NCBI GenBank assembly: GCA_020851635.1
Contig: JADZCJ010000115.1
Location: 1-51,585 of the forward strand
Direction: 5' to 3'
Length of the DNA: 51,585 nt
From: Anaerolineae bacterium
GTDB lineage: Bacteria > Chloroflexota > Anaerolineae > UBA4142 > SHND01
Shown: positions 1 to 51,585 of the stretch, piece by piece
Numbering within the stretch: position 1 is the first letter of the stretch
How the letters are laid out: each line of letters opens with the position of its first letter
Notes under the pieces: model-generated
Database searches by the model: none
Told to the model about the DNA's origin: nothing
The model's input: the letters and a program-made list of their open reading frames with translations, nothing else
Program-made: the position numbers and the translations under genes

Positions 1-28
1 CAAGTCGCGGTGTGCTATACTTTGTCAT
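1..28 (-). CDS. 5' end of an unidentified gene, cut by the window edge
   Basis: On the minus strand an ATG at 26-28 is preceded by a strong GGAGG six bases upstream and opens a frame that reads MTKYSTPRL before the window ends. Only nine codons are visible, so no function can be given. It would be transcribed divergently from the LacI regulator, with 29-133 as the shared upstream region. The call rests entirely on the ribosome binding site and start codon. Confidence 0.4.
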
Positions 29-133
29 GACCTTCCTCCAGTTCTGTTTGGGTGTGACAACCACAAGCATAACCGAAGAAGGTCACTTTGTTTCATCTCG
101 TTTCGGACTTTGTGCCAGCCCTAGAGAGACCCC

Positions 134-201
134 TTGAATATCTTGACAAGGTGGTCTATAATATCATTTAGGCGAACGTTCGCCCGAACGTTCGCCTAAA
201 T
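134..201 (+). promoter_or_regulatory. Promoter and tandem palindromic operator of the LacI-family gene
   Basis: A -35 TTGAAT (134-139) and a -10 TATAAT (157-162) are separated by 17 bases. Immediately downstream, 166-201 is an inverted repeat with 17-base arms and a two-base centre. It contains two adjacent palindromes built on CGAACGTTCG, the first extending to GGCGAACGTTCGCC (171-184). A central CpG is typical of LacI-family operators. The repeat covers the expected transcription start, so repressor binding should block the promoter. Autoregulation of the gene at 231 and control of the sugar operon behind it are inferred. Confidence 0.85.
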
Positions 202-230
202 GCCAAAACCGGGCTTGCCTCCAATAGAGT

Positions 231-1292
231 ATGACTGACCGGGTTACCCTCAAAGATGTCGCGGCACGCGCCCAAGTGAGCTATCAGACCGTCTCCAAGG
301 TCCTCAACCGACAGACGCGTGTCTCAACTGCCACTGAAAAGCGCATCCACGATGCGGTGCGCGCCCTGGGCTACACGCCCGATCAGCGCGCCCGTAATCT
401 GCGCGCCCAGCGGAGCTATATGCTCGGTTATTCGTGGCGTCCCGATTCTCCAAACCAGGTCAACCCGATCCTGGACTTGTTCATGCACAGCATGGTGGCA
501 GCGGCGGATGCGGTAGGATACCATATTCTGCCCTTTCCACATCCTGACCCTGAGGACCATATTGACAAGTATCGCGATTTGATTCGAACGGGGCGCGTTG
601 ATGGGTTTGTTCTTTCGAGCGTCGAGTACCAAGATTCACGGATCCGCTTTTTGCAGCGCGAAAAATTTCCCTTTGTGGCTTTTGGCGGGGTGGCAGAGCC
701 AAGCGCAATGTATGTGGATGTGGACGGCACGGAAGGAATGCGGCTGGCAACCGCACATTTGATCGCGCAGGGACATACGCGGATTGCCGCGCTCGGGTGG
801 CCCAAGGAATCGCGTGTGGGTGAACTGCGGCTCGCCGGCTATGTGCGCGCGATGCGCGGCGCCAAGCTGCCGGTTCGGGCGCGGTGGGTCGCACGCGGGA
901 CCGGCTCGGTCGAGACAGGTTACCAAGCCACCCAACACTGGCTGCAAGGCGGCGAGCGCACACGTCCGACCGCCATCGTCGCGGTCACCGATGTTTTAGC
1001 CATTGGCGCGATGCGCGCGATTCAGGAAAGCGGGCTGCGCGTCGGCGCGGATATCGGAGTCACCGGCTTTGACGATACGCCGCTCGCACAATATTTGACC
1101 CCCGGTCTTTCTTCGGTCCGCCAGCCGATTTGGCAAGCAGGACAGAATGTTATTGATTTGTTGGTGCATTGTCTTGAGCAAGAACCTCTTGCGCAAACCC
1201 GCGTCGTCCTTAACCCCGAACTCGTGATTCGCCCGTCTTCGCTCCTTCACGCCGACAACACATCTGAAATAGCGATAACACATAACGAATAG
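231..1292 (+). CDS. LacI-family transcriptional regulator
   Basis: The protein has 353 residues, the usual length for a LacI/GalR repressor. Residues 5-58 form the DNA-binding helix-turn-helix plus hinge helix (VTLKDVAARAQVSYQTVSKV, then RARNLR). Residues from about 63 form the periplasmic-binding-protein-like effector domain, with family landmarks GHTRIAALG, VTDVLAIGAM and GVTGFDDTPLAQYLTP. It lies behind a palindromic operator and directly before a sugar ABC importer and a disaccharide phosphorylase, so the inducer is probably a glucoside or its breakdown product. No strong Shine-Dalgarno sequence precedes the ATG. It could act as repressor or activator; the operator position favours repression. 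Confidence 0.93.
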   Translation: MTDRVTLKDVAARAQVSYQTVSKVLNRQTRVSTATEKRIHDAVRALGYTPDQRARNLRAQRSYMLGYSWRPDSPNQVNPILDLFMHSMVAAADAVGYHILPFPHPDPEDHIDKYRDLIRTGRVDGFVLSSVEYQDSRIRFLQREKFPFVAFGGVAEPSAMYVDVDGTEGMRLATAHLIAQGHTRIAALGWPKESRVGELRLAGYVRAMRGAKLPVRARWVARGTGSVETGYQATQHWLQGGERTRPTAIVAVTDVLAIGAMRAIQESGLRVGADIGVTGFDDTPLAQYLTPGLSSVRQPIWQAGQNVIDLLVHCLEQEPLAQTRVVLNPELVIRPSSLLHADNTSEIAITHNE

Positions 1293-1486
1293 TTTCATTT
1301 GCGATCGCTTCAGACCGAGCTGTATTCGCCGGACTCGCATTCTTGTTGAAAGGAGGTGTTTAGGGATTGTGTCCGTTTTCCATTCGCATGTCGTGCAATG
1401 CAGGTGTTGCATTCACACTTGAGATTCCAGATCGTGGGTTCGAGTCAATTGATTGCGCCCAGCGATGGGCGTAGGAGGAACCAGTA

Positions 1487-2776
1487 ATGAACAAGCGAAT
1501 ATTTTTTCTGCTCACCGCGCTGCTTGTAGTAACTCTTGCCAGCGCATGTGCCCCCGTATCCCCGGCAACCACCGCACCCGCAGCGACTACAGCCCCGCCC
1601 GCGGCAACTACGGCCCCGCCGGAGCCGACCGCGGCGACGAGCGCCGGTGCGACCAATTTGCAGCTGCTCGGATGGTCCGCTTCGGATGTCGAGAATGAAA
1701 CCTTGAAACAAGTGATCGCCGACTTTAATACCGCGCACCCACAATACAACGCCTCGTTTGAAGCATCGCCAAACTATGACCAATCGCTTCAAACCGCGCT
1801 CGCCGGTGGCGCGCCGCCGGACGTGTTTTATGTGGATAGTCTCAAGTTTCCCGATCTGATCAAGAACGATGTGCTTGCGGTCCCGCCGGATGGAATTCAG
1901 AATCCCGATGACTTTTATCCGTCGCTGCGCGCAGCGTTCACAGCCAATGGCACGTTCTACTGCCCGCCCAAGGACTTTTCGACGCTGGCGTTGATCTATA
2001 ACAAGAGCATGTTTGAAAAGGCGGGGGTCGAGGTCCCGACCACGTGGGATGAACTAAAAGCGGCGGCTGAAAAGTTGACCGACGCAAGCGCCGGAACCTA
2101 CGGACTCTCGCTCTCGGCGGATGCGGCGCGTTGGCTCGCGTTTTTGTATCAGGCGGGCGGCGTGGTAGTGGGTCCAGATGGCAAGATGAACATTGACACA
2201 CCCGAAGCCAAAGCTGCGCTGGATTACTATACCGGTCTCTTGGTTGACGGTTCAGCTGTGACTCCCGACAAGGTTGATTCGGGCTGGAACGGGGAAGCTT
2301 TTGGCAAGGCAAAAGTAGCGATGGTGGTCGAAGGCAACTGGATCGTACCGTATCTCAAGAATGATTTTCCCGATGTAGATTTCGGGATTGCCGAGTTACC
2401 CGCCGGACCCGCGGGCAAAGCGACCATGGCGTTTACCGTCTGCTATGGCGTGCCCAAGAACGCCGCACATCCCGAAGCTTCGTGGACTCTGGTCAACTCG
2501 CTGACCGATGAGGCGGGGATGAAAAAGTGGACCGACCTGGGTCTTGCCATGCCGACTCGCAAATCGCTGCGCGAGGGCTGGGTCAAGGAATTTCCCGAGC
2601 TCACGGTGTTTTTGGACGGCGCCGATTATTCGCATCCCTGGCAGTTTGCGCCGGGCTTTACCGTCGTGACCGATGCAATCAACAAGGGGATTCAAGAGAT
2701 CGCCGCCGGACAAGCCACCTCGGAATCGGTGCTCAAGACTGTTCAGAGCGCCGGTCAAGATGTGCTAGGACAATAA
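1487..2776 (+). CDS. Sugar ABC transporter substrate-binding lipoprotein
   Basis: This is a 429-residue family 1 extracellular solute-binding protein. An N-terminal signal sequence ends in the lipobox-like LASAC with the lipidated cysteine at residue 21. An Ala/Thr/Pro-rich linker follows (about residues 22-55), then the two-lobed binding fold. The start is fixed by AGGAGG at 1473-1478, eight bases before the ATG. It should capture an oligosaccharide outside the membrane and deliver it to the two permeases encoded next. No ATPase gene is present here, so a shared MsmX/UgpC-like ATPase elsewhere is likely. Substrate is inferred from the phosphorylase in the same operon: a glucose disaccharide. 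Confidence 0.93.
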   Translation: MNKRIFFLLTALLVVTLASACAPVSPATTAPAATTAPPAATTAPPEPTAATSAGATNLQLLGWSASDVENETLKQVIADFNTAHPQYNASFEASPNYDQSLQTALAGGAPPDVFYVDSLKFPDLIKNDVLAVPPDGIQNPDDFYPSLRAAFTANGTFYCPPKDFSTLALIYNKSMFEKAGVEVPTTWDELKAAAEKLTDASAGTYGLSLSADAARWLAFLYQAGGVVVGPDGKMNIDTPEAKAALDYYTGLLVDGSAVTPDKVDSGWNGEAFGKAKVAMVVEGNWIVPYLKNDFPDVDFGIAELPAGPAGKATMAFTVCYGVPKNAAHPEASWTLVNSLTDEAGMKKWTDLGLAMPTRKSLREGWVKEFPELTVFLDGADYSHPWQFAPGFTVVTDAINKGIQEIAAGQATSESVLKTVQSAGQDVLGQ

Positions 2777-2826
2777 AAATAATTCAGACTGGCAGCGCAG
2801 GTCGCCCGCCGGTCTATCTCTCCTCC

Positions 2827-2870
2827 GTGGGGCAAGTGGCGCGAGCGCAAGCTTGCTCTATTTGCCCCAC
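2827..2870. other. Intercistronic hairpin between binding protein and permease
   Basis: Perfect nine-base arms GTGGGGCAA (2827-2835) and TTGCCCCAC (2862-2870) enclose a second small palindrome, GCAAGCTTGC. There is no T-run, so it is not a standard terminator. In many sugar ABC operons such a structure stabilises the upstream message and keeps binding-protein levels above permease levels; that role is inferred here from position. Confidence 0.6.
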
Positions 2871-2932
2871 CCTTCCGTTGGCAAAAGCGGTCTCGACGAC
2901 GCACACCTTTGCCTCTTTGACTGGAGGTTGCG

Positions 2933-3970
2933 ATGGCAACGACCCACATTGCAGGGCAACGACGACAGGAGCTTGTGGCGGGCTATTCGTTTGTCGGACC
3001 GGCTCTCCTCATCCTGCTCATCTTTTTGTTTATTCCCATGTTCTTTACGCTGTGGATGAGTTTTCGTGATTGGGGCGGCATTTCGCCCCCCGCCAACTCG
3101 ACGCCCATCGGCCTAGAGTGGTATCAAAAATTATTGTTCGAGGACAATATCCGTCGCAGCGAATTTTTCCTGGCGTTCAAAAACACTTTTTATTATGCGG
3201 TGGGTGTCGTGCCCATACAAACGGCGCTTGCGCTGCTCCTCGCCGTGATCGCAAATTCCGCCTTGCTGCGGTTCAAGGGTTTCTTTCGCACGACTTTTTA
3301 TTTTCCTTCCATCACCTCGTCGGTCGCCATCGGTTTGATCTTTTTGTGGATCTATCAGAGCGGCGGCATCCTCAATCAGACCATCAAGTTCTTTTTTCCG
3401 GATTATAAAAATATCAGCTGGATGAACGATCCATCGGGGTTGATTCACAATACGCTCGGCTTGTTTGGTCTGAATATTCGGACGGCGCCGTCGTGGTTGA
3501 CCGAAACGAATGTTCTCAGCTTGACGCTGTGGCAGTGGATCAGCGGACCGAGCGTGACCATGAGCGCGTTAATGATGCTGGTGATTTGGACCACCGCGGG
3601 CACCATGATGCTGGTCTTTCTCGCCGCGCTGCAAGATGTTCCGCGCCCCATGTACGAAGCCGCCGCAGTGGACGGTGCCACAGGATGGGACCAGTTCTGG
3701 AATATTACGGTGCCGATGCTTCGCCCCACCATCTTTTTTGTCGTCACGCTCGGACTCATCGGCACATTTCAGGTGTTTGACCAAATGTATGTCATGACCT
3801 CGGGCGGTCCCGCGGGCACCACCATCTCGCTCGCATATCTGATTTATCGCGCCGGGTTCAAGGATGCCCAGATGGGTATGGCATCCGCCATCTCGGTCCT
3901 GCTGTTTATCATTATTTTTGTCGCAACGCTGATTCAGCGCCGCGTCTTTGGCGATCGCGCCCAAACATAG
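2933..3970 (+). CDS. Sugar ABC transporter permease (MalF type)
   Basis: The 345-residue integral membrane protein has about six hydrophobic segments, the first near residues 18-40. The ABC-ATPase contact loop (EAA motif) reads EAAAVDGATGWDQFWNITVP from residue 242. The start follows GGAGG by five bases. It pairs with the MalG-type permease at 4006 to form the channel. The 155-base gap from the binding protein contains the 2827-2870 hairpin, and the next gene starts 35 bases on. Family assignment is firm; the sugar is inferred from operon context. Confidence 0.93.
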   Translation: MATTHIAGQRRQELVAGYSFVGPALLILLIFLFIPMFFTLWMSFRDWGGISPPANSTPIGLEWYQKLLFEDNIRRSEFFLAFKNTFYYAVGVVPIQTALALLLAVIANSALLRFKGFFRTTFYFPSITSSVAIGLIFLWIYQSGGILNQTIKFFFPDYKNISWMNDPSGLIHNTLGLFGLNIRTAPSWLTETNVLSLTLWQWISGPSVTMSALMMLVIWTTAGTMMLVFLAALQDVPRPMYEAAAVDGATGWDQFWNITVPMLRPTIFFVVTLGLIGTFQVFDQMYVMTSGGPAGTTISLAYLIYRAGFKDAQMGMASAISVLLFIIIFVATLIQRRVFGDRAQT

Positions 3971-4005
3971 TTTACATTTCTCGACCCGACTCGGAGGAAA
4001 AGAGT

Positions 4006-4905
4006 ATGGCAGAACGTGTCGAAACCTTGAATATGCCAAAACGCCGGACGGGCGGTGCGCCGCAATGGGTGGACGCGCTCTTGACGCTGCTGCGCTATAT
4101 CATCTTGTTTGGCTTTGCGATCCTTTTTATCGCGCCCTTTATCTTTGCAATCGCCAATTCCTTCAAGACCGCGCCGCAGATCGCATCCGCGCCGTTGACG
4201 CTCATACCCAATCCCTTTACGCTGGAAAATTACAGAAAACTGACCCAGGGCGCTGCCAATGTGCCGTTGTGGACGCTGAACAGCATCATCTTTGCGGTTT
4301 CGGTCACGCTTGCGCGCGTCTTTTTGTGCTCGCTCGCGGGGTATGCGCTGGCGCGCATCCATTTTCCCGGTCGAAATTTCATCTTTCTCGCCGTACTCGC
4401 GACCATGATGATTCCCGGCGTCGTGCTGCTCATCCCGCGCTTTATCATCCTCAAACAGTTGGGCTTGTTAGCCACCTATCCGGGAGGGATTTTGCCGATC
4501 GTCGTTGATGCGTTTGGGATTTTCCTGATGAAACAATTTTTTGAATCGGTGCCCGGCGAGATCGAAGAAGCGGCGCGCATTGACGGCGCCACGCCTTTTC
4601 AAATATTCTCGCGCGTCGCGCTGCCGATGGCGACCGCCCCCTTGATCGCGCTCTCGATTTTGGCGTTTCAGGGGACATGGAACGAACTGCAGCACTTTCT
4701 CATTGCGCTTGGACCGACGGCGCGCGATTTGTGGCCCCTCACGCTGGGGCTGGCAACGCTGCGCGGCGCAGGCGTCGGACAGCAGTTGGACTTTGGGCTT
4801 TTTCTAGCCGGGTCGCTCCTGATGACTCTGCCGATGGCTCTCGTCTTTATCGTCTTTCAACGATACTTTGTCGAGAGTTCCAGCCATGCTGCGGTAAAGG
4901 GGTAG
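4006..4905 (+). CDS. Sugar ABC transporter permease (MalG type)
   Basis: This 299-residue carbohydrate-uptake permease has about six transmembrane segments and a cytoplasmic EAA loop (EEAARIDGATPFQIFSRVAL, beginning near residue 187). A GGAGGAAAAGAG stretch just upstream supports the ATG. It forms the second half of the permease heterodimer with the 2933-3970 product. The following phosphorylase gene starts four bases after its stop, so transport and intracellular cleavage are tightly coupled in one transcript. Confidence 0.93.
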   Translation: MAERVETLNMPKRRTGGAPQWVDALLTLLRYIILFGFAILFIAPFIFAIANSFKTAPQIASAPLTLIPNPFTLENYRKLTQGAANVPLWTLNSIIFAVSVTLARVFLCSLAGYALARIHFPGRNFIFLAVLATMMIPGVVLLIPRFIILKQLGLLATYPGGILPIVVDAFGIFLMKQFFESVPGEIEEAARIDGATPFQIFSRVALPMATAPLIALSILAFQGTWNELQHFLIALGPTARDLWPLTLGLATLRGAGVGQQLDFGLFLAGSLLMTLPMALVFIVFQRYFVESSSHAAVKG

Positions 4906-4909
4906 GATC

Positions 4910-7804
4910 ATGACGGGCTGGAGCATCACCGAGACACAATTCGATTCAAAAAAACAGCATCATCACGAGACGATTTTTACAATCGGGAACGGGTATCTGT
5001 CCACACGCGGGGCATTTGAGGAAGGGTATCCGGGTGATCGCCGCGCGACCTTTATGCATGGAGTTTTCGACGCCGCACCATTGGTTGTGACCGAACTGGC
5101 AAATGCGCCGGATTGGCTGGCTTTGGAGATTTTGCTGAACGGCGAACGATTCACGCTGGACCGGGGGCGAGTGATTGCATTCGAACGTGTGCTCGACCTG
5201 CGGACCGGCGTTTTGACGCGGCGCGTCGAATGGGAGTCGCCTTTTGGCGCGCGCGCGACCTTGCTCCTGGAACGTTTTACATCGCTTGCTTCAACCCACA
5301 GCATGTTTTTGCGCGCCAGTGTGACCCCCGAAACACCCGGCACGGTCGAAATGCGCGCGGCGCTGAACGGGAACGCCATTAACGATGGGGCACAGGGCGA
5401 AAAACTCGTGCATTGGGACTGGCAAGCCCAGGGAGAGCGTGAGGGAAACGTTTATTTGCAGACGCGCACGTTCCGGTCGCACATCGAACTCGGCGCGGCG
5501 ATGCGTCTGATGACTGCCGCGGGACGCGAGAGCGCGCGCGAATTTTGGGATGTGCGGAACGAGCCAACAATCATGCTGCGTATTCCGGTCGCGGCGGGAG
5601 AGACCATCACGGTCGAAAAACACGTCTCGTACTATACCTCGCGCGACATGAAGGATGGCGATGACAAAACAGCGATGCCGGTCGAATATGCGCTGCAAGA
5701 GGTGACCACGCACACGAATTGGCAGGATGCGTATGTCGCGAACGCGGCGGCTTGGGACCGAGAATGGGAACGCACGGATGTGGTGATCGAGGGGGATGCA
5801 GAGGCACAGCTCGCCATCCGCTTTAATCTGTTTCAGTTGTTGATCGCCGCGCCGCGCCACGATGACCGCGTCAATATCGGCGCAAAAACCCTGTCCGGGT
5901 TTGGGTATCGCGGGCACGCCTTTTGGGATACCGAGATTTTCATGCTCCCGCTCTTTATCTATACCGCGCCGCACATTGCAAAGAACCTGCTCAACTATCG
6001 CTATCGGCTGCTGGATGCCGCCCGCGCCAAGGCAAAAGCAAACGGGTTTGAGGGAGCGCAGTTCCCCTGGGAGAGTGCGGATACAGGGGAGGAGGTGACG
6101 CCGACATGGCTGCCGCATCCCACTGACCGCGCCAAACTAGTCCGCATTTGGACAGGCGACATTGAGTTGCATATTTCGGCGGACATTGCGTATGCGGCGC
6201 ATCAATATTGGGTCGCCACAGCGGACGACGAGTGGATGATTTCCAAAGGGTCCGAACTGGTCCTCGACACTGCCAAATTTTGGGTTTCTCGCGCCGAATG
6301 GAACAGTCAAGCGTCGCGTTACGAATACAACGACGTGATCGGGCCCGACGAATATCACGAGCATGTAAACAACAACTATTACACAAATCGCCTCGCGCAG
6401 TGGAACATTCAAACCGCGCTGGAGATTCTGGAATGGTTGAGGGCGCGCGCCCCCGACAGAGCCGCCGAGCTGGTGACACGGTTAGAGCTGGACAGCGCGC
6501 GTCTTGATAAATGGCGAAATGTCTCCGCCGGGATGTATCTGCCCGCCCTGCCGGATGGGCTGCTCTTGCAATTTGAGGACTATATGCAGCGTCGAGAGGT
6601 GGACCTGGCTGCGATGGAACCGCGCACGATTTCGGTGCAGCAGCATTTCGGGATTGAGGGCACAAACGAGACGCAGGCGCTCAAACAGCCGGATGTCTTG
6701 ATGCTGATGTATCTGCTCAAGAACGAATACTCGGGCGCGCAGGTGCGGTTGAATTATGATTTCTATACCCCGCGCACCGACCACACGTTTGGCTCGTCGT
6801 TGGGACCGTCCATTCAGGCGATCATGGCTTGCCGCGTGGGCAAACCGGATGACGCTTATGAACATTTTATCCGCGCGCTGCGCGCAGACCTGTATGATGT
6901 GCGCGGGAACGCAAACGACGGCATTCATGCCGCGTCCGCGGGCGGCACCTGGCAAGCTGTTGTCTTTGGTTTTGGCGGTCTGAACGTGACACATGACGGC
7001 TGGACCGTGCAACCCCAATTGCCCAAATACTGGCGGCGGCTCAAGTTCAGGTTCTTTTATCACGGCGAGCAGCAGCAAATCGAGTTGACGAACCGCGCGG
7101 CGGGGGAAACTGCCGGAGCAAAGGCGCAGCTGCGCGGCGTGATTTTCGACCTCGACGGGGTCATTACAGATACCGCCGAGTATCATTATCGCGGCTGGAA
7201 ACGACTTGCGGATGAGAACGGTTGGGCGTTTGATCGCGCTAAAAATGATGCGCTGCGCGGCGTGGCGCGGCGCGAATCTTTGATGCTGATTTTGGGTGAA
7301 CGCGCTGGGGAATACAGCGAGCCACAAATCCAGGAATTCATGGCGCGCAAAAATAACTATTACCTCGAACTGATCCGCGAGATTACGCCTCGCGATTTGC
7401 TGCCGGGCGCTCGAGAGTTGTTGGAGGAAATTCGAGCGGCGGGGGTCAAGGTGGCGCTGGGGTCTGCGAGCAAGAACGCGCGCGAGGTGTTGGGGCGTCT
7501 TGGGATTGGCGAGCTGTTTGACGCGGTCGCGGACGGGCACAGCGTCGAACGGCAAAAACCCGCGCCCGACCTGTTTTTACATGCGGCGGCGCAGCTCGGT
7601 TTGGGTCCCGGCGAATGTATCGTCGTCGAAGATGCCGAAGCGGGGATTCAAGCTGCGCGCGTCGGCGGCTTTGTCGCCGTGGGACTGGGTCCCGTCTCAC
7701 GCTTTAGCGGCGCGGACGCGGTATTTCCAGGGCTCGAGGGCGTGCACTATGCCGACCTGCTGAAGACATTCAACACTCACACCTTGTATAACACATCCAT
7801 ATAG
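4910..7804 (+). CDS. GH65 disaccharide phosphorylase fused to beta-phosphoglucomutase
   Basis: This 964-residue protein has two enzymes. Residues 1 to about 735 are a glycoside hydrolase family 65 phosphorylase (maltose, trehalose, kojibiose or nigerose type). The conserved [16 protein letters not shown] carries the likely general acid Glu481. Residues from about 742 are a HAD-superfamily beta-phosphoglucomutase: [10 protein letters not shown] with nucleophile Asp747 and acid/base Asp749, then [15 protein letters not shown] and [11 protein letters not shown]. Together they would convert an imported disaccharide plus phosphate to glucose and beta-glucose 1-phosphate, then to glucose 6-phosphate. 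These are more often two adjacent genes. The linkage specificity cannot be read from sequence alone. The 3' end overlaps the convergent lyase gene by 28 bases. Confidence 0.92.
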
Positions 7805-9282
7805 CGTTTGAGCAAATCGCTCACCACTCCGCGCAGCGGCAGATTGGCTGCCAGACCATAGACCGGCGCCATTTCGCCCTTGTCTTCCGGGTGTGTCTTG
7901 ACATGGTCCACCGCCTCCCGCAGGTCTGCGCCAAACCGTTCTGCAACCCCCGGCTCGGTATGACGCAGAGTTACGGCAAGATGCACCGCCGAAGGTTTGT
8001 GCAAGCCATTCAAGCTCCATTTGCGCCGCGTCATGAAATCCATCACTCGATAGATATCGAGCGTGTCAGAGGCGAATGCAATCACCCACCAGGGGTCCCC
8101 TAAAATCCGCAGTTCGGGGATGCTGCGGATTTCTGTTTTGATCGCGCTCGCCGTCTCTAGAATCCGGCGGGTGGCGTCGAGATATCCTTGTTCTCCAAGC
8201 GAGACCATTGCCGCCCAACAGGCGGCGCTCAATGCGCCGGGTCGGCTCCCCGCAAAGGTGGGCGAGAAATAGAGCCCTCCGGGCCATTCGGTCGCAGTAT
8301 AGTATTGATAGTGCCTCAGCTCGGACCCGCGATACAGCACGACAGAACTCCCCTTGGGGGCGTAACCATACTTGTGAGTATCGGCGGACATCGAAGTCAC
8401 TCCCGGCAGGCGAAAATCAAAGGGGGGGACGGGGTACCCCAACTGTTCGGCAAACGGTAAAACGAATCCGCCCAAACACGCGTCGGTATGAAAGCCAACT
8501 CGATGTGCGCGCGCCAGTTCGGACAGCGGCTCGATGGGATCAATCACACCATGCGGAAATGAGGGCGCGCTGCCAACAATCACGACCGTATTTTCGGTGA
8601 GGGCGCGCTCCGCCGCCGCCGCATCGGCGCGATAATCGTCCCCGACAGGAATGTGAATTTGTTTGATATTGAAATATTGTGCTGCCTTGTCGAACGCGGC
8701 ATGCGCCGTGACGGGGACGATCATTTCCGGGTCCCGGATTCCGCGCCGGCTGCGCGCATAGTCACGATATGTTTTCATCGCGAGCAAGATGCTCTCGGTC
8801 CCGCCGGATGAAACCGTCCCGCAAATCTCGTTGTTGTTTTGCGCCCCAAACAAGCTCGCAGTCATCGAGACAATTTCGGCTTCGAACTTGCTGGTCGAGG
8901 GAAAAACATCCGAATGGAGCGGGTTGCTCTGCGAGTTGAGTGCGTAAACGCGGTTCAGAAAATCAATGTAACTCGGATCGCCGTGATAGACGGCGCCCGA
9001 CACGAATCCCGATTCCCACCGCGTGCGCTCGTGCGCCTGCATGCGCTCCATCGCAGAGATGATTTCCTCACGCGGGATTCCGGCTTGGGGCAGCTGCGCG
9101 TGTGCGGCAAATTCGTTCCGATAGGGCTTGAGCGACGGTTCCAGGTCGCGCAACATGCTCGCATATTCAGCTTCCATGCGCCCCTGTACGCCCGGCACTG
9201 CTTGGAGTGTTTTCTCTGCCGCCGCCATAATGCGGGGGTTCACCCGGCGCAACCGCTTGAATATAGAGTCAGTAATTCCCAT
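7777..9282 (-). CDS. Sphingosine-1-phosphate-lyase-like PLP enzyme (group II decarboxylase fold)
   Basis: About 501 residues. The PLP-lysine signature [16 protein letters not shown] is the form typical of sphingosine-1-phosphate lyases; the lysine is residue 304 from the start used here. [21 protein letters not shown] is the cofactor-phosphate region. An ATG nine codons upstream (9309) is possible, but only the ATG at 9282 has a good ribosome site (GGGAGG, five bases away). The gene overlaps the end of the kinase gene by 14 bases, so the two are co-translated. Family members either decarboxylate amino acids or cleave phosphorylated amino alcohols by retro-aldol reaction. Lyase activity on the kinase product is inferred. 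There is no obvious N-terminal membrane anchor, unlike the eukaryotic lyases. Confidence 0.85.
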
Positions 9283-10873
9283 CCACACCTCCCGCCTGCT
9301 CTCGGGCATTCAAGCGCGCATAAATCTTTTTGTTGGCTTGATAAATGTTCAAGAATTCTGCAAACAATTGGTCATAGACGCGGCGATGTTCCGGCGTCGG
9401 CGTGTATGTCCGGGCAATTTTGACGCGCGTATGAATGTCGTCAAACGTGATCTCGCCCAGCGCCGCGGCGGCAAGAAATGCTGCGCCGCGCAAATTCGCC
9501 TGGACCGGGTCCCGGACCTGGTTGATCGGGCGATCCATAACATCCGCCAGAATCTGACACCACAGCTCGGAATTCGCGCCTCCCCCGATGAAATTCAACG
9601 TCTCCATCTTGTGCCGCGTAAAGCCCTCAACCGCGCCGAGCAGCCAGCGAGCATTATAGGCAACCCCTTCCAGGACGGCACGGATCATGTGTGCGCGCGT
9701 TGTGCGCAGGGACTGGTTAAAAAAGCCACCGCGAATACTATGGTTCTCTACAGGAGTGCGTTCGCCATACAACCAGGGTGTAAAGATCAATTTGTCACTG
9801 CCCGCAGGGACGCCGGCAGCAAGACGGTCAAATGCCTGATATACATTCGTGGGCGCGGGGGATTGCAGCTCATCATCGGGAAAAAAGAGGTTGTCACGCA
9901 AATAGGTGAGACACATGCCGGCGCTCTCTTGCTCGTTGGTGAGCAAATAGCGGTTGGGAATCGCCGACGGCAGGGAAGCCATATTGTGTGAGAGGTCGGT
10001 CTTTTTGAACGGCACGTGACAGGTCATCCACGCTGACGTGCCGATATAGAGGTGCGATTCGTAATCGCGCACCGCGCCCGAGCCCAGCGCGGCGGATTGG
10101 ACATCGGGAGTGCCCATGATGACGCGGGTGTCCTCGTCAAGCCCCAATTCGCGCGCCACATCGGGAGCGAGCGTCCCCAGCACATCCACCGCGCGCTTGA
10201 GCTCGGGCAGTTTTTCGCGCGCGATCCCTGCCAGTTTCAAAAGCCCGTCGTCGTATCGGACACGCGCGATGTCTTGATTGTTGGTGACCCAGTGAAGAAT
10301 GATGGAATCAAACCCCGCCGCAAATTTCCCGGTCAGGCGCAGGTTCAAATAATCTTTCGGTTCGAGGAATTTGAATGCGCGGTCGTAAATGAGGGAACGT
10401 TCGTTTTTCAAAAACAGGATGTGCGCGAGCGAATCCTTGCCCGCGTGTCCCGGGATGCCGCCGGTCCGTCGAAGCCAGCGCGCCAATTTTGTGATCCCGT
10501 ACCCCTCGATTCCGATGCGCCCGCCTGTCACGCGATTCACATAGGGAGCGCCCCGCGAGTCCATCCAGATAATCGCGTTCATCAACGGGTCCCCCGCCTC
10601 GTCCACGGCGACGGTGCCCGACCACTGCGTCGTACAGCAGACTGCGACGATGGCGTCCGCGGAGACAGCGCTATGAGAGAGAACAAGTTTGGCAGCGCCA
10701 AGAACCCCCGTCCACCAATCCGCCGGGTCTTGTTCCGCGCCGCCGTTGGCAACGAGGATGACCTTTTGCGGCTCGCTCTCGCAAACAGCCACGTCGCCGT
10801 TTGTAGACACGAGCGCAACCTTGAGCATTGAAGTCCCGAGGTCAATTGCGAGAATGTATTTGTCGGCTGCCAA
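9269..10873 (-). CDS. FGGY-family carbohydrate kinase (xylulokinase-like)
   Basis: The protein has 534 residues from a TTG start at 10873. That start has GGAGG six bases upstream and puts the fold at its usual N-terminus ([20 protein letters not shown]). Upstream in-frame ATGs would add a Met/His/Leu-rich leader unlike any FGGY kinase. The N-terminal phosphate-1 loop DLGTS, the substrate loop QWSGT, and the C-terminal [21 protein letters not shown]-binding region are all present. It should phosphorylate a sugar, sugar alcohol or related polyol. Co-translation with a PLP lyase suggests an amino-polyol or keto-sugar substrate, but no specific sugar can be named. Confidence 0.88.
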
Positions 10874-10920
10874 TCGAGTCCTCCACGCGCTTGTGAAAAG
10901 TATCAACACATGCACCATCA

Positions 10921-10942
10921 AGTGTAGCATAAAGTGCAGCAT
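10921..10942. promoter_or_regulatory. Direct repeats upstream of the kinase gene
   Basis: AGTGTAGCAT (10921-10930) and AGTGCAGCAT (10933-10942) repeat with a 12-base period about 50 bases upstream of the TTG start of the kinase gene. They could be regulator half-sites or part of a promoter, but no convincing -35/-10 pair was found around them. The rest of 10874-11052 shows nothing recognisable. Confidence 0.25.
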
Positions 10943-11052
10943 GACTGCCAATTCTCTACAATTCGTCGTGGCTGTGGCTGACGGCTGTCGCTGAGAGACG
11001 AAAGGCGGAACATCACCAACACGCTCCCAGCTTTTCTGCTCCGACGCTCACC

Positions 11053-11078
11053 GCCGGGACCCAGTTTAGCGTCCCGGC
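11053..11078. other. Eight-base-pair stem-loop
   Basis: GCCGGGAC (11053-11060) and GTCCCGGC (11071-11078) form perfect arms around a ten-base loop. It lies just beyond the aldehyde dehydrogenase terminator. It has no T-run on either strand and may only assist termination or protect a 3' end. Confidence 0.4.
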
Positions 11079-11094
11079 TCCATTCCGCCCCCCC

Positions 11095-11131
11095 AAAAAA
11101 ACGCCGCATGCGCAAGTTTGCGTACGCGGCG
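11095..11131 (-). terminator. Rho-independent terminator after the aldehyde dehydrogenase gene
   Basis: On the minus strand, CGCCGCGTACGCAA and TTGCGCATGCGGCG form a 14-position stem with two mismatched positions (11102-11131), followed at once by seven T residues (11101-11095). It lies 90 bases after the aldehyde dehydrogenase stop and separates that gene from the kinase-lyase pair. Confidence 0.85.
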
Positions 11132-11221
11132 CTCATAAAGCACATTCCATTTGGACTTAGGACAGGCGTGCGCCTGCGATGATTGCGCGCCCTCTCGTCC
11201 AGAATCGCGGCACCCGTCTTG

Positions 11222-12694
11222 CTACAACGGGTCCACATACACCGTCTTCCACTGCGTAAAGAACTCGCGCGCCGCTTTGCCCTGCTCGCGCGTGCCGCTG
11301 GATGATTCTTTGAATCCGCCGAACGGCACCTGGGGTTCTGCGCCCGCAGTCATGGAATTGACGTGAACGAGACCCGCTTCGATCTCGCGCATGAAACGGA
11401 GTGCGAGATTCAAGTCGCGCGTGACAACCGACGCCGACAAGCCAAAGCGTGTGTGATTCGCCAGCGCGATCGCGTCGTCAATATCTTTTGCCTCAATCAC
11501 GCCGACGACGGGTCCAAAAATCTCCTCTTGAGCAATCCGCATGTCGGGCGTCACGTTGTCAAATACAGTGGGCGCGACAAAATAGCCGTGATCGTATTCG
11601 TCGCCGCGTAATTTTTCGCCGCCTGCGACCAAGCGCGCGCCTTCCTGCTTGCCAATCTCGATATATTCCATCACTGTTTTTTCGGCGTCGGCGCTCACCA
11701 GCGGCCCCATATACACGTCCCTCTGCATCCCGTCACCCACACGCAGCTGTTTCACCCGTGCGGCGAGCGTATCACGATAGGCATCCGCCACATCCCGCAC
11801 GACAATGGCGCGGCTCGTCGCCGTGCATTTTTGCCCCGTCGAGAGCATCGCGCCCTGCACCGTGAGCTCGACTGCCCGTGAAATATCGGCATCGTTCAAA
11901 ATTACAATCGGATTTTTGCCGCCGAGCTCCAGCTGGCTCTTGCCGCCGCGCCCCGCGACGTGGGCGGCGATGGCAGTGCCGACAGAATTCGAGCCGGTAA
12001 AACTGATCGCTTTGACCTTGATATTTTCGACGAGTTCCTGCCCGGCTTGCGAGCCGCGCCCGACGATGAGATTCAACACGCCGGGAGGCAGACCCGCCTG
12101 CTCGAACGCAGTCACGAGATACCACGCGGTCAGCGGCGTGATTTCCGCAGGTTTCAAGACGACGGTGTTGCCATATGCGAGGGCGGGCGCCATCTTCCAG
12201 GTCGGGATCGCGACGGGAAAATTCCAGGGCGTAATCAGCCCCACGACACCCAGCGGCACGCGTTCCGCAAACAGAAAGGTGGATGCACTCGCGCTCGGAT
12301 AGACATCACCGGTCGGCTGGAGACATTCACCCGCAAAATAGCGCAGGATGCTAACGCCGCGCGCGACCTCGCCCTTGCCCTCGGCGAACGTCTTGCCCTC
12401 TTCGCGCGTCAACGCCTCGCCAATTTCATCAACCCGCGCTTCGATCCAATTCGCGGCTTTGTTCAGGATTTCGCCGCGTTTTGGCATCGGCGTGCGCGCC
12501 CACGACGTCAAGGCGCGGTGCGCCGCGTCCACCGCGCGTTTTGCATCCTCGCGTGTGGCGGAGGGAAACGTCCCCAGCTGCTCGCGTATGTTGGCAGGAT
12601 TAATATCTTGCGTAACCGCCCGATTCGAGGCGTCCGTCCATTGTCCATCAATATAGTTTTGGAATGCGCGCGCATTCGTGTCTTGGAGTGTCAT
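11222..12694 (-). CDS. NAD(P)-dependent aldehyde dehydrogenase (semialdehyde dehydrogenase type)
   Basis: The protein has 490 residues, standard for the family. Landmarks: TPWNFP with the oxyanion Asn, QLELGGKNP with the general base Glu256, and STGQKCTATSR with the nucleophile Cys290. The C-terminal FGGFKESSSGTREQGKAAREFF resembles alpha-ketoglutaric-semialdehyde dehydrogenases, which is only a hint about substrate. The reading frame runs 62 codons further upstream, but that part is the translated 54-bp intergenic repeat. A promoter at 12701-12729 lies directly before the ATG at 12694, so the short form is correct and the message is probably leaderless. It is the first of three minus-strand metabolic genes and may oxidise the aldehyde made by the PLP lyase (inference). 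Confidence 0.9.
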   Translation of the reverse strand: MTLQDTNARAFQNYIDGQWTDASNRAVTQDINPANIREQLGTFPSATREDAKRAVDAAHRALTSWARTPMPKRGEILNKAANWIEARVDEIGEALTREEGKTFAEGKGEVARGVSILRYFAGECLQPTGDVYPSASASTFLFAERVPLGVVGLITPWNFPVAIPTWKMAPALAYGNTVVLKPAEITPLTAWYLVTAFEQAGLPPGVLNLIVGRGSQAGQELVENIKVKAISFTGSNSVGTAIAAHVAGRGGKSQLELGGKNPIVILNDADISRAVELTVQGAMLSTGQKCTATSRAIVVRDVADAYRDTLAARVKQLRVGDGMQRDVYMGPLVSADAEKTVMEYIEIGKQEGARLVAGGEKLRGDEYDHGYFVAPTVFDNVTPDMRIAQEEIFGPVVGVIEAKDIDDAIALANHTRFGLSASVVTRDLNLALRFMREIEAGLVHVNSMTAGAEPQVPFGGFKESSSGTREQGKAAREFFTQWKTVYVDPL

Positions 12695-12700
12695 AACTGA

Positions 12701-12729
12701 ACTATACCGTCCCTCACTTGCAGTGTCAA
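12701..12729 (-). promoter_or_regulatory. Leaderless-type promoter of the aldehyde dehydrogenase gene
   Basis: Reading the minus strand, -35 TTGACA (12729-12724), a 17-base spacer and -10 TATAGT (12706-12701) are followed by only six bases before the ATG. Transcription would begin at or next to the first codon, and no Shine-Dalgarno sequence is present. Confidence 0.85.
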
Positions 12730-12752
12730 TCGGATTGCGGGTCTCTCTCGCA

Positions 12753-12860
12753 GGTGTGCGCCATTCTTTTGGGTGGTAAGGATCGAACGCCGTTTCGTTC
12801 CCCGCGGGTGTGCGCCGCGCTTTTGGGTGGTAGGGAACGAACGCCGTTTCGTTCCCCGCC
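12753..12860. repeat. Two tandem copies of a 54-bp palindromic repeat
   Basis: Units at 12753-12806 and 12807-12860 both begin GGTGTGCGCC, share TTTTGGGTGGTA in the middle, and end in a hairpin made of GAACG and CGTTC elements. In the second copy GGGAACGAA pairs with TTCGTTCCC across CGCCGT. There are no spacers, so it is not CRISPR. It looks like a REP-type intergenic element. The frame through it is open by chance, which explains an apparent N-terminal extension of the aldehyde dehydrogenase. Confidence 0.75.
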
Positions 12861-12916
12861 CGACACGTTGCGGCGAGCATGCCCTACCCGCAACCAAAGA
12901 TTTGACGCCGCTGGCG

Positions 12917-12966
12917 AAATCGGTTTCAACCGATTTTCACCTCCCCAGACGCCAAATGAATTTGGC
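12917..12966. repeat. Pair of short perfect hairpins
   Basis: AAATCGGTT/AACCGATTT (12917-12936, two-base centre) and GCCAAAT/ATTTGGC (12951-12966, two-base centre) follow each other within 50 bases. With the tandem repeat they fill most of the 359-base gap between divergent genes. The second lies just upstream of the promoter at 12991, so it could be an operator, but no regulator is identified. Confidence 0.5.
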
Positions 12967-12990
12967 GACGGAATTGTCTCGCGCGGATGT

Positions 12991-13019
12991 TTGGGAAACA
13001 CCCTCGCTCGTGCTAGAAT
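12991..13019 (+). promoter_or_regulatory. Promoter of the NACHT-like/HEAT protein gene
   Basis: -35 TTGGGA (12991-12996) and -10 TAGAAT (13014-13019) are spaced by 17 bases. The start codon TTG is at 13054, giving a leader of about 28 bases with AGAGG before the start. Confidence 0.6.
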
Positions 13020-13053
13020 GTTTGATGCTATTTAAAAGACAAGAGGCATTGCA

Positions 13054-14838
13054 TTGAATCTATTCACCCGCAAGAAATCGGACGCGGCAGAATTGGCGCC
13101 CCCGGGCATTCCCCCGACCTTTCTCGCTTTACCACCACTCGTCACGAATTTTGATTCCACGCACCTGTATATTGTCCCTCGCGTGCGGGTCCGCGATACA
13201 GGCGCGATCACCCATCTGGACAATGCCGCGCGCGCCCATTCGCGCGGTGTCCTGCTCGGCGCACCGGGCATGGGCAAATCTTCCGCCCTCGAATTCATCG
13301 CCGCGCAAACGCGTGTCCCGACGCTCTCGTACGCCGATTATTCCGCACCAGCCCTGCCCGACAAGTTTCCGAACGAGTCCATGATTCTGCTCGATGACGT
13401 GAGCGAACCCGCTCACGTCGCTCATCTGCAAGCGCTCGCGAAAAGATTCCCGCAAGCGCACATCTGGGCGGCGACGCACGATCCCCATCTCGTCCCCGAA
13501 AGTTTTACGGCGCTCGAACTGCTTGCGCTCAACGAACGCGAAATAGTTTCTTTTGCCGAAAGCTGGTTCCCTCTGCCGCAGGTCAAGGGGCATCCTGCCA
13601 AACGCATCAATCGCGCCGCACAGGATTTTGTCGCTTCGCTGCAAGCCAACGCAGGCACGCGCGCACTGGCGACGGTCCCATTTTATCTTTTCCTGCTCTT
13701 GCAGATATACAAGCCCGACGCACCGGCGGACGAGCCCGTCATGCAAGAGCGCGTGGCGCTGCCGATGGTTGGCGGCAACGCCGCCGGAGGAACCACCGCG
13801 ACGCCGTTTACCCCGCCCCAGCGCACTCATGTCGCCGCACTACCCGCGCACCGCGCCCGGCTGTTTGACGAATATGTCAACGCAAAACTCGCCGCCGAGC
13901 GCGGCCCCGATCTTGCGGCACGCGCCATCGAAGGCATCGCCCTCTCAACCGAGCGCGGTCAGCGCGCGACGACCGAACATTTGGCGCGCGGTTATGGACT
14001 GGTCGAGGAACGTCCAGACGGGCGCGTCGAGTTCAAACATTCGCTCCTGCGGAATTTTCTTGCTGCCCGCGCCCTGCGCCGCAATCCCGATTTTGGACCT
14101 CTGCGCGAGCGATTGAATGATCCGGCATGGCGCGAGGTTGTGCTGTTTTACGCAGGGCTTGGCGCCGCCGATGAGGTTGCAGCCGCCGCGCTTGAAAACG
14201 ACGATCTCGAATTTGCCGCGAGCATTCTCGCCGCCACCCGCGAACCGAACGCCGAACAGATGGAAACAACCGTCAAGGGTCTCGCCGCGCGAGCGTGGGA
14301 CGACCACGATCAACGCGCCATGCGCGCGCTGGGCGAACTGCGGAGCAACCTCGCGAGCGATTTCTTTGCCGCCAAACTGCGCGACAAGAACGCCGATGTG
14401 CGTCTGCGCGCCGCTTTTATCCTTGGTAAACTGCACACCGACCGTTCACTGGAATACCTGCTGCCGCAGCTGCGCGACCCCAGCGACGACGTGCGCGTGC
14501 AGGTCATTGCTTCGCTCGGCGCGAGTCACAGCGAGCGCGTAATCGAGCCGCTCCTCGTCGCCCTCCGCGGCGACCCGCGCGTTGCGACCACCGACACGCG
14601 TCTCAAGATTGCCGCCGCGCAAGCCCTGGGAGAATATGGCACCGACAAGGCAGTGCCCGCACTCATTGTAGATATTCAGGTGGGTGATGCCGACGTGCGC
14701 GAGCAAGCGGCCGCTGCGCTCGTAAAAATCCGCAGTGATTTCGCGGTCAAGCCCCTCACCGAAATCGCCGAGACCGACAAAAAAACCCAGGTGCGACAGG
14801 CGGCAGTCCGCGTGCTGGACGACATGCGAGGGAAATGA
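13054..14838 (+). CDS. NACHT-like P-loop NTPase with C-terminal HEAT repeats
   Basis: 594 residues from a TTG start preceded by AGAGG. Residues 69-76 are a Walker A loop (GAPGMGKS, Lys75) and 110-116 a Walker B strand (MILLDDV, Asp114/Asp115). After residue about 320 comes FKHSLLRNFLAARALR and WREVVLFYAGL, the pattern that closes the helical part of NACHT/STAND NTPases. Residues from about 430 to the end are PBS-lyase-type HEAT repeats (for example PSDDVRVQVIASLGA). The first ~60 residues carry no recognisable effector domain. STAND proteins act as ligand-triggered switches in signalling or antiphage defence; which applies here is unknown. The VOC gene follows after one base. Confidence 0.75.
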   Translation: MNLFTRKKSDAAELAPPGIPPTFLALPPLVTNFDSTHLYIVPRVRVRDTGAITHLDNAARAHSRGVLLGAPGMGKSSALEFIAAQTRVPTLSYADYSAPALPDKFPNESMILLDDVSEPAHVAHLQALAKRFPQAHIWAATHDPHLVPESFTALELLALNEREIVSFAESWFPLPQVKGHPAKRINRAAQDFVASLQANAGTRALATVPFYLFLLLQIYKPDAPADEPVMQERVALPMVGGNAAGGTTATPFTPPQRTHVAALPAHRARLFDEYVNAKLAAERGPDLAARAIEGIALSTERGQRATTEHLARGYGLVEERPDGRVEFKHSLLRNFLAARALRRNPDFGPLRERLNDPAWREVVLFYAGLGAADEVAAAALENDDLEFAASILAATREPNAEQMETTVKGLAARAWDDHDQRAMRALGELRSNLASDFFAAKLRDKNADVRLRAAFILGKLHTDRSLEYLLPQLRDPSDDVRVQVIASLGASHSERVIEPLLVALRGDPRVATTDTRLKIAAAQALGEYGTDKAVPALIVDIQVGDADVREQAAAALVKIRSDFAVKPLTEIAETDKKTQVRQAAVRVLDDMRGK

Positions 14839-14839
14839 G

Positions 14840-15211
14840 ATGATCACCGGCATTCATCACATTCAACTGACCGCGCCGCGCGAGTGTGAAGCAACCGCGC
14901 GCAAATTCTATGGCGACCTTTTGGGACTGGTCGAAATCGAAAAACCGCCCGAACTGAAAAAGCGCGGCGGCATCTGGTTTGAATTTAACGGGCAGCAGCT
15001 GCACATTGGCGCGCAAGACAATTTTGTCGCGCCCCAAAAAGCTCATCCCGCCTTTTCTGTCGCGGGACTTGAGGCGCTGCGCGAAAAACTGAACGCCGTC
15101 GGGGTGACGACACAGGACGACGAGTTATTTATCGGCTACAACCGCTTTTACGCACACGACCCTTTTGGCAATCGCCTCGAATTTGTCGAACCGCTCCGAA
15201 CAAACGAGTAG
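14840..15211 (+). CDS. VOC-family (glyoxalase/bleomycin-resistance-like) protein
   Basis: A 123-residue single-domain vicinal-oxygen-chelate protein. GIHHIQLTAP opens the first beta-alpha-beta-beta module and HDPFGNRLEFVEP closes the second. The candidate metal ligands are His in HHIQL, His in QQLHIGA and Glu in LEFVEP. The start ATG at 14840 is one base after the previous stop and has GAGGG upstream, so it is co-translated with the NTPase gene. A longer frame upstream is just the other frame of that gene. Family members include lactoylglutathione lyases, dioxygenases and binding proteins. Reaction unknown. Confidence 0.82.
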   Translation: MITGIHHIQLTAPRECEATARKFYGDLLGLVEIEKPPELKKRGGIWFEFNGQQLHIGAQDNFVAPQKAHPAFSVAGLEALREKLNAVGVTTQDDELFIGYNRFYAHDPFGNRLEFVEPLRTNE

Positions 15212-15262
15212 ACGAGAAAACAGGGGCGCCGCAATTTTTTCCTGTCTACTTTATTTGGCATC

Positions 15263-16720
15263 ATGTCTGTCACCACTCCTGATTGGGTCAAAGACGCGAT
15301 CTTTTACCAGATTTTTCCCGACCGCTTTGCCAAATCCGAGCGGGTCGAAAAACCGCATCAGCTCGAAAGTTGGGACTCGCCGCCGACTCTCCACGGGTTC
15401 AAAGGCGGCGACCTGCTGGGGGTGGTCGAGCATCTCGAGCATCTCGTCGAGCTCGGCGCCAATGCGATCTACTTTTGCCCCATCTTTCAATCCACCGCCA
15501 ACCACCGGTATCATACACACGACTATTTTCGCGTTGACCCCGTGCTGGGCGATAACGATGCTTTGAGACATCTTGTGGCTGAAGCGCACGCGCGCGGCAT
15601 CCGTGTCGTGCTCGACGGTGTGTTTAATCATGCGTCGCGCGGGTTTTACTATTTCAATCACACCCTCGAAAACGGCAAGGACTCGCCCTATCTCGATTGG
15701 TTCATCTTTAACGGCTTTCCTCTCAATCCATACGGCGAAGGACCCGCAAATTACGCCGCGTGGTGGAACCTCAAAGCGCTGCCCAAACTCAATACTGCCA
15801 ACCCACAGGTGCGCGAATACATTATGCGCGTGGGCGAGTATTGGATGGAATATGGCATTGACGGCTGGCGGCTCGATGTGCCTGCCGAGATTGACGACGA
15901 CTCGTTTTGGCAAGAGTTTCGTCGGCGCATCAAGGCAAAAAACTCTGAAGCGTATATCGTCGGTGAAATCTGGCACCGCGCCGACCGCTGGCTGCAGGGC
16001 GACCAGTTCGATGCGGTCATGAATTATCAATTCACACGCGCCGCCGTTTCATTTTGTATTGGGGCGCGACATGCGAACAAGGAACTGCTGCAAGATTCCA
16101 GTTACGGCGACGTTATCACGGCGGACGCGCGCTATTTCGCCGACACACTGGAACATGTCCAAACATGGTATCACCCCGAAATCACCTACGCGCAAATGAA
16201 CTTGCTGGACAGTCATGACACGGCGCGGTTTCTCTCGATCGCAAAAAGCGACAAAACTGCCCTCAAACTTGCATGGCTCGCCCTGTTCACATATCCGGGC
16301 GCGCCGACTCTATATTACGGCGATGAAATCGGAATCGAGGGCGGCAAAGACCCCGACTGCCGGCGCGGGATGGTGTGGGACCGCGCCCAATGGGACATGG
16401 ACCTATGGGAGACCGCGCGGAACCTCATCGCGTTGCGTAAAAAGTATCGCGTATTCCGCCGTCCGGGCGGATATGCGCGCCTGCACGACCAGGGCATGGT
16501 TTATGCTTTTGCTCGCGAACTCGAAGGCGAAATCGCGATTGTGATCCTTAATGCGGGCGCGCAACCCGCCTCACTGGATTTGCAGGTCAGTTCGATTCTC
16601 AAGGACGGAACGCAGCTCAAACAAGAATGGGGACACGCAAGCGTCCGGGTGGAACACGGCAAGCTGCCCAACCTGCAAATTGATGCGCGCCAGGGTCAGG
16701 TGTGGACCCTTCAAGAATGA
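15263..16720 (+). CDS. GH13 alpha-glucosidase/neopullulanase-like alpha-amylase family enzyme
   Basis: A 485-residue cytoplasmic-type enzyme (no signal peptide) beginning WVKDAIFYQIFPDRFA, as in neopullulanases and cyclomaltodextrinases, but lacking their N-terminal starch-binding domain. All four GH13 regions are visible: DGVFNHAS, GWRLDVPAE with nucleophile Asp205, VGEIWH with acid Glu235, and LLDSHDTAR with His318 and Asp319. It should hydrolyse short alpha-glucans or maltodextrins. The 51-base gap upstream contains a bulged hairpin (AGTAGAC at 15207, GTCTACT at 15244) and no clear ribosome site. The stop overlaps the start of the zinc-binding protein gene (ATGA), an odd metabolic pairing. 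Confidence 0.9.
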   Translation: MSVTTPDWVKDAIFYQIFPDRFAKSERVEKPHQLESWDSPPTLHGFKGGDLLGVVEHLEHLVELGANAIYFCPIFQSTANHRYHTHDYFRVDPVLGDNDALRHLVAEAHARGIRVVLDGVFNHASRGFYYFNHTLENGKDSPYLDWFIFNGFPLNPYGEGPANYAAWWNLKALPKLNTANPQVREYIMRVGEYWMEYGIDGWRLDVPAEIDDDSFWQEFRRRIKAKNSEAYIVGEIWHRADRWLQGDQFDAVMNYQFTRAAVSFCIGARHANKELLQDSSYGDVITADARYFADTLEHVQTWYHPEITYAQMNLLDSHDTARFLSIAKSDKTALKLAWLALFTYPGAPTLYYGDEIGIEGGKDPDCRRGMVWDRAQWDMDLWETARNLIALRKKYRVFRRPGGYARLHDQGMVYAFARELEGEIAIVILNAGAQPASLDLQVSSILKDGTQLKQEWGHASVRVEHGKLPNLQIDARQGQVWTLQE

Positions 16721-17739
16721 CCGCCCGGCACTTGGACAATGAGCATCTGGTTCGATCAGCAAGCTTGAGCCGACGGCTCGGACAGCATCCAACCCTTGTC
16801 TTGATTGTGTGCGCTGTTTTGCTCGCGTTCGCCGTTGGCTGCGCCCCCGCGCCCCTATCCGTCGCGCCATCAGACAGCACAGGCGCCGCCGCGCCGCAAA
16901 CAAATCTCCGAGTAGTCGCGGTCGAATCGTTTCTGTCTGACATTGCCCAAAACGTCGCGGGTGACCGGGTTGTGATTGACACGCTGATTCCCCTTGGCAC
17001 AGACCCGCACAGTTTTGAACCCACACCGCAAGACCTGAAAAAAGTTGCCGACAGCAACGTGTTGATCATCAACGGCGCGGGCTTGGAGGTCTTTGTCGCC
17101 CGGCTGCTCGAAAACGCGGGCGGCGACCGAACCATTATTACCGCATCGCAAGGGCTTGCCCCGCGCGCCATCAAGCAAGGCGAGCCGGGGCAAAAAAACG
17201 AGCAGCACGAGGACGATCCACACTTTTGGCTAAATCCGCTGAATGTCATTCAATATGCCGAAAACATTCGCGATGGCTTGACCGCGATTGACCCCGCCGG
17301 CGCTCCCATTTACAAAACCAACGCCGAGACGTATGTCAAAAAACTGACGGCGTTGGATGCAGACATTCAAGCGCAGACCGACACCATTCCCACTGCCAAT
17401 CGCAAACTCGTCACCGACCACGACACTCTTGGTTACTATGCGGACCGCTACGGGTTTGAAATTGTCGGGATGCTGGTTCCCGGTTCGAGCGCCGCAAATT
17501 CCCCCAGCGCGCAGCAATTGGCAGAATTGGTTGACCGCGTCCGGGATTCGGGCGCGCGAGCCATTTTTCTCGAATCAAGCACGGACCCCCGCCTGGCGGA
17601 GCAGGTGGCGCAGGATACCGGCGTTCAAATCGTCACAGAGCTTTATACGCACTCGCTCAGCGGACCCGATGGACCCGCGCCGACCTATATCCAAATGCTA
17701 AAATACGATACCGACCTGATTGCGCAGGCGCTCCAATGA
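16717..17739 (+). CDS. znuA: Zinc-type ABC transporter substrate-binding lipoprotein (ZnuA/TroA family)
   Basis: 340 residues: a basic N-region, a hydrophobic segment ending AFAVGC (probable lipidated Cys), then the cluster A-1 metal-binding fold. Likely ligands are His98 (DPHSFEPTP), His169 (DDPHFWLNP), His235 (TDHDTLGYY) and Asp290 (STDPRLAEQ). A histidine at the third position is characteristic of zinc binders, while manganese binders carry Glu. A short His/acidic stretch (NEQHEDDPH) precedes the second ligand. The start is taken at the ATGA overlap with the GH13 stop; a GTG five codons upstream is also in frame. It feeds the ATPase and permease that follow, each overlapping by four bases. 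Confidence 0.88.
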   Translation: MTARHLDNEHLVRSASLSRRLGQHPTLVLIVCAVLLAFAVGCAPAPLSVAPSDSTGAAAPQTNLRVVAVESFLSDIAQNVAGDRVVIDTLIPLGTDPHSFEPTPQDLKKVADSNVLIINGAGLEVFVARLLENAGGDRTIITASQGLAPRAIKQGEPGQKNEQHEDDPHFWLNPLNVIQYAENIRDGLTAIDPAGAPIYKTNAETYVKKLTALDADIQAQTDTIPTANRKLVTDHDTLGYYADRYGFEIVGMLVPGSSAANSPSAQQLAELVDRVRDSGARAIFLESSTDPRLAEQVAQDTGVQIVTELYTHSLSGPDGPAPTYIQMLKYDTDLIAQALQ

Positions 17740-18602
17740 GGACGAACGCACAAGGACAACGCGAAACAATCCATAAATCACAGATGTCGCCTTCGCATCT
17801 CCAAATCCATGACCTGTCCGTCGCGTATCACAACGGGACGCGCCTTGCGCTTGAGGGGGTGTCGTTCGACGTCCCTCAAGGGATGCGTCTGGCTGTCGTG
17901 GGACCAAACGGCGCGGGGAAATCTACGTTGTTCAAAGCGATCGTCGGGCTCCTCCCGCCCGAGCGCGGCGAAATTCTGATTCACGGCACACCCTATGGCG
18001 CGCACAAGCAATGTGCGGCATATGTGCCGCAGCGCAAAGAGGTGGATTGGAGTTTTCCCGTCAATGTTCAGGATGTGGTGATGATGGGGCGGTATGGGTC
18101 GCTCAGCTGGCTCAAATATCCCTCAAAAAGCGACCACGCGATCGTAAAACGTTCGCTCGAACAAATGAACATCGGCGCGCTGGCAAAACGTCCCATCGGC
18201 GACTTGTCCGGTGGGCAGCAGCAGCGCGTGTTCCTTGCCCGCGCTTTGGCGCAAGAACCGCATATTTTGCTGATGGACGAACCCTTTACCGGGGTTGACG
18301 CGGCGACTCAAGAGGGGATGCTCAATCTTTTGGACAAGCTGCAAACGCAAGGTATGACATGCATCGTTTCGACTCATGACATGAATCTCGCCGCCACCCG
18401 TTTTGACCGCGCGCTCCTCTTGAATCAGCGGATCATTGCCTATGGCGCGCCCGCGCAGGTATTTACGACCGAAAATCTGCTGCGCGCGTTCGGCGCACAC
18501 GCCATGCTCGTGGATGGACAGACCCTTGTGGACGAATGCTGTCCGCCCGACGAACATTTTCAGATCGGCGAATCGCCCGAGCTCGAGCGGCTCGAAGAAT
18601 GA
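17736..18602 (+). CDS. znuC: Zinc/manganese ABC transporter ATPase
   Basis: 288 residues with Walker A VVGPNGAGKSTL, Q-loop region YVPQRKEVDWSFPVNVQDVV (typical of the Zn/Mn importer class), signature LSGGQQQRV, Walker B ILLMDEPF and switch His in VSTHD. It starts in an ATGA overlap with the binding-protein gene, adding about 16 residues before the usual N-terminus; an internal ATG at 17784 would give the more usual length. It powers uptake through the permease at 18599. Zn is preferred over Mn because of the binding protein's third histidine. Confidence 0.9.
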   Translation: MRTNAQGQRETIHKSQMSPSHLQIHDLSVAYHNGTRLALEGVSFDVPQGMRLAVVGPNGAGKSTLFKAIVGLLPPERGEILIHGTPYGAHKQCAAYVPQRKEVDWSFPVNVQDVVMMGRYGSLSWLKYPSKSDHAIVKRSLEQMNIGALAKRPIGDLSGGQQQRVFLARALAQEPHILLMDEPFTGVDAATQEGMLNLLDKLQTQGMTCIVSTHDMNLAATRFDRALLLNQRIIAYGAPAQVFTTENLLRAFGAHAMLVDGQTLVDECCPPDEHFQIGESPELERLEE

Positions 18603-19480
18603 TCGAATTTCTCACCCAGCCGCTCGCCTATGGTTTTATGCAGCGCGGCATGATCGCGGCAATCATGGTCGGCGTCTTGTGCTCTGTCATTGGCTGCTAT
18701 GTCGTCTTGCGCGGCATGGCGTATCTGGGTGATGCCATTGCCCACGCCATCCTCCCCGGCGTGGCGATCGCGTATATCCTTCAGGGGGACATCCTGATCG
18801 GCGCGCTTGTGGCGGCGCTGCTCGTGGCGCTCGGCATCGGGTTCTTGACGCGCCGCGGCACGATCAAACAAGACACCGCCATCGGCATCCTCTTTGCCGC
18901 CGCGCTCTCTCTGGGCGTCGCGCTCATCAGCACGATCAAAACGTATGCCCTCGACCTGACCCACATTCTCTTTGGCAATGTGCTGGGCGTGAGCAACAGC
19001 GACCTCATTTTGATTGCAGGACTGGGGCTGGTCGTGCTGTTGACCATCCTGCTCCTTTACAAAGAGCTGCTGATTGTTTCGTTCGACCCTGTGCTGGCAG
19101 CCACCTTGCGGCTGCCCACCGAGCTCTTGAAAAACACTCTCCTCATCCTCATCGCGCTCTCGGTCGTCATCTCTCTCCAAACCGTCGGCGTGGGTCTCGT
19201 CGCCGCCATGTTGGTCACGCCCGCTGCCACCGCATTTCTGCTCACCCGTCGTCTCCCTGCCATGATGGTGGTTTCCGCCGCGCTCGGCGCGTTCGCTTCG
19301 ATCACGGGCTTGTATCTTTCGTACTATCTCAACATCTCTTCGGGCGCAGCAGTCGTTCTGACTGCCACCAGCTTGTTTTTTGGCGCGTATCTGTTTGCCC
19401 CGCACCGCGGCATCGTCTGGCATCTGGGCGGACGCGCGCGCCGCGCCAATGGACGCACAGAATCTACAAATGCGGAATGA
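18599..19480 (+). CDS. znuB: Zinc/manganese ABC transporter permease (ABC-3 family)
   Basis: 293 residues from the ATG at 18599, which overlaps the ATPase stop by four bases; a longer frame upstream lies inside that gene. About eight hydrophobic segments and the family landmarks GCYVVLRGMAYLGDAIAHAILPG and GLVAAMLVTPAATAFLL are present. It forms the homodimeric channel. Its stop is one base from the convergent cbiO stop, leaving no room for a terminator between opposing operons. Confidence 0.9.
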   Translation: MIEFLTQPLAYGFMQRGMIAAIMVGVLCSVIGCYVVLRGMAYLGDAIAHAILPGVAIAYILQGDILIGALVAALLVALGIGFLTRRGTIKQDTAIGILFAAALSLGVALISTIKTYALDLTHILFGNVLGVSNSDLILIAGLGLVVLLTILLLYKELLIVSFDPVLAATLRLPTELLKNTLLILIALSVVISLQTVGVGLVAAMLVTPAATAFLLTRRLPAMMVVSAALGAFASITGLYLSYYLNISSGAAVVLTATSLFFGAYLFAPHRGIVWHLGGRARRANGRTESTNAE

Positions 19481-19481
19481 C

Positions 19482-20201
19482 CTATGGTTTTTCCAACCCA
19501 TGCGCGGTCAACAGGGGCTCGTCCTGCAATATTTTTTCGGTTGCGCCATCCGCCACAATCCTGCCCCCGTCCATAATCAGCGTGCGCGGCAGCAGCTCCA
19601 TGACCATTCGCAAATCATGCGTGGCGATCAACATTGTCTGCGGCAGCTCGCGCAGCAGATGAATCAGACTGCGCCGCGCGCGAGGGTCAAGCCCTGCGCT
19701 CGGCTCATCGAGCACCAGAATTTCCGGTTCCATCGAAAGCACGGTCGCAATCGCAATCCGTTTTTTTTGCCCAACACTCAAATGATGTGACACGCGACCC
19801 GCATACTCTTGCATTCGCACCGCCGCCAGCGCGCGGTCCACTCGCTCGCGCACCTGCGCTTCGCTCAAACCCTGATAAATCGGACCAAAAGCCACATCAT
19901 CAAACACCGTCGGCGAAAAGAGTTGATCGTCGGGGTCTTGAAACACCAGCCCCACCGCCGCGCGCACTTTGCCGAGGTTGCCGTTCTGATTCACTTCCAG
20001 CCCCGCGACCTTGACCTCGCCATTGCCGCTCAAAATGCCGTTCAGATGCAGGATCAACGTTGATTTGCCCGCGCCGTTCGGACCGACCAGCGCGACCTTT
20101 TCGCCCGGCGCAATCGAAAACGTCACGCCATCCAGCGCGTGCGTGCCGTCGGGATACTTGAAAATGAGATTGCGTACCTCTATCGTGTGATGCACAAACA
20201 A
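19482..20201 (-). CDS. cbiO: Nickel/cobalt ECF transporter ATPase (CbiO/NikO-like)
   Basis: 239 residues with Walker A LVGPNGAGKSTL, Q-loop GLVFQDPDDQLFSPTVFDDV (characteristic of ECF ATPases), signature SVGQKKRIAIA and Walker B ILVLDEPSAGLD. Single ATPase gene, so it probably works as a homodimer. It starts four bases after the cbiQ stop and is last in the fur-cbiM-cbiQ-cbiO operon. Whether nickel or cobalt is carried depends on the CbiM subunit; the regulator box suggests nickel. Confidence 0.9.
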   Translation of the reverse strand: MFVHHTIEVRNLIFKYPDGTHALDGVTFSIAPGEKVALVGPNGAGKSTLILHLNGILSGNGEVKVAGLEVNQNGNLGKVRAAVGLVFQDPDDQLFSPTVFDDVAFGPIYQGLSEAQVRERVDRALAAVRMQEYAGRVSHHLSVGQKKRIAIATVLSMEPEILVLDEPSAGLDPRARRSLIHLLRELPQTMLIATHDLRMVMELLPRTLIMDGGRIVADGATEKILQDEPLLTAHGLEKP

Positions 20202-20205
20202 TGCC

Positions 20206-21012
20206 TCAACGCGCGACCAGATTCGCGATAAACAAGATCAACAAACAGACCAACAACCCGCCGCCGAGCATCATCCAATGCCCAATTTGTAGAGGCGGCG
20301 CCGCAAACGCGCGCGCCTCGCCATCATAACCCCGCGCGCGCATGGCGGCATAAATACGGTCGCCGCGGTCAAATCCGCGGACAAACAAATTTCCCGTCAT
20401 GCCGCCGGTCACCCGGGCTCGCCAGGCGATCGAGCCGCCCGTTTTGCCGCCCAACTGCGGCGACGCGCCGCTGCGGGCGCTGCGCGCCCGCATCAGCCGA
20501 AGCGCTTCATCCGCCAAAACAAATATATATCGCCACATCAGCCCCAGGACCGCGACCAGTAGTTTGGGCACATGCAGCGCCCGCAGCGCCCACAGCAATT
20601 CCGGAAACGAGGTCGTCGCCGCAAGCACAATCGCCATCTGCACCGAAATCCACGACTTGACTGCAATGCTCAAGAACCGTTCGACGCCCGGCGCCGTGAT
20701 GGTGAGATTCCACGACAAGAACGGGGCCGTCACCAACACCTCACCGGGGACTGTGAAAATGAGAGGAAGCGCCGCGAGCAGAAAAGGCGTCGCCAGGACC
20801 GAACGTTTGACCACATAACCGATCCCCAGTTCAGACAAGAGCTCGACCGAAAGCACAATCGCCAGGAGCAGGATATAGGCAGCCCACGCGCCAAACGGCG
20901 TCAGCGATACAGTGACGATAAACATCAACGTCAACGCCAGTTTCACTCGCGAGTCCAGGCGGTGAATTACGCTGTCGCCCGCGCGGTGCGGGTCTAGAAA
21001 ATGAACATGCAT
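20206..21012 (-). CDS. cbiQ: Nickel/cobalt ECF transporter transmembrane subunit CbiQ
   Basis: 268 residues from the ATG at 21012 (MHVHFLDPHRAG). In-frame starts further upstream would translate through the terminator-like hairpin, so they are rejected. The chain has five or six hydrophobic segments and the coupling-helix region ADEALRLMRARSARSG that contacts the ATPases. No good Shine-Dalgarno sequence is visible. It lies 61 bases after cbiM, across the hairpin at 21024-21058, so its expression probably depends on read-through. Confidence 0.87.
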   Translation of the reverse strand: MHVHFLDPHRAGDSVIHRLDSRVKLALTLMFIVTVSLTPFGAWAAYILLLAIVLSVELLSELGIGYVVKRSVLATPFLLAALPLIFTVPGEVLVTAPFLSWNLTITAPGVERFLSIAVKSWISVQMAIVLAATTSFPELLWALRALHVPKLLVAVLGLMWRYIFVLADEALRLMRARSARSGASPQLGGKTGGSIAWRARVTGGMTGNLFVRGFDRGDRIYAAMRARGYDGEARAFAAPPLQIGHWMMLGGGLLVCLLILFIANLVAR

Positions 21013-21023
21013 CTGCGGGGGTC

Positions 21024-21058
21024 CGCAAAAAATGGCGCGCAAGGTTGGCGCGCCATTT
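21024..21058 (-). terminator. Terminator-like hairpin inside the cbiM-cbiQ operon
   Basis: On the minus strand AAATGGCGCG and CGCGCCATTT form a perfect ten-base-pair stem with six T residues in a row at its 3' side. It lies 15 bases after the cbiM stop and 12 bases before the cbiQ start. Partial termination would lower CbiQ/CbiO relative to CbiM. Confidence 0.75.
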
Positions 21059-21073
21059 CTCATTGGATTTCGT

Positions 21074-22033
21074 TCAGTTTGCCGTTGCGCGTCCCTTGCG
21101 TGCGCGCGCAATGACGAACGCGACGCCGCCGACCAATAGGGTCCCCACCACCCCTGCCAGAATGGTCGCCGCTTCGGGGCTGTTGACGCCGGGAAAAGTG
21201 TAATCGGGAATCAGTTGATACGGCGCGCCCATTGCGCGTTCCAAAAAGCCCGACTGTTCCGCCACCCATTCCAGACCATCGGGGAACGACGACGCCAGGG
21301 GTGACAAGAGCGCCAGCCCGAGCGCCAGCGCCAACCCAAAAACCCACACCGTTCGACTGACAGGTTTGCTATCCTGCGACGTGATTAAATCCCGGCGGGT
21401 CGCATACAGGAACGCCAACGCGCCCGCCGTAATCAGCCCTTCGCCAATTCCGATAACGATATGCACGCCCACCATTGCGGGGAGCGCAATATTGAACGGC
21501 GATGTGCCGGAAACGCCCAACGCCAGCGCGACGCCGATTGAAGTAACAACCACCGACAGCCATGCCGCAAGAAACCCGCCAACGAAAATTCCCCACGACT
21601 TGTTGCCCGAAAAACGCTGCACCGTCCGATACACGAAATACGCAACGGTCGTGGCAACCACACCCATAAAAAAGATGTTGGCGCCGAGCGCCAAAATTCC
21701 GCCGTCCTGGAATATCAGTGCTTGCACGGAAACAACACAGGTCATGATAATGATGGCAGCCCAGGGCCCCAGCAAGATTGTTGCCAACGCCGCGCCAATC
21801 AAATGCCCCGATGTCCCGCCCGCGACCGGAAAATTCAACATCTGCCCGGCAAAGATCACCGCAGCCAGCACGCCCATTTCCGGGACCTGCCGTTCTCCCA
21901 AATCCTTGCCGACCATTCGCAGCGCATAGCCGACAACGATGACTGAAACAAGCCACATCACAACGGCGACGGCGACCGACAAAAAGCCATCCGGGATGTG
22001 CATCAATGGTGGAGCGTGCGGCACGGATAACAT
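21074..22033 (-). CDS. cbiM: Nickel/cobalt ECF transporter substrate subunit, CbiM-CbiN fusion
   Basis: 319 residues. The first ~215 are CbiM, with MHIPDGFLS, QMLNFPVAGGTSGHLIGA and about seven membrane segments. The last ~100 contain SPLASSFPDGLEWVAEQSGF and a final membrane segment, the PDGLE/CbiN-type module usually encoded separately. The ATG at 22033 is supported by AGGAGG seven bases upstream. It places ten residues (MLSVPHAPPL) before the conserved Met-His, which in studied NikM/CbiM proteins is the very N-terminus and binds metal. An internal start at 22003 would restore it. It follows the Fur-type gene by 75 bases. Confidence 0.9.
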   Translation of the reverse strand: MLSVPHAPPLMHIPDGFLSVAVAVVMWLVSVIVVGYALRMVGKDLGERQVPEMGVLAAVIFAGQMLNFPVAGGTSGHLIGAALATILLGPWAAIIIMTCVVSVQALIFQDGGILALGANIFFMGVVATTVAYFVYRTVQRFSGNKSWGIFVGGFLAAWLSVVVTSIGVALALGVSGTSPFNIALPAMVGVHIVIGIGEGLITAGALAFLYATRRDLITSQDSKPVSRTVWVFGLALALGLALLSPLASSFPDGLEWVAEQSGFLERAMGAPYQLIPDYTFPGVNSPEAATILAGVVGTLLVGGVAFVIARARKGRATAN

Positions 22034-22108
22034 CAAGAATCCTCCTAAAGGTTGGTTGAGGGAGCAACAATCTGCATTGTCAAGAAACGACCGCGAAAAA
22101 AAGTGGAA

Positions 22109-22567
22109 TTAGCGTTTCTTGTGCCCGGCAGAGCGTGTCTGACACTTGTGGCACGTCCCAAAGATGGCGAAATGATGCAGACTCGGCTGAAAGCCGTATT
22201 TGGCTTTGATCTTGCGCCCCAACGGCACGAGCAAAGCATTATCCATCACAGTGACGTGCTTGCACTTGTTACACACCAGGTGATGATGCGACGGCTGGCG
22301 CAACAATTCGTACTCGGACTTGCCGCCGCCCAGGTCGGTGACCGTCACCAATCCGATTTCGGTCAGCAGGTCAAGACTGCGGTAGACGGCGGACTTGTTC
22401 AGGTGGGGATGCTGTTTCCGCACACGCGCCAGCACTTGTTCGGCGGTCAAATGGGTTTCGCTGTCGGCGATGACCCCCAATACCATTTCGCGCTGCGGCG
22501 TCAGGCGATGTCCGCTTCCCCGCAGCGATTGGACCAGCTCACGATGATCGTTCGTGGATCTATTCAT
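22109..22567 (-). CDS. Fur-family metalloregulator, probably of nickel uptake (Nur/Zur-like)
   Basis: 152 residues with the N-terminal winged helix (HRLTPQREMVLGVIADSETHLTAEQV... SAVYRSLDLLTEIGLV) and the C-terminal dimer domain. HHHLVCNKC and CHKC supply regulatory histidines and a Cys4 structural zinc site. It is the first gene of the nickel/cobalt operon and lies behind a palindrome overlapping its own promoter. The palindrome type (TTGCAA-N4-TTGCAG) recalls the Nur box of actinobacteria, hence the nickel suggestion. Zur or Fur function cannot be excluded from sequence. No Shine-Dalgarno sequence is visible before the ATG. Confidence 0.85.
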   Translation of the reverse strand: MNRSTNDHRELVQSLRGSGHRLTPQREMVLGVIADSETHLTAEQVLARVRKQHPHLNKSAVYRSLDLLTEIGLVTVTDLGGGKSEYELLRQPSHHHLVCNKCKHVTVMDNALLVPLGRKIKAKYGFQPSLHHFAIFGTCHKCQTRSAGHKKR

Positions 22568-22571
22568 ATCA

Positions 22572-22622
22572 ATTGCAACCAGTTGCAGTTAGAGTTTATA
22601 GCTTTTAGAGACAGGATGTCAA
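22572..22622 (-). promoter_or_regulatory. Promoter and palindromic operator of the fur-cbiMQO operon
   Basis: On the minus strand, -35 TTGACA (22622-22617), a 16-base spacer and -10 TATAAA (22600-22595). The palindrome ATTGCAAC-CA-GTTGCAGT (plus-strand 22572-22589, one mismatch between arms) covers the expected start site and ends five bases before the ATG. It resembles the published Nur consensus tTGCaa-N5-ttGCAA but has four bases between half-sites. Confidence 0.75.
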
Positions 22623-22627
22623 ATGTT

Positions 22628-22657
22628 AAAAAAACCCCCTCTCGAGTCGAGAGGGGG
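22628..22657 (-). terminator. Terminator of the PucC-like transporter gene
   Basis: On the minus strand CCCCCTCTCG and CGAGAGGGGG pair across a three-base loop (22657-22635), followed by seven T residues. It ends just before the -35 box of the fur-cbiMQO promoter, cleanly separating the two units. Confidence 0.92.
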
Positions 22658-22691
22658 CGAGGAGACATCGGGAAACGCAAAGTCCGGTTCT

Positions 22692-24047
22692 TTACATCTC
22701 GGCTGCAATCACCTGCGCGTCCGTTATGGGGATACGCCCTGCGTCGCGCGCAAAACTCGCGATATTGACTCGCGTCAGGAGCAGGATGGAAACGAGCAGC
22801 CCCAGACCTTCCAGACCAAAGATCACGCCATATGCCAGCGAATAGGACTGGAACAGAGCGTGCAGCGCGTCGCGCAGCGCGCCCCCCGCAAAAATTCCCA
22901 CTCCGCGCGTCAACAGAATTGTCACCGTCCACAAACCCAGATACGCGCCCGCCGCCTTGTCCAAAGTCATGACCACCATCAGCTGAAAAGCCGCAAAGGT
23001 ATAAAACCCAAAACCGATGCCAAACACCAGCAGCGCGGGATTCACAATCCAGCGGATCTCGCTGAACGCCGTCAGCGCGAGCAGCAACATGCCCACGCCC
23101 ATGATCCCCAAACCTATTTTGGCGATGGGACCTTGTTTTTCCGGCGGACGTTTGCGCCAGATGATGGCGGCAGCTATCAATATCAACGCCGTCGCGCCCT
23201 GCCAGGTGCTCGAATAGCGCGTGGTCTGCGCCATCGTCGCCTGCAGCACTTCGGCGCCGAACGGTTCGAGAATCGCATCCTGCGCCCACGCCGACAGGGT
23301 CGCGACACCCAAAAAGAGCATAAAGGCGCGCGCACGCGGGTCATCCCAGATTTTTCGCATCGCCGCGTGAAATTCCTTGAACTGGGCGCGCGTTGTCTCC
23401 TGGGTGTGTTCCGACGCCTTTTGAATGACCGCGCGTTTTTCAACACCCCAGATCGAAAAGACCCAGAAAAAGCCGCCGACTGCCGCCGTGAGCACGATCA
23501 ATTCCCAAAAACCCGCCAGCGTATAGGTGCTCAGCATCAGACTGAACGCAATCGCCGCGATCGGGAAACATAGAATCAGCACCGTTTCAGCAATCGAAAG
23601 CGCAAGCCCTTGACGCACTTTGGGCATCGCATCCCGCACCAGCGCCAAAAACGGACTGCCCGACAACAACGTGCCCGTGCCATAAAGCAAAAAAGAGCAG
23701 AGCGCCACAACCCAGGCGATTGAATCGTTTCGGTTCATTTCGAAAAGCGTAACGCTCAGTCCCAAAAGCGGAAACGAGGCGACCATAAGCCCGCGCCCAA
23801 GCCAGATATAGGACGTGCGCTTCATGCCCATAAAAGGTGTCGTGTCCGAACGAAAGCCCGCATACATGCTCAACGGTGATAGCAGATAACGCAAGGCAAT
23901 CAGCGCGCCTACGGGCAGCGCCGGAAACCCGAAATTTACAATCATGATGCGATTCCAGATCGAAGTGACCAGAATATCGCCCATCGCAGACCCGATTTGA
24001 AATGTGCAAATGCGGAGCAACAGTCCCCAACTAAAACGCGGTTCCAT
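22692..24047 (-). CDS. BCD/PucC-family major facilitator superfamily protein
   Basis: 451 residues with about twelve hydrophobic segments. The N-terminal half has NRIMIVNFGFPALPVGALIA and GFRSDTTPFMGMKRTSYIWLGR, and the second half has AQDAILEPFGAEVL, patterns of the bacteriochlorophyll-delivery (PucC/LhaA) MFS branch. In phototrophs these proteins help assemble light-harvesting complexes. No photosynthesis gene lies nearby, so the role here is open: a tetrapyrrole or other substrate transporter is possible. AAGGAA precedes the ATG. It has its own promoter and terminator and is probably monocistronic. Confidence 0.85.
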   Translation of the reverse strand: MEPRFSWGLLLRICTFQIGSAMGDILVTSIWNRIMIVNFGFPALPVGALIALRYLLSPLSMYAGFRSDTTPFMGMKRTSYIWLGRGLMVASFPLLGLSVTLFEMNRNDSIAWVVALCSFLLYGTGTLLSGSPFLALVRDAMPKVRQGLALSIAETVLILCFPIAAIAFSLMLSTYTLAGFWELIVLTAAVGGFFWVFSIWGVEKRAVIQKASEHTQETTRAQFKEFHAAMRKIWDDPRARAFMLFLGVATLSAWAQDAILEPFGAEVLQATMAQTTRYSSTWQGATALILIAAAIIWRKRPPEKQGPIAKIGLGIMGVGMLLLALTAFSEIRWIVNPALLVFGIGFGFYTFAAFQLMVVMTLDKAAGAYLGLWTVTILLTRGVGIFAGGALRDALHALFQSYSLAYGVIFGLEGLGLLVSILLLTRVNIASFARDAGRIPITDAQVIAAEM

Positions 24048-24109
24048 GGATTCCTTTACAGAAATTGATCGTTACGGCTTGCCGAAACGAAAAATAAAAG
24101 AGATGCAAA

Positions 24110-24138
24110 ATACTATAATAGTGACCGGTTACGTTCAA
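24110..24138 (-). promoter_or_regulatory. Probable promoter of the PucC-like gene
   Basis: On the minus strand, -35 TTGAAC (24138-24133), 17 bases, -10 TAGTAT (24115-24110), about 60 bases before the ATG. The palindrome ACTAT-T-ATAGT overlaps the -10. The -35 lies in the last bases of the upstream permease gene. Confidence 0.45.
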
Positions 24139-24776
24139 GTAGCGGCGGTTTGAATCTTGCGCGTATAGCTGAAATGGCGTTCCAGCGCGACGAGGGCGAG
24201 ATTCACCGCCAACGCCAACGCTGCCACAGCAATCGCGCCCGCCCAAATTTTATCATACCGCCCTGTCTGGGCAATCCCGTCAAACAAGAGTCGTCCCAGC
24301 CCGCCCGCATTAAATTTTGCGCCCACCGTCGCAATTCCAATCGCCACGATTGCAGCGATCCGAACTCCCGCGAGCATCACGGGCAGCGCAAGCGGCAGCT
24401 GCACTTGCCACCAAAGCTCCCAACGATTCATGCCCATCCCCTGCGCCGCCTCAATGATGACCGGGTCTATCCCTTTGAGCGCGGCGACATGGTTGCGCAC
24501 CAGAATCACCTGCGCGTAAAAAATCAGCGCCACAATCACCGACCACTCGTTCAGCCCGGTGAGCGGGATCAGCAAAATGATCAGCGCAATACTGGGAATA
24601 GTGTAAAACACACTCAAGGCGCCGATGACAAAATTCGTCAAGCGTTCACTGCGGAGGATCAGCAAGCTGGTGGGGAGCGAGATCAAAATGGCAATCACGA
24701 GCGCGACGCCAACCACAATCAAATGCTGGAGCAGCAGACCCAAGACGGTCGCGGGGTTGTTGAATATATAATCCAT
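24135..24776 (-). CDS. Osmoprotectant-type ABC transporter permease (second of two)
   Basis: 213 residues with about five or six membrane segments and the OpuB/ProW-type coupling loop IIEAAQGMGMNRWELWWQVQLP. The ATG at 24776 overlaps the ATPase stop by one base (TGATG). It forms, with the permease at 26801-27517, the channel for a quaternary amine such as glycine betaine, choline or carnitine. It is the last gene of the four-gene operon. Confidence 0.9.
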   Translation of the reverse strand: MDYIFNNPATVLGLLLQHLIVVGVALVIAILISLPTSLLILRSERLTNFVIGALSVFYTIPSIALIILLIPLTGLNEWSVIVALIFYAQVILVRNHVAALKGIDPVIIEAAQGMGMNRWELWWQVQLPLALPVMLAGVRIAAIVAIGIATVGAKFNAGGLGRLLFDGIAQTGRYDKIWAGAIAVAALALAVNLALVALERHFSYTRKIQTAAT

Positions 24777-25735
24777 CAGGATTTGCCAAGCCCCGTCCGC
24801 CGAATCTGATCGAAACCAACAAGCCCGACGGGTTCGCCCTCATCTTGCACCACCAACAGAGATGCGCCAGTCTGCAAAAGTCTGGACAATGCGCTCTTGA
24901 GGTCATCGCGCGCCCCGATTGTTGGCGCGCCGTTCAGAGTGAAATCGGCGGGCAGCGCGGACATGGCGTCCGTCACCTGCACCAGCGACAACTGACGCAT
25001 CATGTCATCCGCCCCCACCAGTGAACGCACAATCCTGTTCGCAGGCGCGGCGAGAATCGCATAAGGGGTATCATATTGCGCGATCTGCCCTGCATACATG
25101 ACCACAATCTTGTCCGCCAGGCGCAGCGCCTCGTCCACATCGTGTGTCACAAACAAGATCGTTTTGTTGATCCTGGCTCTCAGACGCAGCATTTCGTCTT
25201 GCAAAGACGCACGGGTGATGGCGTCAATTGCGCCAAACGGCTCGTCCATCAGCAATAATTCGGGGTCAGCCGCCAACGCGCGCGCCAACCCCACCCGTTG
25301 CTGCTGTCCGCCCGACAGATGCGCGGGATACCGCGTTCTATAATACTCGGGGCGCAGATCCACCAATGTCAACAGTTCATCGGTGCGCGCGGCAATGCGT
25401 GATTTGTCCCAACCCAACAGTTCAGGCACGACCGAGATATTCTGCGCCACCGTCAGATGGGGAAACAAGCCCACCTGTTGAATCACATAGCCGATGCGTC
25501 GGCGCAGCATCGTCACGTCCAGCGCGCGGATATCTTGATCGTTCAGAAAAATCGCGCCGGTCGTCGGCTCGATGAGCCGGTTCACCATTCTGAGCAGGGT
25601 CGTCTTGCCGCAGCCGGAAGGACCGAGCAGCACCAGGAATTCTCCCGCATCCACCTCGAACGAACAGTCATTCACCGCCGCATGGTTGGAATTGGGAAAT
25701 GTCTTGGAAACATGTTCAAAACGGAGAAAAGCCAT
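24776..25735 (-). CDS. Osmoprotectant-type ABC transporter ATPase with C-terminal CBS-like region
   Basis: 319 residues (ATG at 25735; a TTG two codons earlier is possible). Walker A LLGPSGCGKTTL, signature LSGGQQQRVGLARA, Walker B LLMDEPFGAID and switch VTHDVDEAL are all canonical for ProV/OpuBA ATPases. Residues from about 245 resemble a CBS domain (SLLVVQDEGEPVGLVGFD), the module that senses ionic strength or nucleotides in OpuA-type systems. It is third in the operon, 68 bases after the binding-protein gene. Confidence 0.9.
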   Translation of the reverse strand: MAFLRFEHVSKTFPNSNHAAVNDCSFEVDAGEFLVLLGPSGCGKTTLLRMVNRLIEPTTGAIFLNDQDIRALDVTMLRRRIGYVIQQVGLFPHLTVAQNISVVPELLGWDKSRIAARTDELLTLVDLRPEYYRTRYPAHLSGGQQQRVGLARALAADPELLLMDEPFGAIDAITRASLQDEMLRLRARINKTILFVTHDVDEALRLADKIVVMYAGQIAQYDTPYAILAAPANRIVRSLVGADDMMRQLSLVQVTDAMSALPADFTLNGAPTIGARDDLKSALSRLLQTGASLLVVQDEGEPVGLVGFDQIRRTGLGKS

Positions 25736-25803
25736 GAGCAAAACGAACGCGGACCGGGGGCGGATGTCTCGCCCCGCTCATCCTCTGCCCGCGTTGACCA
25801 TCG

Positions 25804-26724
25804 CTATTTGATCAACCCGTTCTGCTTTAAAAACTCTTTTGCCACGTCTGCCGGTTCGCGTTTCTTTCCGTCTACCTCATTATTCAGCCGCTGCATGGTT
25901 GCATCCGTGAGCAAGGGCGCGAGTTTGTTGAGCGCCTCGGCGATTTTCGGATTGGCGTCGAGCGCTTGCTGACGCACGACAGGCGCAATCTGGTAGGGCG
26001 GGAACAAACCCTTGTCATCCTCCAGGAGCACCAGCTCATACGCCGAGATCTGCCCGTCCGTGGCAAATGCGACGACGATATCCGCTTGCCCGTTCACCAA
26101 TCCCTCGTATCTCAAACCGGGGTCCACAGGGATATACGCTTTCAGTTTGAAATCGCCATACGCTTTCGAGATGCCGGGCAACCCATCTTCACGCTGTTCA
26201 AATTCGGGCGGTCCAATCATGGTCAATTCACTCGCCTGCGCCGCCATGTCAGAGATAGTCTTGATGCCCCTGGCAGCCGCCACATCCCTTTTCATTGCCA
26301 GCGCCTGCGTATTGTTCATCGGCGCGGGATCGAGCCACACGAGATTGAACTGCTTTTTATATTCATCACGGACGGTATTAAACACCTGCCGGGCGTTGGT
26401 GCTGCTCGGCAGTTTCAACACGGTCAACAGCCCCGTCCCCGTATATTCGGGATACAGATCAACTTGATCGCTGACCAGCGCCTGCTGCAAGACCGGCGTA
26501 CCGCCCAAGTTCAATTTGCGCTCGACCGCAATGCCATTCTCTTCAAGCAGCAGCGCGTACATGTTGCCGACGACAAATTCTTCGGTAAAGTCCTTGGACC
26601 CGACGCGCACCGGTTTCGCCTGCGCGCCGCCGCACGCCGCAAGCGCGAATACAGCAATCATGCCCAACAAAAAGATGGCAGCCATCCTGCGTAAATGATT
26701 TGACATCGAATTTTTTGTATCCAT
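25804..26724 (-). CDS. Osmoprotectant-type ABC transporter substrate-binding lipoprotein
   Basis: 306 residues from the ATG at 26724, which has GGAGGAAT just upstream; the frame is open 30 codons further, but that is the end of the permease gene. A signal sequence ends FALAAC with Cys31 as the lipidation site. The mature part begins PVRVGSKDFTEEFVVGNMYALLLEENG, the hallmark of OpuBC/OsmX-like proteins, followed by YPEYTGTG. It binds a quaternary ammonium compound outside the membrane. Aromatic-cage residues cannot be assigned with confidence. Confidence 0.9.
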   Translation of the reverse strand: MDTKNSMSNHLRRMAAIFLLGMIAVFALAACGGAQAKPVRVGSKDFTEEFVVGNMYALLLEENGIAVERKLNLGGTPVLQQALVSDQVDLYPEYTGTGLLTVLKLPSSTNARQVFNTVRDEYKKQFNLVWLDPAPMNNTQALAMKRDVAAARGIKTISDMAAQASELTMIGPPEFEQREDGLPGISKAYGDFKLKAYIPVDPGLRYEGLVNGQADIVVAFATDGQISAYELVLLEDDKGLFPPYQIAPVVRQQALDANPKIAEALNKLAPLLTDATMQRLNNEVDGKKREPADVAKEFLKQNGLIK

Positions 26725-26800
26725 ATCATTCCTCCGGGAACAGTGTCTAGAGTCCGAATACCCTGCCGCGTTGCCCGAGCAAGTATCTCTGCGTTGTCGG

Positions 26801-27517
26801 CTATGACGGCACACGAACCAGCCGTTCCAGCCCCCCCATTATTACTTCGGCTGCCAGCGCCAGCGCGGCGACCGAGATTGCGCCGACCAGCAGAATTGAG
26901 TTGTCGAACAATGCAAAACCCCGCGTCACATAAATCCCCAGCCCCCCGCCGCCGATAAACGCCGCCAGTGTCGCACTGGCGATCACTTCGACGGTCGCCG
27001 TACGGATGCCCACCATAATGACAGGCAGCGCGAGCGGCGCTTCGATCCGCCAAAGCACCTGGCGTCCGGTCATCCCCATCCCATACGCCGCTTCTTTGAC
27101 CGCGGGTGAGATGCTGCGAAACGCCGCATCGGTATTGATGAGAATCGGCGGCAGCGCCAACAGGGTGAGCGCCAGCGCCGCAGAAGTGAATGACAACCCA
27201 AAATACGGAATAGCCAGAAACAAAATCGCCAGACTCGGGATCACGCGCAGGGCATTTGCGCCGTTGATGATGCCAACCGCCGCCGTGCGCGAACGCGCGG
27301 AAAGCACGCCCAGAGGCACACAGATCAACACCCCAATCGTCAGCGCGACGCCGACCAGCACCAGATGCTGTCCCAGCGCGCGGAACCATTCGTCGCCGCG
27401 TAAAGCGGCATAATTGAATGCGTCTACCAGAATCACAATACGCTCGTTTTTGTCCCTTGCGGGGCGAATTGCCCGGTCAACCGAGCTTGTGCGCGCGGCT
27501 CGTCTCGTCGTGACCAT
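26801..27517 (-). CDS. Osmoprotectant-type ABC transporter permease (first of two)
   Basis: 238 residues with about five or six hydrophobic segments and the coupling loop VKEAAYGMGMTGRQVLWRIEAP. It opens the operon permease, binding protein, ATPase, permease. The first ~25 residues are basic and have no counterpart I recognise, and no ribosome site precedes the ATG at 27517, so the true start may be a later codon such as the GTG in ERIVILVDAF. Its promoter is at 27542-27569. Confidence 0.87.
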   Translation of the reverse strand: MVTTRRAARTSSVDRAIRPARDKNERIVILVDAFNYAALRGDEWFRALGQHLVLVGVALTIGVLICVPLGVLSARSRTAAVGIINGANALRVIPSLAILFLAIPYFGLSFTSAALALTLLALPPILINTDAAFRSISPAVKEAAYGMGMTGRQVLWRIEAPLALPVIMVGIRTATVEVIASATLAAFIGGGGLGIYVTRGFALFDNSILLVGAISVAALALAAEVIMGGLERLVRVPS

Positions 27518-27541
27518 TCAGCGTTACGCAAAATACACCCA

Positions 27542-27569
27542 ATTGTAAGACGAATCACACGATTCACAA
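27542..27569 (-). promoter_or_regulatory. Promoter with internal palindrome for the osmoprotectant operon
   Basis: On the minus strand, -35 TTGTGA (27569-27564), 16 bases, -10 TACAAT (27547-27542). The spacer carries GAATC-ACAC-GATTC (27552-27565), a perfect five-base inverted repeat in a position where a regulator would occlude polymerase. The regulator is unknown. Confidence 0.5.
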
Positions 27570-27591
27570 AAGTATTCAAGCCATCAACCTA

Positions 27592-27620
27592 TTGCGCGAG
27601 GCAAAGATGCGAGTTAGAAT
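27592..27620 (+). promoter_or_regulatory. Relic promoter of the SARP-type pseudogene
   Basis: -35 TTGCGC (27592-27597), 17 bases, -10 TAGAAT (27615-27620), 12 bases before the ATG at 27633. The hexamers fit well enough that the decayed gene may still be transcribed. Confidence 0.4.
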
Positions 27621-27632
27621 TTTCATGCGGCA

Positions 27633-29070
27633 ATGTCCGAGCCAATTCGCCCACCCATCCCATTTCTTGTGCGCCTGCGCGCCGCGCTTGAACAGGGGCA
27701 TGTGCTGGTCCATGCGCCGGGCGGGTATGGCAAGACCACTGCCCTGCGCGATCTGACACGCATTCACCCCCAGACATTCTTTTTCTCGCTCACGCCGGCT
27801 GATGCGGACCTTGCCTTTTTGGGCGGTTTGGCGAATTGTGTGTAAATCCGGGCGGGACGACCCCGCCCCTACAAATTTACACAATTTTCGGGACATCGCC
27901 CTTTTTTGAGAGCGCGGCTGGAACCCTTGCTCCAACCCCAAAACACGATTGTGCTCGACGATGTCCACCTTGTCACCGCGGCGCGGACACCTGCGCCTGG
28001 CTGGCAGCACAGCTCGAAACGCCACACCTGCGTTTTGTCCTCAGCGGGCGCGTTCTGCCTGACGCGTTCGCAAGCTCTGCTCTTGCGCGTTACAGCCACC
28101 CCGCGGCGGTTCAATCTCGAATTGGCAGCCGAACTGCTCCGCGTCGAGCAGGCGCAGGTTCAACCCTTGTTTTCAGAGATACTCGCGCGCAATCTTTTTA
28201 TCGAAACACTCGAGCCGCCCGGTTGGTATCGCTACCATGAATTGATTCGCGCGCGTCTGCAAACGCCCGAATTGAGCGCGGTTTTGGACCCCAACATTGT
28301 CGAATGGTTTGCGGCACAAGGCGATATGGAAATGGCGATTGAACACGCGCTCGAAGCCGGACTTGGTCCCCGGGCGGCGCAGTTTTTGAACGAGCTGGAA
28401 CCCGAGTTTATCTGGGATCGCGGACGTTATCTGACTTGGCGGCGTTGGGTGGAGGCGCTCGACCCCGCCACGCGCACCGCAAACCCCGATCTATTGAAAC
28501 GGCTTGGATGCGAGCTCCGTTTGGCGAAGAGGGCCCGATCCCCAACCACGCCTGGCACCGACCCATTGTGCAGCGATTGTTTGAATATTTCACGCTCCAT
28601 CACAGCCGGCCACTCGCCCGCGATCAAATCCTCGAAGAATTGTGGAGCAAGGCAGAACCATCAACCGCAGCGGTTACCTTTCGCACGGTCTTTTCCTGGC
28701 TGCGAAATGCCCTGGAACCTCATCTCAGAGCCAAGGCGCCCTCGCGCTATTTTCAGGTCGAGGGCGATGTATATCTCTTTGACCCCCTCGATCGTGTGCA
28801 GATTGACACGGCAGAATTTGCCGCGACCATTCGCGGCGTGCTCAATGATGCCTCGCACCACGATGTGCCGCCGCTGCCGCAGAATCTTGTCAATGCCTTG
28901 ACCGCCTACCGCCCTCTCCTGCCCGGACTTGTGCTTGAGGAATAGCTGCTTGAACCACGCGAGCAGCTTCAGACGCTTTATGTTGAAGGGTGTTTGTATG
29001 TGGCGCAAACAGAGTTGGTCTACCAGCGTCTCGCGGACGCGTTGCTTTGGGCAAACACGGCGCTTGCCGC
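27633..29070 (+). pseudogene. Decayed MalT/SARP-type transcriptional activator
   Basis: The pieces are in order but cannot form one protein. 27633-27845 encodes the P-loop start (VLVHAPGGYGKTTALRDL). It ends at a stop inside a small inverted-repeat element; the same frame resumes with RARLEPLLQ and IVLDDVHLV. Frame changes near 27990 and 28100 separate WLAAQLETPHLRFVLSGR and RFNLELAAELL (MalT-like ATPase). Near 28500 the frame jumps to a winged-helix domain (GPIPNHAW, ILEELW), with the long repeat region missing. The BTAD segment is cut by TAG at 28943; beyond it LLEPREQLQTLYVEGCLYVA continues in frame, so the TAG probably replaced a Trp codon. Intact relatives are usually about 1000 residues. 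What it regulated is unknown. Confidence 0.85.
27834..27886. mobile_element. 53-bp inverted-repeat element inserted in the SARP-type pseudogene
   Basis: Outer arms AATTGTGTGTAAAT (27834-27847) and ATTTACACAATT (27875-27886) match except for an extra TG. Inner arms GGGCGGG (27850-27856) and CCCGCCC (27862-27868) pair across five bases. It interrupts the P-loop domain and contributes the in-frame TAA. No transposase is nearby. It is a miniature palindromic element of unknown family; a target duplication is not evident. Confidence 0.6.
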
Positions 29071-29352
29071 GACAAACCCGCCAAACCCAAGCTCAAGTTG
29101 CCGGACGATGGCGCGGTGGTCACGACGCGGCGTCCCACGCTCAAATGGAAAAAAGCAAATTGCGCCGAAACGTACAACATCACGGTCAAGGATACAGCCA
29201 CCGGCGAGACGACGGACAAGGTCAAGGGATTAACAGTTCTGACATACCAGACCGCGCGGCTGACGCGAGCCAAGACCTACAAGTGGTTCGCAAAAGCATG
29301 TAACCCACTCGGCTGTGCCAAGTCCGATGCCCGCACAATGACGGTCCAATAA
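29071..29352 (+). pseudogene. Fragment of a fibronectin type III-like surface protein
   Basis: From 29071 the frame encodes about 93 residues resembling one FN3-like domain: LKLPDDGAVVTTRRPTLKWK, ETYNITVKDTATGE, and YKWFAKACNPLGCAKSDA, with a possible disulfide pair in the last. It is fused directly to the remains of the SARP gene without signal peptide or convincing start. It is probably the 3' end of a secreted repeat protein brought here by deletion. An ATG at 28990 in this frame lies in regulator-derived sequence. Confidence 0.55.
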
Positions 29353-29370
29353 CTCGGCGAAACAAACCTC

Positions 29371-29460
29371 TTGACAAAGCGCGCGATTTCCATATAATTT
29401 AGCTGTAACTAAATTTAGTTGCGGCTAAATTTTTATCAGGTTGATTTAGCCATGACTAAA
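29371..29460 (+). promoter_or_regulatory. Promoter with three DtxR/MntR-type operator boxes
   Basis: -35 TTGACA (29371-29376), 16 bases, -10 TATAAT (29393-29398). Three 16-base palindromes follow the pattern TTTAG-N6-CTAAA: 29398-29413, 29414-29429 and 29445-29460. The first overlaps the -10 and start site, the second abuts it, and the third is centred 31 bases further, about three helical turns. TTTAG...CTAAA matches known MntR/DtxR-family sites. Metal-loaded repressor should shut off the regulator, oxidase and ZIP genes together. Confidence 0.9.
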
Positions 29461-29480
29461 TTAAATATTTGGAGCAACTA

Positions 29481-30179
29481 ATGACCAGCGCCTCTGTCCA
29501 AAACTATCTCAAAGCCATCTATCAACTGCAAGAGGACAACGAAACGGTGACGACCACCGCGCTCGCCGGGCACCTGGAGATTTCCGCCGCATCCGTCACC
29601 AACATGATCAAAAAACTGGCGCGGCTGAAACTGGTGCGCCACTCGCCTTATCACGGGGTGGAACTGACCCGAGCGGGCGAAAAAATGGCATTGGAAGTTT
29701 TGCGTCACCATCGCCTCATCGAACTCTTTCTCGCCGAAGCGCTGGGCGTCCCCTGGGAAGAGGTGCATGCCGAAGCAGAAAAGATCGAGCATGTCATTTC
29801 CGAGGACCTCGAGGACCGCATCGCCAACTTTTTGGGCGACCCTTCACATGACCCGCACGGGGACCCCATCCCGACCAAAGCGGGACATGTCGAACGCCCC
29901 ATCTACCAGTCCCTGTTTCAAGTCAATGCGGGTGAATCGGCGGTCATTGCGCGGGTCAGCGACCAGAATCCTGACCATCTGAAACACTTTTCCAAGCTCG
30001 GCTTGATTCCCGACGCCACGGTCGCTGTGGTAGACCGCGAACCTTTTGAAGGACCGCTTCGTGTTCGCGTCGGCGCGGGCGAGCATACGCTGGACGAGGC
30101 CCTCGCCCGCTCCATTTGGGTCAATCCACCGACAATTCAAAAAACAAGCGGGACAAACCGCGGTTGGAAAGCAGAGTAA
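29481..30179 (+). CDS. DtxR/MntR-family metal-dependent regulator
   Basis: 232 residues from the ATG at 29481, which has GGAG seven bases upstream; a TTG four codons earlier is rejected. The N-terminal winged helix (VTTTALAGHLEISAASVTNMIKKLARLKLV), the dimerisation and metal-binding region (ALEVLRHHRLIELFLAEALGV, then ISEDLEDRIANFLGDPSHDPHG) and a C-terminal FeoA/SH3-like domain (from about residue 150) are all present, so it belongs to the three-domain IdeR/DtxR-length class. Three operator boxes in its own promoter show autoregulation. Manganese or iron is the likely corepressor; the sequence does not decide which. Confidence 0.92.
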   Translation: MTSASVQNYLKAIYQLQEDNETVTTTALAGHLEISAASVTNMIKKLARLKLVRHSPYHGVELTRAGEKMALEVLRHHRLIELFLAEALGVPWEEVHAEAEKIEHVISEDLEDRIANFLGDPSHDPHGDPIPTKAGHVERPIYQSLFQVNAGESAVIARVSDQNPDHLKHFSKLGLIPDATVAVVDREPFEGPLRVRVGAGEHTLDEALARSIWVNPPTIQKTSGTNRGWKAE

Positions 30180-30182
30180 CCT

Positions 30183-31223
30183 ATGGCACAGACACTGACG
30201 CGACGCAAGTTGATTCAGGCAGGCGCCCTTGGCGCCGTCGGTCTGGCGGGCGCGGCGATTGCCTGCTCGCCAACACAGGGCGTTGCCCCAACCGCCTCGC
30301 CCGCCTCCGGCGTCACGCACACCCAGCACCCTAGCCCCACCGGGGATGCGCTGTTCATGCCCGGCTTTGTCGGCGAGGTGGACCACGCCGCCAACGGGTT
30401 CAACCCGACGGACATTCTCACCGATTTCGACTACGGCAAGGTGAGCACGCTCCCCAACGGTCAGACCTTGCGCGAGTATCGCATCAACGCGGTGAACAAG
30501 CTGATCGAGGTCGCGCCGGGCATCATGTTCGAGGCGTGGACGTATAACGGACGCGTGCCCGGTCCCACCATCCGCTGTGCCGAAGGGGACCGTATCCGCA
30601 TCGAATTTGTCAACGGCACGGCGCATCCGCACACCATGCACTTTCACGGCGTCCACCACGCCAATATGGACGGGGTATTTGAGCCCGTTCCGGTTGGCGG
30701 ATCGTTCGTTTATGAATTCGATGCCGCGCCGTTCGGCGTGCATCAATATCACTGTCATGTTTTCCCTCTGGCGGAACACATCGCGCGCGGGCTTTATGGC
30801 GCGTTCATCATAGACCCGCCGGGCGGGTGGGCCAAGGCAGAGCACGAATTGGTCATGGTGCAGAATGGAGTGGATATTGATTTTGACGGCGCCAATGATT
30901 TTTACGCGGTCAATTTCATCCCGTTCCATTTCGACAAGCATCCAATCGTCATCAAAAAGGATGCGCTCGTTCGAATCTTTTTGATCAATATGCTCGAATA
31001 CGATTTGGTCAATTCATTCCACCTTCACGCCAACTTTTTCAACTATTATCCGACGGGCACAAGCCGCACACCAAGCGAATATACAGACACTATTATTCAG
31101 GGGCAGGCGCAGCGGGGCATGTTGGAATTTCGCTACAGGTATCCCGGCAAATACATGTTCCATGCGCACGTCACCGAATTTGCCGAACTCGGGTGGACGG
31201 GTGTTTTTCAAGTAGAAGGATAA
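30183..31223 (+). CDS. Two-domain multicopper oxidase, Tat-exported lipoprotein
   Basis: 346 residues. The N-terminus TRRKLIQAGALG is a twin-arginine signal and AIACS a lipobox-like site, so the folded copper enzyme is probably exported and anchored. Four HXH motifs are visible: His153/155 (MHFHGVHH), His190-Cys191-His192 (HQYHCHVF), His280/282 (FHLHANFF) and His327/329 (FHAHVTEF). Together they can build the trinuclear cluster between subunits. The only type 1 copper cysteine is in domain 1. It starts three bases after the regulator stop and eight bases before the ZIP gene. Candidate activities are metallo-oxidase (Mn or Fe) or laccase; nitrite reductase is less likely because the trinuclear ligands are kept. 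Confidence 0.88.
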   Translation: MAQTLTRRKLIQAGALGAVGLAGAAIACSPTQGVAPTASPASGVTHTQHPSPTGDALFMPGFVGEVDHAANGFNPTDILTDFDYGKVSTLPNGQTLREYRINAVNKLIEVAPGIMFEAWTYNGRVPGPTIRCAEGDRIRIEFVNGTAHPHTMHFHGVHHANMDGVFEPVPVGGSFVYEFDAAPFGVHQYHCHVFPLAEHIARGLYGAFIIDPPGGWAKAEHELVMVQNGVDIDFDGANDFYAVNFIPFHFDKHPIVIKKDALVRIFLINMLEYDLVNSFHLHANFFNYYPTGTSRTPSEYTDTIIQGQAQRGMLEFRYRYPGKYMFHAHVTEFAELGWTGVFQVEG

Positions 31224-31230
31224 GTAAAGC

Positions 31231-32436
31231 ATGACCACACCAAATATCGCCGCGAGTGAAAAAACGGAATCCGGAAGCGCGCTCAAAACCATCGTCTTGC
31301 TGCTCGCGCCCGTGCTTGTGCTCATTGGCGTCATTGCGCTTTTTCTCTATACGAGCGGCGCAGGGCTAAACGTCAAACCCGCCGCGCCCCTCGAAAGCGT
31401 CCAGTTCGACCGCACGGTGCTGAAACCGGGTGTCATCGAGCTGCAGCTGCAAAACACCTCGCCGGACGAGATCACGCTCTCCCAGGTCAATGTCAACGAG
31501 GCGATTGTGCCTTTTACTGTCTCGCCCGACGCAACCATCCCGCGCCTTGGCAGCGCCGTCGTGACGATCCCCTATCCGTGGGTCAAGGCGAACCCGTATG
31601 CCATCAAGATTTTTTCCGCCAATTCGATCGCCTTTGAGACCGGCATCGGCGCGGCATCTGAAACACAATCGGTGGACTCGGCAACGCTGTCGAGCTTTAC
31701 GCTGATCGGGCTTTACGTCGGCGTCATTCCCATTTTTTTGGGCATCTTTTGGTTTCCCGCGCTCCGCCGCATGGGGGCGCGCGCCTTTGCTTTTTTGATG
31801 GCAGTCACGGTCGGGCTTTTGATTTTTTTGGGGATTGACGCCACTTCAGAGGCATTGGAAATCTCGGCAGCCGTAGGAGGACCCTTTCAGGGTATCGGCA
31901 TCGTCGGGCTTGGCATTGTCGGCACATTTTTGCTTCTCGAAGCCATCTCACAGCGTCAGACCACGTTGGGAAAGAGTGAGGCGGAACAGCGGCTGAGCGT
32001 CGCGTTCATGATTGCCATCGGGATCGGTTTGCACAATCTCGGCGAAGGGCTTGCCATCGGCGCGGCATACAGCGTTGGCGCGGCTACGCTGGGCGCGTTT
32101 CTCGTCATCGGTTTTATCATTCAGAACATTACCGAAGGGCTTGGCATCATCGCGCCCATTGTCAAAGACAAGCCGCAATGGGTGAATCTCTTTATCCTCG
32201 GTCTGATCGGCGGCGCACCAGCCATTCTCGGCGCATGGATTGGCGGGTTGTTTTACTCACCGATCCTCGCCCTGCTCTTTTTGTCCATCGGCGCGGGAGC
32301 GGTCTTGCAGGTCGCATTTCAGATTTCCAAAATCGTCATCAAGGACAATGCCAGGCACCCGCAGCCATTCACCCTGTTCGCCGGAGTCATGACCGGTATG
32401 ATTGCGCTCTATGTCACGGGGCTGATCATTAAATAA
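31231..32436 (+). CDS. ZIP-family metal transporter with an N-terminal extracytoplasmic domain
   Basis: 401 residues. A membrane segment near 17-40 is followed by about 110 residues of predicted beta structure outside the membrane (LKPGVIELQLQNTSPDEITL), then eight segments of a ZIP permease. Its metal-site helices read GLHNLGEGLAIGAAY (His268, Glu272) and IIQNITEGLGI (Gln298, Asn299, Glu302). ZIP proteins import Zn, Fe or Mn. The outer domain is not part of ordinary bacterial ZupT-type proteins. Placement after a metal regulator and a multicopper oxidase suggests Mn or Fe uptake. No copper ligands stand out in the outer domain. Confidence 0.87.
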   Translation: MTTPNIAASEKTESGSALKTIVLLLAPVLVLIGVIALFLYTSGAGLNVKPAAPLESVQFDRTVLKPGVIELQLQNTSPDEITLSQVNVNEAIVPFTVSPDATIPRLGSAVVTIPYPWVKANPYAIKIFSANSIAFETGIGAASETQSVDSATLSSFTLIGLYVGVIPIFLGIFWFPALRRMGARAFAFLMAVTVGLLIFLGIDATSEALEISAAVGGPFQGIGIVGLGIVGTFLLLEAISQRQTTLGKSEAEQRLSVAFMIAIGIGLHNLGEGLAIGAAYSVGAATLGAFLVIGFIIQNITEGLGIIAPIVKDKPQWVNLFILGLIGGAPAILGAWIGGLFYSPILALLFLSIGAGAVLQVAFQISKIVIKDNARHPQPFTLFAGVMTGMIALYVTGLIIK

Positions 32437-32457
32437 AATTGCGCAAGGAAATAATCA

Positions 32458-33054
32458 ATGAACGACAATATATTTCGCATCTTCACCCTGGCTTTGTTGC
32501 TCGTCGCGTTCAGCATCTCGGTGTATTTTCGCAGCCGCGCGCAGAGCACCGGTGGTGATAAAATTGACCGCACGCGGGAAGGCGTCCCTCTCATGGTGAT
32601 GTTGCGCCTTGCGGGACTGGGGCTTTGGGGAGGTCTGCTCCTCTATGTGATCAATCCTGATTGGCTCGGCTTTGCCGCGGTAGAGTTGCCCGACGCCCTG
32701 CGTTTATTTGGCTTGGCGCTTGCGCTGATCGGATTGCCCTTGCTGATTTGGATGTTTCGTTCGCTCGGCAACAATATTACCGACACTGTCCAGACGCGCC
32801 AAAACGCACAGCTCGTCGTGCGCGGACCCTATCGGTATATTCGTCATCCGCTCTATTCATTCGGCGCGCTCTTTTTCGTTGGATTGATGCTGATGACCGC
32901 AAACGCGCTGATTTTGATCTGCGGCGTGATTGCCCTTGCGCTGTTGATTCTGCGCACCCCCGCCGAAGAGGAACAGCTGGTCGCCAAATTTGGTGACTCG
33001 TATCGCGACTATATGGGGCGGACCGGGCGTTTTCTGCCCAAGCTCTCACGCTAA
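32458..33054 (+). CDS. Isoprenylcysteine carboxyl methyltransferase-like membrane protein
   Basis: 198 residues with about five hydrophobic segments. The C-terminal half has the SAM-binding pattern of the ICMT/PEMT group: GPYRYIRHPLYSFGALFFVG followed by RTPAEEEQLVAKFGDSYRDY. Bacterial members methylate diverse small molecules or lipids; the substrate cannot be deduced. It starts 21 bases after the ZIP gene and may share its transcript, though no metal link is apparent. AAGGAA stands about six bases before the ATG. Confidence 0.8.
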   Translation: MNDNIFRIFTLALLLVAFSISVYFRSRAQSTGGDKIDRTREGVPLMVMLRLAGLGLWGGLLLYVINPDWLGFAAVELPDALRLFGLALALIGLPLLIWMFRSLGNNITDTVQTRQNAQLVVRGPYRYIRHPLYSFGALFFVGLMLMTANALILICGVIALALLILRTPAEEEQLVAKFGDSYRDYMGRTGRFLPKLSR

Positions 33055-33182
33055 AAATCAAGTCGTCAGAGTCGCGATCCTCCTGTTTGCGAGCGACGTC
33101 GTTGCTGCATTTCCCAACGGTAAGGCGTCCAAAGCGGACCCGATTCTCAGCCCGCCACGTCTCGAGTGCCCCGTCCGCGCCT

Positions 33183-34475
33183 ATGCAACCAAATTCGAAC
33201 GGTCAAGTCGTCCCGGTCAAAGATCGGCTCGCCGATTGGCTCGTCGCCGCAATCCTCGTCACGGCAAATATCCTCGCCGCCGACGGGTTTCTCGCCCAGC
33301 TCAATCGAATCCTGCGCGCGAGCAGCTGGCTCGATTTCCAGGCGTATTATCTGGCGTCCGCGCTGTTGAACCTGGGGCGTCCCCTCTATTCCAAACCCGT
33401 CACAGCCGAATTGGCGCAAACTCTGGGGCTTGCGCCGATGGAGTATATCTATCCATCGTTTTTTGCCGCGCTGATGCGTCCCCTCGCTGCGCTGTCTTTT
33501 CAGTCGGCGGGGTTGGTATGGCTCTGGTCCGGTCTGGGCGCGCTGGCGCTGACGGTCTTGCTCCTCAACAAAGCGTTTTATCTCTCGACGGGCAAGACCA
33601 TGCTCCTCGCCATTGTCGCCATCCTGATGCCCGAGATGCTCACATCTTTGTTTCTCGGTCAAACGACCCTCTTTCTCACACTCTTGTTTGCCGCCGCGCT
33701 CGCAGTCGCCCCGCGCCCGGCGCAGGGATACAAGGCGTTCGCCGCGGGACTGCTCATCGGCGTCGCTGCCGTCATCAAAGTTTATCCGCTCGTCTTGATC
33801 GCAGTCTATCTGGTCCACAAACGGGCGAAAATTCTCGCCGCTATCGTCGTCTCTATTCTTGCCGCCATGCTCGTCAGCATCCTTTATGGAGGTGGGACCG
33901 AAAGCGTCCGCGCGTATTTTGTAGAGGTCCTGCCGGAGGTCGGCGCGATGAACCTCTTTCCGCCGAATCAATCCGTCGTCGCGGCGATACAGCGTTTGTT
34001 CCAAGTGTATGAAATGCCGACGACAATTCGAGGCGAAAACGTCGTCATTACGTTTATTCCGTTGATCCATGCGCCCGCACTCGGTCAAGCTCTCGGGATC
34101 GCTGCTGTGCTCGTGATTCTTGTGACAACCTTTCTGGTCGCGCGTCGCCGTTTGCGGCTGCTGCCCGACCGCGATGCCTTTATTTACAATTTTGGGTTTG
34201 TTCTGTCCGCAACTCTGCTCGTCATTCCACGAACGTGGGACCACTATTTGCCGCACCTAATCATCCCGCTCGCCATCGTCGGGCTTTATCGCCCTGCCAG
34301 GACCGTCCCGCGCATTCTCGCCGCCCTCTCTTGTCTGTTTCTCGCCCTGCACAGTTATTGGAACGTCTGGATGCGCGGATCGCCCTACAGCGTGCTGCTG
34401 CTTTTTGGTATGCTCGGGACGCTTTCGGTGTGGCTGGCGTTGTTGTGGAATCCGTCAATGGCAAAGGACAAATGA
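33183..34475 (+). CDS. GT87/DUF2029-like polytopic membrane protein (putative mannosyltransferase)
   Basis: 430 residues from the ATG at 33183 (MQPNSNGQVVP); a frame reaching further upstream has no family resemblance. About nine to eleven hydrophobic segments are present. An aspartate early in the first outer loop (SSWLDFQAYYLAS) and LYSKP, EYIYPSFFAALMRP and GVAAVIKVYPLVL are typical of the GT87 polyprenol-phosphate-mannose-dependent transferase group. It would transfer a sugar from a lipid donor on the outer face. The acceptor is unknown. The 128-base region before it shows no promoter I can defend. Confidence 0.78.
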   Translation: MQPNSNGQVVPVKDRLADWLVAAILVTANILAADGFLAQLNRILRASSWLDFQAYYLASALLNLGRPLYSKPVTAELAQTLGLAPMEYIYPSFFAALMRPLAALSFQSAGLVWLWSGLGALALTVLLLNKAFYLSTGKTMLLAIVAILMPEMLTSLFLGQTTLFLTLLFAAALAVAPRPAQGYKAFAAGLLIGVAAVIKVYPLVLIAVYLVHKRAKILAAIVVSILAAMLVSILYGGGTESVRAYFVEVLPEVGAMNLFPPNQSVVAAIQRLFQVYEMPTTIRGENVVITFIPLIHAPALGQALGIAAVLVILVTTFLVARRRLRLLPDRDAFIYNFGFVLSATLLVIPRTWDHYLPHLIIPLAIVGLYRPARTVPRILAALSCLFLALHSYWNVWMRGSPYSVLLLFGMLGTLSVWLALLWNPSMAKDK

Positions 34476-34592
34476 CGAATGTAATGGGTGGCACAACAAG
34501 AGCGATGCCGAGTGCGGTGACGGCTCCGGCGTCTCGCCCGCGTTCGCGCTCATCACCACGCGTCCACCCCGACCTTGAACAACGCGCTGTCA

Positions 34593-34621
34593 TTGACGCC
34601 CTTTTCTTGCTTTGCTATACT
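34593..34621 (+). promoter_or_regulatory. Promoter of the nucleoside hydrolase operon
   Basis: -35 TTGACG (34593-34598), 17 bases, -10 TATACT (34616-34621). Transcription from about 34628 would give a 145-base leader that contains a 35-codon reading frame before the nucleoside hydrolase gene. Nothing else is seen in 34476-34592. Confidence 0.75.
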
Positions 34622-34667
34622 CGTGGACCAATCTGTGACAAGCTGTCGCAAAATAAAAGGCGACACT

Positions 34668-34775
34668 ATGGTTGTGCTGCATCTGCCCCTTTCACAACAC
34701 CCTCCGGGCGCAAGCAGCTATTTTGAGATTGTTTCCAAGCCACTCTACCCGGAACGGGAGAACCCCCTCGCATGA
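34668..34775 (+). CDS. Possible leader peptide, 35 residues
   Basis: The ATG at 34668 is preceded by AAGG at seven bases and lies about 40 bases after the predicted transcription start. The frame ends in a TGA that overlaps the ATG of the nucleoside hydrolase (ATGA). The peptide (MVVLHLPLSQ... ENPLA) is not membrane-like and matches nothing I know. Position suggests translational coupling or attenuation. It could also be chance. Confidence 0.35.
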   Translation: MVVLHLPLSQHPPGASSYFEIVSKPLYPERENPLA

Positions 34776-35719
34776 TGGATGCTGCGCGTTCAAAACAACC
34801 GATACTAATGATCCACGACGGCGGTGTGGACGATTATCTGTCCCTCGTCCTCCTCCTTACGATGGACCACGTGCGCGTGCTCGGCATCGCCGTCACGCCC
34901 GCCGACTGTTATATCGAACCGGCAGTCAGCGCGACTCGAAAGATTCTCGATTTGATGGGCGTCGAGGGCGTCACCGTAGCCCGCAGTGATGTGCGCGGCG
35001 TCAACCCCTTTCCCCGCATCTTTCGCCGCGATGCGTTCACCATTGACCATCTGCCGATTCTGAACCAGACGGACGAAATCCGCGCGCCTCTCTCACCCAA
35101 GAATGCGCCCGACTTTGTCGCGGACATTTTGCGCGCCCAGCCCGCCCCCATCACGGTCCTCGAGACGGGACCGCTCACCACGCTTGCCGCCGCGCTCGAC
35201 CTTGCGCCCGACATCGAGTCAAAAATCAAGGAAATCGTCTGGATGGGCGGCGCGCTCAACGTCATGGGCAATGTGGACCCCATCATGGAAGGCGGACAGG
35301 ACCGCACGGCGGAATGGAATGTATATTGGGACCCGCCGGCGGCGGCGCGTGTGTGGCAGACCCGAATCTCCCTCATCATCTGTCCGCTCGACCTGACAAA
35401 TCACGTTCCCGTGACCTCGGCGTTTCTCAAACAATTGGGGCGACAATACAAGTATCCGCTCTCGGATTTTGCGGGGCAGTGCTATGCGCTTGTCGTTCAT
35501 CAAGACTATTTTTTCTGGGACCTGCTGACCACTGCCTATATCGGTCATCCCGAATATTTCACGTCAAAAGAGTACGAGACGGAAATCATTACGCACGGCA
35601 AAAGCCAGGGACGTACGCTGGTGAAAGCGGGGGGGCGAAAAATCCGCGCGCTCGACACCGTAGACCTCACCAAGTTCTATTCGTATGTGCTGGAATCCTG
35701 GCGCCGATGGAAAGTCTAG
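34772..35719 (+). CDS. Nucleoside hydrolase (inosine-uridine preferring family)
   Basis: 315 residues. The calcium-binding N-terminal motif, normally D-x-D-P-G-x-D-D, appears as MIHDGGVDDYLSL with Asp16, Asp20 and Asp21 kept. VWMGGALNVMGNV is the second conserved block. Near the C-terminus the usual catalytic His-Asp pair reads Trp-Asp (FFWDLLTTAY), so the leaving-group acid is altered and base preference may differ. It should hydrolyse ribonucleosides to ribose plus base. The ribokinase gene begins one base after its stop. Confidence 0.88.
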   Translation: MMDAARSKQPILMIHDGGVDDYLSLVLLLTMDHVRVLGIAVTPADCYIEPAVSATRKILDLMGVEGVTVARSDVRGVNPFPRIFRRDAFTIDHLPILNQTDEIRAPLSPKNAPDFVADILRAQPAPITVLETGPLTTLAAALDLAPDIESKIKEIVWMGGALNVMGNVDPIMEGGQDRTAEWNVYWDPPAAARVWQTRISLIICPLDLTNHVPVTSAFLKQLGRQYKYPLSDFAGQCYALVVHQDYFFWDLLTTAYIGHPEYFTSKEYETEIITHGKSQGRTLVKAGGRKIRALDTVDLTKFYSYVLESWRRWKV

Positions 35720-35720
35720 C

Positions 35721-36650
35721 GTGACCGAACCAATCCCTTCCGTCACCGTCGTCGGCAGTTTTGCCGTTGGACTCACCTTGCGCGCCGAGCGTTTTCCCGT
35801 CAAGGGTGAAACCCTGCTCGGGCGCGATTTTGATATGGGTCCCGGCGGCAAGGGCAGCAATCAAGCGGTGCAAGCCGCGCGGCTGGGCGCAAATGTAGAG
35901 TTTGTCGGACGTATCGGCGCCGACAATTTCGGCGCCATCGGCAAGCAACTGTATACGCAGGAACAAGTCGACACAACCTATTTGTTTGAATCACCCGACC
36001 GCAATACGGGCGTCGGTTTCATCGTGCTCGACGCGCACGGCGACAATTTTATTCTGCTCGATCCCGGCGCAAACGAATTATTCTCGACCGACGACGTTGA
36101 CCGCGCCCGCGAACGCATTCAAACCTCCAACGTCCTCATCACCCAGTTGGAAATCCCGCTCGAAACCGCCGGGCACGCGCTCAAGCTCGCGCACGACGCC
36201 AACGTCATCAGCATTCTGAATCCCGCGCCGGCGCGCCGCGTGCCGCCCGAAATCCTTCAATACGCCGACCTCGTCACACCCAACGAGACCGAACTGCGTC
36301 TCATGCTCGGGCGTGCGCCCGATGACAATGCCAACTCGATTGATTTGTGCGACGAGCTGATTCAAATGGGCGTCCGGCGCGTCATTCTCACGCGCGGGGT
36401 GAACGGCGCCACGATCGTCACGCACGAGGGCTATCACAACATGCCTGCATTCCGGGTCCGGGTCGTTGATACAACCGGCGCGGGCGACGCGTTCAACGGG
36501 ACCCTTGCCACCTATCTCGCGCGCGGCATTCCGCTCGAACCCGCCGTGCGCTATGCAGGCGCTGCCGGCGCGTTGGCATGCACCCGCCTGGGCGTGATTC
36601 CATCCCTCCCGCATCCCGAAGCATTGGAGCAGTTGATGAACGCGGGTTGA
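35721..36650 (+). CDS. rbsK: Ribokinase (PfkB family)
   Basis: 309 residues from a GTG at 35721, one base after the nucleoside hydrolase stop and behind GGAAAG; an ATG 36 bases earlier lies within that gene and gives an unlikely leader. Both PfkB signatures are clear: GPGGKGSNQAVQAARLG near residue 40 and DTTGAGDAFNG with the catalytic base Asp near residue 255. LTRGVNGA contributes the ATP site. It would phosphorylate the ribose released by the preceding enzyme to ribose 5-phosphate. Pseudouridine kinase or another PfkB sugar kinase remains possible. Confidence 0.9.
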   Translation: MTEPIPSVTVVGSFAVGLTLRAERFPVKGETLLGRDFDMGPGGKGSNQAVQAARLGANVEFVGRIGADNFGAIGKQLYTQEQVDTTYLFESPDRNTGVGFIVLDAHGDNFILLDPGANELFSTDDVDRARERIQTSNVLITQLEIPLETAGHALKLAHDANVISILNPAPARRVPPEILQYADLVTPNETELRLMLGRAPDDNANSIDLCDELIQMGVRRVILTRGVNGATIVTHEGYHNMPAFRVRVVDTTGAGDAFNGTLATYLARGIPLEPAVRYAGAAGALACTRLGVIPSLPHPEALEQLMNAG

Positions 36651-36692
36651 TACAGACAACTCTCTCCGTCCGCCCCGTCAAACGGATCGCGT

Positions 36693-37394
36693 ATGAGCGA
36701 AAACGCCCCCAGACCTCCACCCAAGGACCGGACCGCGCTGTATATTGCCATCGTCGGAGCGCTGGCGACAGTCAGCGCCGCGTTTATCGGCATCCTGCCC
36801 GGTTTATTGAACCGCGCTCCCGCGCCCGCCCCAACTGCGCTTGTCGCCACCGCCAACCCGATGCCCACACAGGCGGCGCAGCCAACCACCGTCTCGCCCA
36901 CTCTTGCCGCGCGCATTGATTTTCTGGTCACGAATAACCGCGCCGGTCCTTTTGATTTTTTTATTGACGACGAATATCAAATCACCGTTCCTCCGGGCGG
37001 CTATCAGGTCTTGCGCGTGATTCCCGGCGAACACCGCCTGACCCACTGTCCGCGCGGGACCAAGCCGTCAGACTCGAATAACGAATGCGAGACTCTGGCG
37101 CGCGAGGTGAAAAACGAACCGTACGATTGGCAGTTGGGCGGAACGATTCCCGCGCGCGGCGAGGTCCTCTTGTTTCTGCTCAACCAGATTGACCACGATG
37201 TTGACATTTATATCGAGGGGCAAGCGATGGTCCCCGTCAACTCGCACAAATTCGGCACGATTCAACTTAACCCCGGCACATACATGATTCGGACGTGTCC
37301 GCGCGGCGCAACGCCCGCGCAGGGCATTTGCGGGACGACGGGAGAATATGAATTGCTCTACAATGTCGAAATGTATGTCGTGAACGTGCCATGA
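36693..37394 (+). CDS. Membrane-anchored protein with two Cys-containing repeats, function unknown
   Basis: 233 residues. Residues about 13-34 form one membrane segment (LYIAIVGALATVSAAFIGIL), then an Ala/Pro/Thr linker, then two similar outer units of about 75 residues. Each has a predicted beta region and a CPRG element (HCPRGTKPSDSNNEC and TCPRGATPAQGIC) whose two cysteines could form a disulfide. The start is 42 bases after ribokinase, and the stop overlaps the next gene (ATGA). I do not recognise the family; a ligand-binding or envelope protein is plausible. Confidence 0.75.
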   Translation: MSENAPRPPPKDRTALYIAIVGALATVSAAFIGILPGLLNRAPAPAPTALVATANPMPTQAAQPTTVSPTLAARIDFLVTNNRAGPFDFFIDDEYQITVPPGGYQVLRVIPGEHRLTHCPRGTKPSDSNNECETLAREVKNEPYDWQLGGTIPARGEVLLFLLNQIDHDVDIYIEGQAMVPVNSHKFGTIQLNPGTYMIRTCPRGATPAQGICGTTGEYELLYNVEMYVVNVP

Positions 37395-38440
37395 CTCTAA
37401 TGTCCTCACGCAATCAGATTCTTGGCTTGCTGCACGGCGATCGGTCCACCTCCCCGCCAACTTTTGGCGCCCTCTCGACGATCATCACCCCTGCGCTCGA
37501 TGCGCGCGGGCTTGCCTTTCACGAAATCCATCGCGACCCCGTCAAGATGGTCGCGGCGGCTGCTTCCGCCTACGAGCTATACGGGCTGCCATCCGCCACC
37601 CTTCCCAGCGACCTGGTCCTCGAAGCGGAGGCGATGGGGGCGCGCGTTGATTTTCGAGACGACATGCCCATACCGATGTGGCCCATTGTCCCCGAACCGC
37701 TCTTTGATTCGCCCGCCGAGATTGTCATCCCTCCCGGCGATTTTACCCGGCGCGGACGGATTCCTCTCGTCCTCGATGCCCTCCGCCGACTGAAACAACG
37801 CGTCGGCAATGAAATCGTCGTCGGCGCATGGATCGCCGGACCTTTTACCGTAGCAAACTATCTGGTGGATTACCAGTCGCTCATGCCCGCCGTGCGTATG
37901 TCGCCCGACCAAGTCGCGCACGCGCTCGATGTCATCACCGAGGCGCTGCTCGGCGTCGTCGCCGCCTATCAACAAGCGGGCGCAGATTTTGTTACCATTC
38001 ACGAGATGGGGGGTTCGCCGGGCGTGCTCGGACCGCGCGTCTTTGGTGATTTGGTGCTTGGACGGCTCCAAACCCTCATTCACGGCATTTCCGCGCCGAC
38101 GATTCTGAGCGTCTGCGGCAATACGAATCAGGCGATGGAACTGCTCGCGGAATCCGGCGCAACCGCGCTTGCCGTGGAACACACCAACAATCTCACGCGC
38201 TCGCGCCAGCTCATTGGCGACCGAATGTTACTTTTTGGGAATCTCGACCCCGTCGGTCTCATCGCCAACGGCACTGTGGAGCAAATTCGGGCGGGGAAAC
38301 AAGCGGCGATACAAGCAGGCGTGGACGCGGTGATGCCGGGATGTGATTTGTATCTGGAAACGCCGGAGGAAAATATGCGCGAGCTCGTCGGGAGCGACGA
38401 CGGTTCGGACCCGCCAGCCGCGCCTTTATTTGACCGGTAG
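37391..38440 (+). CDS. UroD/MtaA-family protein (methylcobamide:CoM methyltransferase-like)
   Basis: 349 residues with the uroporphyrinogen-decarboxylase barrel. It resembles the MtaA/MtbA branch (GNLDPVGLIANGTVEQI, then VMPGCDLYLETPEENM) more than HemE. In MtaA the zinc ligands are H-x-C and a later Cys. Here Cys242 and Cys318 are kept but the histidine position is Ser240 (SVCGNT), so metal binding may be altered. It overlaps the preceding gene by four bases, making it the last gene of the nucleoside operon. A role in one-carbon or corrinoid chemistry is inferred from family only. It overlaps the convergent gene by 15 bases. Confidence 0.8.
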   Translation: MTLMSSRNQILGLLHGDRSTSPPTFGALSTIITPALDARGLAFHEIHRDPVKMVAAAASAYELYGLPSATLPSDLVLEAEAMGARVDFRDDMPIPMWPIVPEPLFDSPAEIVIPPGDFTRRGRIPLVLDALRRLKQRVGNEIVVGAWIAGPFTVANYLVDYQSLMPAVRMSPDQVAHALDVITEALLGVVAAYQQAGADFVTIHEMGGSPGVLGPRVFGDLVLGRLQTLIHGISAPTILSVCGNTNQAMELLAESGATALAVEHTNNLTRSRQLIGDRMLLFGNLDPVGLIANGTVEQIRAGKQAAIQAGVDAVMPGCDLYLETPEENMRELVGSDDGSDPPAAPLFDR

Positions 38441-38980
38441 CGCGGGCGCCCACGAACTCGCGCGAAAATACAAATACTGTCTATCCGACGACAGCCGGCT
38501 CTTGGGCATCTCAATCATGTATTCTCCGTCGCGGAGAGGCGCGCGTGGGACAAGTCTGGTCTTGGTCGCATCTGTTTCCATATCCAGGGGGACCAGAGAA
38601 CCATCACCGAGCCAAAAGAGCTTGTATTCAGTGGAATCGTCGGTCTGCAAGAGGGTGGATCGAGGGGGGGCGTCGCTGTCACGTTGACTGATAATCAGCG
38701 CGGAAATGTAAAGAGGGTTGAATACGGGCGCATCGGCGGGAAATTCCTTGAGGCGGAAATTCCACGCATAGAGTTTGACCACACCGCGCTGTGCGCCGTC
38801 ATTTACCTGTAAATATGCGCCGTCGTCGCGTTCCGGCACACTTTTCAACAATGTGTATTTGGGTCCGCTTCCCAGTGTGCCCATTGCGGCGGCGATAACG
38901 GGCACAGTGAGCACTATTGCCAACACGAGCCCAAAACCGAGGAGCAGCCAAGGTGGTTTTCGTTTCGGTGCTTGCATCAT
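38426..38980 (-). CDS. Single-pass membrane protein, function unknown
   Basis: 184 residues: a basic N-terminus, one membrane segment (LLLGFGLVLAIVLTVPVIAAA), and an outer domain of about 145 residues rich in predicted beta strands, ending in FRASSWAPALPVK. The start is ATGATG; the preceding small gene's TGA overlaps it, so translation is probably coupled. It is last in a minus-strand run of very small genes. No family was recognised. Confidence 0.7.
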   Translation of the reverse strand: MMQAPKRKPPWLLLGFGLVLAIVLTVPVIAAAMGTLGSGPKYTLLKSVPERDDGAYLQVNDGAQRGVVKLYAWNFRLKEFPADAPVFNPLYISALIISQRDSDAPPRSTLLQTDDSTEYKLFWLGDGSLVPLDMETDATKTRLVPRAPLRDGEYMIEMPKSRLSSDRQYLYFRASSWAPALPVK

Positions 38981-39123
38981 TCACCCGGACGCACCGAGAC
39001 GGGCAGCAGCCGGCGCGCAAACGAGTCGGACGGCTGTCTATCGCGTTCCGCCATCATCGCGCGTTTGAACCGGACGTGCACTGCCAGCACCAGGGTGCTC
39101 AAGAGGTTTGCAGTCTCGATCAT
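38977..39123 (-). CDS. Small protein, 48 residues
   Basis: The frame begins MIETANLLSTLVLAVHVRF and ends in RLLPVSVRPGE, a short hydrophobic N-terminus followed by a basic tail. Its stop overlaps the ATGATG start of the 184-residue protein. No good ribosome site is visible and TATAAT overlaps the ATG, so the start is uncertain. It is listed because of its position between two likely real genes. Confidence 0.4.
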   Translation of the reverse strand: MIETANLLSTLVLAVHVRFKRAMMAERDRQPSDSFARRLLPVSVRPGE

Positions 39124-39181
39124 TATAACATGAATTATCGGTTATAGCTTGTCATCATTCTGTTTTTGCAAGAACCGGCTC

Positions 39182-39352
39182 TTACAAAAACATCACCCCC
39201 GCCAACACGAGATAAATGACGACGAGTGCCGCAAAAATGACCCAATCGCGATTCGCATTCTGCGTGTCCCAACCGTTGTTGGCGCGTTCAAGGGTAAAAT
39301 GAACGTCCTCTGTATCCGGTTTGGGTCCCAGATTGGGCGACTGCAGAGACAT
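39182..39352 (-). CDS. Small single-pass membrane protein, 56 residues
   Basis: The ATG at 39352 has an excellent ribosome site (AGGAGGA, five bases upstream). The peptide has a polar N-terminal half (MSLQSPNLGPKPDTEDVHF), an Asn/Asp-rich middle and a C-terminal membrane helix (DWVIFAALVVIYLVLAGVMF). This architecture resembles accessory subunits of respiratory or transport complexes, but I recognise no family. It is the best supported member of the small-gene run. Confidence 0.7.
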   Translation of the reverse strand: MSLQSPNLGPKPDTEDVHFTLERANNGWDTQNANRDWVIFAALVVIYLVLAGVMFL

Positions 39353-39405
39353 GAGATTCCTCCTGTCATCACTCCAAACGCCATGTAAATTCGGACCAGG
39401 ATCAC

Positions 39406-39501
39406 CTATGCGGCGCCCCCAGAGTCATCATGCGCCATCGCAGAGACCGCGAATAGGACGAATGTCACACCCCAATACATCATCAACAGCCATGCGTACA
39501 T
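39406..39501 (-). CDS. Very small membrane peptide, 31 residues
   Basis: The frame reads MYAWLLMMYWGVTFVLFAVS followed by AMAHDDSGGAA: one hydrophobic helix and a short acidic/His tail. It lies 53 bases upstream of the 56-residue membrane protein on the same strand. No ribosome site or promoter is evident, and the frame is open further upstream from a TTG. Composition and position are the only support. Confidence 0.3.
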   Translation of the reverse strand: MYAWLLMMYWGVTFVLFAVSAMAHDDSGGAA

Positions 39502-39577
39502 GCGAAAATTTGGCAGCGCAGCAGAGAGCGAGGCGCAGATACGATTGCAACAAGAGAAAAGCGCGGATTCGAGCCGG

Positions 39578-39640
39578 GTAGGTTTATCGCAGAGGAACAA
39601 TGCAGGACACAATGCGTCAGTTCGCCGGGGGCGAACCTAC
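39578..39640. repeat. Palindromic intergenic element
   Basis: Outer arms GTAGGTT (39578-39584) and AACCTAC (39634-39640) enclose an inner hairpin GTTCGCC/GGCGAAC (39620-39636, three-base loop); the two overlap at AAC (39634-39636). The 63-bp unit sits between the small-protein run and the amidase promoter. It looks like a REP or MITE-type element. The rest of 39502-39743 has no gene I can support. Confidence 0.5.
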
Positions 39641-39731
39641 TCTATTATAGAGAAAAATGTATTGCGGCACAAGTGGCGAACCATCGAGTTTCGCAAATCC
39701 GGGACCGAGACCCATATTTGGGGCAATATGC

Positions 39732-39737
39732 TAAAAT
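39732..39737 (+). promoter_or_regulatory. Leaderless-type -10 element of the amidase gene
   Basis: TAAAAT stands six bases before the ATG at 39744, the same spacing as at the aldehyde dehydrogenase gene. No Shine-Dalgarno sequence is present and the -35 region is weak. Confidence 0.5.
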
Positions 39738-39743
39738 TCCCCT

Positions 39744-41129
39744 ATGAATCTCGCTTCCTTTACCCTCGCCGCCGCACAAAAGGCGGTTTCGGCTGGCGAT
39801 ATTTCCAGTCTTGCGCTCACAGAATTTTATCTGGACCGGATTGCCCGGTATGACGGACAGCTCTATTCGTTTATCACGGTCACGGCGGACCTGGCGCGCG
39901 AGCAAGCGCAGCGCGCCGATGCGGACCGCGCCGCGGGCATCGTTCACGGCGCGCTGCACGGCATTCCGATTTCGCTCAAGGACTTGTACGACGTGCGCGG
40001 CGTTCGCACCACCGCCGGTTCGAATTTGTGGCGCGAAAATATCGCGCAAGCCGATGCGTTTGTCACCGAGCGCCTGTTTGCAAACGGCGCAGTCCTGCTT
40101 GGCAAAAACAATATGCACGAATTTGCGTATGGAGTGACAAACGAAAATCCGCATTACGGGGATGCGCACAACCCCTGGCAATTCGCTCATATCACAGGCG
40201 GCTCGTCGGGCGGCAGCGCAGCCGCAGTGGCGGCGCGCTTGTGTTTGGGGGCGCCGGGTTCCGATACGGGCGGCTCGATTCGGATTCCTGCCGCCTTGTG
40301 TGGAATCACCGGACTAAAACCGACTTATGGGCGGGTGAGTCTGCGCGGGGTCGTTCCGTTGAGTTGGAGCAACGACCATGCGGGACCGATGGCGCAGACC
40401 GCAGAGGATTGCGCCCTCTTGTTGAATGTCATTGCGGGCTATGATGGCTACGATCCTGTCTCGGTGAATCTGCCGACAACAGATTTCACATCGCTCCTGG
40501 GAGAATCACTGCGCGGGCTGCGCTTTGCGATGCCTCAACAATACTTTCAAGACAACGCGGACGCGGAAATCGTGCAAGCGGTGCGCGAGGCGGGACGGGT
40601 TTTTCACGAATTGGGCGCAGCGCAAGTGAACAAAGAATTGACGGCGGCGCAGGAAATGTTTGACACGAATCGCATCATCCTGCGCGTCGAAGCGGCAACA
40701 CTTCATCACGACCGAATGAGAGCGCACGCCAACGAATATGGAGCAGATGTCCTGGCGCGCCTCAAGAGCGGCGAAAAGGTCGGCGTCGAAGAATACGCCC
40801 TGGCGCGCCGTCATCAAGCTGAACTGCGGATGGAGCTCGAGCGTTTTTTTGGCGACATTGATTTTTTCATCACCCCCACAACCGCGATCACCGCGCCGCC
40901 CATTGGCAGTGATGCGGTATCGCTCGCGCAGCAGCTGACCGCGTTCACTGCGCCGTTCGACGTGACCGGCTTGCCTGCGCTCTCGATCCCATGCGGTTTC
41001 AGCCGCGCGGGCATGCCCATCGGGTTACAGATTGTCGGGCGCGCGTGGGATGAAGACCGCCTGCTCCAGGTCGCCCACCAATTTCAAAGGGTAACGGGCT
41101 ATCACACCAAACAGCCCCTTCCGGCGTAA
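39744..41129 (+). CDS. Amidase signature family enzyme (GatA-like)
   Basis: 461 residues. The Ser-cisSer-Lys triad is visible: Lys79 (SLKDLYDVRG), Ser154 in GGSSGGSAAAVAA and nucleophile Ser178 in GSDTGGSIRIPAALCG. The C-terminal part (PFDVTGLPALSIPCGF) is also typical. It hydrolyses a carboxamide. GatA of the tRNA amidotransferase is closely related, but no gatB or gatC lies nearby and the N-terminal FTLAAAQKAV is looser than in GatA, so a free-standing amidase is preferred. Substrate unknown. It is followed by a bidirectional terminator. Confidence 0.9.
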   Translation: MNLASFTLAAAQKAVSAGDISSLALTEFYLDRIARYDGQLYSFITVTADLAREQAQRADADRAAGIVHGALHGIPISLKDLYDVRGVRTTAGSNLWRENIAQADAFVTERLFANGAVLLGKNNMHEFAYGVTNENPHYGDAHNPWQFAHITGGSSGGSAAAVAARLCLGAPGSDTGGSIRIPAALCGITGLKPTYGRVSLRGVVPLSWSNDHAGPMAQTAEDCALLLNVIAGYDGYDPVSVNLPTTDFTSLLGESLRGLRFAMPQQYFQDNADAEIVQAVREAGRVFHELGAAQVNKELTAAQEMFDTNRIILRVEAATLHHDRMRAHANEYGADVLARLKSGEKVGVEEYALARRHQAELRMELERFFGDIDFFITPTTAITAPPIGSDAVSLAQQLTAFTAPFDVTGLPALSIPCGFSRAGMPIGLQIVGRAWDEDRLLQVAHQFQRVTGYHTKQPLPA

Positions 41130-41130
41130 T

Positions 41131-41169
41131 AAAAACCCCCGCTGTGTCGTGACGACAGCGGGGGTTTTT
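41131..41169. terminator. Bidirectional terminator between amidase and lipoprotein genes
   Basis: CCCCCGCTGT (41136-41145) pairs with ACAGCGGGGG (41155-41164), flanked by five A residues on the left and five T on the right. It serves both the plus-strand amidase and the minus-strand lipoprotein gene, which ends two bases away. Confidence 0.92.
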
Positions 41170-41170
41170 G

Positions 41171-41689
41171 TTATCGGTCACACCAAATGACGGTGGTTGT
41201 GCTCGTATGATAACGCCACTCTTGGCCGGCGGCTTCCAGCACGATCAAAGAGCCGGGCGTAATCACTTGGGCATACATTTCACCCGGCGCCGGACAGCCG
41301 AGCGACGCGTCGCGCCATTCGACCGCTTGCACGCTCTTGACCTTGATTTCATCGGGCAAGACATTGGCGCGGAGGGCAAGGTCGGCTTTGGCTTGGTTTA
41401 CCAGATTCAAAAGAGTCGGGTCAGGTATCACGGTCGCGACAACTCGGGTTGGGTTTGTGTCAATCGGCGGCGGAATCTCGGGTCGCGGCGTGTTCGGGAC
41501 ACGCGTTGACTCGGGGTTGAATCGGGTTGGTTGCGCGCTTGCAATCGTCGGACCTGGGACGTCCGTTGGCATAGCGACGACCGGAGTGGCAGTTGCAGTC
41601 GGAATGTCTGTAGCTTGCCCCGCGGCATTGCAGCCATTGATCGCATAGACAACTACAAGGAGCAAAATCGAAATTACAATTCGGCGCAT
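41171..41689 (-). CDS. Lipoprotein with a Thr/Pro linker and a C-terminal conserved domain
   Basis: 172 residues. A signal sequence ends VYAINGC with Cys20 as the lipidation site. Residues 21-95 are a Thr/Pro/Ala-rich linker. The last ~75 residues form a small domain (DASLGCPAPGEMYAQVITPG, then YHTSTTTVIWC) with two cysteines likely to pair. I have seen this domain in surface proteins of Chloroflexota and cyanobacteria, but its function is not known to me. A MITE-like element ends eight bases upstream of the ATG and may supply or disrupt its promoter. Confidence 0.75.
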   Translation of the reverse strand: MRRIVISILLLVVVYAINGCNAAGQATDIPTATATPVVAMPTDVPGPTIASAQPTRFNPESTRVPNTPRPEIPPPIDTNPTRVVATVIPDPTLLNLVNQAKADLALRANVLPDEIKVKSVQAVEWRDASLGCPAPGEMYAQVITPGSLIVLEAAGQEWRYHTSTTTVIWCDR

Positions 41690-41697
41690 TTTCTCTC

Positions 41698-41797
41698 AGA
41701 GACTGTTTCAAAATTAAAAACGGCGCACTATATTGGTTGCATTTGCCCAAATTTCCCCGCTTCTTGAGGATGCAAGAACAATTTCGAAACAGTCTCT
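41698..41797. mobile_element. 100-bp MITE-like element with 18-bp terminal inverted repeats
   Basis: Left end AGAGACTGTTTCAAAATT (41698-41715) and right end AATTTCGAAACAGTCTCT (41780-41797) are inverted repeats with one mismatch. The 64-bp interior is AT-rich relative to the surroundings and non-coding. No transposase is present, so it would be mobilised in trans. A clear target duplication is not visible. Confidence 0.75.
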
Positions 41798-41820
41798 CAA
41801 AGCAATAGACGTTGATCGGG

Positions 41821-41855
41821 GGGCGCGCGTTCCATCCTGGCAGGAACGCGCGCCC
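41821..41855. other. 13-bp perfect stem-loop after homoserine kinase
   Basis: GGGCGCGCGTTCC (41821-41833) pairs with GGAACGCGCGCCC (41843-41855) across nine bases, nine bases beyond the homoserine kinase stop. There is no T-run on the minus strand, so it may protect the 3' end or terminate weakly. Confidence 0.6.
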
Positions 41856-41864
41856 ACGCCCTTT

Positions 41865-42770
41865 TCATGACCGCGCAACAAACGTCCCGCGCGCGCTCAG
41901 TTTGAGGATCCGGGTCTCGCCGACCAATTTCAATTTTCGCGCCGTCTCGGCAAATGCTTTTTGAATCTGTAATGCGTTGGCGGTCGAAGTGGCGAACGCT
42001 ATCAGACTGGGTCCCGCCCCGCTCAGCGCCGCGCCGTTTGCTCCCGCCGCGCACGCGGCGTCCAACATCTCGGGCATGCCCTTGACCAGTGGGACACGAT
42101 ACGGCTGATGCAGACGGTCCTCTGTGCCGATTTTTAGGAAACTTGCGCGCTGTGTCGTAAAGGCATAGGCAAGCAGCGCCGCGCGCCCAATATTAAAGAC
42201 CGCATCCGCCCGCGTGATTCTGTCGGGCAGGACCTTGCGCGCTTTTTTGGTCGCGAGCGCATGGTCGGGGATATAGGCCACCGCGCGCCAGTTTGCGGCC
42301 GGCTCGACGGTGGCGCAAACCACCCGCCCGCCGTCGAATGCCGAAATCGTAAACCCGCCAAAAATCGCGGCGCTCACATTGTCGGGATGTCCTTCCAATT
42401 CGTTCGCCAGCTCCAAAAGCTCTTGCGCACTCAGCGGCGTTCCGGCGAGCGCGTTGCCCGCAGCCAGTCCGCCCACCAGCGCCGCGGCGCTCGACCCGAA
42501 TCCCTTGCCGATGGGAATGCGATTCGTCATGGTCACGCGCAGCGGCGGCATTGGCGCGCCCAGATGTTTATACAAAATGCGGATATGTTCGACGACCATG
42601 TTGGTCTCGTCCGCAGGCAGACCTTCCGAGTCGCCTCGCAAACGCGCGCTGAATTTGCGGGCAGGTTCAACCGTAATCGTATTCCACCAATCCAGCGCAA
42701 GCCCAAGACAATCGAACCCGGGACCCAGATTTGCAGTGGTGGCGGGGACATTGACTGTAAAACGTGGCAC
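41865..42770 (-). CDS. thrB: Homoserine kinase
   Basis: 301 residues from a GTG at 42770 behind AGGTG. A GHMP kinase: N-terminal FTVNVPATTANLGPGFDCLGLAL, ATP loop PIGKGFGSSAAALVGGLAAGN and C-terminal GAALSGAGPSLIAF. It phosphorylates homoserine to O-phosphohomoserine, the substrate of the threonine synthase encoded 1.6 kb away on the same strand. The two are not in one operon: a plus-strand gene and pyrophosphatase lie between. Confidence 0.93.
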   Translation of the reverse strand: MPRFTVNVPATTANLGPGFDCLGLALDWWNTITVEPARKFSARLRGDSEGLPADETNMVVEHIRILYKHLGAPMPPLRVTMTNRIPIGKGFGSSAAALVGGLAAGNALAGTPLSAQELLELANELEGHPDNVSAAIFGGFTISAFDGGRVVCATVEPAANWRAVAYIPDHALATKKARKVLPDRITRADAVFNIGRAALLAYAFTTQRASFLKIGTEDRLHQPYRVPLVKGMPEMLDAACAAGANGAALSGAGPSLIAFATSTANALQIQKAFAETARKLKLVGETRILKLSARGTFVARS

Positions 42771-42851
42771 AATTCACCTGTGAGACAAACTCGCGCCGCG
42801 GACCTTGCCGGGCGCGTTCGATGCGTTTTTTTTGTCGAGCCGCAGCGTCAT

Positions 42852-42880
42852 TTGACGTGCGCCGCGCTCATCCGTACAAT
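42852..42880 (+). promoter_or_regulatory. Near-leaderless promoter of the 42890 gene
   Basis: -35 TTGACG (42852-42857), 17 bases, -10 TACAAT (42875-42880), nine bases before the ATG at 42890. The message would have a leader of about three bases. This also argues for the 42890 start over upstream in-frame codons. Confidence 0.75.
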
Positions 42881-42889
42881 CGCGGAACT

Positions 42890-43795
42890 ATGCAAGCGCC
42901 GCTTCAAAGACTGATTCGAGTCAGGCAAAACCCGACGCTGCCGCAAATTTATGACGTCGAACTGAACAATATCCCCGCGTTGAAACAATACGATTCTGTC
43001 GAGGTGCATCTGGTGCTCTATCCGTTCAGCCGCCAGATTACGGCAGATTCCTACAAGTTCAATCCGTTCCAGGAATACGCCGATGAAATCTCGACGCGGC
43101 GGCGGTCCCTTTATACGCGCGTCCCCCGCCCCGCCAACAGTCTCTTTGGCATTTTTCTCGGCATCGCCATCATTCTTTTTTTTCTCGCCGTGCGTCCCTC
43201 CGAAGTCTATTCTCTGCAATCCATCGTCGCCATTCTGGGCGCGTATTTTATCGGCAAAGACTTGTGGAACGACATTGAAGCCGCGCTGGTTAATCTCTCC
43301 AAAAACTGGACCTTGCGCTATCAAACGCGCTATTACGAATACCAGCTTGAAAAGAATACGACGCTCACCAACTATTCCGCCGTCGCCCGCGAACATCGTT
43401 ATGGCAAAGCGTCGCTGCTGCCCGAACGCATGGAGTTTATTACAAACTCCAATTCCAAGACGGTCCGCATGAGATTTTCACATCAGGATTTGCAGGGCTT
43501 GTGCGAACAGACCGCGCATATTCTCGGGATGCGCTTTGAGCCGCAAGTGGCTGCAGAGTTTACACGCGCCGGGTACATGTTTAGCGTGAAAATCAGTCTG
43601 AACGAACGGACGTTGTTTGTGCGCCGCGCTCACGAGTATTTTCAATCGCTCAACGCGGGGGAGCGCGGCTGTCTGAATTTCAACAACAAATGGATGGGCG
43701 ATGCGGCATTGGGACGGGAGGCGATTTTTGTCGGCAACCTGCGGTATCTCGCCGGAAAACGCATCATCCCCGCCGCAGTCATCGTGACCCAATAG
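42890..43795 (+). CDS. Two-segment membrane protein, function unknown
   Basis: 301 residues. Residues about 1-75 are soluble, 80-125 contain two hydrophobic segments (LFGIFLGIAIILFFLAV and IVAILGAYFIGKDLW), and 130-301 form a soluble C-terminal domain (LRYQTRYYEYQLEKN ... GRYLAG-like end). The start is set by the promoter at 42852-42880. Upstream in-frame sequence to 42764 belongs to the divergent promoter region. I recognise no family. Confidence 0.7.
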   Translation: MQAPLQRLIRVRQNPTLPQIYDVELNNIPALKQYDSVEVHLVLYPFSRQITADSYKFNPFQEYADEISTRRRSLYTRVPRPANSLFGIFLGIAIILFFLAVRPSEVYSLQSIVAILGAYFIGKDLWNDIEAALVNLSKNWTLRYQTRYYEYQLEKNTTLTNYSAVAREHRYGKASLLPERMEFITNSNSKTVRMRFSHQDLQGLCEQTAHILGMRFEPQVAAEFTRAGYMFSVKISLNERTLFVRRAHEYFQSLNAGERGCLNFNNKWMGDAALGREAIFVGNLRYLAGKRIIPAAVIVTQ

Positions 43796-43799
43796 TTTT

Positions 43800-44357
43800 T
43801 TATTTGCGCCGCGCTTTTCTCTTTTCTGCCGCGACCATTCGTTTATAGCGAGCAAGCCCATACTCGACGCGCTCTCTTGCGCTCGCTGCGCGCTCCCACC
43901 CCAACGTCTTGACAAACACCCCTTCCAGGTCCTTGTAGACGGCAAAAAAGTGCGAACATTCCGCCAAAAAGTGCTGTGGAATGTCGCCGATATCGTGATA
44001 GTCACGATAGAACGGGTCGCCCACCGGCACCGCCAGAATCTTGTCGTCCGGCTCACCTTTGTCCTTCATGCGAAACAACCCAATCGGACGCGCGGGAATG
44101 ATGCAGCCCGGAAAGGTCGGCTCGTTGGTCATGACAAAAATGTCGAGCGGGTCTCCGTCGTCATACATGGTTTGCGGAACAAACCCATAATCGCCCGGAT
44201 ACACCATCGAGGTGTATAGCACGCGGTCAATCCGGATCGCGCCCAGTTTTTTGTCAAACTCGTATTTGTTGCGCGAGCCCTTTGGTATTTCGACCACGAC
44301 ATGGACTACATCGGGCGCGTCGGGATGGGGAGGAATATCTCGCCAAAGGTTCATCAT
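43800..44357 (-). CDS. ppa: Inorganic pyrophosphatase (family I)
   Basis: 185 residues. EIPKGSRNKYE, DRVLYTSMVYPGDYGFVPQT and the signature DDGDPLDIFV with its metal-binding aspartates are present, as is the C-terminal SHFFAVYKDLEG. It hydrolyses pyrophosphate to drive biosynthesis. It follows thrC by four bases. The start is ATGATG; GAGG is better spaced for the second ATG (44354), so the protein may be one residue shorter. It ends four bases from the convergent 42890 gene. Confidence 0.93.
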   Translation of the reverse strand: MMNLWRDIPPHPDAPDVVHVVVEIPKGSRNKYEFDKKLGAIRIDRVLYTSMVYPGDYGFVPQTMYDDGDPLDIFVMTNEPTFPGCIIPARPIGLFRMKDKGEPDDKILAVPVGDPFYRDYHDIGDIPQHFLAECSHFFAVYKDLEGVFVKTLGWERAASARERVEYGLARYKRMVAAEKRKARRK

Positions 44358-44361
44358 TACC

Positions 44362-45408
44362 TCAATCTTGCAGTACGTTCATCAGCGCATCCGCTTCGGC
44401 GGGCAGGGTTTCAACGGTAAATCCTGCCGACAGAGCAAAATCTACATCTTTGAGTCCCGTCCCCGTCAGGATACACACGATCGTTTGTCCGCGTTTCAAT
44501 TTGCCGTCGCGTAATTTTTTCAAAATGCCCGCCACGCTCGCCGCCGACGCCGGTTCACAAAAGACCCCTTCGCGCGCCGCCAGATACGCATACGCGGCGC
44601 GAATTTCAGCGTCACTGACCGCGCTGATCTCGCCTCCCGATTCATCGCGGGCGCGGACCGCGCCGTTCCAGCTTGCGGGATTGCCAATTTTGATTGCCGT
44701 TGCCACCGTGTGCGGGTCTGCGACCGGCTTGCCGATGACCAGAGGCGCGGCGCCCTCCGCCTGAAAACCCCACATCCGGGGCAGCGCAGTCGCTTTGACG
44801 CGGGCATATTCATTAAAGCCCTTCCAGTATGCCGTGATGTTCCCCGCATTGCCCACCGGCAGAGCGAGTATTTCCGGCGCGCGCCCGAGATCATCCGCAA
44901 TTTCAAATGCCGCGGTCTTTTGTCCCTCCAGCCGGTCGGGGTTGATCGAATTGACGATGGCAAAATTGCCCGCCTCGCCCAATTCGCGGGTCAATTCCAG
45001 CGCCTTGTCGAAATTGCCGTCAATCGCCAGAATTTTTGCGCCGTATACATACGCCTGCGCCAGCTTGCCGCGCGCAATTTGACCCGCAGGAATCAGCACC
45101 GCGCACACCAGACCTGCGCGCGCCGCATACGCCGCCGCGCTCGCCGAGGTGTTGCCCGTGGACGCGCACACCACCGCCCGCGCGCCGCTTTCCGCCGCTT
45201 TGGCAACCGCAACCACCATGCCGCGGTCTTTGAACGAGCCGGTCGGATTACATCCTTCCAGTTTGAGATAGATTTCGCAGCCCGTCTCTTGCGACAGCGC
45301 GTTGGCGCGCACCAACGGCGTGTCGCCTTCGCCCAGCGAGAGCATCGGAGTTTTATCCGTGACGGGGAGATACTGTTTGTGAAGAGAGAGAACGCCTCGA
45401 AAAGCCAT
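44362..45408 (-). CDS. thrC: Threonine synthase
   Basis: 348 residues, the shorter class without the N-terminal extension. PLP is bound by Lys60 in GCNPTGSFKDRGM; ASTGNTSASAAAYAARAGL is the substrate/phosphate region and LPVGNAGNITAYWKGF the cofactor-phosphate loop. It converts O-phosphohomoserine to threonine. TATAAC stands eight bases before the ATG, so the message may start close to the first codon. Overlaps nothing; pyrophosphatase follows. Confidence 0.94.
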   Translation of the reverse strand: MAFRGVLSLHKQYLPVTDKTPMLSLGEGDTPLVRANALSQETGCEIYLKLEGCNPTGSFKDRGMVVAVAKAAESGARAVVCASTGNTSASAAAYAARAGLVCAVLIPAGQIARGKLAQAYVYGAKILAIDGNFDKALELTRELGEAGNFAIVNSINPDRLEGQKTAAFEIADDLGRAPEILALPVGNAGNITAYWKGFNEYARVKATALPRMWGFQAEGAAPLVIGKPVADPHTVATAIKIGNPASWNGAVRARDESGGEISAVSDAEIRAAYAYLAAREGVFCEPASAASVAGILKKLRDGKLKRGQTIVCILTGTGLKDVDFALSAGFTVETLPAEADALMNVLQD

Positions 45409-45436
45409 GCGTTTTGGTTATATCCCGTAAATGGAA

Positions 45437-46258
45437 TCAGAACGGCAGCGCAAAAAAATCCAACAACACGAGTCCGACAAAAAGGATGGCGAACAGAATG
45501 CCGCCGACCAGAAACGCGCGCCAGAGTGGTTTTTTGATCACGGGATCAAAATTCGGGGGAATAGTCATCCCGAGCCGCGCGCATTTATCCATAAAACGAT
45601 TGCGCGCCAGCGCCCCGGTGAGCTGCCGCCACAACGAGTAGCGATAGAGCATCACCTGACCCGTCAACAGCGGCACAAAAAAAAGCAGGGTTGCCAACAA
45701 TGCCGTCAGCGGGCGGTATAATTCGAAAAAAATCAGATAGAGAGGCAGTGTCAGCATGACCGTGTCAAGCGTCATAAAGACAAGCACCAATAAAAATGAC
45801 GCGCTCCCATAGTTTTCATCGCGCGGAAGCGTCTGGTCGTCCCAGATGAACGCGTCACCAAAACGTTCCTCACCCACCGCGTTCAGGGTGTAACGTTTGA
45901 GGAGGACCGTCCCCTGCAAACATTCAATGACCACGCGGCGCAGGCGAACAAAAATCGGCACCATCACGACGCCAATCAGCCCGATCACAAGCGCCAGTCC
46001 GCCCAACGCCCAACGGAACGTCCCCACATCAATCGGGAGCGGCGAGTTTGTGTCGCCTTGATTGAATTGGACAAGCCCTATGATGACTGCCGATGCGGTG
46101 CTGACGATCAAGAGATAAAATTGAAAGATGCGGTCACGCAGCTCGTCGGAACGAAAAGATGACTCGGTCAGATAGCGATACTCGAGCTCGATCAACTCGT
46201 CCCGCAAATCAGCGGGTGTGGGAGGAACAACCGGGGGCACATCGGGCGGAGCATCCAT
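45437..46258 (-). CDS. Four-segment membrane protein, function unknown
   Basis: 273 residues from the ATG at 46258; a TTG directly after the phosphoesterase stop (46270) would add four residues, and neither has a clear ribosome site. The chain has a Pro-rich N-terminus, two paired hydrophobic hairpins (about residues 45-110 and 150-205) and a last segment near the C-terminus (GGILFAILFVGLVLLDFF). No motifs suggest enzyme activity. It is probably co-transcribed with the metallophosphoesterase upstream. Confidence 0.7.
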   Translation of the reverse strand: MDAPPDVPPVVPPTPADLRDELIELEYRYLTESSFRSDELRDRIFQFYLLIVSTASAVIIGLVQFNQGDTNSPLPIDVGTFRWALGGLALVIGLIGVVMVPIFVRLRRVVIECLQGTVLLKRYTLNAVGEERFGDAFIWDDQTLPRDENYGSASFLLVLVFMTLDTVMLTLPLYLIFFELYRPLTALLATLLFFVPLLTGQVMLYRYSLWRQLTGALARNRFMDKCARLGMTIPPNFDPVIKKPLWRAFLVGGILFAILFVGLVLLDFFALPF

Positions 46259-46270
46259 GGACAGGGTCAA

Positions 46271-47104
46271 TTAAAGGCGCGCATCCGCAGGAGCGAGAGT
46301 GTTTGATTCGATCGGAAGCGCTTGATAGACAAAACCTGCTCCGCCTTTGCAAATCCAGCCATCCACATCCGTCGCCAACCCTTCGGCATAGATAAATGCG
46401 CGCGTGACGCGCTCGAGGGGGGCGCCGCTCAGCAGTGGAATCGGCGTGTGTCCGTGGATGATTTGTTTGCCGCCAAATATGGCGAGCATTTGCGCGGCGA
46501 GCATGACGCCGCCCGGCTTGCGGTCGTCAAACGCGTAACGCTCTCCCGAGAAACCGAGTAATTCATTCCATTCGTCCGTCTCGCCGCTGTGCATCAGGTC
46601 AGAGATTGCGGCGTTCACTGCCTCGAGCGTTTCGCCATAATACAAATAGTATGGGGCATCGGCATGCATCAGCAGGCGATCACCCACCAGCGCCATTGCA
46701 GGCAGCCGGCGCAGCCAATCAATGTGTTTGTTTTCGAGCCGCTCGATGTCCGAGACAGTCCCGCCATATTCGCGCCAATCGGCATAAAAAGCGCCCCCGG
46801 GTCCGTCCGTCGGCGCATGGGGAAACAGTCTGGCGGTCAGCAATGCCACATCGTGATTGCCGAGCAGCGCGCCCACTTGCCCCCCCTGCCGCGCCGCATC
46901 CGCCTGCAGGCGCATGACAAAATCAATCACGCCCACGCCATCCGGACCACGGTCCGTAAAATCGCCCATAAACCACAACTGCGACTTGCCGCCCGTCCAG
47001 CGCGCATCGGACGTGGCAAGCCCCGCATACCGCAGCTGGCGCACCAGCACATCGAAATAGCCATGGATGTCGCCCATGACAAAGAGGGAGGGGTAATCTT
47101 GCAT
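46271..47104 (-). CDS. Metallophosphoesterase (calcineurin-like)
   Basis: 277 residues from the ATG at 47104. The metal-binding blocks are in order: GDIHG (residues 11-15), GDFTDRG, GNHD and GHTP. They resemble bacterial serine/threonine phosphatases of the PrpE/ApaH group. Thirteen in-frame codons upstream lie over a promoter and are excluded. It may dephosphorylate proteins or bis-nucleotides; the sequence does not decide. Confidence 0.88.
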   Translation of the reverse strand: MQDYPSLFVMGDIHGYFDVLVRQLRYAGLATSDARWTGGKSQLWFMGDFTDRGPDGVGVIDFVMRLQADAARQGGQVGALLGNHDVALLTARLFPHAPTDGPGGAFYADWREYGGTVSDIERLENKHIDWLRRLPAMALVGDRLLMHADAPYYLYYGETLEAVNAAISDLMHSGETDEWNELLGFSGERYAFDDRKPGGVMLAAQMLAIFGGKQIIHGHTPIPLLSGAPLERVTRAFIYAEGLATDVDGWICKGGAGFVYQALPIESNTLAPADARL

Positions 47105-47115
47105 ACAGCTGTTTG

Positions 47116-47143
47116 ATTGTAGCCAATTCAACGCGCGACGCAA
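47116..47143 (-). promoter_or_regulatory. Promoter of the metallophosphoesterase gene
   Basis: On the minus strand, -35 TTGCGT (47143-47138), 16 bases, -10 TACAAT (47121-47116), 11 bases before the ATG. The leader would be about five bases long with no Shine-Dalgarno sequence. Confidence 0.6.
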
Positions 47144-47149
47144 GAATTG

Positions 47150-47926
47150 CTAGCCAATAATCAACCGTATCGCCGCAATCGCCGTAAAAATCAACGCCAA
47201 CTGTTCAAAAACACGCTGATTGATGCGCTTGAGTATCTGATACCCCGCCAGACCGCCAAGCACCACAAAAGGCGCCATCAGCAGGTCAAATCTCAGGGTT
47301 TGCGGTGTAATCAGACCCAGATTGACGCTGAATGGCACTTTGGCGGTGTTGAGCAGAAAATAAAACCATGCGCTCGTCCCCATAAATGCCATTTTGGGCA
47401 GACCCATCGCGAGCAGGTAAATGATCATGATCGGTCCCGATGCGTTCGAGACCATCGTAAAGAACCCCGCCAATACACCGACGAGCGCGGCAAGCAAGAG
47501 ATTGTGCTCGAGCGCCGTTCCCGCCCGTTCCACCCCACTCGCGCTCCGCATACGCCACAACTGCAAGAGTGTCACGACGAGCAGGACCACTCCGATCAGC
47601 CGCCCGACCGTAAAGGGATCGAGCAATTCGAGCGCAAAATAACCGAGAACAACCCCGACCGCGGTGAACGGCGCCAACCGTATCAGATACGACCATTCGG
47701 CATTGCGACGATACATGAGGACGGCAAGAATATCGCCGACGATCAAAAGCGGCAGGACGATGCCCGTGGACTCGCGCGCCGGGAAAATGAGCGTGAACAG
47801 CGCAATACCCAGCACGCCTAACCCTGCAATTCCCGTTTTTGAAATCCCGATCCAGACGGAACAAATTGCTGCAAGCGCCCAGCCCCACCATGGCAAATCA
47901 AACGAGAGATTCAGGGATTGATCCAT
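47150..47926 (-). CDS. TauE/SafE-family sulfite/organosulfonate exporter-like protein
   Basis: 258 residues with about eight hydrophobic segments. The two half-repeats typical of the family are visible (AAICSVWIGISKTGIAGLGVLG and VLAGFFTMVSNASGPIMIIYL). Members move sulfur-containing anions or other small anions. It overlaps the DUF2332 gene by 16 bases and ends the overlapping operon. Confidence 0.85.
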   Translation of the reverse strand: MDQSLNLSFDLPWWGWALAAICSVWIGISKTGIAGLGVLGIALFTLIFPARESTGIVLPLLIVGDILAVLMYRRNAEWSYLIRLAPFTAVGVVLGYFALELLDPFTVGRLIGVVLLVVTLLQLWRMRSASGVERAGTALEHNLLLAALVGVLAGFFTMVSNASGPIMIIYLLAMGLPKMAFMGTSAWFYFLLNTAKVPFSVNLGLITPQTLRFDLLMAPFVVLGGLAGYQILKRINQRVFEQLALIFTAIAAIRLIIG

Positions 47927-48972
47927 TCCAACCAGCGTCCGTGATGATCGCAGGTCGCCAGGGGTTGTTGCGTTTCCGCGCCATCCCGCAGCGTCGTCAA
48001 CACCATCGGCGCGGGCCAGGCGAATGGTTCGACCGCCACATCAAACAGGATGCGCCCGGCGCACCGCTCACGCAGCATGTCGTAATAACGGGTCCGCAGC
48101 TCGTCGGCAAGTTGATTCAAGACAAAACTGTGAAACAACACCACCGGCGTGTCCAAAGGAATTTCGTCAAGCAGGCGCGGCGTCTGTTCGAGCGCATCTC
48201 CGCCGTGCAGTGCGGGCGGAAATTCGCGCGCCACCGCAATCGCGCTCCGCAGGCGGTTTGCGCGACTTGTCTGTTCGGGCCAGATCAGCGCGAGCAGCCA
48301 CAGCATGGCATCGTCGTCAAACACATCAATCGGATGCAAATCAATCCCAACGCGCGAGACCACGCGCGGCAACGCGCCCGGAAGCGGTGGGCGTCCCGTT
48401 CCACGCAATTCACATTGCAGACGCACAAGAGACAAAGGGTCGCCCGCGCGAACGCCATTGCTGTAGCGGTATCTGTATCGGTCCCAATTCAGATTCAGTC
48501 CCGCGCTGCTCCCGACCTCGATCAAGGCAAAGGGCACTTCGTTCAAGGTCTGCGCGATCAAGGTGAACGCGGGCAGAAAAAAATTACAGCGCGCCACCTC
48601 GTTGGTTTGCACCCGCCGCGTGCTGACCAGCGCAATGATTTCATCCGCATGTTCCAGACAAAATGCGCGAAAGATCGGATACGGATCATCCGCCGTGTTG
48701 GGACGGCGCGCCAGGTCGGCGTAAAACAGCGTCAGCGGATCGTCCTCTAGCCGAAACAAAAGGTAATGGACCGCAGCGAACAAGAGATTGGATGCCGGTT
48801 GATGCGCTTGCCGGTGCGCGGCGAGGACGAGCACTTGGGGGTCGTCGGCGATCCGCCGTGCGAGCTTTTCATACAGCGGCGAGGAATCGGCAAAGACATT
48901 GTCGGCGTTCCAGATAAATTCCCGCGCGAGCGTATCAAGTTCCTGTGTGCTGAGGGGATTGTCCACAATCAT
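47911..48972 (-). CDS. DUF2332-family protein
   Basis: 353 residues from the ATG at 48972, which overlaps the previous stop (ATGA); an ATG 13 codons earlier lies within that gene. FALIEVGSSAGLNLNWDRYRY looks like a nucleotide or SAM-binding loop, and CELRGTGRPPLP and GIDLHPIDVFDDDAMLWLLALIWPEQ are family blocks. The biochemical activity of DUF2332 is not known to me; a methyltransferase-like fold is suggested by the glycine-rich loop only. Confidence 0.8.
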   Translation of the reverse strand: MIVDNPLSTQELDTLAREFIWNADNVFADSSPLYEKLARRIADDPQVLVLAAHRQAHQPASNLLFAAVHYLLFRLEDDPLTLFYADLARRPNTADDPYPIFRAFCLEHADEIIALVSTRRVQTNEVARCNFFLPAFTLIAQTLNEVPFALIEVGSSAGLNLNWDRYRYRYSNGVRAGDPLSLVRLQCELRGTGRPPLPGALPRVVSRVGIDLHPIDVFDDDAMLWLLALIWPEQTSRANRLRSAIAVAREFPPALHGGDALEQTPRLLDEIPLDTPVVLFHSFVLNQLADELRTRYYDMLRERCAGRILFDVAVEPFAWPAPMVLTTLRDGAETQQPLATCDHHGRWLEWINP

Positions 48973-49508
48973 TTGGCGCGCGGCGGGCGAAAATTCTTGT
49001 CGCGCTGCCATTCTCGATGCGGACGACGCAGACGGGCGATGGGGATGGCAAAATCTGCGCGCCCCGCTGCGCCGAGCGCATGTTCCGAGGGCGAAGGTTC
49101 AAAACTCAGCTGTGCCGACTCGATCACAGCGTCGGCGCGCCGGGCTGATGCGGTGGTTCCGGGGTCAGATTGCTCGTCGTCCTGCTCGATATATTTCAAA
49201 TAGAGGGTCAGGTCGTGACGGTCGCCGGGCAAAAATACAGACAGCGGCTCGTTCACAACCAATTCGCGCCCCCACCCATCGAGCGCAAATCCGGGGGAAA
49301 CAATCACCCGCGTGCTGCCGTTTGCCGCTTGCTCTGTGGCGACCTCCAGCCCGACCACAATGCCATAGCCGTGCAGCAGGCGATTGTGCTGCCATTGCCG
49401 GTCGAGATGGTATTGTTGTTCGGCGCGCAGGTCCTCCGCGGTCAACAGCTGTCCTTGAAAATAGCGCGGACGTTTCAGACGGACCAGTTTGCGCGGATCG
49501 AATTTCAT
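48969..49508 (-). CDS. Conserved protein with a motif found in injection-system-associated proteins
   Basis: 179 residues from the ATG at 49508, overlapping the phosphatase stop (ATGA). The N-terminal block RPRYFQGQLLTAEDLRAEQQ plus HNRLLHGYGIVVGLEV is a pattern I associate with proteins encoded in extracellular contractile injection system clusters. That is recollection, not a search. The middle is a predicted beta region (VIVSPGFALDGWGRELVV) and the tail is basic. No tail-sheath, tube or AAA+ genes occur in the window, so the link is weak and the function unknown. Confidence 0.7.
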   Translation of the reverse strand: MKFDPRKLVRLKRPRYFQGQLLTAEDLRAEQQYHLDRQWQHNRLLHGYGIVVGLEVATEQAANGSTRVIVSPGFALDGWGRELVVNEPLSVFLPGDRHDLTLYLKYIEQDDEQSDPGTTASARRADAVIESAQLSFEPSPSEHALGAAGRADFAIPIARLRRPHREWQRDKNFRPPRAK

Positions 49509-50143
49509 TCGATGATCGTTCCCGTGGAAGACAGCCGTATTCCATTCCATTCCAAACAGACCAGACCATCCTGCTGCTGTTCGGCGACGACCAATCCGGT
49601 ATTTTCGAGAATGTGCCGATAAGCAAAGGTATACCCAACATTGGCAAATATCAGGGGCAGCATCGAATGAAAAATGCCCGCGTGACCCACAAGAAGAATA
49701 TGCGTATCCTTGTTTTCGTATTTGGTCACGATATTACTGATAAACGGGACAAACCGGGCTCGCATCTCGTTGAAACTCTCGCCGTTGGGCATACGGGCAT
49801 CCAGATCGCGCGCCGCCATCCATTGCTCAAACAGTTTGGTATAGGCATTCCATGCGTCCGCATCCATGCGCCCTTCCAGATCTCCCGCATCATGCTCGCG
49901 GAGCGCAGTGGTAATTTGAATCGGCAAGCTGTGCGGCGCATTGAGGATTTCCGCCGTTTGCCGCGCCCGCAGCATGGGGCTGGCATACAGCTCGACAAGA
50001 GGCACGTCGCGTAATTTTTCGGCGAGCGCCTCCGCCTGTTCAATCCCCCTGGCAGTCAACGGATGAATCTCGTCATCCTTGTTGGAAAACTGTCGGGTAA
50101 CGTTCGCTTCACTTTCGCCGTGACGGACAAAATAGAGACGCAT
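49505..50143 (-). CDS. Histidine phosphatase family protein (phosphoglycerate-mutase-like)
   Basis: 212 residues. The catalytic RHGES motif is at residues 7-11 with His8 as the phospho-acceptor. LYASPMLRARQTAEIL and LLVGHAGIFHSML (second histidine) complete the site. Members dephosphorylate sugars, cofactors (such as alpha-ribazole phosphate) or proteins. It begins the overlapping four-gene operon, 17 bases after the ABC permease stop. Confidence 0.88.
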   Translation of the reverse strand: MRLYFVRHGESEANVTRQFSNKDDEIHPLTARGIEQAEALAEKLRDVPLVELYASPMLRARQTAEILNAPHSLPIQITTALREHDAGDLEGRMDADAWNAYTKLFEQWMAARDLDARMPNGESFNEMRARFVPFISNIVTKYENKDTHILLVGHAGIFHSMLPLIFANVGYTFAYRHILENTGLVVAEQQQDGLVCLEWNGIRLSSTGTIIE

Positions 50144-50160
50144 GAATGGGCAGATGTTGT

Positions 50161-51432
50161 TTATTGTTTCTCGTAGGGGATGCCTTCAGCGGCAGGCGGG
50201 CGCACCCTGCCGACGACGCCCGCAAGCACGATCATGGTGGCAAGATAGGGCGCCATAAGCAAAAACTCGGACGGGATCACGCTCGTCAGAATCTGGAGCT
50301 TGAGCTGGAGTGAATCCATAAACCCAAAGAGCAGCGAAGCGCCAAATGCTCCAAACGGGTTCCAATTGCCAAAGATCATTGCGGCGAGGGCAATAAAACC
50401 GCGTCCATTGCTCATCAACTTGTCAAACCGCCCGACCGACCCAAGCGTGAGAAAACACCCCGCCAGCGCCGCAAGCACGCCCGCGAAAACAACATTGATG
50501 TAGCGGATCTGGAACACATTGACGCCCAGTGTGTCCGCCGCTTTGGGATGCTCCCCCACCGCGCGCGTGCGCAAGCCCCAGCGCGTCGAAAATAACAGGA
50601 AATGGACAAAAAACATGAGCACAAGCGCCGCGTAAACCATGATGTTTTGGTCAAACAAGATCACACCCAGGATTGGAATATCCGACAGAAAAGGAATGGC
50701 GATCTTGCCAAAGGTGCCGCTGTTGTTTAGCGAATGGATCGGGGTCAACCAGCGCAAATTCAGATAAGTTGTCAAGCCCGCCGCAAAAATGTTGATGATC
50801 GTGCCGCTGATGATCTGGTCCACTTTGAAACGAATCGAAAAAACCGCATGTACCCCCGCGATCAACGCCCCGCTTACCAGTCCGGAAACCAGTCCAAGCC
50901 ACAGACTGTCTGTCACACTCGCCACGATTACCGAGACAAACGCCGCAGTCAACATCATGCCTTCGATGGCAATATTGATAATGCCCGAACGTTCACACAT
51001 GATGCCGCTCAATGCGCCGAGCAGAAACGGGACCGAACGAATCAGCGTGCTTTCCGCCAGACCCGTCAGGTTCAACGACGCGCCGCGTATGCTCCACGTC
51101 AAAAAGATAGCAAGCAGCAAGAGTGAAACGCTGCCAAACAATACCGCGCTGTTGGTGAGCCCGCGGACCAAATGATACAGACCAAAGCCAATCAGCAGCA
51201 GAGACAAAACCAGATTCGTCGTCGAGGTGGGCAGCTTGACCTCCGGCAGCTGAATGGGGTCGCCGCCGCCCGTGAAACGATAAGTCGAGACCTGATCGGC
51301 GGGCACGTTGAGCGCCAGAAACCACAACACCAGCAGACCCAGCACGATGATGATCGCGCCGGTGAGCCATCGTCGCTGCTGCGCCGCATCCGCCGTGCGC
51401 CGCACGACCGCAGACGTTACCATGCCAAACAT
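50161..51432 (-). CDS. Nucleoside-type ABC transporter permease (BmpA/YufQ-associated)
   Basis: 423 residues with about ten hydrophobic segments. LSGIMCERSGIINIAIEGMMLTAAF and GEHPKAADTLGVNVFQIRYI are hallmarks of the permeases that work with BMP/PnrA nucleoside-binding lipoproteins. The first 125 residues are longer than usual and add extra membrane segments. ATG at 51432 or 51423 could start it. Partner ATPase and permease genes are expected beyond the window edge. Uptake of nucleosides would feed the nucleoside hydrolase-ribokinase operon at 34772 (inference). Confidence 0.87.
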   Translation of the reverse strand: MFGMVTSAVVRRTADAAQQRRWLTGAIIIVLGLLVLWFLALNVPADQVSTYRFTGGGDPIQLPEVKLPTSTTNLVLSLLLIGFGLYHLVRGLTNSAVLFGSVSLLLLAIFLTWSIRGASLNLTGLAESTLIRSVPFLLGALSGIMCERSGIINIAIEGMMLTAAFVSVIVASVTDSLWLGLVSGLVSGALIAGVHAVFSIRFKVDQIISGTIINIFAAGLTTYLNLRWLTPIHSLNNSGTFGKIAIPFLSDIPILGVILFDQNIMVYAALVLMFFVHFLLFSTRWGLRTRAVGEHPKAADTLGVNVFQIRYINVVFAGVLAALAGCFLTLGSVGRFDKLMSNGRGFIALAAMIFGNWNPFGAFGASLLFGFMDSLQLKLQILTSVIPSEFLLMAPYLATMIVLAGVVGRVRPPAAEGIPYEKQ

Positions 51433-51474
51433 AGGAAATGATTTGGATTTAATTTCGAATTTAGTACTACAACG

Positions 51475-51585
51475 TTACTTTGGTTTTAACCTGCGAAGTT
51501 CTCGCAGATGTCGTTTGCGATGCGAGAGGTAGGCGGCATAATTCTGCTGTTGAATGCGCTCGATCTCTGCCAGAACCCCTTGCTC
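51475..51585 (-). CDS. 3' end of an unidentified gene, cut by the window edge
   Basis: On the minus strand an open frame enters from the edge and ends in TAA at 51475-51477. The 36 visible residues are charged and helical (LAEIERIQQQNYAAYLSHR, then a Lys/Arg-rich tail), suggesting a coiled coil or nucleic-acid-binding end. Its stop is 42 bases before the ABC permease start. Function cannot be assigned. Confidence 0.5.
   Translation of the reverse strand, partial: EQGVLAEIERIQQQNYAAYLSHRKRHLRELRRLKPK

Follow-up and report, generated by a model that had tools for sequence, protein, structure and literature searches.

A conserved 8-0-8 palindrome in Anaerolineae through which a Fur-family repressor, most likely a nickel sensor, may act on its own importer operon

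A 16-bp palindromic box lies directly before a Fur-family gene in the DNA analysed here (the window: all 51,585 nucleotides of contig JADZCJ010000115.1 from an Anaerolineae bacterium); it is conserved in the same position with one Fur paralogue, and genes for a metal importer follow it. This box is probably, at roughly 0.7, the operator for the product of the Fur-family gene just after it, and in its metal-bound form, most likely with nickel, that protein would repress its own gene and the importer. On this sequence evidence, the protein is most likely a nickel sensor and a repressor acting on its own importer operon through the conserved 8-0-8 palindrome. The findings suggest that this bacterial group may use a Fur-family sensor to shut off nickel uptake, one that is like, and yet not identical to, the Nur of Streptomyces.

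The box, TTGCAACCAGTTGCAG, occupies window positions 22573-22588 (16 bp) and has a single mismatch to TTGCAAC-N2-GTTGCAA; on the minus strand, in the sense of fur, the putative operator reads CTGCAACTGGTTGCAA and agrees with 13/14 specified bases of TTGCAACNNGTTGCAA. With their weaker outer parts included, the arms extend over 22571-22579 and 22582-22590, with 89% complementarity. The full pattern, allowing at most one mismatch, has this one site in the window and was found in 0/100 shuffles. A looser pattern with two mismatches has a chance expectation of 3.6, and because it is so common by chance, the significance of the box lies in the full 14 specified bases and in their conservation.

Upstream of the box, also on the minus strand, the -35 hexamer TTGACA (22617-22622) was assigned from a consensus scan and from the orthologous promoters, most of which have a TTGAC-type hexamer at a similar distance. 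The predicted -10 hexamer is TATAAA (22595-22600), with a 16-bp spacer to TTGACA, although the consensus scan itself paired TTGACA rather with TAAACT, which overlaps TATAAA, at an 18-bp spacer. Read along the minus strand, TTGACA (22622-22617) is followed by 16 bp, TATAAA (22600-22595), 6 bp, the box (22588-22573), 5 bp and the ATG (22567), a spacing by which the box covers the predicted +1 of fur-cbiMQO. A strong intrinsic terminator (22634-22658, minus strand) marks the end of the upstream gene and sets it apart from the fur promoter. That gene (22692-24047) encodes a PUCC-family (bacteriochlorophyll-associated) transporter, and it is kept as a neighbour in 5/5 other genomes of the genus.

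The fur-family gene (22109-22567, minus strand) encodes a protein of 152 aa and is the sole PF01475 match in its own genome, which has an estimated completeness of 97.7%. It is followed on the same strand by cbiMN (21074-22003), encoding a CbiM substrate-binding membrane component with a C-terminal PDGLE domain and with its start placed at MHIPDGF, by cbiQ, the ECF T component (20206-21063; TIGR02454 above cut-off), and by cbiO, the ECF ATPase (19482-20195). CbiM, CbiQ and an ECF ATPase, together with the PDGLE domain on CbiM, identify a Cbi/NikMNQO ECF importer. We infer that Fur binds the box and represses, with nickel as corepressor: a metal-bound dimer on the 16 bp would span the transcription start and obstruct RNA polymerase, turning off fur and cbiMN-Q-O, and when the metal is short the dimer would leave the box and the importer would be made.

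Convergent to this operon is a znuABC-type operon (16717-19480, plus strand) without a preceding Zur-like fur. In three relatives within the genus, such a gene lies ahead of the znuABC-type operon; it is missing in the window and gone from the window genome, and G002 and G004, with a single Fur match each, may be alike in this. The start of the znuABC-type operon overlaps the end of an amylase-family gene by 4 bp (15263-17739), and in G003 (locus L047) an amylase-like fragment is followed by a Zur-like fur and then by znuA.

Orthologues of the window Fur were found in 16/20 genomes of the order, as 17 genes, referred to here as nickel-type fur. These include a gene of G018 whose frame is broken by a stop, which was omitted from the tree and assigned by identity and box, and one (L062) whose promoter is cut by a contig end, so that 16 of the 17 promoters are readable. 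The box precedes all 16 readable order-level orthologues in the same place, with at least 12/14 matches. With a 4-bp spacer, at least 10/12 is reached in 16/16; other spacers (2-8) do so three times among them, and the N5 spacer, the test for a Nur-type operator, reaches 10/12 just once, which does not describe a Nur operator. A sequence-only reading had proposed a TTGCAA-type palindrome with a four-base gap, overlapping the start site of a Fur-family gene that drives a nickel/cobalt importer. The palindrome is present with cbiMQO downstream, it lies over the predicted +1, and the gap is real, being kept in every readable order-level orthologue.

The orthologous promoters have in common the order -35, -10, box and AGGAG, with the box columns almost invariant. 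TTGAC-type and TATA-type hexamers are visible before the box in 15/16 of them, the exception being L047, where they are unclear and a second half-palindrome overlaps the box. That two-mismatch sites are frequent by chance might favour the view that the palindrome is a chance occurrence or an unrelated repeat, but place, sequence and spacing are kept with one paralogue in 16/16 promoters, and this view is hardly credible.

The znu-linked paralogues (eleven of the order and one of the class) instead have TTGAAAA-N3-TTTTCAA in 12/12 promoters and score at most 9/14 for the TTGCAAC-type box; since the former motif was derived from these same promoters, only the latter score is independent. In the tree, they form a clade of their own with support of 99/99. 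Across the class, TTGCAA-N4-TTGCAA (at least 10/12) precedes 12/26 further non-Zur-like fur genes, where a 5-bp spacer occurs once, whereas the class-wide Zur-like genes (n=20) have N4 in 0 and N5 in 7. The fur gene of G035 with a perfect TTGCAA-N4-TTGCAA (L069, 5924-7266) is followed by an FmdE-like gene, and FmdE is also a neighbour in the LarC operon of L059 (see below).

Beyond fur, the box appears to have little reach. It was found with at least 12/14 upstream of 14 among 421 called genes, and all 14 are nickel-type fur; the genes came from 36 sources, made up of the window, 23 loci of which most carry fur, and 12 more. L046 and L050 stand outside the 14 listed genes, L050 probably through a filter for Ns, with own promoters scoring 14/14 and 13/14. 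A scan of 20 genomes with up to one mismatch returned 37 places versus 16 for a reversed control. Fifteen of the 37 are at nickel-type fur, as are 8/9 exact places, the ninth lying within a gene (L100). Among the other 22, 20 were inspected (all but G004:C122 and G014:C215); at least 10 of these are intragenic and none lies beside a recognisable nickel gene. In the window's own genome, up to two mismatches gave 22 places versus 13 for the control, 10 of which were inspected. No box was found near the LarC genes of G008, G012, G014 and G015, which represent 4/5 clear LarC genes of the order. A genome scan for the palindrome near nickel enzymes, put forward in the sequence-only reading, thus came out against a spread over such genes: the box is confined to the fur-importer operon. 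These scans make the site look like a local autoregulatory operator and not the mark of a wide regulon; it appears to be essentially the autoregulatory site of one operon. In G005 (L114, 4701-4716), a one-mismatch box is found 17 bp ahead of a gene for a helix-turn-helix regulator, possibly by chance.

None of the inspected places put the box at iron or manganese genes. This speaks against a Fur for iron or manganese that has come to control CbiMQO only by chance, as does a DtxR/MntR-type regulator 7 kb away. The best NCBIfam models for the window Fur are those of Fur/PerR, which would favour such a protein, though the matches are far under the cut-offs; we regard it as very improbable.

The genes that follow nickel-type fur are more informative as to the metal. 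Downstream of the 17 genes, cbiMQO or cbiM is found in 12, and CbiM carries the PDGLE domain, which presumably marks NikN-type nickel systems, in 7/7 proteins scanned. CooC homologues accompany 5/17, three of these within the cbi operon. The gene order in L049 is fur-cooC-cbiM-cooC-cbiQ-cbiO, with L053 and L057 similar, and this interleaving of CooC-like ATPases suggests that nickel import is coupled to the maturation of CO dehydrogenase. The two CooC-like proteins of L051 were matched to the CooC that serves CO dehydrogenase (PDB 3KJE), with values of 1.1e-39 and 2.5e-17. A LarC partner occurs in 1/17, L059, in an operon with genes for a methyltransferase, LarC (PF01969, 1e-130; TIGR00299 above cut-off), FmdE and a NikABC-like transporter, whose NikA-, NikB- and NikC-like matches are all under the cut-offs. 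In L055, a 6S RNA gene (106-283) is located a few hundred bases upstream of nickel-type fur.

In the remaining importer type, found in 2/17 (G003 and G016), ZnuABC-like genes directly follow nickel-type fur (L047, 5230-8546; L062, 305-3554), in genomes without a CbiM match; znuABC linkage combined with the Zur-paralogue box, the mark of a Zur, is not what the nickel-type fur genes display, as all 16 readable promoters have the TTGCAAC-type box. G003 has a second znuABC with a Zur-like gene, as well as a hydrogenase and HypD, and no CbiM, a gene content by which the ZnuABC-like importer after nickel-type fur may carry nickel. Both are candidate nickel importers of a zinc/manganese family. They could also be read as zinc importers, as could CbiMQO, under the control of a zinc sensor, a second Zur; the two orthologues sit before an importer of AztC/ZnuA type, and no further Fur-family gene exists in the window genome that could act as Zur. 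However, relatives have the separate znuABC-linked paralogue with its own clade and its own box, no link to zinc is known for the CooC and LarC partners, and the window's own znuABC is without a TTGCAAC-type box. A zinc sensor is therefore unlikely.

Cobalt is a further candidate, since CbiMQO systems import Co or Ni and the best NCBIfam matches bear cobalt-transporter names; the protein would then be a cobalt sensor, with CbiMQO bringing cobalt for B12. CbiC is required in both known corrin pathways. It was detected in 0/20 genomes of the order (control positive in 7/14), so that none of the 20 shows de novo corrin synthesis, which disfavours cobalt. No cobalamin riboswitch was found in the window or the operon loci searched, and the 15 distinct order-level loci, window included, gave no Rfam family except the 6S RNA in L055. 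With the CooC and LarC partners also speaking against it, a cobalt sensor is quite improbable.

The known alternative for nickel, NikR, was likewise found in 0/20 genomes of the order by its C-terminal domain (PF08753; control positive), and the regulator in the window belongs to PF01475. HypD is present in 16/20. The window's own genome encodes a [NiFe] hydrogenase whose large subunit has both CxxC motifs (RICGICPVSH and DPCLSCSTH), and HypD within a hyp cluster. In G004, where the operon is present with the weakest box (12/14), no HypD, NiFe hydrogenase, Prismane/CODH, LarC or urease match was found; counts for PF03063 take in hybrid cluster proteins as well as CODH. A link of nickel-marker presence to nickel-type Fur was considered and failed: four genomes without nickel-type Fur carry nickel-enzyme markers as well, so marker presence does not discriminate.

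Taken together, the CooC, LarC and PDGLE partners, the absence of CbiC and NikR, and the hydrogenase with HypD favour nickel over cobalt and zinc, and with Nur as the nearest solved relative, nickel is the likely ligand and probably the metal sensed. The nickel-sensing Fur homologue that had been proposed from the window stands in part: it is a Fur homologue with Nur as its nearest solved relative and with nickel-associated partners, but two partners are ZnuABC-like, G004 is without any of the nickel enzymes looked for, and the Nur-specific histidines are for the most part missing. Its proposed setting outside the actinobacteria is plausible.

The resemblance to Nur (PDB 3EYY) was seen with the window Fur as a single query, for which it is the best solved relative at 103.7 versus 86.4 bits for the next chain, and again in a 13-member profile search, where Nur came first (148 versus 126). 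When a znuABC-linked paralogue was the query, Nur ranked only 14th among solved relatives, so the resemblance is specific to nickel-type Fur. The tree puts Nur on the side of the nickel-type fur clade, on a poorly supported branch.

The Nur ligand numbers are reportedly those of An et al. 2009, and we take the Ni-site to be His70, His72 and His126, and the M-site to be His33, 86, 88 and 90. In 17 proteins aligned to Nur (16 order-level and L056 of the class), His33, Glu81, His88, His90 and His126 are kept in all. Nur positions 33, 72, 81 and 126 correspond to His39, Asp78, Glu87 and His132 of the window protein. His126 is the only Ni-site histidine retained (17/17): position 70 is V, Q or P (one Y) and position 72 is Asp in 16/17 (one Asn). 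The M-site retains 33, 88 and 90, position 86 being Pro or Glu. The alignment thus has one Nur Ni-site ligand shared in register and the other two not. Four Fur/PerR references and 16 Zur-like proteins have no His at 126 and have His at 125 in 19/20, and further class-level cbi-linked proteins have His126 in 13/15. In the available text of one review, Nur is described with a four-His and a three-His metal site, together with a caution that crystallisation may have produced the second site as an artefact (PMC7055735). As a side check in the Actinobacteria, Nonomuraea gerenzanensis has a Nur-like Fur with both His70 and His72, and the best N5 site at its cbiM is weak (9/12).

It is possible, though we advance it tentatively, that these proteins form a separate nickel-sensing Fur branch, with an even-spaced operator, a rebuilt sensor site (Asp72, His126 and Glu81) and use as a plug-in switch before varied nickel supply systems (two CbiMQO types, NikABC-like with LarC, CooC, and the ZnuABC-type of G003 and G016). 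If so, the last of these would be a nickel importer from a family associated with zinc and manganese, and several unassigned importers would become nickel-importer candidates. A second nickel branch with another ligand set would permit testing which residues make Fur proteins choose nickel, and it would also account for the control of nickel uptake in a group without NikR. The available text of the review names no Fur-family nickel sensor other than Nur (PMC7055735), and cyanobacteria are described as having neither NikR nor Nur (PMC4284471). In titles and abstract openings, a coverage that leaves out most subscription papers, no description of a Fur-family nickel regulator outside Actinobacteria was recognised.

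Among known systems, Nur of Streptomyces coelicolor is closest, being of the Fur family and sharing with nickel-type Fur the TTGCAA half-site, control of a nickel-type importer and the His126 register. Its box consensus is tTGCaa-N5-ttGCAA (PMC3919588), with a spacer of 5 in place of 4, and it has histidines at 70, 72 and 86 where nickel-type Fur has V/Q/P (one Y), D (one N) and P or E. Unlike Nur, the nickel-type fur gene lies inside the importer operon, and Nur also controls sodF/sodN, whereas no second target was found for nickel-type Fur. Given the different spacer and the absence of several Nur metal-site histidines, so that three tested Nur features fail, the regulator is treated as a Nur variant and not as Nur. 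The Zur paralogue linked to znuABC, in the same genus and order, is also of the Fur family and also has its box close ahead of the start codon, in an operon of regulator and importer genes, but differs in its TTGAAAA-N3-TTTTCAA box, its separate clade, its His at 125 and not 126, and its znuABC target. NikR is alike in its job only, the nickel-dependent repression of nickel import, and belongs to an unrelated family.
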